DNA of 50,043 bases from Pseudomonadota bacterium. Its GTDB lineage: Bacteria > Pseudomonadota > Gammaproteobacteria > Burkholderiales > Thiobacillaceae. Below are positions 1 to 50,043 of the stretch, piece by piece; position 1 is the stretch's first letter, and the number at the start of each line of letters is the position of its first letter. Below the pieces are notes generated by a model. That model was not told where the DNA came from. It saw nothing but the letters and a program-made list of their open reading frames with translations, and did no database searches. The DNA lies in the NCBI GenBank assembly GCA_021826065.1, contig JAKADY010000019.1, positions 1 to 50,043 on the forward strand. The letters are read 5' to 3'. The translations under genes were made by a program, and so were the position numbers.

Positions 1-10
1 GGAGAGAGAC

Positions 11-235
11 ATGACGAGTGCTACCCTGTTCGGCTATACCGAGGCGGAGCTGGCCGATCTGTGCATGAGTTATGGCATCCCGCTGCTGATCCTGTTCATG
101 CTCTTCATCATCGGTCACACGGCCTGGCGCTCCAAGGCCGGCAAGTACGGCACCGCCGTGCTCTATTTCGTGCTGGCCCTGGGCATGGTCGGTTTCGTCA
201 GCAAGATGGTGCTCCAACGCGTCCTGGTGGTCTGA
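11..235 (+). CDS. DUF2788 family small inner-membrane protein
   Basis: Encodes 74 residues with two hydrophobic segments, roughly residues 21-37 and 48-66, separated by a short basic loop (WRSKAGKYG). This layout and the loop match the DUF2788 family of small proteobacterial membrane proteins, which has no known function. A GGAGAG ribosome binding site lies directly before the ATG. The next gene begins about 35 nt after the stop. The family call rests on remembered sequence similarity. Only the membrane topology is directly visible. Confidence 0.75.
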   Translation: MTSATLFGYTEAELADLCMSYGIPLLILFMLFIIGHTAWRSKAGKYGTAVLYFVLALGMVGFVSKMVLQRVLVV

Positions 236-270
236 TCGGCACACGCCCCGCGCCAACAATAGGCCCAAGA

Positions 271-582
271 ATGTCCTGCTTCGACAACGTCAGCGTCCTC
301 ACCCAGGCCAACGTCTCTCGACGGCAAGTGCGTCTCGCACACCGTGCTGTTACCGGACGGCAGCCGCAAGACCGTGGGGGTGATCCTGCCCTCGGTCTTG
401 ACCTTCAAGATATGGGCGCGCCCGAGACCATGGAGTGCGTGGCCGGCCGCTGCCGGGTACGCCTGGAGGGGGAGCAGGCGTGGACGGAATACGGACCGGG
501 CGAGCGCTTCCACGTCCCGGCCGAGACCCGCTTCGAGATCGAGGCGCTGGAGCCCTATCACTACGTCTGCCATTTCGGCTGA
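271..582 (+). pseudogene. ppnP: PpnP-like nucleoside phosphorylase with two compensating frameshifts
   Basis: The two ends of this frame encode typical pyrimidine/purine nucleoside phosphorylase (DUF1255, a cupin fold): [15 protein letters not shown] at the start and [17 protein letters not shown] to YVCHFG at the end. The middle, about 318 to 405, is in the +2 frame, where the family sequence [20 protein letters not shown] is readable. One indel near 315-319 (net -2 or +1) shifts the frame and a second near 405-414 (net -1 or +2) restores it. No stop arises, so a 103-residue protein with about 30 non-homologous central residues could still be made. PpnP cleaves nucleosides with phosphate in the cytosol. 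A sequencing or assembly error cannot be excluded. Confidence 0.75.
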
Positions 583-636
583 GCCAAGCCGGCAGCCACC
601 GTGGCCTGAGAAAGCCTAGACCAAGCCGAGCCCACG

Positions 637-1125
637 ATGCCATCCTTCGACATCGTCTCCGAGGTCGACAAACAGGAACTGCGCAACGCCGTCGACCAGG
701 CCAACAAGGAGATCGCCAACCGTTTCGACTTCAAGGGGTCGGACGCCCGCATCGAGCAGGCCGACTATGTGCTGACGCTCTACGCCGACGACGACTTCAA
801 GCTCGACCAGGTGCGCGAGGTCTTGGTGGCCAAGCTGGCCAAGCGCGGCATCGACGTGCGTGCGCTGGACGTGGCCGAAAAGAGTGAAAAGGTCTCCGGC
901 AACAAGGTCAAGCGCCAGGTCAGAGTGCGCAATGGGCTGGAGACCGAGGTGGCGAAGAAGATCGTCAGGCTCATCAAGGACAGCAAACTCAAGGTCACGG
1001 CCAGCATCCAGGGCGAGAGCGTGCGGGTATCCGGCGCCAAGCGCGACACCCTGCAGGAGGCGATCGCGCTCGTGCGCAAAACGGTGACCGAGGTGCCCCT
1101 GCAGTTCACCAATTTTCGCGATTGA
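637..1125 (+). CDS. yajQ: YajQ family nucleotide/cyclic di-GMP-binding protein
   Basis: The 162-residue product begins [21 protein letters not shown], contains RFDFKGSDA and ends in [10 protein letters not shown], all hallmarks of the YajQ/UPF0234 family, at the usual length. Family members are small cytosolic proteins of two tandem RNA-recognition-like folds. Some (Xanthomonas, Pseudomonas) bind cyclic di-GMP and act as transcription co-regulators. The gene follows the damaged ppnP by 54 nt and ends 5 nt before the convergent pcm. Whether this copy binds cyclic di-GMP is not visible from sequence. Confidence 0.92.
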
Positions 1126-1130
1126 GCCGA

Positions 1131-1793
1131 CTACTGGGTGCCCAGACTGCCCGTGAGCGGGACGAAGGCCACGTCGAGGACGTCCCGCTCGTGGATCTCG
1201 CCGTTTTGCCGTTTTTCCAACACCTTGAGCGTTTGTGACCAGCCGGGCTGGCCCACGGGGATGACCAGGCGGGCGCCGGGCTTGAGCTGTTCGATGAGCG
1301 GGGGCGGCACGATGGGGGCGGCGGCGGTGACGATGATGCCGTCGTAGGGGGCGTGTTCCGGCAGCCCGGCGTAGCCGTCGGCATGCCGCACCTCCACGTT
1401 GTCGTAGCCCAGCTCGGCCAGGCGCTGGCGGGCCTCAAGGGCGAGCGGCTCGATGATCTCCAGGCTGTAGACGCGCTCGACCAGCCGTGACAGCACGGCG
1501 GCCTGGTAGCCGGAGCCGGTGCCCACCTCCAGGATCACGTCCTGTGGCTCGGGCTCCAGCAGATCGGTCATGAGGGCGACGATGTAGGGCTGCGAGATGG
1601 TCTGGCCATGCCCGATGGGCACCGGGCCGTTGCGAAAGGCCAGGCTGCGCATCTCCTCCGGGACGAAGCGCTCGCGCGGCACCTCCCGCATCGCCTGCAT
1701 GACCCGCGGCGACAGGGCGTCCTTGCCGATGTAGCGCCGGGTGACCTCCACCTCCCAGCGGATGTCCTGCAGCATGCTCTCCAGATCATTCAT
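1131..1793 (-). CDS. pcm: Protein-L-isoaspartate O-methyltransferase
   Basis: The 220-residue product has the Pcm signature: RERFVPEEMRSLAF, GHGQTISQPYIVALM near residues 62-76, the SAM-binding loop EVGTGSGYQAAVL near 90-102, and a C-terminal LVIPVG strand. It transfers methyl groups from SAM to L-isoaspartyl residues in damaged proteins in the cytosol. Length and motif order are normal, so it appears intact. It is convergent with yajQ and begins 18 nt downstream of the end of the COG4255-like gene, so it may be the last gene of a tal-COG4255-pcm unit. Confidence 0.95.
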   Translation of the reverse strand: MNDLESMLQDIRWEVEVTRRYIGKDALSPRVMQAMREVPRERFVPEEMRSLAFRNGPVPIGHGQTISQPYIVALMTDLLEPEPQDVILEVGTGSGYQAAVLSRLVERVYSLEIIEPLALEARQRLAELGYDNVEVRHADGYAGLPEHAPYDGIIVTAAAPIVPPPLIEQLKPGARLVIPVGQPGWSQTLKVLEKRQNGEIHERDVLDVAFVPLTGSLGTQ

Positions 1794-1811
1794 GGCAGTC
1801 GTACGGAGAAG

Positions 1812-2789
1812 TCAGCCGTGCACACGCCGCCAGAAGCGCCAGGCGTCGAGCGGCGTCAGGCGGCTGGCGATGGATAGCGGGGCGGCACTCGCCACCGTCA
1901 CCGTCTGCCAGCGGCCGCGCTTGAGCCCGTGCAGGGCAGGGCGGAAGATGCGCGCCTCGCAGGCGCCCAGCGCCGCTGCACACTGCTCGGCGTCGTCTTC
2001 AGGCAGCTCCACTACCACCATAGCAGCCGTGAGACTCTCCAGCGCAGGCAGTCGATCCAAGCCCAGGCATTCGCTGCCGGCAGCGGTCGCGAGGGCCCGT
2101 GCCAGGGCATGGTCCGCCACCACTTGGCGAAAGGCATGGCCAGTCAGTGGAGCCACCCGGCCCGCGCCCCAGAACCAGACGCTGTTGATGGGGGGCAGTC
2201 CCTGCGATTCGCGCGTCTGGTTGACCGGATGATCGTGCAGCAGCATCTGTGCCTCGGTCAGCCGGCTGCGCCAGAAGGCGGCCGCAGCGCCGCCGGGCAG
2301 GTGTTGATCGAGCGGGCGGCCGATCAGGGCATCCACGGGCTCGGCCAGGGGTGGAGTGAGGCCGGCGGGCAGCCGTAGGTACCAGCGTTCGGGCCGTGGG
2401 GCATGGATGACCAGGCCATCCGCGGCAAAGTGGCGATTGAGGGTCTGCACCAGTGCCCCGGTCTCCTCGGGCCGAAGCGACAGCCGGCGCGGATCGAGCA
2501 GGATCAGCCGGTCCTGATAGAAACGCAAGCTCACGGGGTCGGCGCGCAACCAGACATCCGTGCCCGGATCGAGGCCTTCCCCGGCCAGGGCGAGAGCGGC
2601 GATCCCGGCGTCCAGGCCGAAGGCCTGGGCGATCAGCTCGGTCAAACTCGCCGTGCCCGCCTGCCCGCGGCCGCGGGCGAGCAGGGCAGCGAGCGCGGGG
2701 GCCTGCCGGGGCCAGTCGTCCCGTGTACCGTTCAGGCCGGCGACGATCAGGTGGAGGCGCCGCGCGCGGTCAGGGGTTGTGCCATTCAC
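1812..2789 (-). CDS. COG4255-type phosphoglycerate mutase-related protein
   Basis: The 325-residue product carries the motif NQTRESQGLPPINSVWFWG near residues 191-209, which I recognise from the COG4255 group, often annotated as phosphoglycerate mutase-related or RpfE-type regulatory protein in beta- and gammaproteobacteria. No signal peptide or membrane segment is seen. The start overlaps the end of tal by 4 nt, implying translational coupling. The real function is not established. Co-occurrence with transaldolase hints at sugar phosphate metabolism, but this is inference. Confidence 0.65.
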   Translation of the reverse strand: MNGTTPDRARRLHLIVAGLNGTRDDWPRQAPALAALLARGRGQAGTASLTELIAQAFGLDAGIAALALAGEGLDPGTDVWLRADPVSLRFYQDRLILLDPRRLSLRPEETGALVQTLNRHFAADGLVIHAPRPERWYLRLPAGLTPPLAEPVDALIGRPLDQHLPGGAAAAFWRSRLTEAQMLLHDHPVNQTRESQGLPPINSVWFWGAGRVAPLTGHAFRQVVADHALARALATAAGSECLGLDRLPALESLTAAMVVVELPEDDAEQCAAALGACEARIFRPALHGLKRGRWQTVTVASAAPLSIASRLTPLDAWRFWRRVHG

Positions 2790-3862
2790 CGCATGAGGGC
2801 GATGAGCTGGTCATAGGACTCGGCAAAGAGCCGCACACCCTCCTGCTGCAGCTCATCGCCAACCGCACCGGGCAGGATGCCCAGATGCTCCAGTCGCACC
2901 ATGTGCGCCTCGGCGTCGTGGATGCCCGCCTCCAGGGTCGGGGCGATGCGGCCGTGATCGAGCAGGGCCTCCAGGGTCTTGTCCGGCAGGGTGTTGATCG
3001 TCTGTGGGCCGATCAGGGGTTCCACGTAGAGCAGGTCGCTGTAGGCCGGGTTTTTCGTGCCGCTGCTTGCCCACAACAGGTACTGTGGGCGTACGCCCGC
3101 CGCCGCAAGCTCGGCGAAGGCAGGCCCCTGGAAGAGGTCCTTGTAGCGCTGGTAGGCGAGTTTGGCCATCGCCACCGCTGTCTTGCCGCGCATCTGCAGG
3201 GCCTCCGGTGTCCCCAGTGCATCGAGGCGCTTGTCCACCAGGGTGTCGACGCGCGACAGGAAGAGGCTCGCCACGGCCTTGAGCCGCGCAGGTGCCCCCC
3301 CGGCCGCCAGCCAGGCTTTGGCCCCGCGGATGTAAGCCTCGAACACGCGCACCACGTGCTGCAACGAAAACAGCAGGGTGACGTTCACGCGCACCCCGGC
3401 GGCGGTGAGCTGTTCGAAGGCGACCAGGCCTGCCGGGGTACCGGGCACCTTGATGAGGAGGTTCTCGCGTGCCACCTGGGCGGCCAGGCGTTTGGCCTCG
3501 GCCACCGTGCCATCGGCATCGTGCGCCAGACGCGGGGCGACCTCCAGACTGACATAGCCATCGTCGCCACCGCTCGCATCGTAGACCGGCCGGAAGAGGT
3601 CGCAGGCGGCACGGATGTCCTCGATCACCAGGGCCTCGTAGCGGCGCTCCGGGTCCGGCTCCTCGCGCCGCAGGCGGTCGAGGTCTGACGCGTAGTGAGG
3701 GCTTTCGCTCACCGCCTTGTGGAAGATGGTGGGGTTCGAGGTGATGCCGCTCACCCCGGTCTCGATGAGACGGGTGAGCCGCCCCTCGCGCAGATGGGTG
3801 CGCGAGAGGTTGTCCAGCCAGATGCTCTGGCCCAGTTGACGCAAGCTCAGCAAGTCGGTCAT
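2786..3862 (-). CDS. tal: Transaldolase
   Basis: The 358-residue enzyme moves a dihydroxyacetone unit between sugar phosphates in the non-oxidative pentose phosphate pathway. Key motifs are SIWLDNLSR at the N-terminus, GITSNPTIFHKAVSES near residues 39-54, and LLIKVPGTPAG near 137-147 with the Schiff-base lysine. The length fits the longer transaldolase subfamily. A strong AGGAGG site precedes the ATG. It is the first gene of the leftward run tal-COG4255-pcm and is divergent from the DUF2189 gene. In an autotroph it could also serve Calvin-cycle sugar rearrangement (inference). Confidence 0.95.
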   Translation of the reverse strand: MTDLLSLRQLGQSIWLDNLSRTHLREGRLTRLIETGVSGITSNPTIFHKAVSESPHYASDLDRLRREEPDPERRYEALVIEDIRAACDLFRPVYDASGGDDGYVSLEVAPRLAHDADGTVAEAKRLAAQVARENLLIKVPGTPAGLVAFEQLTAAGVRVNVTLLFSLQHVVRVFEAYIRGAKAWLAAGGAPARLKAVASLFLSRVDTLVDKRLDALGTPEALQMRGKTAVAMAKLAYQRYKDLFQGPAFAELAAAGVRPQYLLWASSGTKNPAYSDLLYVEPLIGPQTINTLPDKTLEALLDHGRIAPTLEAGIHDAEAHMVRLEHLGILPGAVGDELQQEGVRLFAESYDQLIALMR

Positions 3863-3991
3863 GTCGGCCTCCTGAAGGGACGAGCCAGTGCCTCATGGGA
3901 ACTCTGGCTCCGTACTTAACTTCCAATGCTTGAGTAATAGACTAGAGTATTAGCAGCAGTTTCCAAAACAGTCTTTCGAAAGGAGGATGAC

Positions 3992-4765
3992 ATGAGCACT
4001 GTGACCATCAAGCCTCACAGCAGGCACATCGACCTGCCCGCGCTGCATCGTGTCCCCGCAATGCGTCCGCTGTCCTGGTTGCGGTCGGGTTGGAGGGATT
4101 TCGTCCGTGCCTGGCCGTTGTCCCTCACGCTGGGCATCCTCTTCGCCGTGCTCGGCTACCTGCTCGTCGATTATGTCTGGGCGCGGTTGCACCTGGCCAT
4201 GGCCCTGACCAGCGGTTTCCTGCTGGTGGCGCCCTTCCTGGCCATCGGTTTCTACGAGATCTCCCGGCGACATGGCCAGGTCGGTGACACCCCGCTCTTC
4301 GACGGGTTGCGTGCCAATGCCGGCTCCATCGGCCTGTTCGGGCTGCTTTTGGCCTTCATCCTGAGCGCCTGGGAGCGCATCTCCGCCATCCTGGTTGGGC
4401 TGTTCCTCAAGTCCGACATCGTCACCAATCAGAGCTTCAGTCTTTCGCTCTTGATCGCCCCCGAGCACATGGGCTTTCTGGTGCCCTACATGCTGATCGG
4501 CGGTGTGGTGGCGGCCCTGGTGTTTGCGCTGTCGGTCGTTTCCCTGCCCATGCTGATGGATCGCAAGGTCGACCTCATCACGGCGGTGGTCACCAGCCTC
4601 TGGGTGGTGCGTGAAAACCCGCTGCCCATGCTGGTCTGGGCCCTGCTGATCGGTGTCCTTGGCTTCATCGGCCTGCTGGCCTGGTTCGTACCGCTGGCGG
4701 TGATCTTCCCGGTCCTGGGTCATGCCACCTGGCACGCCTACCGTGACCTGGTCGACCACGAGTAA
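3992..4765 (+). CDS. DUF2189 family inner-membrane protein
   Basis: The 257-residue protein has about six hydrophobic segments (for example residues 46-68, 73-90, 112-134, 162-187, 208-230 and 231-247). It contains LLVAPFLAIGFYEISRR and a C-terminal VFPVLGHATWHAYRDLV block typical of DUF2189. Function is unknown. An AGGAGG ribosome binding site sits 6 nt before the ATG. The divergent tal starts 129 nt upstream. A MITE has inserted 8 nt after the stop codon, between the gene and a strong hairpin terminator at 5026-5049. Confidence 0.85.
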   Translation: MSTVTIKPHSRHIDLPALHRVPAMRPLSWLRSGWRDFVRAWPLSLTLGILFAVLGYLLVDYVWARLHLAMALTSGFLLVAPFLAIGFYEISRRHGQVGDTPLFDGLRANAGSIGLFGLLLAFILSAWERISAILVGLFLKSDIVTNQSFSLSLLIAPEHMGFLVPYMLIGGVVAALVFALSVVSLPMLMDRKVDLITAVVTSLWVVRENPLPMLVWALLIGVLGFIGLLAWFVPLAVIFPVLGHATWHAYRDLVDHE

Positions 4766-4773
4766 TCTATAAT

Positions 4774-5009
4774 CCTAAAAGCCGCAGTTGACCGCTCTTA
4801 TGGCTTCGTAACAGCTCGATGATGCAAGAGATTTTGCCTCCGGTCATCCTGTCCTGGAGGGTGAACACGCTACGCGCCCGCCTTCGGTCTTGTACGCCCG
4901 TCTGGCTGCGTTGCTCCTCCTTGCAGGCAGCCCACCCTGCGGCGTCGTCGCGCCTTGCCAGCCGGGCGTACAAGCCCGCTTTCGGGCGCGTTCAACTGCG
5001 GTTTTTAGG
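4774..5009 (+). mobile_element. MITE copy 1 (236 bp, TSD ATAAT)
   Basis: This non-coding element starts with CCTAAAAGCCGCAGTTGA and ends with its near-perfect inverse complement TCAACTGCGGTTTTTAGG. The flanks are ATAAT at 4769-4773 and ATAAT at 5010-5014, a 5-bp target-site duplication. Inside are a second inverted pair, CTTGTACGCCCG at 4889-4900 and CGGGCGTACAAG at 4963-4974, and a small GCCCG/CGGGC hairpin at 4974-4987. Highly similar copies lie at 14653 and 49848, in the same orientation. The left terminal repeat has one mismatch (AAAAG instead of AAAAA). There is no transposase inside, so it must rely on one elsewhere. Confidence 0.85.
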
Positions 5010-5025
5010 ATAATCGGACAACCGC

Positions 5026-5049
5026 AAGGCCGGCCCTGCCGGCCTTTTT
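5026..5049 (+). terminator. Rho-independent terminator, probably of the DUF2189 gene
   Basis: An inverted repeat AGGCCGG, loop CCCTG, CCGGCCT is followed by TTTTT. It lies between MITE copy 1 and the YjbQ start at 5063. If the MITE and one target duplication are removed, this terminator falls about 20 nt after the DUF2189 stop codon, so it is likely that gene's original terminator. Confidence 0.75.
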
Positions 5050-5062
5050 CTTGTCCCCGCCA

Positions 5063-5482
5063 ATGCGCCAGTTCACCCGTTCGTTCGTGATCGAGACCCG
5101 TGGCAAGGGGCTGTACGCATTCACGGCGCCGCTCACGCGCTGGGTCTCCGAATGCCGTCCTGGCAACGGGCTGCTCACCCTGTTCGTGCGGCATACCTCG
5201 GCCAGCCTGCTGATCCAGGAAAACGCCGATCCCGACGTGCAACACGATCTCGAGGCCTTTCTCAGCCGACTCGTGCCCGAGGTGGACACCCGCTATCGCC
5301 ACCGCATGGAGGGTCCTGACGACATGCCGGCACACATCCGTGCCGCGCTCACCCAGACCCAGCTCAGCATCCCGGTCTTCGACGGACGCCTGGTCCTCGG
5401 CACCTGGCAGGGTGTCTATCTCTACGAACACCGGCGCGCAGGTCAGCGCCGCGAGGTCGCCGCCCACCTGCTGACGGACTGA
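5063..5482 (+). CDS. YjbQ/UPF0047 family protein
   Basis: The 139-residue product contains RHTSASLLIQENADPDVQHD and GTWQGVYLYEHR, the two signature regions of the YjbQ/UPF0047 family. Some members have been described as secondary thiamine-phosphate synthases. The conserved histidines and GTWQ loop form the putative metal/phosphate site. The ATG at 5063 (MRQFTRSF) is chosen over an upstream TTG at 5051 because family members begin near this motif. A terminator ends only 13 nt before the start and no clear promoter lies between, so expression may rely on read-through or on a promoter in or before the MITE. Confidence 0.85.
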   Translation: MRQFTRSFVIETRGKGLYAFTAPLTRWVSECRPGNGLLTLFVRHTSASLLIQENADPDVQHDLEAFLSRLVPEVDTRYRHRMEGPDDMPAHIRAALTQTQLSIPVFDGRLVLGTWQGVYLYEHRRAGQRREVAAHLLTD

Positions 5483-5530
5483 CCTCAGGCCGGGCGGTCG
5501 GCTGACGCCGCCGGGCGTCGGTGAGGTCAG
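5479..5530. other. Inverted repeat at the 3' end of the YjbQ gene
   Basis: CTGACCTCA at 5479-5487 pairs with TGAGGTCAG at 5522-5530, enclosing a GC-rich segment that can fold further. There is no T-run after it, so it could be a Rho-dependent or RNA-stabilising hairpin rather than a classic terminator. Confidence 0.4.
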
Positions 5531-5547
5531 GCGGGGTGTGCGAAAAC

Positions 5548-5575
5548 TTGAAATGTAATATCCGACAGATATACT
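5548..5575 (+). promoter_or_regulatory. Sigma-70-type promoter for the small exported protein
   Basis: TTGAAA at 5548-5553 and TATACT at 5570-5575 are separated by 16 nt, close to the housekeeping consensus, in a locally AT-rich stretch that stands out from the GC-rich surroundings. The gene's ATG at 5609 is about 33 nt downstream with a good ribosome binding site. Confidence 0.65.
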
Positions 5576-5608
5576 TGGTTATTAATATCATTTTATTAGG
5601 AGACAGTG

Positions 5609-5902
5609 ATGCTGCGTCGATGGAGTCTGCCCCTGGCATTGCTTCTGGCGACCGGCGTACAGGCAGGCGAGGTCGTCTTGCCAGGGCAAGGTGCCTTTGA
5701 TCCTGCCAACTGTTCGATCTACATGACCGAGGCCGAGTGCCGCGCGCATCAGCGCATCCTCGCGCTGCTGACCGACCCGCGGGAACGCAACGCCTACCTG
5801 GCCATGCATACCCAGCTCATCGCTGAGCGTGCGGCGGCCTGCGGCGTACCAACAGAGCCCGCTCACCGCAATCTCGCCGCGCTCGATCTCGGCAAACACT
5901 GA
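5609..5902 (+). CDS. Small exported protein of unknown function
   Basis: About 97 residues with an N-terminal signal peptide (MLRRWSLPLALLLATGVQA, then GEV). The mature part has three cysteines (ANCSIY, AECRAH, AACGVP) and no recognised domain. AGGAG at 5598-5602 lies 6 nt before the ATG at 5609, so this start is preferred to the GTG at 5606. The gene has its own strong promoter and stands alone before lolC. I do not recognise a family. Two of the cysteines could form a periplasmic disulfide. Confidence 0.65.
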   Translation: MLRRWSLPLALLLATGVQAGEVVLPGQGAFDPANCSIYMTEAECRAHQRILALLTDPRERNAYLAMHTQLIAERAAACGVPTEPAHRNLAALDLGKH

Positions 5903-5993
5903 GCGCCGCTGAGCCCAGAACGGGCTCAGCGCTGGGCCGCCCGGCGGCGTTGGGCGCTGGCCCGGGCCGCGGCCTTGTGGCAGACTGCCGCCC

Positions 5994-7238
5994 GTGCTGC
6001 CCTACGAACTCTGGATCGGCCTGCGCTATACCCGCGCCAAGCGCCGCAACCACTTCATCTCCTTCATCTCCCTGATCTCCATGGCCGGCATCGCCCTGGG
6101 GGTGACGGCGCTGATCGTCGTCCTCTCGGTGATGAACGGTTTTCAGGAGGAGCTGCGCAGCCGTATCCTCGGTGTGGCCTCGCACCTGGAGATCACCGGC
6201 GCGGGCGATAGCCTGAGCGACTGGCCGGGCCTCGATGCGCAGGTGCGCCGTCATCCCGAGGTGCGCGGCACCGCTCCCTATGTGCGCGGGCAGGCCCTGC
6301 TCGCCAATGGTTCCAATCCGAGAGGCGCCCTGCTGCGCGGCGTCCTGCCCGAGCGGGAGGGGGCGGTGTCGGACTTCGCCACGGCGATGAAGGCGGGTCG
6401 GCTTTCCGATCTCAGGGCGGGCGAGTACAACATCATCCTGGGCCTGGAGCTCGCCCGCAGCCTCGGGCTCACGATCGGCGACAAGGTCGCCGTGATCATC
6501 CCCCAGGGCACCTTCACGCCTGCGGGCCTGGTGCCGCGGCTCAAGCAGTTCACCGTCGCCGGGGTGTTCGAGGCGGGCATGTACGAATACGACGCAGGGC
6601 TTGCATTGATCCATCTGGCCGATGCGCAGCGGCTCTACCGCCTGGGCGACGCGGTCTCGGGGCTGCGGGTCAAGCTCGCCGACATGGAGCGCGCGCCCTT
6701 CGTCACGCGTGAGCTGGCACGCAGCCTGCAGGGTGACTACTTCCTGTCCGACTGGACCATGAGCCACGCCAACTTCTTCCGCGCGGTGGCGATCGAGAAA
6801 CGCATGATGGCCCTGATCCTGACGCTGATCGTGGCCGTGGCCGCCTTCAACATCATCTCCACCCTGGTCATGGTGGTCACCGACAAACAGGCCGACATCG
6901 CCATCCTGCGCACCCTGGGGGCGAGCCCCACGAGCATCATGCAGATCTTCATGGTGCAGGGCAGCCTGATCGGTGTGGTGGGCACCGTCCTGGGGGTGAG
7001 TGGCGGCATCCTGCTGGCCCTGAACGTCGAGACCGTGGTGCCCCTGATCGAACGCGCCCTGGGCCTGGACCTGTTCCCGGCCGATGTCTATTTCATCTCC
7101 GAGCTGCCGTCCAAGCTCATTTGGTCGGATGTCGCCTGGATCGGCGGCGTGGCCCTGCTGCTCGCCTTCCTCGCCACACTCTATCCCAGCTGGCGCGCCG
7201 CCCGTGTGCAACCGGCCGAGGCACTGCGCTATGAGTGA
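5994..7238 (+). CDS. lolC: Lipoprotein-releasing ABC transporter permease LolC/LolE
   Basis: The 414-residue inner-membrane protein has the LolC/E layout: one N-terminal membrane helix ([22 protein letters not shown]), a large periplasmic domain of about 220 residues, then three C-terminal helices ending in the FtsX-like [41 protein letters not shown] is typical of the family N-terminus. With LolD it extracts lipoproteins from the inner membrane and passes them to LolA. The start is a GTG. The stop overlaps the lolD start. A single permease gene here suggests a LolF-like homodimer or a second permease elsewhere. Confidence 0.93.
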
Positions 7239-7938
7239 GATGGCGCCCGCCGGGGCCGTGCTCGCCTGCCGGGGGCTCGTGAAGCGCTATTGGCAGGGCA
7301 GCGTGGAGGTCCCCGTCCTCACCGGCGTGGACCTCGACGTCGGCGCCGGGGAGCGGGTCGCCATCATGGGCGCATCGGGCTCGGGCAAGAGCACCCTGCT
7401 GCACGTCCTGGGCGGACTCGACCGCCCCACGGCCGGGGTGGTGCACCTGACCGGCCAGGACCTCTGGGCGCTGACCGAAGAGGCGCGCGGCCGGCTGCGC
7501 AACCGCGTGCTGGGCTTCGTCTACCAGTTCCATCATCTCTTGCCGGAGTTCTCCGCCGTCGAGAACGTGGCCATGCCGCTCCTCATCCGACGCGCGCCAC
7601 GCGCCGAGGCATTGGCCGCTGCCGCCGAGATGCTGGCCGAGGTGGGTCTCGCGCACCGGCTCACGCACCGGCCGGGTGAGCTGTCGGGCGGCGAACGCCA
7701 GCGCGCAGCCATCGCCCGCGCCCTGGTCACCCAGCCGGCCTGCGTGCTGATGGACGAACCCACCGGCAACCTGGACCGCCACACTGCCGCCCGCGTGCAG
7801 GACCTTCTGCTCGAGCTGAGCCAGCGCCGCGCCGTGGCCTTCCTGGTGGTGACGCATGACCCGGAGCTGGCCCAGCGCATGCAGCGCGTGCTGCACTTGG
7901 CCGACGGTCGGCTTGAGCCGGCGACGGCGCATTGCTAG
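7231..7938 (+). CDS. lolD: Lipoprotein-releasing system ATP-binding protein LolD
   Basis: The 235-residue ABC ATPase has Walker [10 protein letters not shown] near residues 47-55, a Q-loop ([21 protein letters not shown]), the signature LSGGERQR, Walker B with catalytic Glu in [10 protein letters not shown], and the H-loop VVTHD. It powers lipoprotein release by LolC. The ATG at 7231 overlaps the lolC stop by 8 nt, giving a normal-length LolD. A sigma-70-like promoter for the sox genes may lie inside its last codons. Confidence 0.95.
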
Positions 7939-7941
7939 ACT
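7913..7941 (+). promoter_or_regulatory. Candidate sigma-70 promoter for soxXA
   Basis: TTGAGC at 7913-7918 and TAGACT at 7936-7941 are exactly 17 nt apart, overlapping the 3' end of lolD. The soxX ATG is at 7975, preceded by AAGGAGA. Each box matches consensus at 4 of 6 positions, so this is plausible but not strong. Confidence 0.4.
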
Positions 7942-7974
7942 GCACAAAAAAACGATGATCGTGAAGGAGACAAG

Positions 7975-8502
7975 ATGAGGCCCCTCGTCCTCGGGGGTAT
8001 TTGCCTGTGCCTGGCCGGCGCGGCCCAGGCCGCGGACTGGCCGGCGGACGCCGCTGTCGACCCCAACGCCCAAAACCGCACCCTCACGCCCAGGGTGGTG
8101 GTCAACAGCGGGCGTCTGGAGTGGGAGCCACACAAGCGCGACCTGACACCCTGGCCCACCCTAAGCCACCTCGACCGGCGTGCCACCCCTCGTCCGCAGC
8201 AGGCGAACTACAACCCACCCCTGCGTGGCGACCCTGCCCGCGGCCGGGAGATCGCCATGGATCCCGCCCGCGGCAATTGCATCGCCTGCCACACCCTGCC
8301 GGGCGAATCCTGGCCCGGTTCGGTGGGCCAGCTCCTGTTGGGCTACAAGCAGCGCGGCGTGAGCGACGCCTATGTCTACCAGCAGATCTACGACCGCCGG
8401 GTGACCAACCCCAATACGGTGATGCCACCCTTTGGCACTCTGGGTGTGCTGTCCGACCAGGAAATCCGCGACCTGACCGCCTATGTGCAAAGTCTGGAAT
8501 GA
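7975..8502 (+). CDS. soxX: Sulfur oxidation c-type cytochrome SoxX
   Basis: The 175-residue precursor has a Sec signal (residues 1-20, ending AAQAA) and one covalent heme motif CIACH at residues 102-106. The likely axial methionine is in NTVMPPFG at 150. SoxX is the small subunit of SoxXA, the periplasmic cytochrome that couples thiosulfate to the swinging cysteine of SoxY and takes up the electrons. An extra segment of about 50 residues precedes the heme domain. The stop overlaps the soxA start region. No soxY, soxZ or soxB lies in this window. Confidence 0.9.
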   Translation: MRPLVLGGICLCLAGAAQAADWPADAAVDPNAQNRTLTPRVVVNSGRLEWEPHKRDLTPWPTLSHLDRRATPRPQQANYNPPLRGDPARGREIAMDPARGNCIACHTLPGESWPGSVGQLLLGYKQRGVSDAYVYQQIYDRRVTNPNTVMPPFGTLGVLSDQEIRDLTAYVQSLE

Positions 8503-9391
8503 GACCGTGCTCGCGCTTTTGCGCGTGGGAGGGCTGCTTGCGGCATTCATCGGTGTTGCCTGGGCGCAAGCGCCAGCGCCCTACCGCGACATGGACCTGC
8601 CCATGCCGGACTACGAGCCGCACGTCCGGGGCGACATGCGCCTATCCAAGACCTATCCCTACTGGCGCGACCGCAGCCGGCTCGACTGGCGTCTGGCCGG
8701 AGACCCTGAGGAGAACTGGAAGCTCAACTGGAAGTTCATGGATCCGCCCTTCAACCAGTCGGTGCATGGCGGCCATTTCGCCCTGGAGCGGGGCGAGGCG
8801 TTGTACAAGACGCTCAACCGCGATGGGCGCTTCGCCGCCTGTCTGGGCGCCGGGCGCGCCGGGCTCAAGGGGCTGCGCACGCGCTTTCCGCAATACCGTC
8901 AGGACCTCGGCCGGGTCGCCGGTCTGGAGGCGGTGATCGAGCACTGTGCCGCGGCGCAGGGCGAGGTCCTGCAGAACGGCAGCTATGACAACAGCGCTGT
9001 TTCCCTCTACATCGCCAGCCACAGCCAGGGCATGCCCATCCGCATCGACGTGTCGCGCGGGCCGCTCAAGGAGGCCTATGAGCGCGGGCGTCAGCTCTAT
9101 CACACCAAGGCGGGGCGGCTCAATTTCGCCTGTTCGTCCTGTCATACCCGCAACATCGGCCAGCTCGTGCGCGGCAGCCGCATCACCACGCCCTATGGGG
9201 ATGTCACCCACTACCCGGTCTATCGCACGCAGTATTTCCTGCAGTCGCTGCACCTGCGCATGATGGAATGCAACCTGGACACCGGGGTGCAGCCCTTGCT
9301 GCCGGGCAGCCAGGCCTACACCGACCTGGAGGTCTTCCTGACCGCGCTGTCCAACGGCTATCCGGTGAGCGTGCCGGCCGAGCGCAACTGA
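8483..9391 (+). CDS. soxA: Sulfur oxidation c-type cytochrome SoxA, apparently mono-heme
   Basis: SoxA is the catalytic subunit of SoxXA. A signal peptide ends near AWAQA (residue 30). The C-terminal heme motif CSSCH is at 217-221, and Cys263 (MMECNLDTGVQ) is the expected axial cysteine, carried as persulfide in known enzymes. The position of the N-terminal heme of di-heme SoxA reads FAACLGAG and lacks CxxCH. Cys120 and Cys155 could instead form a disulfide, as in mono-heme SoxA proteins. The ATG at 8483 overlaps soxX by 20 nt. A GTG at 8507 is an alternative start. Confidence 0.9.
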   Translation: MCKVWNETVLALLRVGGLLAAFIGVAWAQAPAPYRDMDLPMPDYEPHVRGDMRLSKTYPYWRDRSRLDWRLAGDPEENWKLNWKFMDPPFNQSVHGGHFALERGEALYKTLNRDGRFAACLGAGRAGLKGLRTRFPQYRQDLGRVAGLEAVIEHCAAAQGEVLQNGSYDNSAVSLYIASHSQGMPIRIDVSRGPLKEAYERGRQLYHTKAGRLNFACSSCHTRNIGQLVRGSRITTPYGDVTHYPVYRTQYFLQSLHLRMMECNLDTGVQPLLPGSQAYTDLEVFLTALSNGYPVSVPAERN

Positions 9392-9416
9392 TTCCGCCAT
9401 CTCGCCAGGATGGGTA

Positions 9417-9962
9417 TCAAGTCTTGCGTGCCCGGCGCCGGCGCAGATAGGCGAGGATGTAGAGCCGCCAGCCGAGCTGGACCAGGAAATAGCCGGCCGC
9501 GGCCAGGCCCGCGGCGAGGATCAGCAGCCCGATCATAAGGGTCTCGCCCATGCCGGCGAACCACTCCAACAACCGGGGCAGCAGCGCCGACCAGTCGCCG
9601 GACAACCAGTCGAACTCGAACGGCTGCAGGGTACTGGCCGCCTCCCCGGTGATCAGCGAGCCGATCCCATAGGCCGCGACGATGATGAAGGGCCAGGTGA
9701 AGGGGTTGGACAGCAGGGTGGTGGCCAGCGCCACAGGCAGATTGACGCGAAAGACGATGGCGAGGATCGCCGCGGTGGGCATCTGGAAAGGCCCCGGAAT
9801 GAGGCCGCCGAACAGGCCTGCCGCCACGCCGCCCGCCACCGAGTGACGGTTGAGGTGCCACAGGTTGGGATGACGCAGCAGGGGACGGAAATGCCGTAGG
9901 TGGCGGTGGTCCCTCACGGCTGCGTGATCGGGGAGGAACTTGCGGAAATGCTTGCGCGGCAT
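9417..9962 (-). CDS. DUF2062 family membrane protein
   Basis: The 181-residue protein has a basic N-terminus (MPRKHFRKFLPD) followed by SVAGGVAAGLFGGLIPGPFQMPTAA and LLSNPFTWPFIIVAAYGIG, characteristic of DUF2062. It has about three membrane segments. Function is unknown. It converges on soxA with a 25-nt gap and diverges from comEC, the two annotated starts being only 11 nt apart, so their promoters must overlap each other or the coding regions. Confidence 0.85.
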   Translation of the reverse strand: MPRKHFRKFLPDHAAVRDHRHLRHFRPLLRHPNLWHLNRHSVAGGVAAGLFGGLIPGPFQMPTAAILAIVFRVNLPVALATTLLSNPFTWPFIIVAAYGIGSLITGEAASTLQPFEFDWLSGDWSALLPRLLEWFAGMGETLMIGLLILAAGLAAAGYFLVQLGWRLYILAYLRRRRARKT

Positions 9963-9973
9963 GCGGCGGGCAG

Positions 9974-12409
9974 GTGCCGGGATGGATCCTGCTCGATTTT
10001 AACGTGATCCGTCTGGCGATTCTTGCCTTCGCCCTGGGTGCGGCCGTGCTGCAACTGCAACCGGCCTTGCCTGCTCATGCCTGGCTCGGGCTGGTGCTGC
10101 CCTGGCTGCTTATGCCCGTCCTGTGGTTGATGCACGAGCGTGTCAGCGTCGGCCGCCTCGTCCTCGTCGGTCTGCTGGCCGGCCTGGCGGGTTTCTACTA
10201 TGCCGCCTGGCGGGCCGAGGCCCGTCTCGCCGACCACCTGCCGGACGCCTGGGAGGGCCGGCCGATGAGCCTCACCGGCCGTGTGGTCGACCTGCCCGAG
10301 CGCACGCCGCGGGGCTGGCGTGTGCGCATCGATGTTACGGCGGTGCACACCCGCGATGCCATTGTGCCCCGGCGTGTCCTGCTCACCCATGCGCCATACC
10401 GCGGCGAGCCGCCGCCAGCGCCGGCCGCTGGTGCCTGTGTGCGCCTTGTCGCCAAACTGTCCTCGCCGCACGCCAGCCTCAACCCGCACGGCTTCGACTA
10501 TGAGGCCTGGCTCTTCGAGCGCGGCATCCGCGCCACGGGTGTGCTGACCGGCGTCCCGGTCGAGGCCGAGGGGTGCGAGGGCACCCTGCGCGGTTGGATC
10601 GACCGGAAGCGCGGTGAGATCCGCGACCGCCTGGCAGCGGCCCTGAGCGGGCACCCATACGCCGGTGTGGTCATCGCGCTGGCCATCGGCGACCAGAACG
10701 CCATCCCCGGCGCGCAGTGGACCCTGTTCCGCCACACCGGGGTCACCCACCTGATGAGCATCTCCGGCATGCACGTGACCCTCTTCTCCGCCCTGGTCTA
10801 TGCCTTGGTGACCTGGCTTTGGCGGCGTGTGCCGGCGCTTTGTCTGTGGCTGCCGGCGCGCAAGGCGGGACTCGGCCTGGGGCTACTTGCCGCGGCCGCC
10901 TACGTTGCCCTGGCGGGATTTGGCATCCCGGCCCAGCGCACCCTCTACATGCTGGCGACTGTGGTTATCGTTCTATGGGGTGGCTGGCTCACCTCGCCGA
11001 GCCGTGTGCTGGCCAGCGCGCTGCTGGTGGTGGTGGCGCTCGATCCCTGGGCCGCCCTGGCACCTGGGTTCTGGCTGTCGTTCGGGGCGGTGGCGGCACT
11101 CCTGTATGCCGGCAGCGGGCGGTTGCGCCCGCTGCCTTGGTGGCTCGCCTGGGCGAAGACCCAGGCGGCGGTCACCCTGGCGCTTACCCCGGCCTTGCTC
11201 GCCCTGTTCCACGAGCTGTCCCTGGTCTCGCCGCTGGCGAATGCTTTTGCCATCCCGCTCATCGGCCTGATCGCGGTCCCGCTCACCCTCCTGGCGGTGG
11301 TGTTGCCGCTCGACATCCTAGCCAGACTGGCCCATGCAGCGGTCGAACTGACCATGCAGGGCCTGCTCTGGCTCGATGCCCTGCCACAGCCTGTTTGGTA
11401 CGGGGCCCACCCTGGATGGCCGGCCATAATCCTGGCCCTGCTTGGCACGGCCCTGCTCCTATTGCCCCGAGGGCTGCCGGCCCGCGCGCTGGGACTCGTC
11501 CTTTTCCTGCCGCTGCTGTCGCCACGCCTAGAGCGGCCGGAGATGGGCGAGTTCTGGCTCACCGTGCTCGACGTGGGGCAGGGGCTGGCCGCTGTGGTGC
11601 GCACGGCCGGACACACCCTCGTCTATGACACCGGGCCCCTTTATGCCTCCGGCGAGGACGCTGGTGCGCGTATCGTCGCTCCTTTCCTGCACGCGCAAGG
11701 GGTCAAGCGCCTCGATGCCTTGGTCGTCAGCCACGACGACACGGACCACAGCGGCGGTGCACTGGGCCTGATGGCCAGCCTGCCTCCGGCCGTGTTGTGG
11801 ACCTCGCTGAAAGGCCTGGAGCAAAGCCGGGTGAGTCCGCACGGCCAGGCCATCCTGGCGGCGCACGCCGACGTGCGCGCCTGCACCGCTGGCACCGCCT
11901 GGCGTTGGGATGGAGTGGTGTTCACTATCCTGCACCCACCCGCGCATCATTACGCTAACCGGCACTATGCCGACAACGACCGGAGCTGTGTCCTCAAGGT
12001 GAGCAGCCCCAACGGCAGCCTGTTGCTCACGGGGGATGTCGAGCGACTGGGCGAGCTGAATCTGCTGGAGCGGGTGCCGGAGACCCTGGCGGCCGATGTC
12101 CTCGTCGCCGCCCACCACGGCAGCCGCTCCTCCTCCATGCCGGAATTCCTCGACGCCGTCGGCGCCGAGTATGGTGTGATCTCAGCCGGGCATCGCAACC
12201 GCTTCGGCCACCCCGCACCCGAGGTGCTGCAGCGCCTCACCGAGCGCGGCATGCGCATCCTGCGCACCGACCGGCAGGGCGCCTTGGCGCTGCGCTTCGC
12301 GGCAGGTGGCGTCGCGGTGGAGACCGCGCGTGACCGGCAGAGGCGCTATTGGCATAGGGTTTACCCGAATGGGGCGGAGGTCGCCAGCTCGCCTACAATG
12401 CGCCCATGA
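9974..12409 (+). CDS. comEC: DNA internalization competence protein ComEC/Rec2
   Basis: About 811 residues with the full ComEC layout: N-terminal helices, a soluble DUF4131-like region, a multi-helix competence domain (GVTHLMSISGMHVTLFSALVYAL near residues 255-277), and a C-terminal metallo-beta-lactamase domain (VLDVGQGLAAVVR, HDDTDHSGG). It forms the inner-membrane channel through which single-stranded DNA enters during natural transformation. The annotated GTG start could instead be the GTG at 10004 (MIRLAILAF), which would place the first helix at the very N-terminus. No other competence genes are nearby. Confidence 0.92.
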   Translation: MPGWILLDFNVIRLAILAFALGAAVLQLQPALPAHAWLGLVLPWLLMPVLWLMHERVSVGRLVLVGLLAGLAGFYYAAWRAEARLADHLPDAWEGRPMSLTGRVVDLPERTPRGWRVRIDVTAVHTRDAIVPRRVLLTHAPYRGEPPPAPAAGACVRLVAKLSSPHASLNPHGFDYEAWLFERGIRATGVLTGVPVEAEGCEGTLRGWIDRKRGEIRDRLAAALSGHPYAGVVIALAIGDQNAIPGAQWTLFRHTGVTHLMSISGMHVTLFSALVYALVTWLWRRVPALCLWLPARKAGLGLGLLAAAAYVALAGFGIPAQRTLYMLATVVIVLWGGWLTSPSRVLASALLVVVALDPWAALAPGFWLSFGAVAALLYAGSGRLRPLPWWLAWAKTQAAVTLALTPALLALFHELSLVSPLANAFAIPLIGLIAVPLTLLAVVLPLDILARLAHAAVELTMQGLLWLDALPQPVWYGAHPGWPAIILALLGTALLLLPRGLPARALGLVLFLPLLSPRLERPEMGEFWLTVLDVGQGLAAVVRTAGHTLVYDTGPLYASGEDAGARIVAPFLHAQGVKRLDALVVSHDDTDHSGGALGLMASLPPAVLWTSLKGLEQSRVSPHGQAILAAHADVRACTAGTAWRWDGVVFTILHPPAHHYANRHYADNDRSCVLKVSSPNGSLLLTGDVERLGELNLLERVPETLAADVLVAAHHGSRSSSMPEFLDAVGAEYGVISAGHRNRFGHPAPEVLQRLTERGMRILRTDRQGALALRFAAGGVAVETARDRQRRYWHRVYPNGAEVASSPTMRP

Positions 12410-12556
12410 TCGGCCCCCCCTTGCGCCAATAAAGAGCACGGGCGTTGGACAACGGACCGTCCGTCCGCGCGGTTATACCGCAGCGGAGGACGCCACCCGA
12501 CGCCCATCCCTCTTCCCCTGGCGCATGGCGACCGGGGCTCGACTTGAGGGGTGTGC

Positions 12557-14464
12557 GTGATCGCGGATGCCAAACGCCGTTTTGCGGAGCTCAAGGCCAC
12601 GGGTTTGCTGCCCTCGCCCAAAGGGGTGGCGCTCGCCGTGCTGGAGCTGACCCAGCGGCCCGATGCCAACATCCCGGCGCTCACCCGGCTGGTGCAGACC
12701 GATCCGGCCATGGCCGGGCGCATCCTGCGCTATGCCAATGCGGCGCACGGTGGGGCCCTGCGCCGCATCGCCTCGCTGCCGCACGCCATCGTCTTCCTGG
12801 GCCTGTTTCGCGTGCGCCAGGTCGCCTTGGGATTTTCCCTCATTGACCACTATCGCAGCGGCGCTTGTGCCAATTTCGACTACACGGGTTACTGGACCGC
12901 CTCGCTCGCGGCCGCCATCGCCGCCCAACAGGTCGCGCACCAGGCCGAGTGTCCCCCCGACGAGAGCTTCACCTGCGGCCTGCTCTCCGGGGTGGGGCGG
13001 CTCGCGCTGGCGACGGTCTTCCCCTACGAGTACAGCGAGATCCTGGCGTCCGAGCCCTCGGAGCCCACCTTGCGGCAGATGGAGCGCGACAGCTTCGGCC
13101 TGCACCATGCCGAGCTCTCCGCCGAGCTGCTTGAGGACTGGGGCCTGCCCGAGATCTTCCACCGCGCGGTGCGCTACCACGAGATCCCGGCCGAGGCCCC
13201 GTTCCCCGCCGGCTCGCGCGCCCATGCGCTGACGGCGGTGCTGCACTTCGCCGCACGCATGGGTCATCTGCTCAGCATGGACGAGGTGCGGCGCTGGGAA
13301 CGGGTGCCCTCGCTCTATCACGCGGCCGCCCAGCTCGGCCTCGAGGACCACGAGGTGCCACCCCTGTTCGAGCGGGTGGTGGCGCAGTGGCAGGATTGGG
13401 GCCGCGAGCTGCGCCTGCCCACCCACGACTTCAGCGATCTCAAGAGCCTGCTGACCCTGCCGCCCGAGCCCGGCGGTGGCGAGGCCCGGACCGCCCTGAC
13501 CCTCCTGCCCTTGCAGGTGGCCCTGATCGCGTCCGCGCCTGACCTGCGGCAGCGGCTAGTGGAGAGGCTCCAGGCACTGGGTCTCAAGGTCCTGATGGCG
13601 GGGGACCGGGCCTCGGCCCATACCCTGCTGCAGTCGCAGACCTTCGACATCATCCTGGTCGAGGTCCCGGCGTCGGTGAGCGAGGCGGTCGCCTGGCTGC
13701 GCACCCTACGTGCTGGGGGCGACGCCCGCCACGGCTATTGCATCGCCCTCATCCCGCCCGAGGCCGAGGCCGAGGTGGCCCGGCTGATGCAGGCCGGCGC
13801 CTCGGACTACCTCCTCACCCAGCCCAGCGACGCGGCCCTGATCGCCCGGCTGCACACGGCGCAGCGGGTGATCGCCCTGCAGGGCGCGGTGCGCGCCGAG
13901 CGCGAGTCGGTGATTCGCTCCTCCGGCGAATGGGCGCGCGCCAACCGGCGCCTGCTGCAGGAGGCCCTGACCGACCCGCTCACCCAGCTCGCCAACCGCC
14001 GCTACGGCCTGGACCGCCTGCAACAGGAATGGTCTTTCGCCCACCACCACGGCACGGCACTCGCTTGTCTGATGGCCGACATCGACCACTTCAAGGCGAT
14101 CAACGACCGGCACGGCCATGAGGCGGGCGACCTCGTGCTCGCCCAGGTGGCGCGCGTGCTGGAGCGCACCTGCCGGCGCAACGACATCGTCTTCCGCTAC
14201 GGCGGCGAGGAGTTCTGTGTGATCTGCCCCAGCACCGGTCTTGCCGACGCCCTGGGCCTGGCCGAGCGCATCCTGCGCGCCGTGCGCGAGGGCCGTTACG
14301 GCCCCGCCGGCGACCGCTTCGCCGTCACCCTGAGCATCGGCGTGGCCGTGCGCACCCAGGACATGGCCACGCCCGAAGACCTGCTTGCTCGCGCCGACAA
14401 GGCCCTGTACCACGCGAAATCGGGCGGGCGCGACAGGGTGGCGGCGGCGCGAAGCGACGGATGA
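12557..14464 (+). CDS. HDOD / receiver-like / GGDEF protein, probable diguanylate cyclase
   Basis: About 635 residues with an N-terminal HDOD domain (roughly 1-280), a receiver-like domain (about 320-435) and a C-terminal GGDEF domain with the active-site sequence RYGGEEF near residue 550, consistent with cyclic di-GMP synthesis. The receiver-like domain seems inactive: the usual phospho-acceptor strand reads DIILVEVPAS, with Glu in place of Asp. GAGGGG at 12546-12551 lies 5 nt before the GTG at 12557, favouring that start over the GTG at 12551. The input signal is unknown. Confidence 0.85.
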   Translation: MIADAKRRFAELKATGLLPSPKGVALAVLELTQRPDANIPALTRLVQTDPAMAGRILRYANAAHGGALRRIASLPHAIVFLGLFRVRQVALGFSLIDHYRSGACANFDYTGYWTASLAAAIAAQQVAHQAECPPDESFTCGLLSGVGRLALATVFPYEYSEILASEPSEPTLRQMERDSFGLHHAELSAELLEDWGLPEIFHRAVRYHEIPAEAPFPAGSRAHALTAVLHFAARMGHLLSMDEVRRWERVPSLYHAAAQLGLEDHEVPPLFERVVAQWQDWGRELRLPTHDFSDLKSLLTLPPEPGGGEARTALTLLPLQVALIASAPDLRQRLVERLQALGLKVLMAGDRASAHTLLQSQTFDIILVEVPASVSEAVAWLRTLRAGGDARHGYCIALIPPEAEAEVARLMQAGASDYLLTQPSDAALIARLHTAQRVIALQGAVRAERESVIRSSGEWARANRRLLQEALTDPLTQLANRRYGLDRLQQEWSFAHHHGTALACLMADIDHFKAINDRHGHEAGDLVLAQVARVLERTCRRNDIVFRYGGEEFCVICPSTGLADALGLAERILRAVREGRYGPAGDRFAVTLSIGVAVRTQDMATPEDLLARADKALYHAKSGGRDRVAAARSDG

Positions 14465-14652
14465 CACTTGAGGCCCCGGGCTGACCAGGAAGGCACTCCC
14501 ACTCGGGAGGCGTTTGTCTCGGTTCGTGCAAACCTCGATATCCGTGTCGCTTGTAGCGGTCATCGAGCCATCCTTGAGGGCTACAACGCATGCCGACGAA
14601 ACGGCGCGCTGGCGAGGAGCTGGCTGAGGCGCCGTGGCGCCACGTCCTTGAA
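14465..14652. other. Intergenic spacer without recognisable gene
   Basis: About 190 nt follow the diguanylate cyclase stop. A weak hairpin CTCCC-ACTC-GGGAG at 14496-14509 is followed by a T-rich stretch and may act as a terminator. No convincing reading frame, promoter or RNA gene is visible before MITE copy 2. Confidence 0.4.
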
Positions 14653-14888
14653 CCTAAAAACCGCAGTTGACCGCTCTTATGGCTTCGTAACGGCTCGATA
14701 ATGCAAGAGATTTTGCCTCCGGTCATCCGCTCCCAGAGGGTGAACACGCGAACCGCCCGCCTTCGGTCTTGTACGCCCGTCTGGCTGCGTTGCTCCTCCT
14801 TGCAGGCAGCCCTCCCTGCGGCGTCGTCGCGCCTTGCCAGCCGGGCGTACAAGCCCGCTTTCGGGCGCGTTCAACTGCGGTTTTTAGG
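14653..14888 (+). mobile_element. MITE copy 2 (236 bp, TSD TTGAA)
   Basis: Same length and orientation as copy 1, with perfect 18-bp terminal inverted repeats CCTAAAAACCGCAGTTGA and TCAACTGCGGTTTTTAGG. Direct repeats TTGAA at 14648-14652 and 14889-14893 are the target-site duplication, with a sequence different from that of copy 1. It differs from copy 1 at scattered positions, mainly in the left half. It lies 15 nt downstream of the sirB2 stop codon, which is on the opposite strand. Confidence 0.88.
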
Positions 14889-14903
14889 TTGAATGCGACT
14901 GAG

Positions 14904-15287
14904 TCAGAGGACGCCCGGCACCACCTGCTTGGTCACCGCCACGGCGACGATGTAGGCGAACACGCCCAGGGCGGCGATGAAGGCCTTGACCCGCACGGCC
15001 TTGGTACGGCCCCGCTTGAGGGCGACGGTGCCCAGGCCGATGTAGGCGAGCAAGCCCACGATCTTGGCGATGAGCCAGGGTTGATCGAGCGGGTTCATCC
15101 CGGCCACGACCAGCATGGCGATGGCAGAGGCGAGCAGCACGGTGTCGTTGACGTGCGGCAGCACCCGCACCCAGAGCCGTTTCAGACTGGGCGAATCGAT
15201 CAGCATCCAGAAGCCGCGTAGCAGGAACAGGGCCAGGGTCACGTAGACCGTGCCGATATGCACTAGCCGCAGCAGGGTGTACTCCAT
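14904..15287 (-). CDS. SirB2 family inner-membrane protein
   Basis: The 127-residue protein has four hydrophobic segments and the SirB2-type N-terminus (YTLLRLVHIGTVYVTLALFLLRGFWM), plus LPHVNDTVLLASAIAM. The SirB family was named for regulation of invasion genes in Salmonella, but its molecular role is unknown. It lies 22 nt downstream of pgi on the same strand, probably as the last gene of that unit. MITE copy 2 sits immediately behind it. Confidence 0.85.
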   Translation of the reverse strand: MEYTLLRLVHIGTVYVTLALFLLRGFWMLIDSPSLKRLWVRVLPHVNDTVLLASAIAMLVVAGMNPLDQPWLIAKIVGLLAYIGLGTVALKRGRTKAVRVKAFIAALGVFAYIVAVAVTKQVVPGVL

Positions 15288-15309
15288 GGACGGTGCTCCT
15301 GTGCTTCGG

Positions 15310-16959
15310 TCAGGGCTCTTCGCGCAGGCCCTTGCAGTAGTTGATAAGCCCGTTGGTGGAGGCGTCGTGGCCGCGCGCCGGCTCAGACGATTTGAGCTCG
15401 GGCAGGATGCTGCGGGCGAGCTGTTTGCCGAGCTCCACCCCCCACTGGTCGAAGGCGTTGATGTCCCAGATCACGCTTTGTACGAAGACCTTGTGTTCGT
15501 ACAGGGCGATGAGCCGGCCCAGGGTGCGCGGGTTGAGGCGGTGGTAGAGCAGGGTGTTGCTCGGGCGGTTGCCGGGGAAGACGCGGTGCGGCAGAAGCCG
15601 GGCGATCTCCTTCTTCGTGAGCCCTTGGGCCTTGAGCTCGGCGCGGACCTCGGCGGCGGTCTTGCCGCGCATGAGGGCCTCGGATTGGGCGAAGCAGTTG
15701 GCCAGCAGCATCTCGTGCTGGTCGTCCAGCGGGTTGTGCGACTCGGCGGCGATCAGGAAGTCGCAGGGGACGAGCCGGGTGCCCTGGTGGATGAGCTGAT
15801 AGAAGGCGTGCTGGCCGTTGGTGCCGGGTTCGCCGAAGACGATGGGGCCGGTGGCGTGTTTGACCGGCCGGCCGTCGCGCGTGACCGACTTGCCGTTCGA
15901 CTCCATGTCGAGCTGCTGCAGGTAGGCCGGCAGCCGCGCGAGATACTGGTCATAGGGCAGCACGGCGTGGGTCTGCGCGTCCCAGAAGTCGATGTACCAG
16001 ATGCCCAGCAGGCCGAGGATCACCGGCATGTTGGCGGCGAGCGGCGCGCTGAGGAAGTGCTGGTCCATGTCGTGCGCGCCGGCGAGCAGCTCGTCGAAGT
16101 GCTCCATGCCCAGATACAGGGCGATGGGCAGGCCGATGGCCGACCACAGCGAGTAGCGGCCGCCGACCCAGTCCCAGAATTCGAACATGTTGTCCGGGTC
16201 GATGCCGAAGTTCACCACCGCCTCGCGGTTGGTGGAGACGGCGACGAAATGACGCGCCACGGCGCGGCCGTCCTTGGCGTGCTGCAGCAGCCAGGCGCGC
16301 GCGGCGGCGGCATTGGCCAGGGTCTCCTGGGTGGTGAAGGTCTTGGAGGCGACCACGAACAGGGTGGTGTCGGGGCTCAAGCGCTTGAGCGTCTCGGTCA
16401 GGTGGGTGGGATCGACGTTGGAGACGAAATGCGCGTTGATGCCGGGCCGGGCGTAGGGGGTGAGGGCCTGGCAGACCATGGCCGGGCCCAGGTCCGAGCC
16501 GCCGATGCCGATGTTGACGATGTCGCGGATGGGCTGGCCGCTGTAGCCCTTCCATCGGCCCTGGTGCACCTTGTCGACGAAGGCCGCCATCTGTTTGAGC
16601 ACCCGACGCACGTCGATCATCACGTTGCGGCCGTCCACCATCAGGCTGAGTTCGGCCGGCGCTCGCAGCGCCGTATGCAGCACCGCCCGGTCCTCGGTAA
16701 CGTTGATGTGGCGGCCGCTGAACATGGCCGCGCGCGCCTCCTTGAGCTCGGCGGCCTTGGCCAGGCGCAGGAGCAGTCGCACGGTGTCCTGGGTGATGAG
16801 GTTCTTGGAATAGTCGAGCAGGAGGTCGTTCAGCCGCAGCGAGAAGCGCTCGAAGCGGCGCTTGTCGGCGCGGAACAGCTCGCGCAGGTGCAGTCCCTTC
16901 CACTCCTTGCGATGGGCGCGCAGGGCCTGCCAGGCGGCATCCAGTTCGGGCCGTTTCAT
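15310..16959 (-). CDS. pgi: Glucose-6-phosphate isomerase
   Basis: The 549-residue enzyme interconverts glucose 6-phosphate and fructose 6-phosphate. Motifs include [17 protein letters not shown], the PGI signature [16 protein letters not shown], the catalytic Glu region ([12 protein letters not shown] onward), and [15 protein letters not shown] near the C-terminus. Length and motif order are normal. It is likely co-transcribed with the downstream sirB2. Together with tal and the glycogen genes in this window, it links hexose phosphates to storage polysaccharide. Confidence 0.96.
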
Positions 16960-17008
16960 GGATGTCCTTTTTCGGATGCGGGTATCCGCGGATTATAGCC
17001 GCTTCCCG

Positions 17009-18175
17009 TCAGGTCAGCCGGGCCGAGAGCAGGAGATTGCGCGGGGTGACCGATTCGGGGCAGAAGGTGGCGAGCGCGACCCGGTAGCCCTGGCGCTCAA
17101 GATGCAGGGCGAGGTCGGACACCAGCCACACCTCCAGGGCGCGGCGAAAGGCGAGCCGCACCAGCTCCAGGCGCCGCACGCGGACGGCGAGCGCGCGGCC
17201 TTCTCCCTCCAGGGCCGGCCAGTCGACTGCGGCGGGCAGCGGCAGACCCTCGCGGTCGGCCAGGCGCCGGCACCAGGCCTCGAAGCCAGCGGCGAGCCAG
17301 GCCTCAGGCACCGGCTTGAGGGGGTGATAGGGCTGGCCCGTGAGATCCTGGGCCAGGCGCTGAAAGGCGAGCTTCCAGGCCATGGCCTGCCGGCTGCGCT
17401 GCCGCTGTCGGGGCGTGGCCGTGGCGGTGTCGGTCACGGCCAGGCGCAGGTCGTCGTGGTCGAGGGGGAGGGCGCCGCCGGTGAGCGGCCGATAGACCGG
17501 CTGCGCCGTGCGGTAATAGCAGCAGGGGGCGAGGTCCAGGGCGGGGCAGCGCCGCTCGCCCGCCGCGATCACCAGGCGGCGGTGCAGGTCGCCGCAGGCG
17601 TGCAGGGCCACGGTGTGGCGATCTTCGATGTGACGGTCGCTCGCCGGGTCGAGGACATCGGCCTGGAGGAAGTGCTGGTCGTGACCGTGGCTCAGATTCG
17701 CGCCGCGCGCACACAGGGCGGGGTCGATCTCCAGGCTCAACACCGGGCGTTGCCAGGCGGCGGCCAGGCGGCGGCCCAGGTGGCCGAGGCCGGCACACCA
17801 TTCCAACACCGGGGCGCGGGGCGCGCCGATTGCGGCGGCGAAGGCCTCGATCTGGACCTGCTTGCGCCCCGGCACGTGGGTGTGGACGTGGGGCGTGACG
17901 GGGGGGAGGGGGCGCCGTGCGGCGGCCGGCAGGGCGGTGAGGGGGAGCAGGGCAGCGAGCTCGGGCTGGTGGCGCGCCAGCCAGCGGATCAACCCCGGCG
18001 TATCGGCGGCGCGGGCCTCGAGCGCTGCCTCCGGCACGGCCAGGGCCTCGGCGGCGAGCCGCGGATATTGCTCGCACCAGGCCGGGGTGGCCGCCTTGAA
18101 CGGCTGGGGGCGCCACAACCCGGCATGCGCCAGGAGCAGGGCCTCCAGTTCGGCCTTGCGGGTCTGCAAATTCAT
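17009..18175 (-). CDS. SAM-dependent methyltransferase (Methyltransf_32-like)
   Basis: About 388 residues. The central Rossmann fold is shown by VLEWCAGLGHLGRRLA (SAM loop), LSLEIDPALC (motif II acid) and HACGDLHRRLV. DLAPCCYYR is an unusual Cys-Cys motif, preceded by HVHTHVPGRKQVQIEAF. These match the Methyltransf_32 group that includes GSTCD/METTL25-like proteins. The substrate is unknown, with rRNA or tRNA plausible. The ATG overlaps the cusS stop by 4 nt (ATGA), so it is translationally coupled to a metal-sensor kinase. A longer in-frame extension into cusS is rejected. Confidence 0.75.
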   Translation of the reverse strand: MNLQTRKAELEALLLAHAGLWRPQPFKAATPAWCEQYPRLAAEALAVPEAALEARAADTPGLIRWLARHQPELAALLPLTALPAAARRPLPPVTPHVHTHVPGRKQVQIEAFAAAIGAPRAPVLEWCAGLGHLGRRLAAAWQRPVLSLEIDPALCARGANLSHGHDQHFLQADVLDPASDRHIEDRHTVALHACGDLHRRLVIAAGERRCPALDLAPCCYYRTAQPVYRPLTGGALPLDHDDLRLAVTDTATATPRQRQRSRQAMAWKLAFQRLAQDLTGQPYHPLKPVPEAWLAAGFEAWCRRLADREGLPLPAAVDWPALEGEGRALAVRVRRLELVRLAFRRALEVWLVSDLALHLERQGYRVALATFCPESVTPRNLLLSARLT

Positions 18176-19557
18176 GCCGATCTGGGCAGGCGCAGCTCGA
18201 AGCGCGTCATACCCGGGACGGACTCCACCCGCACACTGCCGCCGTGCGCCTCGGCGATCGACTTGACGATGGCCAGGCCTAGGCCCGTGTGCAGCCCGTC
18301 CGCGCGTTGGCCGGGGTCCACGCGGTAAAAGCGCTCGAACAGGCGTGGCAAGTGCTCCGGCGGTATGGCGGGGCCAGGGTTGACCACAGCGATCACCACC
18401 GCCTCGGCCGACTCGCTGAGTTCGAGGCGGATCTGCCCGCCGCGCGGGGTGTGGCGCACGGCGTTGGAGAGCAGGTTGGCGATGGCACGCTCCAGCATCA
18501 GCCGGTCGCCCGCCACACGCGCGCTGCCGGACACGGCAATCTGCACGCCGGCCTCGTCCGCCAGGGCCTCGTAGAATTCGGCGAGCCGCCGGGCCGCCGC
18601 CCCGAGGTCGATCGTCTCGGTTTGTGGTACGAGCAGGCGGTTGTCCGCCCTGGCGAGCCACAGCATGTCGTCGATCATGCGTGCAAGCCGCTCGTATTCC
18701 TCCAGGGCGGATTCGAGCGCCTCGCGATAGGTCGCGGCCTCACGCGGCTGGCTGAGGACCACCTGGGTCTGGGTCATCAGGTTTGACAGCGGGGTGCGCA
18801 GCTCATGGGCGAGGTCGGCGGCGAAATCGGCCAGGCGCTGGAAGGCTTCCTGTAGCCGGGCGAACATCCGGTTGAAGGCAGCGCCGAGTTCCACCAGCTC
18901 GGCCGGCGCGCCGGCCTCGGGCAGGCGCGCGTCGAGCCGCTGGGCGGAGATGGACAGGGCGGTGGCCCCCATCTGCCGGAGCGGTTTCAGGCCCTGGCGG
19001 GTCACCGCCCAGCCCAGGGCGGCGGTGGTCAGTGCGGCGAGGAGCATGGCCAACACCAGAGAGCGCCGGAAACCGGCCATGAAGTGGTCGTGATGGCGGA
19101 TGTCGTAGGCCACGGCCACGGTGTAGGGTCCGCCGACGGCCACAGGGATCTCGACCCGGCTGACCATGCCGCGCAGGCGATGACCGTCCTCGCGCCAGGT
19201 GGTGAGCGCCACCGGCCCGCGCCGCGCCTGGTCGATGAGGCCGGCGGGGAAGGGCCCCTCGCGGCTGGCGAACCAGATGCGGCCCTCGGCATCCAGCACG
19301 GCCAGCGACAGACCGTGGTGCCCGACCAGGGCGTCGTCGAGCTGCTGCGGCAGGGCATCCAGCGCTGCGCGGTCCCCAGCCTTCAGCAGCAGATTGCGCA
19401 CGAGCTCGACCTTGCCGGCGAGCATCTGGCGGTCCATGTCGCGAAAGTGGGCATCCACCGCCCGGTCGATGGCGATGCCCAGTGCCCCCAGGACGACGGC
19501 GATGACCCCAGAGAAGAGCAGGGCGATGCGGTTGGTGAGCGACAGCGACCGGCTCAC
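18172..19557 (-). CDS. cusS: Heavy-metal sensor histidine kinase CusS-like
   Basis: The 461-residue inner-membrane kinase has two helices (about 8-30 and 165-187) flanking a periplasmic sensor of the heavy-metal sensor kinase type, then a HAMP domain, an H-box [16 protein letters not shown] with the phospho-accepting His near residue 248, and an HATPase domain (N-box [27 protein letters not shown]). With the upstream regulator it should sense periplasmic copper or silver. The stop overlaps the methyltransferase start, and its own ATG overlaps the cusR stop by 4 nt. Confidence 0.9.
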
Positions 19558-20234
19558 TCGGGCGGGGCCTCCAGGACGTAGCCCATGCCGCGTACGGTGC
19601 GGATGAGCTTCACCTCGAAGCCCTCGTCGATCTTGGCGCGCAGCCGCTTGACGGCGACGTCGATGACGTTGGTGTCGGAGTCGAAATTCATGTCCCAGAC
19701 CTGCGAGGCGATGAGCGCCCGCGGCAGGACCTCGCCGCGCCGCCTGAGGAAGAGCTCCAACAGGGCGAACTCCTTGGCGGTGAGATCGATGCGGCGGCCG
19801 CCGCGCGTGGCCCGGCGGCGAATGGGGTCTAGCTCCAGGTCACCGGCGCGCAAGACCGCCGGCGTCGGCTGTTGCCGACCGCGCCGCAGCAGGCTTCGCA
19901 CCCGCGCGAGCAGCTCGGCGAAGGCGAAGGGCTTCACGAGGTAGTCGTCCGCCCCCAGCTCCAGGCCGCGCACGCGGTCATCCACGGCATCGCGCGCGGT
20001 GAGGAAGAGCACCGGCAGCTCCCGCCCGGCGGCGCGCCAGGCGGCCAGCACCTGCCAGCCGTCCATGCCCGGCAGCATCACGTCCAGGATGGCAAGGTCG
20101 TAGTCCTCGGTGAGCCCCTGGTGCAGACCATCGCTGCCGCTTCGGGCGAGGTCCACGACGAAGCCCGCCTCGGTGAGGCCCTGCAGGAGATAGGTGCCGG
20201 TCTTGGGCTCGTCCTCGACGATCAGGATCTTCAT
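19554..20234 (-). CDS. cusR: Copper-responsive OmpR-family response regulator CusR-like
   Basis: The 226-residue product has an N-terminal receiver ([16 protein letters not shown], phospho-acceptor Asp in [13 protein letters not shown] near residue 51, Lys in YLVKPF) and a C-terminal winged helix ([46 protein letters not shown]). The ATG at 20234 gives the standard length, so the in-frame extension upstream is excluded. It is divergent from the copper operon at 20490, and a site resembling the CusR/HprR box lies in the intergenic region. Confidence 0.92.
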
Positions 20235-20293
20235 TCCGGATTTCCCATGCGCTCGGATTCTGGCCCCGAACAACATACAACAGGCGCCATTGT

Positions 20294-20396
20294 TGTAGGA
20301 GCGACGAAAGTCGCGACCCAAGAGCACCTGCAACCGAAGGTCGCGGCTTTAGCTGCGCTGAAACTTCGCCTCCGGCTCGTTTTCGCCGCTCCTACA
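20294..20396. repeat. REP/BIME-like inverted repeat
   Basis: TGTAGGAGCG at 20294-20303 and CGCTCCTACA at 20387-20396 form the ends. Just inside the left end is a GCGAC-GAAA-GTCGC hairpin, and GTCGCGGCTTTAGCTGCG lies in the right half. This GTAGGAGC-type repeat resembles REP sequences common in Pseudomonas and related genomes. It lies between cusR and the copper operon. No second copy was noticed in the window. Confidence 0.6.
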
Positions 20397-20426
20397 TGAC
20401 TGCGCGGGGCACAGCGGGCAGGCCCG

Positions 20427-20444
20427 GATGACGAAATTGTAATC
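20427..20444. promoter_or_regulatory. Candidate CusR/HprR-type operator of the copper operon
   Basis: GATGACGAAATTGTAATC matches the E. coli CusR/HprR box CATTACAAAATTGTAATG, as I remember it, at 14 of 18 positions. It lies 46 nt before the first ATG of the copper operon and on the promoter side of the divergent cusR, so it could control both. The spacing to a promoter could not be fixed, because only a weak -10-like TAGGAT at about 20477 is seen. Confidence 0.55.
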
Positions 20445-20489
20445 TCACCGTCAGCCTGGTCTCAGCAAGCACCGGTTAGGATTCGCGCC

Positions 20490-20786
20490 ATGCTGACAAA
20501 TCGTCTGCCCAGGCGCGCGACCCTGGTCCTGTCCACCTTGCTACCCCTGCTGGCACAGGCGCAGGGCGAGCCCGCGTCCCCCCGTCTGGAATACCGCTCG
20601 GTCCTGGCCGACTACGTGCCCTACCGTGAGGCCGAGATGGCCGACTGGCGCACGGCCAACGATACGGTAGGCCGCTTGGGCGGGCACATGGGTCACGTCG
20701 AGCCGCAGGTTCAGGAACCGAAACGTGCGCCGGATGCGGATACGGCGGGTGTGCGGCCGACCGGACCGGGGGGGCGACAGCCGTGA
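20490..20786 (+). CDS. Small exported protein leading the copper operon
   Basis: The 98-residue precursor has a signal peptide (to about AQAQG, residue 26) and a short mature part with a conserved-looking DYVPYREAEMADWRTANDTVGRLGGHMGH and a Pro/Arg-rich tail. I recognise this kind of small gene in front of TolC-type genes in copper-resistance clusters, but know no function. HMGH could be a weak copper ligand (inference). The stop overlaps the GTG of the next gene by 4 nt, so translation is coupled. Confidence 0.6.
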   Translation: MLTNRLPRRATLVLSTLLPLLAQAQGEPASPRLEYRSVLADYVPYREAEMADWRTANDTVGRLGGHMGHVEPQVQEPKRAPDADTAGVRPTGPGGRQP

Positions 20787-22177
20787 GGGGAGGCCTGCTG
20801 CTGGCGGGGCTCGCCCTGCTCTCGGGCTGTGCCAGCTTCAGCCCGGACGGCGGCTTCGACCGCGTGCAGGCGATCGCCCAAGAGCGGGTTGGAGTGCAGC
20901 CACAGCGCATCGCCGACGAAGACAAGGCCGACCGAGTGGCGGCCGAGGTCAGGCGTCTGCTGGCGGCGCCGCTCACGGCCGACACAGCGGTGCGCATCGC
21001 CCTCATGAACAACCGCGGTCTGCAGGCCCAGTTCGCCGAGCTCGGCATCGCCGAGGCGGAGCTGGTGCAGGCCGGTCGGCCGCGCAACCCGGGCTTCACC
21101 TACGGCCGTTTCACCCAGGGGGACGAGCGCGAGTACGAGCGCGGCTTCCTGTTCGACCTGATGTGGCTCCTCACCCTGCCCGCGCGCAGCGAGATCGAGC
21201 AAAGGCGCTTTGCCCAGACCCAACTCCAGGTCGCCGGCGAGGTCCTGAGCCTCGCACAGGCCACGCGGCAGGCGTGGTTCTCAGCGGTGGCGGCACAGCA
21301 GACGGTGCGCCAACTGGAGGAGGCCGTCGCCGCCGCCCGCGCCGGGGCGGAATTGGCAACGCGCATGGCCGAAACGGGCAATTTCAGCCGTCTGCGCCAG
21401 CAGCGCGAACAGCTCCTGTACGCCGAGCTCGCCGCCGAGCTGGCGCGCGCCCATCTCACGGCGGTGCGTGAACGCGAGGCACTCACGCGGCTGTTGGGGC
21501 TGACCGGTGGTCAACGCGATTACGTCCTGCCGGAGCGTCTGCCCGAGCTGCCGGCGGCGCCGCGCGACGAGCCGGAGATCGTGCGCCTGGCGATGGAAAG
21601 CCGCCTGGACGTGCGCATGGCGCGCGAGGCGCTGGCCGGGCTGGCCCGCAACCTGGGGCTCACCCGCAGCACGGGCTTCATCAATGTGCTGGAGGTGGGC
21701 TGGCTCAACACGACCTCCAACGAGGCCCCGGTCAAACGTGGCTATGAGATCGAGCTGAGGCTACCCATCTTCGACTGGGGACAGGCCCGCACGGCCCGCG
21801 CCGAGGCCCTGTACACGCAGGCCCTGCATCGCGTGGCGGCCATCGCCGTGGAGGCGCAGACCGAGGTGGTGGTGGCCTACACGACCTATCGCACCGCCTA
21901 TGACCTGGCGCGGCACTACCGCGACGAGATCCTGCCCCTGCGGCAACGCATCGCCGAGGAGGGGCTGCTGCGCTACAACGGCATGCTCGCGAGCGTGTGG
22001 GATCTGCTGGCGGACGCCCGCCAGCGCATCCAGGGCGAGCAGGCGGCCACCCTCGCGCTGCGGGATTTCTGGCTGGCCGAAACACAGTTGCAGATGGCGA
22101 TGAACGGCAAGGGCGCGAGCGGCTTCGTCTTGAGCGGCGGGATGCCCGCTGCCGAGCCGGCGGGCAAGGGACATTGA
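20783..22177 (+). CDS. TolC-family outer-membrane efflux lipoprotein
   Basis: The 464-residue product starts with a lipoprotein signal (LLLAGLALLSGC, lipid-anchored Cys near residue 16) and has the two long coiled-coil repeats of outer-membrane efflux proteins: TADTAVRIALMNNRGLQAQFAELGIAEAEL with RPRNPGF in the first half, and LGLTRSTGFINVLEVG with RGYEIELRLPIFDWGQARTARAEA in the second. It should form a trimeric channel. No periplasmic adaptor or RND/ABC pump is encoded beside it, so its partner lies elsewhere or it acts differently. The start is a GTG. Confidence 0.88.
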   Translation: MRGGLLLAGLALLSGCASFSPDGGFDRVQAIAQERVGVQPQRIADEDKADRVAAEVRRLLAAPLTADTAVRIALMNNRGLQAQFAELGIAEAELVQAGRPRNPGFTYGRFTQGDEREYERGFLFDLMWLLTLPARSEIEQRRFAQTQLQVAGEVLSLAQATRQAWFSAVAAQQTVRQLEEAVAAARAGAELATRMAETGNFSRLRQQREQLLYAELAAELARAHLTAVREREALTRLLGLTGGQRDYVLPERLPELPAAPRDEPEIVRLAMESRLDVRMAREALAGLARNLGLTRSTGFINVLEVGWLNTTSNEAPVKRGYEIELRLPIFDWGQARTARAEALYTQALHRVAAIAVEAQTEVVVAYTTYRTAYDLARHYRDEILPLRQRIAEEGLLRYNGMLASVWDLLADARQRIQGEQAATLALRDFWLAETQLQMAMNGKGASGFVLSGGMPAAEPAGKGH

Positions 22178-22193
22178 CAAAGGGCATCGAGCG

Positions 22194-23555
22194 ATGAATC
22201 GACGCGGATTTTTGACGGCTTCGGCCGCCGCCCTGGGCGCCGGTGTGGTCTCGCGCGCCAGTGCGGCAGCACTGCCCGAGGTGGTGAGCGTGACCGACCC
22301 GGCCACGCGGCCGCCGCTCAGCCCGCCCAACGGTCGCCCCTACCGGCCGGTGGTGACCCTGAACGGCTGGTCGCTGCCTTGGCGCATGAAGAATGGCTGG
22401 AAGGAGTTCCACCTGGTGGCCGAGCCGGTCGTGCGCGAGCTTGCGCCCGGCATGGTGGCGCGGCTGTGGGGCTACAACGGCTCGAGCCCCGGCCCCACCA
22501 TCGAGTGCGTGGAGGGCGACCGGGTGCGCATCTTCGTCACCAACCGGCTGCCGGAACACACCAGCATCCATTGGCACGGCATCCTGTTGCCCAACGGCAT
22601 GGACGGGGTCGGCGGGCTCAACCAGCCGCAGATCAAGCCGGGCAAGACCTTCGTCTACGAGTTCGAGATGGTCAAGTCCGGTACCTTCATGTACCACCCG
22701 CACGCCGACGAGATGGTGCAGATGGCGATGGGCATGATGGGCTTCCTGGTGGTGCACCCCAAAGACCCGGACTTCATGCGCGTGGACCGCGACTACGTCT
22801 TCCTGCTCAACGCCTTCGACATCGAACCGGGCAGCTACACCCCCAAGGTCAACACCATGCTGGACTTCAACCTCTGGTGCTGGAACAGCCGCGTCTTCCC
22901 GGGCATCCAGCACCTGGTGGCGCGCACCGGCGAGCGGGTGCGCATCCGTGCCGGCAATCTGACCATGACCAACCACCCGCTGCATGTGCACGGGGTGGAA
23001 TTCGAGGTCACCGGCACCGACGGCGGCTGGGTGCCGAAGTCGGCGCGCTGGCCCGAGGTGACGGTGGACGTGGCGGTGGGGCAGATGCGCGCCATCGAGT
23101 TCGTGGCGATGCGGCCGGGCGACTGGGCCTTCCACTGCCACAAGTCGCACCACACCATGAACCCCATGGGTCACGACGTGCCGACCATGATCGGGGTGGA
23201 CCACCGGGGCCTGGTCGAGACGATCCAGCGGGTCGCCCCCGGCTACATGGTCATGGGCGAGCGTGGCATGGCCGACATGGGCGAGATGGAGATGGCCCTG
23301 CCCGAGAACACCCTGCCCATGATGACCGGCTGGGGCCAGTACGGGCCGATCGAGATGGGGGGCATGTTCACCGTGTTGAAGGTTCGCGACGACCAGCGGC
23401 CGGACGATTACTCCGACCCCGGCTGGTATCGCCACCCGCCGGGCACGGTGGCTTACGAATGGACGGGCGCGCCGCCCGAGACCGAGCGCCGGCCTGAACC
23501 GGGCACTGGCGAGCCGACCTTGAGGGCGGTCAAACCCACCCATCACCATCATTGA
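22194..23555 (+). CDS. Multicopper oxidase, copper-resistance type
   Basis: The 453-residue precursor has a Tat signal (MNRRGFLTASAAALGAG) for export in folded form. All four copper-binding motifs are present: HWHGI, HPHADEM, HPLHVHG and HCHKSHHTMNPM (HCHxxxHxxxxM), giving one type 1 and one trinuclear site. A Met-rich stretch (MVMGERGMADMGEMEMA) follows the last motif and probably binds Cu(I). The C-terminus ends in THHHH. The likely role is oxidation of Cu(I) to less toxic Cu(II) in the periplasm. It starts 16 nt after the TolC-like gene. Confidence 0.92.
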   Translation: MNRRGFLTASAAALGAGVVSRASAAALPEVVSVTDPATRPPLSPPNGRPYRPVVTLNGWSLPWRMKNGWKEFHLVAEPVVRELAPGMVARLWGYNGSSPGPTIECVEGDRVRIFVTNRLPEHTSIHWHGILLPNGMDGVGGLNQPQIKPGKTFVYEFEMVKSGTFMYHPHADEMVQMAMGMMGFLVVHPKDPDFMRVDRDYVFLLNAFDIEPGSYTPKVNTMLDFNLWCWNSRVFPGIQHLVARTGERVRIRAGNLTMTNHPLHVHGVEFEVTGTDGGWVPKSARWPEVTVDVAVGQMRAIEFVAMRPGDWAFHCHKSHHTMNPMGHDVPTMIGVDHRGLVETIQRVAPGYMVMGERGMADMGEMEMALPENTLPMMTGWGQYGPIEMGGMFTVLKVRDDQRPDDYSDPGWYRHPPGTVAYEWTGAPPETERRPEPGTGEPTLRAVKPTHHHH

Positions 23556-23570
23556 GGCGTTTCGACACAC

Positions 23571-24071
23571 ATGCAGCGGATACTGACCCTCGTCGCTTTG
23601 TTCGGCACGCTTGCCCTGTCCGGCGGAGGACTTCACGCACACGGCCCCGGCGGCCATGCCAAACCGGCGCCCGCGGCCGCCGAGCAACAACCCTGGGGCA
23701 TTGCCGGCGACCCCGGCAAGGTAAGCCGCACCGTCGTCGTGCGCATGCGCGACAGCATGCGCTTCCATCCCGATCACCTCCGCGTGCGGCTGGGCGAGAC
23801 CATCCGCTTCGTCGTGCGCAACGAGGGTCGCATGCTGCACGAGATGGTGATCGGCACGCCCGCCGTGCTCAAGGAACACGCCGAGCTGATGCGCCGCTAC
23901 CCCGACATGGAACACGACGAGCCCTGGATGGTCCACGTCGAGCCGGGGGCCGTGGGCGAGATCGTCTGGCACTTCAACCGGCCCGGGGTGTTCCAATACG
24001 CCTGCCTGATCCCCGGCCACTACGAGGCGGGCATGGTCGGCCGCATCGAGGTTGTGGATCGCGGCCGCTGA
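23571..24071 (+). CDS. Periplasmic cupredoxin-domain protein
   Basis: The 166-residue precursor has a signal peptide ending near GLHAHG, a His/Pro/Ala linker and one plastocyanin-like domain. Type 1 copper ligands are readable as His in RMLHEMV and Cys, His and Met in YACLIPGHYEAGM. An extra MRRYPDMEHDEPWM insert adds Met and His. It probably exchanges copper or electrons with the multicopper oxidase encoded 15 nt upstream. This type of cupredoxin is frequent in copper clusters of proteobacteria. Confidence 0.85.
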   Translation: MQRILTLVALFGTLALSGGGLHAHGPGGHAKPAPAAAEQQPWGIAGDPGKVSRTVVVRMRDSMRFHPDHLRVRLGETIRFVVRNEGRMLHEMVIGTPAVLKEHAELMRRYPDMEHDEPWMVHVEPGAVGEIVWHFNRPGVFQYACLIPGHYEAGMVGRIEVVDRGR

Positions 24072-24101
24072 GGCGGGTCTTGGGACACAGGAGGAATGCC
24101 C

Positions 24102-24539
24102 ATGTCAGTGCGTGGATGGATTGCATCGATGTCCATGCTCGCGGCCGCAACGGTGATGGCCGCCGATCTGCCGGTGGTGGACGTGTACAAAAGCCCCAGC
24201 TGCGGCTGCTGCAACGACTGGATCAAACACCTCGAGGCCCATGGCTTCAAGGTGCGGGCGCACAACACCGATGACGTGGTCAGACACAAGTACCGGCTCG
24301 GTGTGCCTCCGGGTTACGGGTCCTGTCACACCGCCGAGGTGGCGGGCTATCTCATCGAGGGCCATGTGCCGGCCCGCGAGATCAAGCGCCTGCTGAAAGA
24401 CAGACCCAAGGCGCGCGGCCTCACGGTGCCCGGCATGCCGATCGGTTCGCCTGGCATGGAACAGGGCAAGCGGCGTGACCCCTACGAAGTCCTGCTCGTC
24501 ACGCGCGACGGCGCAACCCACGTCTATGCCCGCTACTGA
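24102..24539 (+). CDS. DUF411 periplasmic metal-binding protein
   Basis: About 145 residues with a signal peptide ending near AAATVMAADLP and the DUF411 hallmark VYKSPSCGCCNDWIKHLEAHGF. GYGSCHTAEVAGYLIEGHVPA and GLTVPGMPIGSPGME also fit the family. The CGCC motif suggests metal or thiol chemistry, and members are common in copper and silver clusters. AGGAGG at 24089-24094 is 7 nt before the ATG at 24102 but only 1 nt before the ATG at 24096, so 24102 is preferred. Confidence 0.88.
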   Translation: MSVRGWIASMSMLAAATVMAADLPVVDVYKSPSCGCCNDWIKHLEAHGFKVRAHNTDDVVRHKYRLGVPPGYGSCHTAEVAGYLIEGHVPAREIKRLLKDRPKARGLTVPGMPIGSPGMEQGKRRDPYEVLLVTRDGATHVYARY

Positions 24540-24590
24540 GCCAGCGCTTTCCTTGACAACCCCTTTGCAGCACACAATGTGGAGGAAAAC

Positions 24591-24950
24591 ATGAAGACCT
24601 GTATCTCTGTCTTCGCCGCAATTCTCTTCGTCATCCCCGCCTGGGCTGGCGACGGCCATGTGCCGAGCCACATGGCTGGGGCGCACATCGCCTCGGGCGC
24701 CGTCGGCTGGGCAGAGGGCGAGGTCAGGCGGGTGGACCGTGCGCAGGGTCGGGTCACGCTGCGCCATGGCCCGATCGACAGCCTCAACATGCCGCCCATG
24801 ACCATGGTCTTCCGCGTGCAGGACTCGGCCTGGCTGGAGGGATTGCAGCCTGGCGACAAGGTCCGCTTTCAAGCAGCGCGGAACAATGGGGCATACACGG
24901 TGACCCGTTTGGAAAGGGCATCAGAAGCCAGCCCATCGGCAACGCCATGA
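24591..24950 (+). CDS. CusF-like periplasmic copper-binding protein
   Basis: About 119 residues: a signal peptide (to AWAG), then a CusF-type beta-barrel with VTLRHGPIDSLNMPPMTMVFRV. Candidate Cu(I) ligands are His59, Met70 and Met72. The residue matching the CusF tryptophan is Met67. GGAGG is placed correctly for the ATG at 24591 rather than the GTG at 24579. In E. coli CusF hands Cu(I) to the CusCBA pump. Here no pump is adjacent, so delivery to the oxidase or a distant pump is inference. Confidence 0.85.
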   Translation: MKTCISVFAAILFVIPAWAGDGHVPSHMAGAHIASGAVGWAEGEVRRVDRAQGRVTLRHGPIDSLNMPPMTMVFRVQDSAWLEGLQPGDKVRFQAARNNGAYTVTRLERASEASPSATP

Positions 24951-25024
24951 CCCTCAAGCGCGCCCAACCAGATTCAGCTCGCGCGTGAGCTCGTTGTTGA
25001 AGTCAACTTTTTCAGGAGACGACT

Positions 25025-25603
25025 ATGCCAAGCCGCAAGCACGCTGTTCTCATCTTGGCCCTGGCCAGCACCGCTACACTCCCAGCCTTGGCCGTCGAGA
25101 CGGTCAAGGACGAGCACACCAGTCATCACCCCCAAGCGACACAGACGACCCCGGCGCAACCTCAGGCCGCCGCCCCGTCGGTCCAGGATCGGCGTCAGGT
25201 CATGCGCCAGCGCATGCAGGAGATACGCGCTACACAGGATACGGACAAGCGCCGCCAACTGCTCGAGGCGCAGATGAAGGACATCGAGGCCATGCTCGAC
25301 GAAGGCGTCTGCCCCATGCCAGGGGGCGGCATGATGGGGCCAGGGATGATGGGCGGCAGCATGAAGGGGCCGGGCATGATGGGCCAGGGCGGCATGATGG
25401 GGCGCGGCACACCGCAGCAAGGCATGGGTGGCGGTGTGGGCATGCAGAGGGGCATGGCCTGCGGTATGGGCGGTTGTGCCATGCAGCCTGGCACCGTCGG
25501 ACAGAGGCAGGCCGACGTGGATGACGCCGTGGTCAAGCGGCTGGAGGCCCTCGAAAAACGGGTCGACCTGATCCAGACGATGCTGCAGATGCAGGCACGC
25601 TGA
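25025..25603 (+). CDS. Met/Gly-rich exported protein, probable copper sponge
   Basis: The 192-residue precursor has a signal peptide (residues 1-23) and a linker rich in His, Thr, Pro and Gln. A helical segment DRRQVMRQRMQEIRATQDTDK leads into a low-complexity region (about 95-155) built on GPGMMG/GGMMG units with two further cysteines (MACGMGGCAM), and the protein ends in a short coiled coil. Clustered MM and MxxM sets fit Cu(I) or Ag(I) binding. CAGGAGA precedes the ATG. It is the last gene of the copper operon. No exact family is recognised. Confidence 0.7.
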   Translation: MPSRKHAVLILALASTATLPALAVETVKDEHTSHHPQATQTTPAQPQAAAPSVQDRRQVMRQRMQEIRATQDTDKRRQLLEAQMKDIEAMLDEGVCPMPGGGMMGPGMMGGSMKGPGMMGQGGMMGRGTPQQGMGGGVGMQRGMACGMGGCAMQPGTVGQRQADVDDAVVKRLEALEKRVDLIQTMLQMQAR

Positions 25604-25702
25604 CTGCTTGGTGCCGAGGTTCATGCCGAGTTCGACATGAAACGCTCGCCACTACCCGGCGTATGACGCTCGCACAGACGAGCGTGGTCGTACCGATCCA
25701 GA

Positions 25703-27865
25703 TCAGTCCTGCAGCAGGATCACCCCGGCGAGCGGCGGCAGGGTGATCGTCAGCGAGTACGGGTAGCCCATCCAGGGCGTGTCCCCGGCCACCAGCCCCG
25801 CCCCGTTGCCGAGGTTGCTGCCGCCATAGTAGGCCGAATCGCTGTTGAAGACCTCGCGCCAGAAGCCGGGCGCCGGGCAGCCGATGCGGTAGCTGCTGCG
25901 CGGCACGGGGGTGAAGTTGAGCGCGACGACCACGGCGCGGCCCTGGCGGTCCTTGCGGATGTAGGACAGGACCGACTGGTCGGCGTCGTGGCAATCGATC
26001 CAGGCGAAGCCCTCGTGCTCGAAGTCGAGCTCGTGCAACTGCGGCAGGCTGCGGTAGAGGCGGTTCAGGTCGCGCATGAGGGTCTGGATCTGGGCGTGCC
26101 AGGGGACCTCGAGGAGTTCCCAGTCGAGCTGCCCGCCCGAGTTCCACTCGCGGCCCTGGCCGAACTCGTTGCCCATGAAGTTGAGTTTCTTACCCGGCGT
26201 GGTCATCTGGTAGGTGAGCAGCAGACGCAGATTGGCGAACTGCTGCCAGGCATCCCCCGGCATGCGCCCCAAGAGCGAGCGTTTGCCGTGCACCACCTCG
26301 TCGTGCGAGAAGGGCAACACGAAGTTTTCCGTGTAGGCGTAGAGCTGGCCGAAGGTCAGGTTGGTGTGGTGATAGCGCCGGTAGACCGGGTCGAGCTGGA
26401 AATAGGCCAGGGTGTCGTTCATCCAGCCCATGTTCCACTTCATGGAAAAGCCCAGGCCGCCGACGTAGGTGGGCCGCGAGACCATGGGCCAGGCGGTGGA
26501 TTCCTCGGCCAGCGTGAGCGCGCCGGGGAAGTGCTCGTGCACCATGGCGTTCATCTCGCGCAGGAAGTCTATGGCCTCGAGGTTCTCGCGCCCTCCATAG
26601 CGGTTGGGTAGCCACTCGCCCTCGCGGCGCGAGTAGTCGAGATAGAGCATGGAGGCGACCGCATCGACGCGCAGCCCGTCGAAGTGGAATTCGTTCAGCC
26701 AGTAATGCGCGCTGGCGAGCAGGAACCCCTTCACCTCGTTACGGCCGTAGTTGAAGATGTGGGTGCCCCAATCCTTGTGCAGCCCCAGGCGCGGGTCTTC
26801 GTGCTCGTAGAGGGCCGTGCCGTCGAAGCGGGCGAGCGCCCAGGCGTCCATGGGGAAGTGCGCCGGCACCCAGTCTAGGATCACGCCGATGCCGGCGCGG
26901 TGGCAGGCGTCGATCAGGTATTTGAGGTCGTCGGCGCTGCCGAAGCGCGAGGTCGGGGCGAAATAACCGGTGGTCTGATAGCCCCAGGACTCGTCGAGCG
27001 GGTGTTCGGTGAGCGGCAGGAACTCGATGTGGGTGAAGCCCATGTCCAGCACATAGGGGATCAGGGCGTCGGCGAGCTCCCGATAGGTGTAGAAGCGCCC
27101 GTCCGGGTGCCTGCGCCAGGAGCCGGCATGCACCTCGTAGATGTTCATGGGCGTGTGCAGCCAGTCGTGCCGGGCGCGGGCGGCCAGCCAGTCGGCATCC
27201 TGCCAGACGTGGGTCGGGGGGGGGTGGACCACGGCGGCGGTGCCGGGGCGCAGCTCATAGCCCTGCGCGTAGGGATCGGTCTTGACCAGGATCTCGCCGC
27301 TGTCGCGGTTGCGGATCTCGAACTTGTAGAGGTCGCCCGGCTTGAGCCCTGGGATGAAGAGCTCCCACACCCCGCTCGAGCCGCGCACCCGCATGGGGTG
27401 CACCCGGCCATCCCAGCGGTTGAAGTCGCCCACCACGCTCACCCGTTCGGCATTGGGCGCCCAGACCGCGAAGCGCACACCCTCCACCCCCTCGTGCGGG
27501 GTGTAGTGCGCACCCAGTGTGTGGTAGGCCTGCAGCAGCCGCCCCTCGTTGAAGAGGTAGAGCTCCTGATCGGTCAGGAAGGGTAGGAAGGCATAGGGGT
27601 CGACGATCTCGTATTCGCTCTCGGGCTCGATCACACGCAGCCGCCAGGGGCGCGCCGGCGGGGTGTGCCCGTGCCACTCGAAGAGGCCCGCCGCGTGGGC
27701 GCGGCTGAGTTCCACCTCGCCCACGTCGGTGAGCAGGAACACGCGCTCGGCGTGCGGGCGGAAGACGCGCAAGACATGACCGCCTTCGGCCGGGTGTAGG
27801 CCGAGGACGGTGAACGGGTCGTGCAAGCGGGCTTCGAGCAGGCGTTCGATGGCAGTCGCGGGCAT
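25703..27865 (-). CDS. glgB: 1,4-alpha-glucan branching enzyme
   Basis: The 720-residue GH13 enzyme makes alpha-1,6 branches in glycogen. It has an N-terminal CBM48-type region ([23 protein letters not shown]), GH13 motifs [23 protein letters not shown] (nucleophile Asp), EESTAW (acid/base Glu) and [12 protein letters not shown], and a C-terminal beta domain. An initial GlgB N1 domain is present ([10 protein letters not shown]). The ATG at 27865 is used. An in-frame GTG at 27889 would add 8 residues, and neither has a clear ribosome binding site. It is divergent from glgC. Confidence 0.95.
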
Positions 27866-27964
27866 GGTGTCATCATGGTTTATCAACACACGCTAATGAT
27901 GGCGGTCTGACCGGCCGATGTCCAATCCAATGCCCGTCGATGCGCTACCGCCAGTCACGAGGTT

Positions 27965-27989
27965 TTATTCAGACCCCTGTGTCTGATAA
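27965..27989. promoter_or_regulatory. Imperfect palindrome between glgB and glgC
   Basis: TTATTCAGAC at 27965-27974 and GTCTGATAA at 27981-27989 are inverse complements except for one extra T, with a 6-nt centre. The position between divergent glycogen genes suits an operator or promoter element. No regulator is assigned. Confidence 0.35.
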
Positions 27990-28046
27990 CATGCGTGCGT
28001 TTGGGGCATGGACCCCGCATACAGGCTTCCAGAGGGGGAGGACGTC

Positions 28047-29327
28047 TTGGTCAAGGAATTTCCGCGTTTCGTCAGCCTGCTGACGAAGAACACCGTGGCG
28101 CTGATCCTGGCGGGCGGCCGCGGCAGCCGTCTGAAACATCTCACCGACTGGCGCGCCAAGCCGGCCGTGCCCTTCGGCGGCAAGTTCCGCATCATCGACT
28201 TCCCGCTGTCGAACTGCATCAACTCCGGCATCCGCCGCATCGGCGTGATCACCCAATACAAGGCGCACAGCCTGATCAAGCACATCCAGCGCGGCTGGGG
28301 CTTCCTGCGCGGCGAGTTCAACGAGTTCGTCGAGCTGCTGCCGGCGCAGCAGCGGGTCGACGAGCATAGCTGGTACAAGGGCACGGCCGACGCCGTCTAT
28401 CAAAACCTGGACATCCTGCGCATCTACAAGCCGGAATACGTCCTGATCCTGGCCGGCGACCACATCTACAAGATGGACTACGGCGAGATGCTCGCCTCGC
28501 ACGTGCACAACGAGGCAGACATGACGGTCGCCTGCATCGAGGTGCCCCGGCAGGACGCCTCCGCCTTCGGCGTGATGCAGGTGGACGCCGACGACCGGGT
28601 GGTCGCCTTCATGGAAAAGCCGGCCGATCCGCCCTCCATACCCGGCCGGCCCGACACCTCGCTGTGCTCCATGGGCATCTACGTCTTCAACGCCGCCTTC
28701 CTGTTCGAGCAGTTGGTGCGCGATGCCGACGAGCCCCGCTCCGAACACGACTTCGGCAAGGACGTCATCCCCCACCTCATCAGCGCCGGTTACCGGGTCT
28801 ATGCCCACCGCTTCACCGACAGCTGCGTGCACGGCGAGGGTGAGCCCGCCTATTGGCGCGACGTCGGTACGGTGGACGCCTATTGGGCGGCCAACCTCGA
28901 CCTGGCCAGCGTCACCCCGGAGTTGAACCTCTACGACCCGAACTGGCCCATCTGGACCTATCAGGAACAGCTGCCGCCGGCCAAGTTCGTGTTCGACGAG
29001 GATGGCCGGCGCGGGATGGCCATCGACTCCATGGTCTCCGGCGGCTGCATCATCAGCGGGGCGACGGTGCGCCGCTCGGTGCTGTTCTCCAACGTCAGCG
29101 TGGCCGAGGGGGCCTATCTGGAGGAGGCGGTGATCCTGCCCGATGTGCGCATCGGCCAGGGCGCGATCCTGAAAAAGGTGGTGGTCGACCGCGGCTGCAA
29201 GATCCCCGCGGGCATGGCCATCGGCGTCAACCCGGCCGAGGATGCGCGGCAGTTCCACGTCTCCGCCGGCGGCGTCACACTGGTGACCCCGGAGATGCTG
29301 GGGCAGAACATCCACCTGTTCAGGTGA
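28047..29327 (+). CDS. glgC: Glucose-1-phosphate adenylyltransferase
   Basis: The 426-residue enzyme makes ADP-glucose, the committed step of glycogen synthesis. Motifs are [29 protein letters not shown] (nucleotidyl transfer), [27 protein letters not shown] and a C-terminal left-handed beta-helix ([31 protein letters not shown]). GGGGGAGG at 28034-28041 stands 5 nt before a TTG at 28047, so that start (LVKEFPRF) is preferred. The ATG at 28008 would give 439 residues. Allosteric control by fructose 1,6-bisphosphate is typical of the family. Confidence 0.93.
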
Positions 29328-29334
29328 CAGGTTT

Positions 29335-29362
29335 CAGGAATCAGGGATCAGGAATCAGGGAT
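29335..29362 (+). repeat. Short tandem repeat, 2 x 14 bp
   Basis: The unit CAGGAATCAGGGAT occurs twice in tandem, itself two near-identical 7-mers, and is followed by another partial CAGG. It fills part of the 110-nt gap between glgC and the GH57 gene. No regulatory role is evident. Confidence 0.8.
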
Positions 29363-29437
29363 CAGGTTGGGGCTGCGAGGTCTCCTGGCGTGTCGGGCGG
29401 TCGTGGTTGAAAATACCGTGCTGACGGGTCCTGACCC

Positions 29438-31111
29438 ATGTTGAACCTGATCCTCTGCTGGCACTTCCACCAGCCGGACTACCGCACCGGCCAGGGCTAT
29501 TTCCTGCCCTGGGCCTATCTGCACGCGCTGAAGGACTACAGCGACATGGCCGCCCATCTGGAGGCGCAGCCGGCCATGCGGGCGGTGGTCAACTTCGTGC
29601 CCACCCTGCTCGAGCAGCTCGACGACTATGCCACGCAGTTCGCCAGCGGCCATTTCACCGACCCGCTGCTCGCCCGGCTGGCCGAGCCCAAGCTCGGGCG
29701 GTTGTCTCGCGCCGACAAGCAGTTCTTGCTGGAGGCCTGTTTCCGCCTCCATCCCCCCACCATGCTCGAGCCCTTCCCGCCTTACCGCGAGCTACACGCG
29801 CTTTCCCAACAGGTGCAGTCCCAGGGCGAGGCAGGGCCCGACTACTTCTCCGCCCAGTACTTCGCCGACCTCCTGACCTGGTATCACCTCGTGTGGACGG
29901 GGGAGACGGTGCGCCGGCAGTACCCGCTGGTGCTCACACTCATGCAGAAGGGGCGGGGGTTCACGCCTGCCGACCGACGCGCCCTGCTCGATCTCATCGG
30001 CGAGGTCATCACCGGCCTCATCCCGCGCTACAAGGCCCTGGCCGAGCGCGGCCAGGTGGAGCTGTCCACCACGCCGCACAGCCATCCCATCGCCCCGCTG
30101 CTCATCGATTTCAAGGCTGCGCGCGAGGCCAAGCCGGGGTTGCCGCTCCCCCAGGCCCAGGCCTATCCGGGCGGCGCCGAGCGGGTCAAGGTCCACATCG
30201 ACGCGGCCCGCGAGAGCCACCGCGCGCATTTCGGCGCGCCGCCGGTCGGGATGTGGCCGGCCGAGGGTGGGGTGTCGCAGGCCGCGCTGCGTCAGTTCTC
30301 GGACGCCGGCGTGCGTTGGATCGCCAGTGGCGAGGGGGTGCTGATGAACAGCATCAGGGCCTCGGGGCAGGACGCCAGCCGGCCCTGTCAGTGGCGGTGC
30401 CGACCCTATCGCCTCACCGGCACCGACACGGTCTGTTTCTTCCGCGACGACTACCTGTCGGACCTGATCGGCTTCGAATACAAGAACTGGTTCGCCCGCG
30501 ATGCCGTGCGGCATTTCCTGCACAGCCTGGAGGACCGGTATCACTATACAAATTGTCAGGACCCCGTGGTGACCGTCATCCTCGACGGCGAGAACGCCTG
30601 GGACTACTACCCCTACAACGGCTGGTATTTCCTGTCCGAGCTCTACAGCGCCCTGGTCGAGCACCCGGACATCCACCTGACCACCTTTGCGGACTATCTC
30701 GCGCAACACCCCGGTAGCCCGATGACCCTGCCCAGGCTGGTGGCCGGCAGCTGGGTCTATGGCGACTTCACCACCTGGATGGGACACCCCGACAAGAACC
30801 GCGCCTGGGACCTGCTGTGTGCCGCCAAGACGGCCTACGACACGACCCTCGCTCAAGGCGCGTTGGATGCCGCGAGCGCCCAGGCCGCCGAGGCCCTGCT
30901 GAGATCGTGCGAGAGTTCCGACTGGTTCTGGTGGTTCGGCGACACCAACCCGGCCGCCAGCGTGCGTGCCTTCGACCGGCTCTACCGCGACAAGCTCAGA
31001 CGCTTGTATCGGACCCTGGGCCTGACGCCGCCCGCCGATCTGGAACAGCCGATCAGCCAGGGCGGCGGACCGGCCGAGGCGGGCGGCGTCATGCGCCGCG
31101 GCAGCGGCTGA
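29438..31111 (+). CDS. Glycoside hydrolase family 57 enzyme
   Basis: The 557-residue protein begins LILCWHFHQPDYR, the GH57 region 1 motif. GMWPAEGGVS near residues 270-279 carries the catalytic Glu, and ILDGENAWDYYPYNG near 383-397 the catalytic Asp region. No signal peptide is seen, so it acts in the cytosol. GH57 members are alpha-amylases, 4-alpha-glucanotransferases or branching enzymes. Next to glgC and glgB, glycogen or maltodextrin remodelling is most likely. The exact specificity cannot be read. Confidence 0.9.
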   Translation: MLNLILCWHFHQPDYRTGQGYFLPWAYLHALKDYSDMAAHLEAQPAMRAVVNFVPTLLEQLDDYATQFASGHFTDPLLARLAEPKLGRLSRADKQFLLEACFRLHPPTMLEPFPPYRELHALSQQVQSQGEAGPDYFSAQYFADLLTWYHLVWTGETVRRQYPLVLTLMQKGRGFTPADRRALLDLIGEVITGLIPRYKALAERGQVELSTTPHSHPIAPLLIDFKAAREAKPGLPLPQAQAYPGGAERVKVHIDAARESHRAHFGAPPVGMWPAEGGVSQAALRQFSDAGVRWIASGEGVLMNSIRASGQDASRPCQWRCRPYRLTGTDTVCFFRDDYLSDLIGFEYKNWFARDAVRHFLHSLEDRYHYTNCQDPVVTVILDGENAWDYYPYNGWYFLSELYSALVEHPDIHLTTFADYLAQHPGSPMTLPRLVAGSWVYGDFTTWMGHPDKNRAWDLLCAAKTAYDTTLAQGALDAASAQAAEALLRSCESSDWFWWFGDTNPAASVRAFDRLYRDKLRRLYRTLGLTPPADLEQPISQGGGPAEAGGVMRRGSG

Positions 31112-31177
31112 CCGTCTCGGCCCAGCACACGCCCTCGGCCCTTGCTAAACTGCGATCTTTGCATGAGGAGTGCAGAC

Positions 31178-31669
31178 ATGAGCGATGAGGTCGTCCGCAA
31201 GGGCAAGGTGGTGTACATGACCTATTCGGTCCTGGATGAACACGGCCGCATCATGGGCCAGCAGGACCTGCCCACCGGGTATGTGCACGGGGCGGGCAGC
31301 GGCCTGTTCGAGGAGATCGAGCGGGCGCTGGAGGGGCATCGGGTCGGCGACCGGGTGGAGGCGCAGCTCACCCCCGAGGCGGCCTTCGGTCCGCACGATC
31401 CGAACCTGGTCATCGTCGAGGCCCTGGAGAACGTGCCGCCGCCTTTTCGCCGCCTGGGGGCCGAGGCCGAGTTCCAGAACGAACAGGGCGAGGTCCTGAC
31501 CTTTCGCGTGGTGCAGATCAAGGACGGCCAGGTGACGTTGGACGGCAATCACCCGCTCGCCGGCCAGAACGCTACCTGTGTCGTCGACATCGTCTCCATC
31601 CGCGACGCCACGCCGGAGGAGATGGCCAGCGGCTTCCCGGCCGAGCAGGGGCCGCCGGTGCTACACTAA
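31178..31669 (+). CDS. SlyD/FkpB-like FKBP-type peptidyl-prolyl isomerase
   Basis: About 163 residues. Features are VVYMTYSVLDEHGRIM, the active-site stretch LPTGYVHGAGSGLFEEIERALEGHRVGD, TPEAAFGPHDPNLV (flap insert) and LDGNHPLAGQ, all typical of SlyD-type FKBPs. These catalyse prolyl isomerisation and act as chaperones in the cytosol. The C-terminus is short and lacks SlyD's His/Cys-rich metal-binding tail. GAGGAG at 31165-31170, 7 nt before the ATG at 31178, fixes the start. An in-frame extension to 31142 is unlikely. Confidence 0.9.
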   Translation: MSDEVVRKGKVVYMTYSVLDEHGRIMGQQDLPTGYVHGAGSGLFEEIERALEGHRVGDRVEAQLTPEAAFGPHDPNLVIVEALENVPPPFRRLGAEAEFQNEQGEVLTFRVVQIKDGQVTLDGNHPLAGQNATCVVDIVSIRDATPEEMASGFPAEQGPPVLH

Positions 31670-31732
31670 CGGACATGACTTTGGACAGACATCCAGAAGC
31701 ATGAAAGTCATGTCCCTTTCCCTCACCCCCAG

Positions 31733-31758
31733 CCCCTCCCCCGCTCGCGGGGGAGGGG
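31733..31758. repeat. GC-rich perfect hairpin repeat
   Basis: CCCCTCCCCCGC and GCGGGGGAGGGG are perfect 12-bp inverse complements separated by 2 nt, between the SlyD-like and Uma2 genes. Similar C/G-rich palindromes occur dispersed in many proteobacterial genomes. It may terminate or stabilise the upstream transcript. No T-run follows. Confidence 0.6.
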
Positions 31759-31797
31759 AGCGTCGAGAGTCAATCGCGCGACTTATTTGTTGAAGGC

Positions 31798-32361
31798 ATG
31801 AGCGTACCGCGCGAAAAACTCTCGCTCGAGGGCTTCCTCGCCTGGGAGGAGGGGCAAGCCGAACGCCATTACTTCTGGCGCGGCGAGGTCTTTGCCATGG
31901 TGGGGGCACGGCAGTCCCATGCCATCGTCGCAGGCAATCTCTTCGCTGGTTTGAAGTCTGGACTGCGCGGCACCCCCTGCCGCACCTTCATCGCCGACAT
32001 GCGGCTGCGCATCGACGCGGCCGAGGCGGTCTTCTACCCGGACGTGATGGTCAGCTGCGATCCGCGCGACCGGACCACGCCGACCTGCCTATCCCACCCC
32101 AAACTGGTCGTGGAGGTCCTCTCCCCCGCCACGGCCGACTTCGACCGCGGGGCGAAGTTCGCCGCCTATCGCCTGATCGATACCCTGCAGGAATACGCCT
32201 TGATCGACGTCGATGCGCGGCGCGCCGAGCTGTTCCGGCGTAATGCCGCCGGGCGCTGGGAACTCTTCGAGTTCGCTGGTGGCCAGGCCGTCGAGTTCGC
32301 CAGTGTCGGCCTGAGCCTGGGCCCAGAGGTCCTGTACGAGAACGTCGAGCCCGGAGAGTGA
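31798..32361 (+). CDS. Uma2 family (DUF820) putative endonuclease-fold protein
   Basis: The 187-residue product has the PD-(D/E)XK-like core of Uma2 proteins: Glu in ERHYFWRGEVFAM, FYPDVMVSC with Asp, and LVVEVLSPATADFDRGAKFAAY with Glu and Lys. Start and length are normal. Cellular role is unknown. Uma2 genes are abundant in cyanobacteria and scattered elsewhere, often as isolated genes, so horizontal acquisition is possible. The 128 nt upstream contain the GC-rich hairpin but no clear promoter. Confidence 0.88.
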   Translation: MSVPREKLSLEGFLAWEEGQAERHYFWRGEVFAMVGARQSHAIVAGNLFAGLKSGLRGTPCRTFIADMRLRIDAAEAVFYPDVMVSCDPRDRTTPTCLSHPKLVVEVLSPATADFDRGAKFAAYRLIDTLQEYALIDVDARRAELFRRNAAGRWELFEFAGGQAVEFASVGLSLGPEVLYENVEPGE

Positions 32362-32393
32362 GAGCCCGCCCAGGCCGCCCGCGGGTGCCAGTG

Positions 32394-32417
32394 AAAAGGC
32401 CCGCACGAGGCGGGCCT
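32394..32417 (-). terminator. Terminator of the SCP2-like gene
   Basis: AGGCCCGC at 32397-32404 and GCGGGCCT at 32410-32417 form a stem. Read on the minus strand the stem is followed by TTTT, a Rho-independent terminator 23 nt after the stop codon at 32440. Confidence 0.7.
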
Positions 32418-32439
32418 GCATCGCGACGTATTACGCGGC

Positions 32440-32952
32440 TCAGCGCGGGCAGGCGTCCTCGCCAGGGATCTTGCCGGGCAACAGCAGGAACTGCTCGAAC
32501 GGCCCCATCACGCGCATGGCTTCGGCCTTTGGGCCCTCGAATTTGAGCCGCCCGAACATCATGGCGCGCATGGGGCCGTACTCGCCGGCCCCCATCTCAC
32601 GCCAGCGTTTGGTCTCGGCGTGCATGACGTAGTCCATGTCCATGTTCAGGTTGGTGGTCTGCACCCGGCCGCCGTAGGCGCAGATGGCCTTGCCGCCCTG
32701 CGGCACGATCTTCATCTCCACCTTGGTGGCCTCGCCGCAGTCGGTGCGGTACATGTGGATGACCTTGTAGCCGCGGCCGCCGTCGTTCTTGATCCAGCGC
32801 TCGGCCAGCTCGTCGGTGAGGATGGGGTTCTTGTTCCACGCCTCGCAGGCGCGCGCGGCCCACTCGGCCGACATGAGCGGCGTGGCGAGGGCGGGGGTGG
32901 CGACGAGTGTGGCGGCGAGGGCGATGGGATAAAGACTGGTATGCAGGCGCAT
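32440..32952 (-). CDS. Exported SCP2 sterol-carrier-like protein
   Basis: About 170 residues with a clear signal peptide (MRLHTSLYPIALAATLVATPALA). The mature protein ends with MFGRLKFEGPKAEAMRVMGPFEQFLLLPGK, the SCP2-type C-terminal motif of lipid-binding domains, preceded by NMDMDYVMHAETKRWREMGAGEYGPMRAMM. A periplasmic lipid- or hydrophobe-binding role is inferred. Three cysteines (ACEAW, DCGEA, ICAYG) could form a disulfide. The ATG at 32952 has GGAG upstream. It has its own terminator. Confidence 0.75.
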   Translation of the reverse strand: MRLHTSLYPIALAATLVATPALATPLMSAEWAARACEAWNKNPILTDELAERWIKNDGGRGYKVIHMYRTDCGEATKVEMKIVPQGGKAICAYGGRVQTTNLNMDMDYVMHAETKRWREMGAGEYGPMRAMMFGRLKFEGPKAEAMRVMGPFEQFLLLPGKIPGEDACPR

Positions 32953-32985
32953 GGTGTTCTCCTCGAAAGTCCGTTGCATCGTTAT

Positions 32986-33024
32986 GGAAAAACAACGGGC
33001 GCAAGGGTAGACCCTTGCGCCCGT
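32986..33024 (-). terminator. Strong terminator of the YeeE/YedE operon
   Basis: ACGGGCGCAAGGGT at 32995-33008 and its perfect inverse complement at 33011-33024 form a 14-bp stem. On the minus strand it is followed by TGTTTTTCC. It lies 28 nt after the stop of the downstream YeeE gene. Confidence 0.8.
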
Positions 33025-33051
33025 GCTGTCAAAGCCCGGACACCGATGGCG

Positions 33052-33471
33052 TCAATGCGGCAGATGTTGCTTGAGGGCGCCGTAGAGCCAGGTGCCGTGC
33101 AGCGCGCCGGCCAGGACGACCAGGGCGCCGAGTGATCCTGTGCCGACCAGGGCGAAGATGGGGCCCGGGCACAACCCGATCAGTCCCCAGCCCAGGCCGA
33201 AGATCAGCCCGCCGGCGATGTAGCTCACCTTGCCCGGCGGTTTGCTCGGGATCTCGATCGGCATACCCTCGAGCGAACGCTTCTCGCCCATGCGCTTGAC
33301 GAGCTGGATGCTGAGCATCCCCGTGGCGATGGCCGAGAACAAGATGCCGAACATGTGGAAGTTCTGGAAATGGAACATCTCCTGGATGCGGTACCAGGAG
33401 GCGGCCTCGGACTTGATCAGGACGAAGCCGAACAGGGTGCCGGCGAGCAGATAGGGCAGATAGCGCAGCAT
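33052..33471 (-). CDS. YeeE/YedE family transporter half, second gene
   Basis: The 139-residue membrane protein has four helices and the motif GGLIFGLGWGLIGLCPGPIFALVGTG, the conserved Cys-containing half of YeeE/YedE (PmpB-like/DUF6691). The family moves sulfur compounds: YeeE (TsuA) imports thiosulfate. It lies 10 nt downstream of the partner gene, and the two together make one transporter. In a Sox-bearing sulfur oxidiser, thiosulfate, persulfide or another sulfur cargo is likely, but cargo and direction are inference. Confidence 0.88.
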   Translation of the reverse strand: MLRYLPYLLAGTLFGFVLIKSEAASWYRIQEMFHFQNFHMFGILFSAIATGMLSIQLVKRMGEKRSLEGMPIEIPSKPPGKVSYIAGGLIFGLGWGLIGLCPGPIFALVGTGSLGALVVLAGALHGTWLYGALKQHLPH

Positions 33472-33481
33472 GGCCTCGGTC

Positions 33482-34048
33482 CTATTTCAACATCCAAGGC
33501 ACCAGCAGCCAGGAAGATATCAGCCCGCCGCCGAAGATGCCCAGGATGGCATAGACCGAGGGCAGCTGCAGGGTCGACAGCCCGGTGATGGCGTGCCCCG
33601 AGGTGCAGCCGGCGGCATAACGGGTGCCAAAGCCCACCAACACGCCGCAGGCGAACAGCAGGGTAAAGTTGCGCACGCTGGGGTGGAACAGCTCCTCCGG
33701 GACCAGGCTGCCCCCCGGCTGGGTGAAGCCCCAGTCGGTCAGCATCTCCTGCGCGGCGAGGCTCAGCTTGACCGGTTCCGGATTGGCGAACACCACACCG
33801 GCCAGAAAGCCGCCCAGCGCGGTGCCGATGACGAACATCAGGCTCCAGGTGTGCTCCTTCCAGTCGTATTTGAAGAAGTCGACGCCAACCTGCGGCGGCT
33901 GGGTGATGGCGCACAGATGGCGCAGGTTGCTGGAGATGCCGAAGGAGCGGTTGCCGATGAACAGCATCAACGGCACCATGAGCCCGATGATGGGGCCGGC
34001 CACGTACCAGGGCCAGGGGGCGTAGAGCCAGGCGATCAAGGTGTCCAT
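33482..34048 (-). CDS. YeeE/YedE family transporter half, first gene
   Basis: The 188-residue membrane protein has five or so helices and the motif [28 protein letters not shown] with the conserved Cys in AAGCTSGH, typical of the PmpA-like YeeE/YedE half. The adjacent gene carries the other half (GLCPGP). GGAGGGG precedes the ATG. A perfect palindrome at 34078-34099 lies in the promoter region, so the pair is probably under a dedicated repressor. No regulator gene is adjacent. Confidence 0.88.
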
Positions 34049-34077
34049 ATCCCCTCCGACGTCAAGATTCGCGCGAT

Positions 34078-34099
34078 TATATTAGAGAATGCTAATATA
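34078..34099. promoter_or_regulatory. Operator-like palindrome overlapping the YeeE/YedE promoter
   Basis: TATATTAG at 34078-34085 and CTAATATA at 34092-34099 are perfect inverse complements with a 6-nt centre. On the minus strand a TATAAT -10 box overlaps one arm. The AT-rich site is exceptional in this GC-rich region. ArsR-family persulfide sensors (BigR, SqrR, YgaV) control such sulfur genes in other bacteria, so a repressor of that kind is a reasonable guess. Confidence 0.6.
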
Positions 34100-34124
34100 C
34101 AGTTGATACATCCGTACCAAACTG

Positions 34125-34847
34125 TCATGGGGGGGCGCTGCGTCCCGCCAGTGAACCCTGGACCAGTTCGATGCGCCGGCGTATGAGTTCGAGTCCGGCC
34201 CGATCACCGGCGGCCTCGGCACGCTTGGCCTGCACCTCCAGCCAGGCCAGCAGCGGGCGCCGCCAGCCCTGGTCGGAGGCGGTGCGTGTGGCCAGGGCGA
34301 TGACCTCGGGCGCGGCGCGTCCCGCCCGGAACAGGGCGCCGGCGGCGATGGCACGCGGGAGGGGCTCCTTGATCTCCTCGAGCGCGCGCAGGCGTGCCGG
34401 CTCTTCTCTGGCCGCAAGCAGACCGCGATAGTGTGCCGGTAGGCGGCTGGCATCGAGCCCTTGCCAATCACCCGTCAGGAAGCGCGCATAGGCCTGGTCC
34501 TCCTCGCCGGCATGCGCGGCCAGCCGTTCAAAGGCGGTGCAGGGCCCGGTTTCCAGCGCGGCCAGCCGCACCGCACAGCGGGTGAGCTCCGCGCGCGCCA
34601 CCAGATCCAGCCGCCCCGTGCGTGCGATCTCTGCCCGGGCGCGCTCGAAGTGCCGCTCGGCCAGCAGGGTTTCGCCGTCGAGGTAGTGCTTGCCATAGCT
34701 CTCCAGCAAGCTGTGGGCATTGAGCTTCCAGTCGGCCGGCGGTGGCCCGCTGGCGCAACCGGTCAGCAGCGCGAGCAGGCAGGCAGCGGCCGCCCGCCGT
34801 AAGGCCTGGCCGCCTCGCCCCGATCGCCCCATCGCGCCCCCCGTCAT
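34125..34847 (-). CDS. Lipoprotein of the Mla-like operon
   Basis: About 240 residues with an N-terminal lipoprotein signal (AAAACLLALLTGC, then ASGPPPADWKL). The mature part is Ala/Arg/Leu-rich and helical, with no recognised domain. Its shape suggests helical repeats (for example LLAERHFERARAEIARTGRLDLVARAELTRCAVRLAAL). The ATG overlaps the mce stop by 4 nt, making it the fourth coupled gene of the operon. It may anchor or guide lipid traffic at the outer membrane. This is inference from context. The 76 nt upstream of YeeE/YedE separate the two units. Confidence 0.7.
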   Translation of the reverse strand: MTGGAMGRSGRGGQALRRAAAACLLALLTGCASGPPPADWKLNAHSLLESYGKHYLDGETLLAERHFERARAEIARTGRLDLVARAELTRCAVRLAALETGPCTAFERLAAHAGEEDQAYARFLTGDWQGLDASRLPAHYRGLLAAREEPARLRALEEIKEPLPRAIAAGALFRAGRAAPEVIALATRTASDQGWRRPLLAWLEVQAKRAEAAGDRAGLELIRRRIELVQGSLAGRSAPP

Positions 34848-35842
34848 GGCAGTTTGAGCTCCACATCGCGCCGGAAAGGCCATTTGCGGTTGATCTCGTT
34901 GATAAGGTGGTTGACCTTGCGGATGCTGTCGTCGACTTCGACGCGCAGGATGGTGAGATCGGTGGTCGCGCCTTTCACGTCGGCGGTGATGGCATTGACG
35001 TTATCAGCCGCACCCTGGGCGGCGAGCAGGATGGCATCGGCCCGCTTCAGGCTCTCCCGCACCTCGGTGAGGATGGCGTTGACCTGAGCGAGCGAGCGGT
35101 CGGTCTGGTCCATCACCCCGCCGCTGCCGAACACGCGCTGGTCGGCCTTGGCCAGGGTCTGGTCCACGCGCAGGGAGATGCCGTTCAAGCTCGTGAGCAG
35201 GGTGTTGGCGCGGTCTAGGGCCTCGACCACCTTGCGCGCCTTGTCCGGCCCGCCCAGCACCCCCTCCAGCACGCCATAGTCGCCGGTCATACGGCCGGTG
35301 ACCGTGTCGACATGGGCCAGCGCGCGGTTGATGCTGGAATCGGCCGCGGTCATGGCCTCGACGTTGCTGAGGATGGCCTTGACGCGGGCCATGATGACGG
35401 GGATGTCCTCGGTGGCGTCGCCGGTGATGAGCTCGCGCTCGGCCCCGTCGGGCAGGGGCGGATCGGACAGGACAGCGCTGAAGGCGCGGATGCGGGCGCC
35501 GCCGACGAGCCCCTTTTCCAGAGTGAACTGGCTGGAGGTGCGCAGCCAGCGGGCATCCTTCTCGGGCACGGCGATATGGATGCGCACCCGGCCATCCTCG
35601 GTGAGATCGAGGCGTTTGACCTGGCCGATGGGGAAGCCGGAGAAGGTGAGCGGCATGCCGATGGTCACCCCCTCGGCGTTGTTGGCGAGCAGGATCAGGT
35701 CCTGGGTGGGCTGGAAGGTGCCGCGTGCATACAAGACATAGACGATAAAGGCCAGGGCCAGGACGCCGGTGGTAGCGAGCAGCAGGCCGACCTTCAGCTC
35801 CAGATTCTTGATCAGCGGGGCGCGTACAGGGGCGCGTTCCAT
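34844..35842 (-). CDS. MlaD/MCE family periplasmic lipid-binding protein
   Basis: The 332-residue protein has one N-terminal membrane anchor (KVGLLLATTGVLALAFIVYVLYA), a single MCE domain (about 45-150, with NNAEGVTIGMPLTFSGFPIGQVKRLDL), then a long helical region to about residue 320. MCE proteins form hexameric rings that carry phospholipids across the periplasm with an MlaFE-type ABC transporter. It is encoded directly after the degenerate ABC gene with a 31-nt overlap. It is longer than E. coli MlaD, so it may form a longer helical barrel. Confidence 0.88.
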   Translation of the reverse strand: MERAPVRAPLIKNLELKVGLLLATTGVLALAFIVYVLYARGTFQPTQDLILLANNAEGVTIGMPLTFSGFPIGQVKRLDLTEDGRVRIHIAVPEKDARWLRTSSQFTLEKGLVGGARIRAFSAVLSDPPLPDGAERELITGDATEDIPVIMARVKAILSNVEAMTAADSSINRALAHVDTVTGRMTGDYGVLEGVLGGPDKARKVVEALDRANTLLTSLNGISLRVDQTLAKADQRVFGSGGVMDQTDRSLAQVNAILTEVRESLKRADAILLAAQGAADNVNAITADVKGATTDLTILRVEVDDSIRKVNHLINEINRKWPFRRDVELKLP

Positions 35843-36252
35843 GCGTAGTCCAGGATCCGGCAGTCTTCGTATTCGCCTTCCAGGGCCTGCAGGGTCGCGG
35901 CCAGGAAGGGGGGATAGTGGACGTCCGGCAGCAACATCGCCGGCCGATCGATCAGGATTATAGGCGGTTGCAGGATCACCGCCCGTAACAATTTGGCGAC
36001 GAAGCGCTCAACACAGTTCAGGCTGGGGTCGCGCTTGAAGGCGCAGTCCGTCTGGTTGAGGCGGGCGAGCAGGGCCCAGGCCTGGTCGGCGGCCACGTCA
36101 TAGGAGAGGTTTTGCCGGTACTGCGGCACGATGGCGATGTTCTCCAGCACCGAAAGATTCGCCCTTAGGGGGAGCTCGACCGAAACCAGGGCGGCCTCGG
36201 GCTGTGATTCGATCATGGCCTCTCGCTCCGCAGCGTCGTTGAGCCAGATCAC
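35812..36252 (-). CDS. ABC-ATPase-like protein lacking catalytic motifs
   Basis: The 146-residue product aligns by eye with the second half of MlaF-type ABC ATPases: LSVLENIAIVPQYRQNLSY fits the stretch after the Q-loop, and SLNCVERFVAKLLRAVILQPPIILIDRP fits the signature to Walker B stretch. There is no Walker A, no Q-loop, the signature LSGG reads LNCV, and the catalytic Glu after Walker B is Arg. It should not hydrolyse ATP. The GTG start overlaps the permease stop by 4 nt, and the reading frame is intact and tightly coupled, so it is not simple decay. Its family is inferred from motif order and context. Confidence 0.6.
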   Translation of the reverse strand: MIWLNDAAEREAMIESQPEAALVSVELPLRANLSVLENIAIVPQYRQNLSYDVAADQAWALLARLNQTDCAFKRDPSLNCVERFVAKLLRAVILQPPIILIDRPAMLLPDVHYPPFLAATLQALEGEYEDCRILDYAWNAPLYAPR

Positions 36253-37043
36253 ATGTAGACCAGTGCCAATGATGCCACCTCGATGAACATGATGACGAAG
36301 AATAGCCGCACCATGCCGCGCAGCACGGCGATGGGGGCGAAAAACAGCATGCGCGGCGCCTCCAGTCCGGCGCGGATGGGGATCAGGGTCACCGCCAGGC
36401 CGAACAGCAGGCTCTTGACGGTGAGGGTGAGAAAGGCGGTGGGCGTGAAGATCTTGGCGATGACGCGGCTGAAGTCGCTGAGGCTCCAGGGCTGAAAGCC
36501 GTAGACCGCGATGTAGGCCAGGATGAGCGCCAGGATGCAGGACAGCAGGGTGAGGGCATAGACCGAGATGGCGCCGCCGATCACCCGCGGGGTGAACTCG
36601 AAGCGCATGGGGTCCACCCCCACGTCCTCCAGGGCGCGGATCTCGTTGTTGATGTTCATGAGCGCCACTTCGGTGTTGATGGCCGCTCCCGAGCGTAAGG
36701 CCACGAACAGGACCGTCAGTAGCGGCAGGGTCTCCAGCACCACCACCCGCACCGAGACCTCCAGGGCGAATTCCGACAGACCGAAGTCGCGCGCGGTGGT
36801 GACCACGATCTGGATGATCACGTAGGACAGCAGGGCCGCGAACAAAAGAAAGCCGGGCAGGATCTGCCAGGCGGTGAAATAGATCTGCTTGAGCACCACG
36901 GAGCGCGTGGCGCTGTTGTAAACGGCCGGGGTGAAGGTCTCCACCAGGGCGCGGGCGCCGAAGGTGAGCAGTCGCCCCCAGGCCTGTAACCAGCCGAGCG
37001 CGCCGCCGCCGATGCGGGTGAGGAACCTGAGGGCCGTGTGCAT
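36249..37043 (-). CDS. MlaE-type ABC transporter permease
   Basis: About 264 residues with five or six helices and the MlaE-family stretch FVALRSGAAINTEVALMNINNEIRALEDVGVDPMRFEFTPRVIGG near residues 126-171, which contains the conserved EIxALxxxGxDP-like coupling motif. It is the membrane part of a retrograde or anterograde phospholipid transporter. The ATG at 37043 (MHTALRFL) is preferred to the start at 37130, which would run into the divergent gene. It is the first gene of the operon MlaE-ABC-like-MCE-lipoprotein. Confidence 0.87.
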   Translation of the reverse strand: MHTALRFLTRIGGGALGWLQAWGRLLTFGARALVETFTPAVYNSATRSVVLKQIYFTAWQILPGFLLFAALLSYVIIQIVVTTARDFGLSEFALEVSVRVVVLETLPLLTVLFVALRSGAAINTEVALMNINNEIRALEDVGVDPMRFEFTPRVIGGAISVYALTLLSCILALILAYIAVYGFQPWSLSDFSRVIAKIFTPTAFLTLTVKSLLFGLAVTLIPIRAGLEAPRMLFFAPIAVLRGMVRLFFVIMFIEVASLALVYM

Positions 37044-37123
37044 GCCCTTATGATAATGCCGCCGACGACCCACCAGGCGGCAGCCGATGTTGTAGGATAG
37101 CCTATCGTCATGAGGGCGAACGG

Positions 37124-37681
37124 ATGACACGCTTACGATACATCGCGACGGTCCTGCTCGGCTGGCTGCTCGCCTGGGCCACGCCGGTCTGGGCCAACAC
37201 CGGGACCATGCTGCGCGACGACCAACTGCGCGCCGCCGCCTCGGCCACCGCGCCGGTGCTCGCTCCGGTGGCGCGCGGCACCAATGTGGAGGTACTGGCC
37301 CGCCAGGGCGGCTGGACCCAGATCCGGGCGGGCGGCCGCACGGGCTGGGTGCGCATGCTGTCGGTGCGCACCAGCGATACCGCCCAGCGCGACGTCGGCG
37401 GTGAGCTCGCCGGCGTGATCGGCATGGGCACGCGTCAGGCCGATCCCGGCCGTGTGGTCGCGGTGGCCGGGGTGCGTGGGCTCACCCTCACCGAACAAGT
37501 CCTCAAGGAGGCGCGCTTCAACGCCCAGGAACTCGAACGCCTGGAGCGCTATGCGGTGAGCCGCGCCGAGGCCCAGGCCTTCGCCCGCGAGGGGGGGCTG
37601 GTCGCGCGCGCGGTCGACTACATCCCGGCCCCCGCCCAGGCGCGGCGTCAATCCAGCCCTTGGGAGGAATCGCAATGGTGA
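37124..37681 (+). CDS. Exported SH3b-domain protein
   Basis: The 185-residue precursor has a signal peptide (to PVWAN, about residue 25) and a bacterial SH3 domain (about 28-85: DDQLRAAASATAPVLAPVARGTNVEVLARQGGWTQIRAGGRTGWVRM). The helical C-terminus has no known domain. Such domains usually bind peptidoglycan or protein ligands in the periplasm. The stop overlaps the start of the M48 peptidase gene by 7 nt, so the two are coupled and may work together on envelope proteins. Confidence 0.8.
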   Translation: MTRLRYIATVLLGWLLAWATPVWANTGTMLRDDQLRAAASATAPVLAPVARGTNVEVLARQGGWTQIRAGGRTGWVRMLSVRTSDTAQRDVGGELAGVIGMGTRQADPGRVVAVAGVRGLTLTEQVLKEARFNAQELERLERYAVSRAEAQAFAREGGLVARAVDYIPAPAQARRQSSPWEESQW

Positions 37682-38622
37682 GCAAACCCCTGCTCCTGGC
37701 CTTGCTCGCCGTGGCCAGCCTGGCCCACGCCACTGACCTCAACCGCACCCTGCGCGACGTGTTGTTCGGTCGCCCGCCTGTGACGACGCAGCCGGCGCCC
37801 TCCGCCATGGGGACTGCGCCGCAGCAGGCGCCGCAAAGCCAGCAAACCACGCAGACGCAGACCGAGCGCCGGCCGCGCACCGCTGAGCTGCTGGGCGGTC
37901 TGCTAAGCCTCGTCGGCGAGCCGCCGCAGACCCTGGAGGAGGAGCGCAACATCGGCCGCACCGTCGCCGGCAGTCTGCTGGGGGCCGTGCCCCTGGTACG
38001 TGACGACGAGCTGCAGCGCTACGTGAACCGCGTCGGCCGCTGGCTGGCGCTGCAGAGCGAACGGCCGGACCTCAACTGGCATTTTGGCGTGCTCGACACC
38101 GAGGACATCAACGCTTTTGCCATGCCCGGCGGCTACATCTTCGTCACCAAGGGGCTGTACCGTCAGCTCAACAGCGAGGCTGAGCTCGCCGGGGTGCTAG
38201 GGCACGAGATCGGCCACGTGATCCGCAAGCACCACCTGCGCATGATGCAGAAGAGCCGGGCGCTGGCCGACTTGGGCGCCGCGGTGGGCCGGCGCATGGA
38301 GGGTGGCTCACCCATCGCCGCCAACTTCATGGGCAACTTCTGGGAGGCCTTCGCGCGCGGCCTGGACAAGGAGACGGAATACGAGGCCGACCGCATCGGC
38401 ATGGTGCTCGCCGCCCGCGCCGGCTACGATGCCTACGGCCTGCCCACCGTGCTGCAGGCGATCGGGCACGTCTCCGCCAACGACAGCCGGGTGGCTTTCC
38501 TGTTCAAGACCCATCCTCACCCCGATGATCGCTTCGCCACCCTTTCGGAGGCGGTCGGCAGCCGCCTCGACAACCTGCCCGAGGGCAAGACCCTCAGCAA
38601 CCGTTTCTACCGCCTGCGCTGA
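37675..38622 (+). CDS. Periplasmic M48-family zinc metallopeptidase
   Basis: About 315 residues: a signal peptide (to LAHAT), a Pro/Gln/Thr-rich linker, then an M48 domain with the zinc motif GHEIGHVIRKHH and a downstream zinc-ligand Glu in KETEYEADRIGM. FAMPGGYIFVTKGLYRQLNSEAELAGVLGHE is typical. No TPR repeats are present, so it is shorter than BepA. The expected role is quality control of envelope proteins. The ATG at 37675 is used, since the 37660 ORF start adds only five residues ahead of the signal peptide. Confidence 0.88.
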   Translation: MVSKPLLLALLAVASLAHATDLNRTLRDVLFGRPPVTTQPAPSAMGTAPQQAPQSQQTTQTQTERRPRTAELLGGLLSLVGEPPQTLEEERNIGRTVAGSLLGAVPLVRDDELQRYVNRVGRWLALQSERPDLNWHFGVLDTEDINAFAMPGGYIFVTKGLYRQLNSEAELAGVLGHEIGHVIRKHHLRMMQKSRALADLGAAVGRRMEGGSPIAANFMGNFWEAFARGLDKETEYEADRIGMVLAARAGYDAYGLPTVLQAIGHVSANDSRVAFLFKTHPHPDDRFATLSEAVGSRLDNLPEGKTLSNRFYRLR

Positions 38623-38662
38623 TTGACGGTCCCCCGTCCACCGTCTCCGGCCCACTGACGAC

Positions 38663-40864
38663 ATGACCCTGCGTTTGCGTCGCTTCATCGGTCAGATGGG
38701 CCTGAGCCTGCTCCTGCTCGTGATCCTGCTCGCCGAGGTCGCGCGACTGAGCGATTTCCAGCTCATCGGCCGTCTGGACGCCATCTTCTACGACCTCAAG
38801 GTGCGGCTGTTCCGCCCGCAGGGCGTGGACGAGCGCATCGCCATCGTCGACATCGATGAGCGATCGCTGCGCGAGGTGGGGCGCTGGCCCTGGTCGCGCG
38901 ACAAGACCGCGCAGCTCACCCGCACCCTGTTCGAGCAGTATGGGGCGGCCGCCGTGGGCTTCGACGTGCTCTTCGCCGAGCCCGACCAGAGCTCCGGCCT
39001 GCCGGTGCTGGAACGGCTGGCGCGCACCGAGCTGGCCGGTGAAGGTGGCTTCCTCGCCATGCTCGAACGGCTGCGTCCGAAACTCGACTACGACGCCCAG
39101 CTCGCCGATGCCCTGGGCGCCGGCCCTGCCGTTCTCGGTTACTACTTCCATGCCCCGGGTGACCGGGAGCAGGTCGGGCGTCTGCCGGGGCCGCTGCTGG
39201 AATGCCGCGCCCTGCACCCGCACGGTGTGCGTCCGGAGCGCCTGGAGGGCTATCACGGCAACCTGGCACGCCTGCAGGACAGGGCGCATGCGGCCGGCTT
39301 CTTCAACGCCTATCCCGACTTCGACGGGGTCATGCGCCGCATGCCGGTGTTGATCGACCATCTCGGACAGTGTTATGGCTCGCTCGCCCTACTCACCGCC
39401 CAGGCGGCGATGGGCAGCGAGGGCGTGGAGGTGCGCCCGCCCAGCGGGCTGCGACCGGCGGCGCTGGCGCTTGAGGGGCTCACCATCCCGCTCGATGCGC
39501 AGGGGCGCGCGCTGGTGCCCTATCGCAGCCCTGGCGCCTACCGCTACATCCCCGCCGTCGATGTGCTCAAGGGTGACGCCCCGGCCGCCGAGCTGGAGGG
39601 ACGCGTGGTGCTCATCGGCTCGACGGCGCCGGGCATCATGGACCTGCGCGTCACCCCCACGGCGAAGGCCTTTCCGGGCGTCGAGATCCACGCCAGCCTG
39701 ATCTCCGGCATGCTCGACGGCACCGTGCCCTGGGAACCGCGCTTCGTGCGGCAGTACGAGGCCGCACTGGTGATCGGTCTGGGCCTCGTCCTGGCCGGTG
39801 TGCTGCCCCTGCTCTCGCCGCTCACGGCCGCCGCCCTCACCCTGCTCCTGACGGCGCTGCTTGTCGGTGTGGACTTGTATGCCTGGTCGGCGTTGCACAT
39901 GCAGCTGCCGATTGCCGCCGGCCTGCTCACCGTGGTGGGGCTGTTCGTCCTCAACATGACCTACGGCTTTTTCGTCGAGGCCCGCTCCAAGGCACAGATC
40001 ACCCGGCTGTTCGGGCAGTATGTCCCGCCCGAGCTGGTGGACGAGATGGCCAAGGACCCGGCCCGTTACAGCCTGCGCGGCGAATCAAGGGTGATGACGG
40101 TGCTGTTCTCCGACATCCGCGACTTCACCAGCATCTCCGAGGGCCTGGAGGCGGCCGAGTTGGCGGAGATGCTCAACGTCTACCTCTCGCACATGACGCG
40201 GCTGATCCAGGCGCACCGGGGGACCATCGACAAATACATCGGCGACGCCATCATGGCCTTTTGGGGGGCGCCCATGAGCGACGAACAGCATGCCCGCGAT
40301 GGCGTGTTGACGGCGCTGGAGATGCAGGCCACCCTGGCCGAGCTCAATCCCAAGCTCCAGGCGCACGGCTGGCCGGCGGTGAGGATAGGCGTGGGGGTCA
40401 ACACGGGCCGCATGAGCGTGGGCAACATGGGCTCAGAGTTCCGCATGGCCTATACGGTGATGGCCGACGCGGTGAACCTCGCCTCGCGCCTGGAGGGGCT
40501 GACCAAGCAGTACGGGGTCGGCATCCTGGCGGGGGAGGCGACGCGTGCCGCCTGTCCGGACATCAGTTTCATGCTGGTCGACCGTGTGCGCGTCAAGGGC
40601 AAGGCGCAGCCGGTGGCGATCTACGAGCCGCTGGGCATCACCGCCGAGCTGCCGGCCGACCGCCTGGCCAGCGCCCAGGCCTTCGAGGCGGCCCTGGAGG
40701 ACTATCAGGCACGGCGTTGGGACGAGGCGCAGCGCCGCCTGCTGGCCTTGCGCGAGCGCCAGGCCCACAAGCTGTATGATGTCTATCTCGAGCGCATCGC
40801 CCACTTTCGCGAGTACCCCCCGCCCGAGGACTGGGACGGGGTCTTCACCTTCACCACCAAATAG
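38663..40864 (+). CDS. CHASE2 sensor adenylate cyclase
   Basis: The 733-residue protein has an N-terminal helix (about 10-25), a CHASE2 periplasmic sensor (about 40-345, with ERIAIVDIDERSLREVGRWPWSRD and GRVVLIGSTAPGIMDL), three clustered helices (about 360-440) and a class III cyclase domain (about 475-660). Metal-binding Asp residues lie in FSDIRDFTSIS and KYIGDAIMAFWG. The Lys of DKYIGD favours ATP over GTP, and VNLASRLEGL supplies the transition-state Asn and Arg. It is directly followed by a cyclic nucleotide phosphodiesterase gene. Confidence 0.9.
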   Translation: MTLRLRRFIGQMGLSLLLLVILLAEVARLSDFQLIGRLDAIFYDLKVRLFRPQGVDERIAIVDIDERSLREVGRWPWSRDKTAQLTRTLFEQYGAAAVGFDVLFAEPDQSSGLPVLERLARTELAGEGGFLAMLERLRPKLDYDAQLADALGAGPAVLGYYFHAPGDREQVGRLPGPLLECRALHPHGVRPERLEGYHGNLARLQDRAHAAGFFNAYPDFDGVMRRMPVLIDHLGQCYGSLALLTAQAAMGSEGVEVRPPSGLRPAALALEGLTIPLDAQGRALVPYRSPGAYRYIPAVDVLKGDAPAAELEGRVVLIGSTAPGIMDLRVTPTAKAFPGVEIHASLISGMLDGTVPWEPRFVRQYEAALVIGLGLVLAGVLPLLSPLTAAALTLLLTALLVGVDLYAWSALHMQLPIAAGLLTVVGLFVLNMTYGFFVEARSKAQITRLFGQYVPPELVDEMAKDPARYSLRGESRVMTVLFSDIRDFTSISEGLEAAELAEMLNVYLSHMTRLIQAHRGTIDKYIGDAIMAFWGAPMSDEQHARDGVLTALEMQATLAELNPKLQAHGWPAVRIGVGVNTGRMSVGNMGSEFRMAYTVMADAVNLASRLEGLTKQYGVGILAGEATRAACPDISFMLVDRVRVKGKAQPVAIYEPLGITAELPADRLASAQAFEAALEDYQARRWDEAQRRLLALRERQAHKLYDVYLERIAHFREYPPPEDWDGVFTFTTK

Positions 40865-40872
40865 AGGGCGTC

Positions 40873-41643
40873 ATGCAGCTGCGGGTCCTGGGTTGTTCCG
40901 GCGGCATTGGCGATGGGCGGCACACCACCTCGCTGCTGGTGGATGCCGACATCCTCATCGACGCCGGCAGCGGGCTCACCCAGCTCGACCGCGAGGCGCT
41001 CGCCCGTATCGACCATCTGTTCCTCACCCATGCGCACCTCGACCACATCCTCGCCCTGCCGCCCATGCTGGACAGCGTGGCCGGCGAGCGGGACAGGCCG
41101 CTCATGGTGCACGCCCTGCCCGAGGTCATCCAGGTGTTGAAGGATTGCATCTTCAACTGGCAGGTCTGGCCCGACTTCACCCGCATCCCGTCGCCGGAGT
41201 CGCCCTTCATGCGCTATGCCCCGGTCGCGCAGGGCGCTACGGTCGAACTGGATGGGCGCCGCATCACCGCCATCCCCGCCCACCACACCGTGCCGGCGGC
41301 CGGTTATCACCTGCGCGGGGCTAAGGGCAGCCTGATCTTTTCCGGCGACACCGACAGCCATGACGCCCTTTGGGAGCTCGCCAACGCAACCGACGACCTG
41401 CGCCACCTGATCGTCGAGACCTCCTTCCCCAACCGCATGCAGGCCGTCGCCCGGGCCTCGCGGCACTACTGCCCGGATGGCCTGGCACGCGATCTCGCCC
41501 GCTACCGGGGCCATGCGCCGGTCTGGATCACCCATCTCAAGCCGGGCGGCGAGGCGGAGATCATGCAGGAGATCGCCCAAAGCGCGCCGGCCGGCCTGGC
41601 CGTGGCGGCACTCAGGCAGGGTCAGGTGCTGGACGATTTGTAG
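40873..41643 (+). CDS. Metallo-beta-lactamase fold 3',5'-cyclic-nucleotide phosphodiesterase
   Basis: The 256-residue cytosolic enzyme has the metal-binding THAHLDHILALPPMLDS motif of class II cyclic phosphodiesterases, VLGCSGGIGDGRHTTSLLVD at the N-terminus, PAHHTVPAAGYHL, IFSGDTDSH and VWITHLKPGGE with further ligands. It should hydrolyse cAMP to AMP. It starts 8 nt after the CHASE2 cyclase stop, so a synthesising and a degrading enzyme for one messenger are co-transcribed. It is convergent with the EAL/HDOD gene. Confidence 0.88.
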   Translation: MQLRVLGCSGGIGDGRHTTSLLVDADILIDAGSGLTQLDREALARIDHLFLTHAHLDHILALPPMLDSVAGERDRPLMVHALPEVIQVLKDCIFNWQVWPDFTRIPSPESPFMRYAPVAQGATVELDGRRITAIPAHHTVPAAGYHLRGAKGSLIFSGDTDSHDALWELANATDDLRHLIVETSFPNRMQAVARASRHYCPDGLARDLARYRGHAPVWITHLKPGGEAEIMQEIAQSAPAGLAVAALRQGQVLDDL

Positions 41644-41649
41644 AGCGGG

Positions 41650-42867
41650 TCAGTCGAGGCCCAGTTGTTCGACCCAGGCTAGGGCCTTGAGATGGGCGGC
41701 ATTGACCTGTTCCGGCGAGAGGAAAAGGGCCTCCGCCAACCGGTCGATGCGGTTGGCGTCGTCGCTCTCGCAGGCCTCGGCCAGTGCGAGGATGGGCCCG
41801 TAGATGCCCGTGCGGTGCAACAAGGCATCGGTCACACTCTCGGGCAGGGTGAGCCGTTCCATGATCTGTGCCATCGGAGTCTCCAGCAGCGCATCCAGCA
41901 GGGAGAAGACCCCGGTGATGAAGAGGTTGTCCTGCTCGGCCTTGGGCAGATGGTAGGCCCCGAGCAGCTCGCAGAGGCGGCCACGGGTCACGGCGGTACG
42001 GGTGAGGACCGGGGCCATGGGCGAGGGGCTGGCGGTGGCGAGCAGTAGCGTCAGCCATTTGTACAGCGGGCGGTAGCCGAGGATGCTCACCGCGTGGCGG
42101 ATCGACTGGATCTCACAGGAGAGCCCGAAGGCGGCGGAGTTGATGTAGCGCAACAGCTTGAAGGTGAGTGCGACGTCGCGCTTGAAGCCCTCCTCGATGT
42201 GCTTGATATCGGCCTCTTGGCGCACCTTGTCCATGAGCTGCAGCACGGCGGCCTGGCTGGGGTTGACCACCTTGATGGTGAGGTTCTCGGGGCGCGCGAA
42301 GTAATAGCCCTGGAAATACTGAAAGCCCAGCTTCTTGTACTGCTCGAACTGCTCGCGTTTTTCCACCTTCTCGGCCAGGAGCCGGGTGCCATGCTGGCGC
42401 GCGGCCTTGACGGTGTCGCTGATGCTGTCCGGGCTGTGGGCGAGCACGTCGAGCTTGACATAATCGGCCAGCGGCAGCAGATCCGCGCGCTCTGGCGTGT
42501 GGACATAATCGTCCAGGGCGATCCTGAACCCCGCCTGCCTGTATGCCCGGAGCCGATCGAGGATCTCGGCGTTGACCTCCACCGTCTCCAAGACCTCCAG
42601 CACCACCTTGTCGGGCGGCAGCAAGGCGGCGAAATCGCCCATCAGCATCGAGGCGTCCATGTTGATGAAGGCGAGCTTGCCCTCGAGCAGCCAGTCCGTG
42701 CCCATGTTGCAGAGCGTGTTGGAGATCACGTCGATCCCTGCCGCGGCGGCGTCGACGATGCGGGCGCTGGACGCCTGGCCGGTGTCGCGGAACAGCAGCT
42801 CGTAGGCGACGAGCCTGTGCTGGGCGTCGACGATGGGCTGGCGGGCGAGGTAGGCGTTTGGTGGCAT
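41650..42867 (-). CDS. EAL/HDOD (YuxH-like) signalling protein
   Basis: The 405-residue protein has an N-terminal EAL-like domain (about 1-200) and a C-terminal HDOD domain (about 205-400). The EAL motif reads YELLFRD, and other catalytic positions are altered (DDY instead of DDFG, EKVE), so cyclic di-GMP hydrolysis is unlikely. FQGYYFARPE is typical. Proteins of this layout regulate motility and phosphorelay networks. It is 7 nt after the cheA stop, so it is the last gene of the chemotaxis operon and may tie motility to other signals. Confidence 0.88.
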   Translation of the reverse strand: MPPNAYLARQPIVDAQHRLVAYELLFRDTGQASSARIVDAAAAGIDVISNTLCNMGTDWLLEGKLAFINMDASMLMGDFAALLPPDKVVLEVLETVEVNAEILDRLRAYRQAGFRIALDDYVHTPERADLLPLADYVKLDVLAHSPDSISDTVKAARQHGTRLLAEKVEKREQFEQYKKLGFQYFQGYYFARPENLTIKVVNPSQAAVLQLMDKVRQEADIKHIEEGFKRDVALTFKLLRYINSAAFGLSCEIQSIRHAVSILGYRPLYKWLTLLLATASPSPMAPVLTRTAVTRGRLCELLGAYHLPKAEQDNLFITGVFSLLDALLETPMAQIMERLTLPESVTDALLHRTGIYGPILALAEACESDDANRIDRLAEALFLSPEQVNAAHLKALAWVEQLGLD

Positions 42868-42874
42868 AGGCGTC

Positions 42875-44767
42875 TTAGGCGCTGGCGAACAGGCTGCTGG
42901 GGGTGTCGGCCGGGGCGTTGGAGAGCAGCTCCTCCATGTCCAGCACCAGCACGATGGAACCGTCCCCGGACAGGGTCGCCCCGGCGATGCCCTTGGGCTT
43001 GATGTCGGCGAGCGGCTTGATCACCACGTCGTCGCGGCCGACGAAGCCGTCCACGGCGAGGATGAAGGTCGACTCCGCCGCGTGCATGAGCACCCCATAG
43101 GCCGGGGGCTGACGCGCCTCCCAGCCGATCAGCTTGGCCAGGCTGCGGACCGGCAGTACCTCGTCGCGCACCACCAGGGTGGCGCGTCCCGACACCCGCT
43201 GCACCTCTTCCGGTTTGATGGGGATGATCTCCCGCACCAGGGACAGCGGCACGGCGAAGGACTGGTCGTTGAGCCGCACCACCAGGACCGGCAGGATGGC
43301 CAGCGTGAGCGGCAGCGAGATGGTGAAGGTGGTGCCCTGGCCGGGTACGGACAGGACGTCGATCTTGCCGTTCAACTTGGTGATGTTGGTCTTCACCACA
43401 TCCATGCCCACACCGCGGCCGGAGACGCTGGAGATCTGGTCCTTGGTGGAAAAGCCGGGCAGGAAGATGAGCTGCAGGGCCTGGCGGTCGTCCAGGCTGT
43501 TGGCCGCCTCGGCATCGATCACCCCTTTTTCCACCGCCTTCTGGCGGATCACATCAGGCCGCATGCCGCGCCCGTCGTCGGCGATCTCGATGAAGACGTG
43601 GTCGCCCACCTGGCTGGCCGACAGGGTGACCAAGGCCTTGGCCGGCTTGTTGGCGGCAATGCGTTCCTCGGGGGACTCGATGCCGTGATCCACGGCGTTG
43701 CGCACCAGGTGGACCAGGGGGTCGTTCAAGTCCTCGATCATGGTCTTGTCGAGCTCGGTCTCCTCGCCCGACAGGACGAGCTCCACATCCTTGCCGAGCT
43801 GGCGGGCGAGATCGCGCGCCAGCCGCGGATACTTTTGGAACAGCCGGCCGATGGGCTGCATGCGCGTCTTCATCACCGCGTTCTGCAGGTCGGAGACCAG
43901 GAGGTCGAGCTGGTTGACGGCGAGGTCCAGCGCCTTGAGCGTCTCCGGGTCCTGGCGGCCGTGCAGGATCTGGCTCTTGAGATTGGCGATGCGGTTCTTG
44001 GTCAGACCGATCTCGCCGGAGAGGTTGAGCACCTGATCGAGACGGGCCGTGTCCACGCGGATGGTGGTCTCTTTCTGCAGACTCTGCTGCGGGCCGGGGT
44101 TGGCCGCAGCCCGGCTGGGTGCGGGTAGGTCTTGGCTGGGGGGGACGGCAGGCTTGGCGGCGGTCTGTGGGCCGTCGGCGGCTGCGACTACAGGGGCGGC
44201 CGGCGCGGGCGTAGCGGCGCTCGGCGCGCTGAGGGGCCTGCCGGTGAGGGCCGCATGCAGGACATCCCAGTTGATGCCGTCCAAGCCCTCTGCGGCGGCA
44301 GGGGGTTGCGCGGTTGGCTCGCTCTGCACAACGCGCTGCGCTGGCGCCACCGCCTCACCTGCGGGGGCGGCAAGCTTGCCGGCCAGGGCAGCATCCAGTG
44401 AGGCCAGCAGGCCGGGGTCGGCGGCCTGGGGTTGCACGCTCTGGGCCAGGGTGTCGAACATGTCGCGCACGGTCGCGGTGGCGGCCATGATGATGTCCAT
44501 CAGCTCCGGCGTCAGGGCGATCTCGCTGTTGCGCAGCTTGTCGAACAGGTTCTCGGTGCGGTGGCAGAGGGTGACCATGTTGTCGACGTTGAGGAAGCCG
44601 GCCCCCCCCTTGATGGTGTGAAAGCCGCGGAAGATGTCGTTGAGCAGCTCCTTGTCGTCCGGGCGCTTCTCCAGCTCCACCAGCTTGTTGTCGACCTGGC
44701 TCAACAGCTCCCCGGCCTCCATCAGGAAGTCCTTCAACAATTCCTCCATCCCGGCGAAGTCACTCAT
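42875..44767 (-). CDS. cheA: Chemotaxis histidine kinase CheA
   Basis: The 630-residue kinase has P1 with phospho-accepting His50 in FHTIKGGAGFL, a Pro/Ala-rich linker (about 140-230) in the P2 region, the P3 dimerisation helices, P4 HATPase (LVHLVRNAVDHGIESPEER, DDGRGMRPDVIRQKA, SGRGVGMDVVKTNI) and a P5 CheW-like domain. It phosphorylates CheY according to receptor state. The recognisable P2 CheY-docking domain appears short or absent, replaced by low-complexity sequence. It follows cheZ in the operon. Confidence 0.94.
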   Translation of the reverse strand: MSDFAGMEELLKDFLMEAGELLSQVDNKLVELEKRPDDKELLNDIFRGFHTIKGGAGFLNVDNMVTLCHRTENLFDKLRNSEIALTPELMDIIMAATATVRDMFDTLAQSVQPQAADPGLLASLDAALAGKLAAPAGEAVAPAQRVVQSEPTAQPPAAAEGLDGINWDVLHAALTGRPLSAPSAATPAPAAPVVAAADGPQTAAKPAVPPSQDLPAPSRAAANPGPQQSLQKETTIRVDTARLDQVLNLSGEIGLTKNRIANLKSQILHGRQDPETLKALDLAVNQLDLLVSDLQNAVMKTRMQPIGRLFQKYPRLARDLARQLGKDVELVLSGEETELDKTMIEDLNDPLVHLVRNAVDHGIESPEERIAANKPAKALVTLSASQVGDHVFIEIADDGRGMRPDVIRQKAVEKGVIDAEAANSLDDRQALQLIFLPGFSTKDQISSVSGRGVGMDVVKTNITKLNGKIDVLSVPGQGTTFTISLPLTLAILPVLVVRLNDQSFAVPLSLVREIIPIKPEEVQRVSGRATLVVRDEVLPVRSLAKLIGWEARQPPAYGVLMHAAESTFILAVDGFVGRDDVVIKPLADIKPKGIAGATLSGDGSIVLVLDMEELLSNAPADTPSSLFASA

Positions 44768-44850
44768 GATTCACTCCTCTTTGGATACCGGTCGCGTGGA
44801 CGCACGGCCTCGGCCGGTGGCTTGCCGCGTGCCCTGTGCACCGCGCGTGG

Positions 44851-45636
44851 TCAGAAACCCAGACTCTCCAGTAATTCGTCGACCTGCTCTTGGTTGGTGA
44901 CGACGTCGTCTCGCCCCTGCGCGCTGATGACCGGGCCTTCCAGCAGATCGGGCCGCACGGCCTGGCGCTTTTCCTCCGGCGTGGTCTCGATGAGCAGGCC
45001 GAGCAGTTGTTTTTCCAGGGTCTGGGCGGCGTCCAGGACCTTTTTGATCACCTGGCCGGTCAGGTCCTGGAAGTCCTGGGCCATGATGATCTCCATGAGC
45101 TGGGCGTTGGTGGCCTCGGTCTGCTCCGGCACCTGTTTGAGATAGGCGTGGGTGTCCCGCACCAGGGCCTTGAACTCGTCCACCCCCAGCTCCTTGTTGA
45201 GCAGACGGTCCCACTGGCCCGCCAGCGCACGTGCGCCTTCGCCCAGGCGCTGTTGGATGGGTTGTGCGGTCTCGGCGGCGTTCAGGGTGCGCTCGGCCGC
45301 CTGGGCGGTCATGGCGGCGATGTAGTTGAGGCGGTCGCGGTTGTCGGGGATCTCCTTGGCCACCTTCTGCAGCGCGCTGTCCAGGCCCAGCTCCCTGAGC
45401 AGGTTGTGCAGGTTGCGCGTCATCTGGCCGAGCTGCGAGAAAACCCGTTCGGGACAGATGCCGCTGTCGCCCTCCCGGGGCTCGCCGGCATGGCTGACCG
45501 CCTCAGCGATGCTGTCGAACAAGGCCTCCAGCTCGGGGGTATCGCCACTGGCCGGCTTCTCTTGCTTGGCCTTTTCGCTTTGGCCGTAGGCGATGCTGTC
45601 GAACAGCGCCTCCAGTTCCGGTGAATCGCCACTCAT
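44851..45636 (-). CDS. cheZ: Chemotaxis phosphatase CheZ with duplicated N-terminal motif
   Basis: The 261-residue protein dephosphorylates CheY-P. The catalytic helix region has AQDFQDLTGQVIKKVLD, with the catalytic Gln in DFQDLTGQ, and the CheY-binding C-terminal peptide QEQVDELLESLGF is at 249-261. Unusually, SGDSPELEALFDSIA (residues 2-16) and SGDTPELEALFDSIA (30-44) repeat at the N-terminus, and the ELEALFDSI core resembles the C-terminal peptide. It lies 83 nt before cheA and downstream of cheY on the minus strand. Confidence 0.92.
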   Translation of the reverse strand: MSGDSPELEALFDSIAYGQSEKAKQEKPASGDTPELEALFDSIAEAVSHAGEPREGDSGICPERVFSQLGQMTRNLHNLLRELGLDSALQKVAKEIPDNRDRLNYIAAMTAQAAERTLNAAETAQPIQQRLGEGARALAGQWDRLLNKELGVDEFKALVRDTHAYLKQVPEQTEATNAQLMEIIMAQDFQDLTGQVIKKVLDAAQTLEKQLLGLLIETTPEEKRQAVRPDLLEGPVISAQGRDDVVTNQEQVDELLESLGF

Positions 45637-45772
45637 TCTTCGCTCCTAGTTGTAGCCCATCGCTGAGGCAAGAGATCAGACAGCGCCGGGTCGGGCATGT
45701 CTGGGCTCGTCGTCACGGGACGCTCGCTTGTGACGCGGGTCGAGCATCTACGGTTACTGACCAGCATCTGCA

Positions 45773-46162
45773 TCACATACCGTATTTTTCAAAGATCTTG
45801 TTCAGCTTCTCTTCAAGGACCGCCGCGGTGAAGGGCTTGACGATGTAGCCCGAGGCGCCGCTCTGGGCCGCCTCGATGATGTTTTCCTTTTTGGCCTCGG
45901 CGGTGATCATCAGGACCGGCAGCCCCTTGAGCGCGGCATCGGCGCGGATGTTCTTGAGCAGATCGATGCCGGTCATGTTCGGCATGTTCCAGTCGGTGAT
46001 GACGAAGTCGATGTTGCCATTCTTGAGCTTCTGCAGGGCGATCACGCCATCCTCGGCCTCGTCCACGTTGGTGAAGCCCAATTCCTTCAGCAGGTTGCGA
46101 ACGATGCGGCGCATGGTGGAGAAATCGTCCACCACCAGGAACTTCAGGTTCTTGTCGGGCAT
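45773..46162 (-). CDS. cheY: Chemotaxis response regulator CheY
   Basis: The 129-residue single-domain receiver has all active-site residues: Asp12, Asp13, Asp57 (phospho-acceptor in [11 protein letters not shown]), Thr87, Tyr106 and Lys109, in E. coli numbering. As CheY-P it binds FliM at the flagellar switch, and CheZ removes the phosphate. The 136-nt gap to cheZ holds an inverted pair CGTCAC/GTGACG at about 45713 but no clear promoter. Confidence 0.96.
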
Positions 46163-46210
46163 GCTTTCCTCGTCCGGTCGGTCATGGGTGTGCGTCCTTG
46201 GAAGGGGTGT

Positions 46211-47149
46211 TCAGCGCTTGAGAAAGGTGATCAGGGTGTCGGCCAGCACCGCCGGGTCGAACTTCGCGACATAGGCATCGACACCGACACGCTGGCCCAT
46301 CGTCTTGTTGGCCTCCGATGACAGCGAGGAGTGCATGATCACGGGGATGCCGGCGAAACGCGAATCGGTCTTGATGTTCTTGGTGAGCACGTAGCCGTCC
46401 ATCTCCGGCATCTCCGCATCCACCAGGATGAGCTGGATCTGCTCGCGCAGCGGTCTGCCCTCCGTCCCCGCCCGTTTGGCCAGATTCGCGAGCTTGTCCC
46501 AGGCCTCCTTGCCATCGTTGGCCTGGATGTAGTTCAGGCCCAGCTTGTCGAGCACCATGACGATCTCTTTGCGGGCCACGGCGGAGTCGTCGGCGAAGAA
46601 GACCGTCACCTCACGTGCATGTTCCATCTGCGGCATGAGCGGCAGGGGTTTCTCGCCGAGGACCTCGGCCAGGACCCGTTCGACGTCGAGGATGGACACC
46701 AGACGTCCGTCGTCCAGCTCGGTGATGGCGGTGATCAGGCCCTCCTGCCCGGCCAGCATGTTCTCCGGCGGTTTCACCCGGTCCCAGTCCACCCGGATGA
46801 TGCGGTCCACGTCCTGCACCAGGAAACCCTGGGTGTGACGGGAGAACTCGGTCACGATCATGGTCTGTCCCAGCCCCTCAGGGACCTTCTCCAGCTTGAT
46901 GAACTTTGCCAGCGAGATCACCGGGATGATGCTGCCGCGCAGGCTGATCACCCCCTCGGCGCCGTAGGGCATGTTGGGGGTGAGGGTGATGGGCGGGGTC
47001 GGGCAGACCTCGCGCACCTTGAAGACGTTGATGCCAAAGGTCTCGTGTGTGCCCAGGGTGAAGAGCAACAGTTCCATCTTGTTGGAGCCGGCCAGCTTGG
47101 TGCGGGCGTCGACGTTGTCGATCAGTTGGGGCGAATCCAGGGGGTTCAT
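46211..47149 (-). CDS. cheV: Chemotaxis coupling protein CheV, copy B
   Basis: The 312-residue protein has an N-terminal CheW-like adaptor domain (about 25-165) and a C-terminal receiver (about 175-310), with the phospho-acceptor Asp in LILVDAEMPEMDGY. CheV links receptors to CheA and uses phosphorylation to tune coupling. It is the second of two tandem CheV genes, similar to copy A throughout, including ARTKLAGSNKMELLLFTLG against ARTKLAGANKLEILLFTLG. It lies 48 nt before cheY. Confidence 0.93.
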   Translation of the reverse strand: MNPLDSPQLIDNVDARTKLAGSNKMELLLFTLGTHETFGINVFKVREVCPTPPITLTPNMPYGAEGVISLRGSIIPVISLAKFIKLEKVPEGLGQTMIVTEFSRHTQGFLVQDVDRIIRVDWDRVKPPENMLAGQEGLITAITELDDGRLVSILDVERVLAEVLGEKPLPLMPQMEHAREVTVFFADDSAVARKEIVMVLDKLGLNYIQANDGKEAWDKLANLAKRAGTEGRPLREQIQLILVDAEMPEMDGYVLTKNIKTDSRFAGIPVIMHSSLSSEANKTMGQRVGVDAYVAKFDPAVLADTLITFLKR

Positions 47150-47162
47150 GGCGGGCTCCCAT

Positions 47163-48104
47163 TCACTTCAGCAGGCGGGCGAGCACTTCGGCCAGCCGGT
47201 GGGGTTCGAACTTGGGGACGTACTCATCCACGCCTACCGACAGGCCCAGATGCCGGTTGGCCTCCGAGGACAGCGAGGAGTGCATCAGCACGGGGATGCC
47301 GGCGAAGCGCGGGTCGGACTTGACCTGTTTGGTCAGCACATAGCCGTCCATCTCGGGCATCTCCACGTCGGTGAGGATGACCTGGACGTAGTCGCGCACC
47401 GGCCGCCCGGCCACCTCGGCCTGGGCGGCGATCTTCTGCAGTTCCTCCCAGGCCAGGCGGCCGTTCATCGCCGAGATGCCGTTCACACCCAGTGCCTCCA
47501 GGGTGCGCGCCACCTGCCGCCGCGCCACCGACGAGTCGTCGGTATAGAACACCGTGCGATTCGGACAGTCGAGCGGGGTGAGGTTGGCATAGATGTGGCT
47601 GTCGTCGTAGTTGGTGGTGTCCGACAGGATCTTTTCCACGTCCAGCATCATCACCAGCTGCTTGTCGGGCAGCTCGGTCACCGCGGTGACCAGTCCGCCC
47701 ATCTTTGCCGTGAGCATGGCCGGCGGCACCTTCATGTCGGCCCAGTCGATGCGCAGAATGGTGTCCACCTCGCCCACCAGGAACCCCTGGGTCTGGCGGT
47801 TGTACTCCGTCACGATCATGATCGAGGGCGGGGCGTCAGTCTGGATGCCGATGTATTTGGCCAGGTCGACCACCGGCACCAGCACCCCGCGCAAGCTGAC
47901 CATGCCCTCCACGGCAGGGGGCATGTCCGGCGCCCGCGTGATCTCGGGGATGCGCATCACCTCGCGCACCTTGAAGACGTTGATGCCGAAGATCTCCTTG
48001 CGCTGGGTGCCCACGTCCACGCCCAGCGTGAACAGCAGGATCTCCAGCTTGTTCGCCCCGGCCAGCTTGGTCCGGGCGTCGATACGGCGCAGCAGTTCAG
48101 ACAT
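47163..48104 (-). CDS. cheV: Chemotaxis coupling protein CheV, copy A
   Basis: The 313-residue protein has the same CheW-like plus receiver architecture. The receiver Asp is in VILTDVEMPEMDGY, and Lys is replaced by a VPKFEPHRLA context near the end. It contains an extra short segment (GVDVGTQRKEIFG) compared with copy B. It lies 13 nt before copy B and 7 nt after the MCP gene, so all are co-transcribed. The divergence between copies indicates an old duplication, perhaps serving different receptors. Confidence 0.93.
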   Translation of the reverse strand: MSELLRRIDARTKLAGANKLEILLFTLGVDVGTQRKEIFGINVFKVREVMRIPEITRAPDMPPAVEGMVSLRGVLVPVVDLAKYIGIQTDAPPSIMIVTEYNRQTQGFLVGEVDTILRIDWADMKVPPAMLTAKMGGLVTAVTELPDKQLVMMLDVEKILSDTTNYDDSHIYANLTPLDCPNRTVFYTDDSSVARRQVARTLEALGVNGISAMNGRLAWEELQKIAAQAEVAGRPVRDYVQVILTDVEMPEMDGYVLTKQVKSDPRFAGIPVLMHSSLSSEANRHLGLSVGVDEYVPKFEPHRLAEVLARLLK

Positions 48105-48111
48105 GGGGTCC

Positions 48112-49764
48112 TCACAGGGTGTTGGCCAGCTTGAACCGGCTGACCGATTCGCGCAGGCGCTCGGCCAGGTCCGTCAGTTCACGCGCGGCCTGGGCCGATT
48201 GATCGGATACGGTGCGGTTGTCCCCGGCCATGGTGTGGATCTCCTCCACCCGGCCGGCGATGGAGCGGCTGGCGAGCTCCTGTTCGGCGCGGATGCGGTC
48301 GATGGTGTGGATCATCTCCGACAGGCTCACGACCGCCTCGTTGATCGAGCCGATCGCCTCGCCGACCTGTTGGGCCATGTCCACGCCCTGCGCCACCTCC
48401 TGGCTGCCCTGTTCCATGGAGGCGACGGCGCGCGCCGTCTCCTGCTGGATGTTCTTGATCGTGGTGGAGATCTCGCTGGTGGCGGAGGAGGTCCGTTCGG
48501 CGAGCTTCCTGACCTCGTCGGCCACCACGGCGAAGCCGCGGCCCTGCTCACCGGCGCGGGCCGCCTCGATGGCGGCATTGAGGGCGAGCAGGTTGGTCTG
48601 GTCGGCGATGTCCTTGATCACGCTGACGATGCGGCCGATCTCCTCCGACTGCCGTCCCAGGGTGCTCACCACCTGGGAGGTCTCCAGCACGGTGCGGGAG
48701 ATGGCGCGGATGCCCTCGGTGGCGGTGTTCACCACGGCCTGGCCGTGGGCGGCCCGCTGGCTGGCCTGGTCGGCCGCGGCCACCATGCTGGCGATGTTGT
48801 CGCCGACGCGGGCGATGGTGTCGGCCATCTCCTGAGCGGCGCGGGCCGTGTCCTGCGAAAGCAGGGCCTGGCGGTTGGAGTTCTCCGCCACCGACAGGCT
48901 GTTGCTGGCCGTGCCCTGGGCGGCGCGGGTCACCGCCTCGGCGGAGCGCCGGATCTCGCCGATCAGTCGGGAGAATTCGATCGCCATCTCGTTGAAGCTG
49001 CGGCCGACCTGAGCGAGTTCGTCGCGCCCGGGCAGCCGGGCCTGGTCGCTCAGATCCCCCTTGGCGAACTGCTGCGCGGCGCGTTCCAGCTCGCTGGCGC
49101 TGACGACGATGGAGCGGCGGATGGCCAGGCTCAGCAGTACAGAGAGGATGAGGCCCACGGCCATGACCCCCAGGGAGACGGCCTGCAGCAGCTCGCTTTG
49201 CCCGGCGATGCGGTCGCGGGCGGCCTGCGCCTCCTTCTTGAGGTGGCCGATGAGGGCCTCCGTGGCCTCGTCGAGTTGGACGGTCGCCGGCTGGATGATG
49301 TCCTTGTGGTGTGCGGCGGCGCGCTCGAAATCCTCCGCCAGCAGCATGTCGCGGATGGGGGCGATCCCCTCCTGGCCGTACTTCATGCGCGTGGCCATGT
49401 AGCGGTCATAGAATTGTTTGGCCTCCGGTGTCATGGGCCGCTGGCCGAAGGCCTGCAGGGACTCGCTGATCACCCGGATCTGCTTGTCGACCTTGTCGAA
49501 CCACTCCTGCGCGGCGAAGGCGTCACCGGACATGCGCGCCTCCTGCACCAGGTTGCGCACGTTGGCCTGGCGGTAGCGGACCTCCTGTAGTTGGTCGATG
49601 GCGGCCTGGCTGCCCTCGTAGGCATCCGCCAGGGTCACGGTGGCCTGGCGTATGCCCCACAGCCCGCTCAGGCCGGTGATCAGCATCATGGCCGAGAGGA
49701 ACAGGGTCAGGCCCAAAAGCCGGGTGCCGATGGTGTACTGGTTCAGCAGTCTCATGGTATCCAT
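48112..49764 (-). CDS. Methyl-accepting chemotaxis protein
   Basis: The 550-residue receptor has two membrane helices (about 12-35 and 193-215) around a helical periplasmic ligand-binding domain of about 150 residues, probably four-helix-bundle type. A HAMP domain (about 215-270) and a cytoplasmic signalling domain follow, with the conserved hairpin tip [26 protein letters not shown]. There is no C-terminal NWETF-type CheR-binding pentapeptide. It is the first gene of the chemotaxis operon, with a sigma-28 promoter about 45 nt upstream. Start at 49764 or 49755. Confidence 0.92.
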
Positions 49765-49807
49765 CCGTTGGTGGTTGGGTGTATCCCCTGATGCACTACG
49801 GCATGGA

Positions 49808-49834
49808 TGAACGGCACGACGCGGGAAAACTTTA
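49808..49834 (-). promoter_or_regulatory. Sigma-28 (FliA) promoter of the chemotaxis operon
   Basis: On the minus strand TAAAGTTT (49834-49827) and GCCGTTCA (49815-49808) are separated by exactly 11 nt. The flagellar class 3 consensus is TAAAGTTT-N11-GCCGATAA, giving 8 of 8 and 6 of 8 matches. It is upstream of the MCP gene, as expected for late motility genes. Confidence 0.85.
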
Positions 49835-49847
49835 GCGTTGCTATCAT

Positions 49848-50043
49848 CCTAAAAACCGCAGTTGACCGCTCTTATGGCTTCGTAACAGCTCGATGATGCA
49901 AGAGATTTTGCCTCCGGTCATCCACTCCCAGAGGGTGAACACGCTACGCGCCCGCCTTCGGTCTTGTACGCCCGTCTGGCTGCGTTGCTCCTCCTTGCAG
50001 GGAGCCACCCTGCGGCGTCGTCGCGCCTTGCCAGCCGGGCGTA
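49848..50043 (+). mobile_element. MITE copy 3, cut by the window end
   Basis: Starts with the perfect terminal repeat CCTAAAAACCGCAGTTGA and matches copies 1 and 2 until the window ends about 40 nt before the expected right end. The flanking ATCAT at 49843-49847 is the predicted target-site duplication. It inserted 13 nt upstream of the -35 box of the sigma-28 promoter. A small deletion relative to copy 1 is seen where copies 1 and 2 read TTGCAGGCAGCC. Confidence 0.85.

Follow-up and report, generated by a model that had tools for sequence, protein, structure and literature searches.

The question raised by this locus is whether an MCE operon in which a dead ABC subunit stands in place of the ATPase MlaF can still encode an ATP-driven transporter. 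The window, that is, the whole stretch of DNA that was analysed (50,043 nucleotides), comes from a Thiobacillaceae genome (order Burkholderiales) of 2.74 Mb in 74 contigs. It contains an operon of four genes on the minus strand; names of surrounding genes for which no family search is given were assigned by eye. The permease (264 amino acids, 36249..37043) matches PF02405 (E 9.3e-40) and, by Foldseek, 6xbd_G. Its ORF opens at a GTG at 37130, and the ATG at 37043 is the most likely start, since the alignments of many relatives begin there. It is followed by a protein of 146 amino acids with a GTG start (35812..36252), a trimmed ABC nucleotide-binding domain (NBD) hereafter named pseudo-NBD, which is small and has no membrane helices by eye. 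This ORF is real: it shares 4 bases with the permease ORF and 31 bases with the ORF of the MCE protein (332 amino acids, 34844..35842; PF02470, 34 bits against a cut-off of 25.1), which consists of a single MCE domain and a long tail, helical by eye. The fourth gene (34125..34883) encodes a conserved lipoprotein-like protein of no Pfam family. An SH3-domain protein and an M48 peptidase (37124-38622, plus strand) are encoded divergently from the operon. None of the four operon proteins matched MlaB (STAS) or MlaC in Pfam and NCBIfam, and an intact MlaF was absent from the operon by ORF reading and motif check.

A full mla locus was also searched for elsewhere in the genome, and two are present. 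C21 holds a canonical mlaF-mlaE-mlaD-mlaC run in which the MlaF motifs are intact, and on C26 an intact MlaF is encoded together with an MCE protein, an auxiliary lipoprotein and an MlaE whose N-terminal part is STAS-like. Since these two intact Mla ATPase operons sit elsewhere, the pseudo-NBD operon is a third MlaE/MCE system. Its MlaE is divergent and scores 137.6 bits, where its two counterparts in the genome reach 257.1 and 237.4.

By sequence, the resemblance of the pseudo-NBD to ABC ATPases is weak but real: Pfam ABC_tran gave E 0.25, below cut-off, NCBIfam LptB gave E 7.8e-6, far under the cut-off of that model, and PDB entry 4u00 gave E 1.6e-4. Profile-profile comparison with MlaF gave a clear match (E 3.6e-7) and placed LNCV opposite LSGG and D102-R103 opposite Asp166-Glu167. 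An AlphaFold2 model built from an alignment of 32 sequences reached pLDDT 95.5 and pTM 0.90; ABC ATPases, several of them MlaF, made up all 50 of the Foldseek matches listed for it, and it superposed on MlaF (6xbd_I) with Z 13.3 and rmsd 2.4 over 141 aligned residues, model positions 1-144 corresponding to MlaF 38-210. Over all structural alignments, model residues ~1-145 fell on NBD residues about 31-218, with one row reaching 229. Model, fold search and superposition thus show that the pseudo-NBD has the NBD fold. By structure it begins at the P-loop strand, which is retained together with the following helix; missing are the N-terminal beta subdomain, the P-loop and all that would come beyond the H-loop.

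The catalytic motifs were scored in 100 distinct loci, which remained from 141 examined after removal of duplicates and contain 80 named loci, the best 80 of 112 confirmed matches. The Walker A motif GxxxxGK[ST], searched downstream of the permease stop, occurs in none of the 100. The signature LSGG is not kept, being LNCV in this genome, and the commonest residues at positions 78-81 are L-T-P-A. At the Walker B Asp position, Asp is found in 78 loci and Glu in 22, and the catalytic Glu that should follow is replaced by Arg (98 loci) or Gln (2). The H-loop, which lies beyond the span of the MlaF profile alignment and was located from the succession of structural elements, has lost its His: Asp135 is present in 100 of 100 loci, followed by Tyr (62) or Phe (38). 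The most conserved stretch is PLRANLSVLENIA, within which LRANLSVLENIA aligns to MlaF LFTDMSVYDNVA; this segment follows the Q-loop and is the place at which the coupling helix docks on NBDs. The pseudo-NBD is therefore a catalytically dead, trimmed NBD throughout the family. The earlier note had read it as a dead ABC subunit between an MlaE-type permease and an MCE protein, overlapping both neighbouring genes, devoid of Walker A and with LNCV for LSGG and Arg for the catalytic Glu, and all of this is borne out by the model, the MlaF superposition and the 100 loci. Its description as the second half of an ABC ATPase was right as to the NBD and wrong as to the extent, since the structure runs from the P-loop strand and lacks the parts past the H-loop.

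In a search with the single sequence, 32 of the 37 source-family genomes had the pseudo-NBD, as did one genome from a different family; five more genomes gave weak matches to ordinary ATPases only. When 399 genomes of the order were searched with a profile, with up to 10 candidates scored per genome, the same short gene was found in at least 32, spread over six families. Because these carriers score 131-234 bits and the next-best match among the candidates scored reaches 45.8 bits, the family signal is far beyond chance. The named relatives with the gene come from a separate search and are genomes of Thiobacillus, Parasulfuritortus, Hydrogenophilales and further betaproteobacteria. At class level (369 genomes, threshold 1e-14) one divergent copy was found outside the order (G658, 61.6 bits), and at phylum level (398 genomes, same threshold) there was no copy outside the source family among the candidates scored.

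The length of the pseudo-NBD is almost constant through the six families, and 19 positions are invariant among 32 sequences whose identity to the source copy goes down to 35%. In four within-genus pairs dN/dS was 0.11-0.30; over 2358 wider pairs the median was 0.43 and the maximum 0.91, values that near-saturated pairs make less useful and that give weaker support. This shows that the pseudo-NBD is under purifying selection, in agreement with the claim of the earlier note that the subunit is maintained. A recent truncation of a full-length ATPase was considered and rejected. A full-length ATPase at the same place was sought in the 100 distinct loci and in 33 operons of relatives without an NBD gene (see below), and was absent from all; nor is there room for a lost half, because the distance from the permease stop to the PLRAN motif is short (25-30 residues in 78 of 88 loci, 37-69 in the other 10). 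On the sequence evidence, then, the gene is old and constrained.

The pseudo-NBD occurs together with its own permease type, which was present in 54 of 54 carriers examined versus one of 11 non-carriers, picked mainly as near relatives. The exception is G028 (80% complete), in which the permease is present and no pseudo-NBD match was found. An MCE gene lies downstream of the pseudo-NBD in 100 of 100 loci and the permease was found upstream in 90; for five of the other ten it was traced to a separate contig or 6.5 kb away, the remaining five (L072, L073, L082, L090 and L095) lying outside that tracing. The lipoprotein-like gene was found in 75 of the 80 named loci, some of which are cut by contig ends, and in 33 of 33 loci that have the permease and no pseudo-NBD. 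It is thus established that the pseudo-NBD occurs together with its permease type, the MCE gene and the lipoprotein gene.

Those 33 loci show that the NBD gene may be absent altogether. A permease search of the 399 genomes (E 1e-40 or better, up to six candidates scored per genome) found the third-type permease in at least 63, of which 30 have the pseudo-NBD and 33 do not; the permeases of carriers G082 and G125 score below this threshold. In all 33, which belong to families other than the source family and were read over 1.5 to 2.7 kb downstream of the permease, no NBD gene lies between permease and MCE, and the first possible MCE start falls between 8 bases before and 91 after the permease stop. 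In one of them (G382, L239) an ABC gene of another kind is present ~2 kb upstream of the operon; we take it, by its layout, to be a nitrate/sulfonate-type ATPase, and it was left out of the count as a candidate MlaF because its layout differs. In two other families of the order, at more distant loci, near-full-length degenerate NBDs separate an MlaE-like permease gene from an MCE gene (L202:820-1455, minus strand; L204:877-1473, minus strand). They score 24.5 and 14.9 bits against Pfam ABC_tran, whose cut-off is 25, and apparently represent further dead-ATPase MCE operons.

When the coupling-helix columns were left out of the permease tree, all 33 NBD-less rows shared one well-supported branch with a single pseudo-NBD row (L149), and this branch is nested among pseudo-NBD rows. 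A single NBD-less clade was not rejected by the AU test (p 0.247), and the tree implies one or two events of pseudo-NBD loss.

If the pseudo-NBD is a partner of the permease, its mark should be sought at the coupling helix, the part of MlaE that touches MlaF according to PMC7790496. The MlaE topology taken from the same paper would place the coupling-helix region at residues about 113-153 (36585..36707, minus strand). The permease is predicted to have the MlaE fold (Foldseek TM 0.83-0.85 to 6xbd_G), with a short helix at 134-140 where the coupling helix would lie by that topology. The source permease reads E125-V-A-L-M129....E134 here, and the motif E-[VILMF]-x-[LTSAM]-M-x4-[EQ] was scored. 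Of 94 distinct permeases from genomes with the pseudo-NBD, 93 have this motif, as against 4 of 33 NBD-less ones. Variability in the NBD-less permeases is raised most in residues 41-60, 111-160 and 221-250, and most other blocks are as conserved as in the other rows or more so. L149, the pseudo-NBD carrier inside the NBD-less branch, keeps the full motif, as do the degenerate-NBD rows L202 and L204 and two of three canonical MlaE rows. These observations are suggestive of a coupling helix that follows the NBD. The correlation amounts to 1-2 contrasts and is unreplicated, since the pseudo-NBD was lost only once or twice, and an independent-pairs test of motif against pseudo-NBD presence, with 1-2 pairs, leaves significance out of reach. 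The scored motif and the NBD are not linked one-to-one, because the canonical C26 row lacks the motif despite its intact MlaF and L203, a stand-alone permease of another type, keeps it with no NBD gene in its 3.6 kb stretch. The latter (L203:1375-2157, plus strand) is a lone MlaE-like permease between genes that by eye are CHASE2/cyclase-like and threonyl-tRNA-synthetase-like, and the ORFs picked in this stretch include neither an NBD/ATPase nor an MCE gene.

The dead subunit is, in our judgement, rather probably a fixed structural clamp of a third MlaE/MCE transporter that does not use ATP hydrolysis of its own. As conservation suggests, the pseudo-NBD would bind the permease dimer at its coupling helices in the manner of MlaF and would hold the permease in one conformation; the complex would then let lipid follow a gradient between the inner membrane and the side of the MCE protein and lipoprotein, with no ATP-driven pumping. 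An NBD of such a transporter would be dispensable, and may for this reason have been lost wholly from a related lineage. According to the review PMC10212509, lipid passes spontaneously from MlaD to MlaC when there is no ATP, and ATP hydrolysis prevents this transfer; an ATP-free version might thus run downhill to the periplasmic side. For Mla itself the review favours retrograde transport. A dead NBD would not always be enough, because Walker B mutants of Mycobacterium tuberculosis MceG fail to stabilise Mce1 and Mce4 (PMC9947336), which counts against a simple scaffold. Chances seem evenly divided for the wider reading, that a Burkholderiales clade of MCE transporters is mid-way out of being ABC transporters: near-full-length degenerate NBDs would persist in far relatives, a P-loop-less mini-NBD would serve as clamp in Thiobacillaceae and others, and elsewhere the NBD would be deleted and the coupling helix decaying, with permease, MCE protein and lipoprotein forming an ATP-free lipid conduit.

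It is unlikely, in our opinion, that an active ATPase encoded elsewhere drives transport in the manner of MceG, which is described as unlinked and shared in PMC9947336, with the pseudo-NBD serving as an adaptor or pairing with an active NBD. Candidates for this role exist. Canonical MlaE/MlaF, encoded by nearly all carriers examined, could serve in trans, and the source genome (G000) encodes an orphan MlaF paralogue (contig C74:45771-46571; L178:6772-7572) that is 65% identical to the operon MlaF and has intact Walker A, Walker B and signature motifs. The ORFs picked from the surrounding 12 kb include no MlaE gene, and the neighbours of the orphan copies differ between the stretches examined. 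All 12 orphan copies have Tyr at the H-loop His, the operon-type MlaF rows of the same alignment having His. Two MlaF-like matches (E 1e-70 or better) were obtained in 23 of 33 carriers of the source family, and one each in four g8 genomes lacking the pseudo-NBD and in G028, which speaks for such a motor. However, the other 10 of these 33 carriers lack the second MlaF, and five of these ten genomes are 99-100% complete; in other families only one (G300) of the 11 carriers searched has it. Moreover, in G255 (4.9 Mb, 96% complete; L179), another of those 11, no MlaF and no canonical MlaE could be detected, and the pseudo-NBD operon has the only MlaE-type permease detected. Hence, among the carriers tested, neither MlaF nor the orphan is universal, and the orphan was kept as a rival motor only. 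The orphan has changed little in the helical region and C-terminal tail of MlaF, so that it would suit canonical MlaE better, and the existence of NBD-less relatives also speaks against a motor in trans, although some other ABC ATPase could possibly play this part. Of the two mechanisms offered by the earlier note, running without ATP hydrolysis has thus gained support, whereas recruitment of a distant ATPase has to face G255 and the patchy distribution of the orphan.

The pseudo-NBD might also be a regulator, such as a brake or an assembly factor, binding transiently or competing with MlaF and forming no part of the core complex. Its small size, its lack of membrane helices by eye and the separation of its gene from the permease gene in some genomes agree with this, and a membrane protein is reported to regulate Mce1 complexes negatively (PMC10517005). 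The MCE gene that adjoins it in every one of the distinct loci and the coupling helix kept where it is present suit a permanent partner better, and we consider a regulator distinctly improbable. That it is a decaying, functionless remnant of mlaF is hardly credible: the loss of the catalytic motifs, the related lineage without the gene and the dN/dS values of the wider pairs could be read in this way, but the within-genus dN/dS, the invariant positions and the near-constant length already contradict it.

As to known systems, the operon shares an MlaE-fold permease, an MCE protein and the core fold of MlaF with MlaFEDB of E. coli, P. aeruginosa and A. baumannii, and differs in its dead and trimmed NBD, in the lack of an MlaB or MlaC match among its four proteins, and in the long tail of the MCE protein, which is followed by a lipoprotein-like gene. 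LetAB and PqiABC are MCE systems not known to depend on an ABC ATPase, and their inner-membrane partner is LetA or PqiA, not an ABC permease of MlaE type; here the partner is not of the LetA/PqiA type, being a PF02405 permease with the MlaE fold. In TAP, CFTR and TM287/288 a degenerate nucleotide site has kept the NBD fold and lost catalytic residues, and one consensus site remains active, whereas this operon encodes a single NBD, which is dead and wholly without P-loop. The mycobacterial Mce1 and Mce4 operons are not known to contain a pseudo-NBD. They resemble this locus as MCE operons without an active ATPase, but the MceG on which they depend is active, required and unlinked (PMC9947336).

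In the open literature (titles and abstract openings, with subscription papers mostly outside) no description of a pseudo-NBD or NBD-less MlaE operon was found. What is new here is an MCE/MlaE transporter whose ATPase has turned into a pseudo-NBD, together with relatives that lost the ATPase gene. Because the dead motor is kept in one group and the motor gene is lost from the operon of relatives, these data suggest that a normally ATP-driven machine has become ATP-free. The role of ATP hydrolysis in the direction of Mla lipid movement is disputed, according to the review PMC10212509, and these loci provide a natural experiment in which homologous transporters have a dead NBD or none in the operon and the source genome also has canonical systems with intact MlaF. 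If confirmed, the structural role of the NBD would be separable from that of ATP hydrolysis, the direction of flow would be measurable in an ATP-free MlaE-based system, and a stepwise path from an ABC transporter to something else would be at hand.

As regards the permeases that have moved away from the pseudo-NBD, no Walker A ORF was present beside those of G014, G017, G021, G024 and G348, or beside the G028 permease, among ORFs picked by length and third-base G+C, a procedure by which small or odd genes can be missed. The Walker A ORFs by the pseudo-NBD/MCE genes of G017 and G024 (L169, L170) were rejected as MlaF, since by eye they encode a replicative-helicase-like protein and a 598-amino-acid half-transporter with its own membrane part. 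In genus g12 (L163, L164 and L168; G014, G021 and G028) the third-type permease lies beside genes that by eye encode ribosomal proteins, away from the pseudo-NBD/MCE pair, G028 having no pseudo-NBD match. In G017, G024 and G348 the SH3-domain/M48-like neighbours have stayed by the permease, though the pseudo-NBD and MCE genes are located elsewhere.
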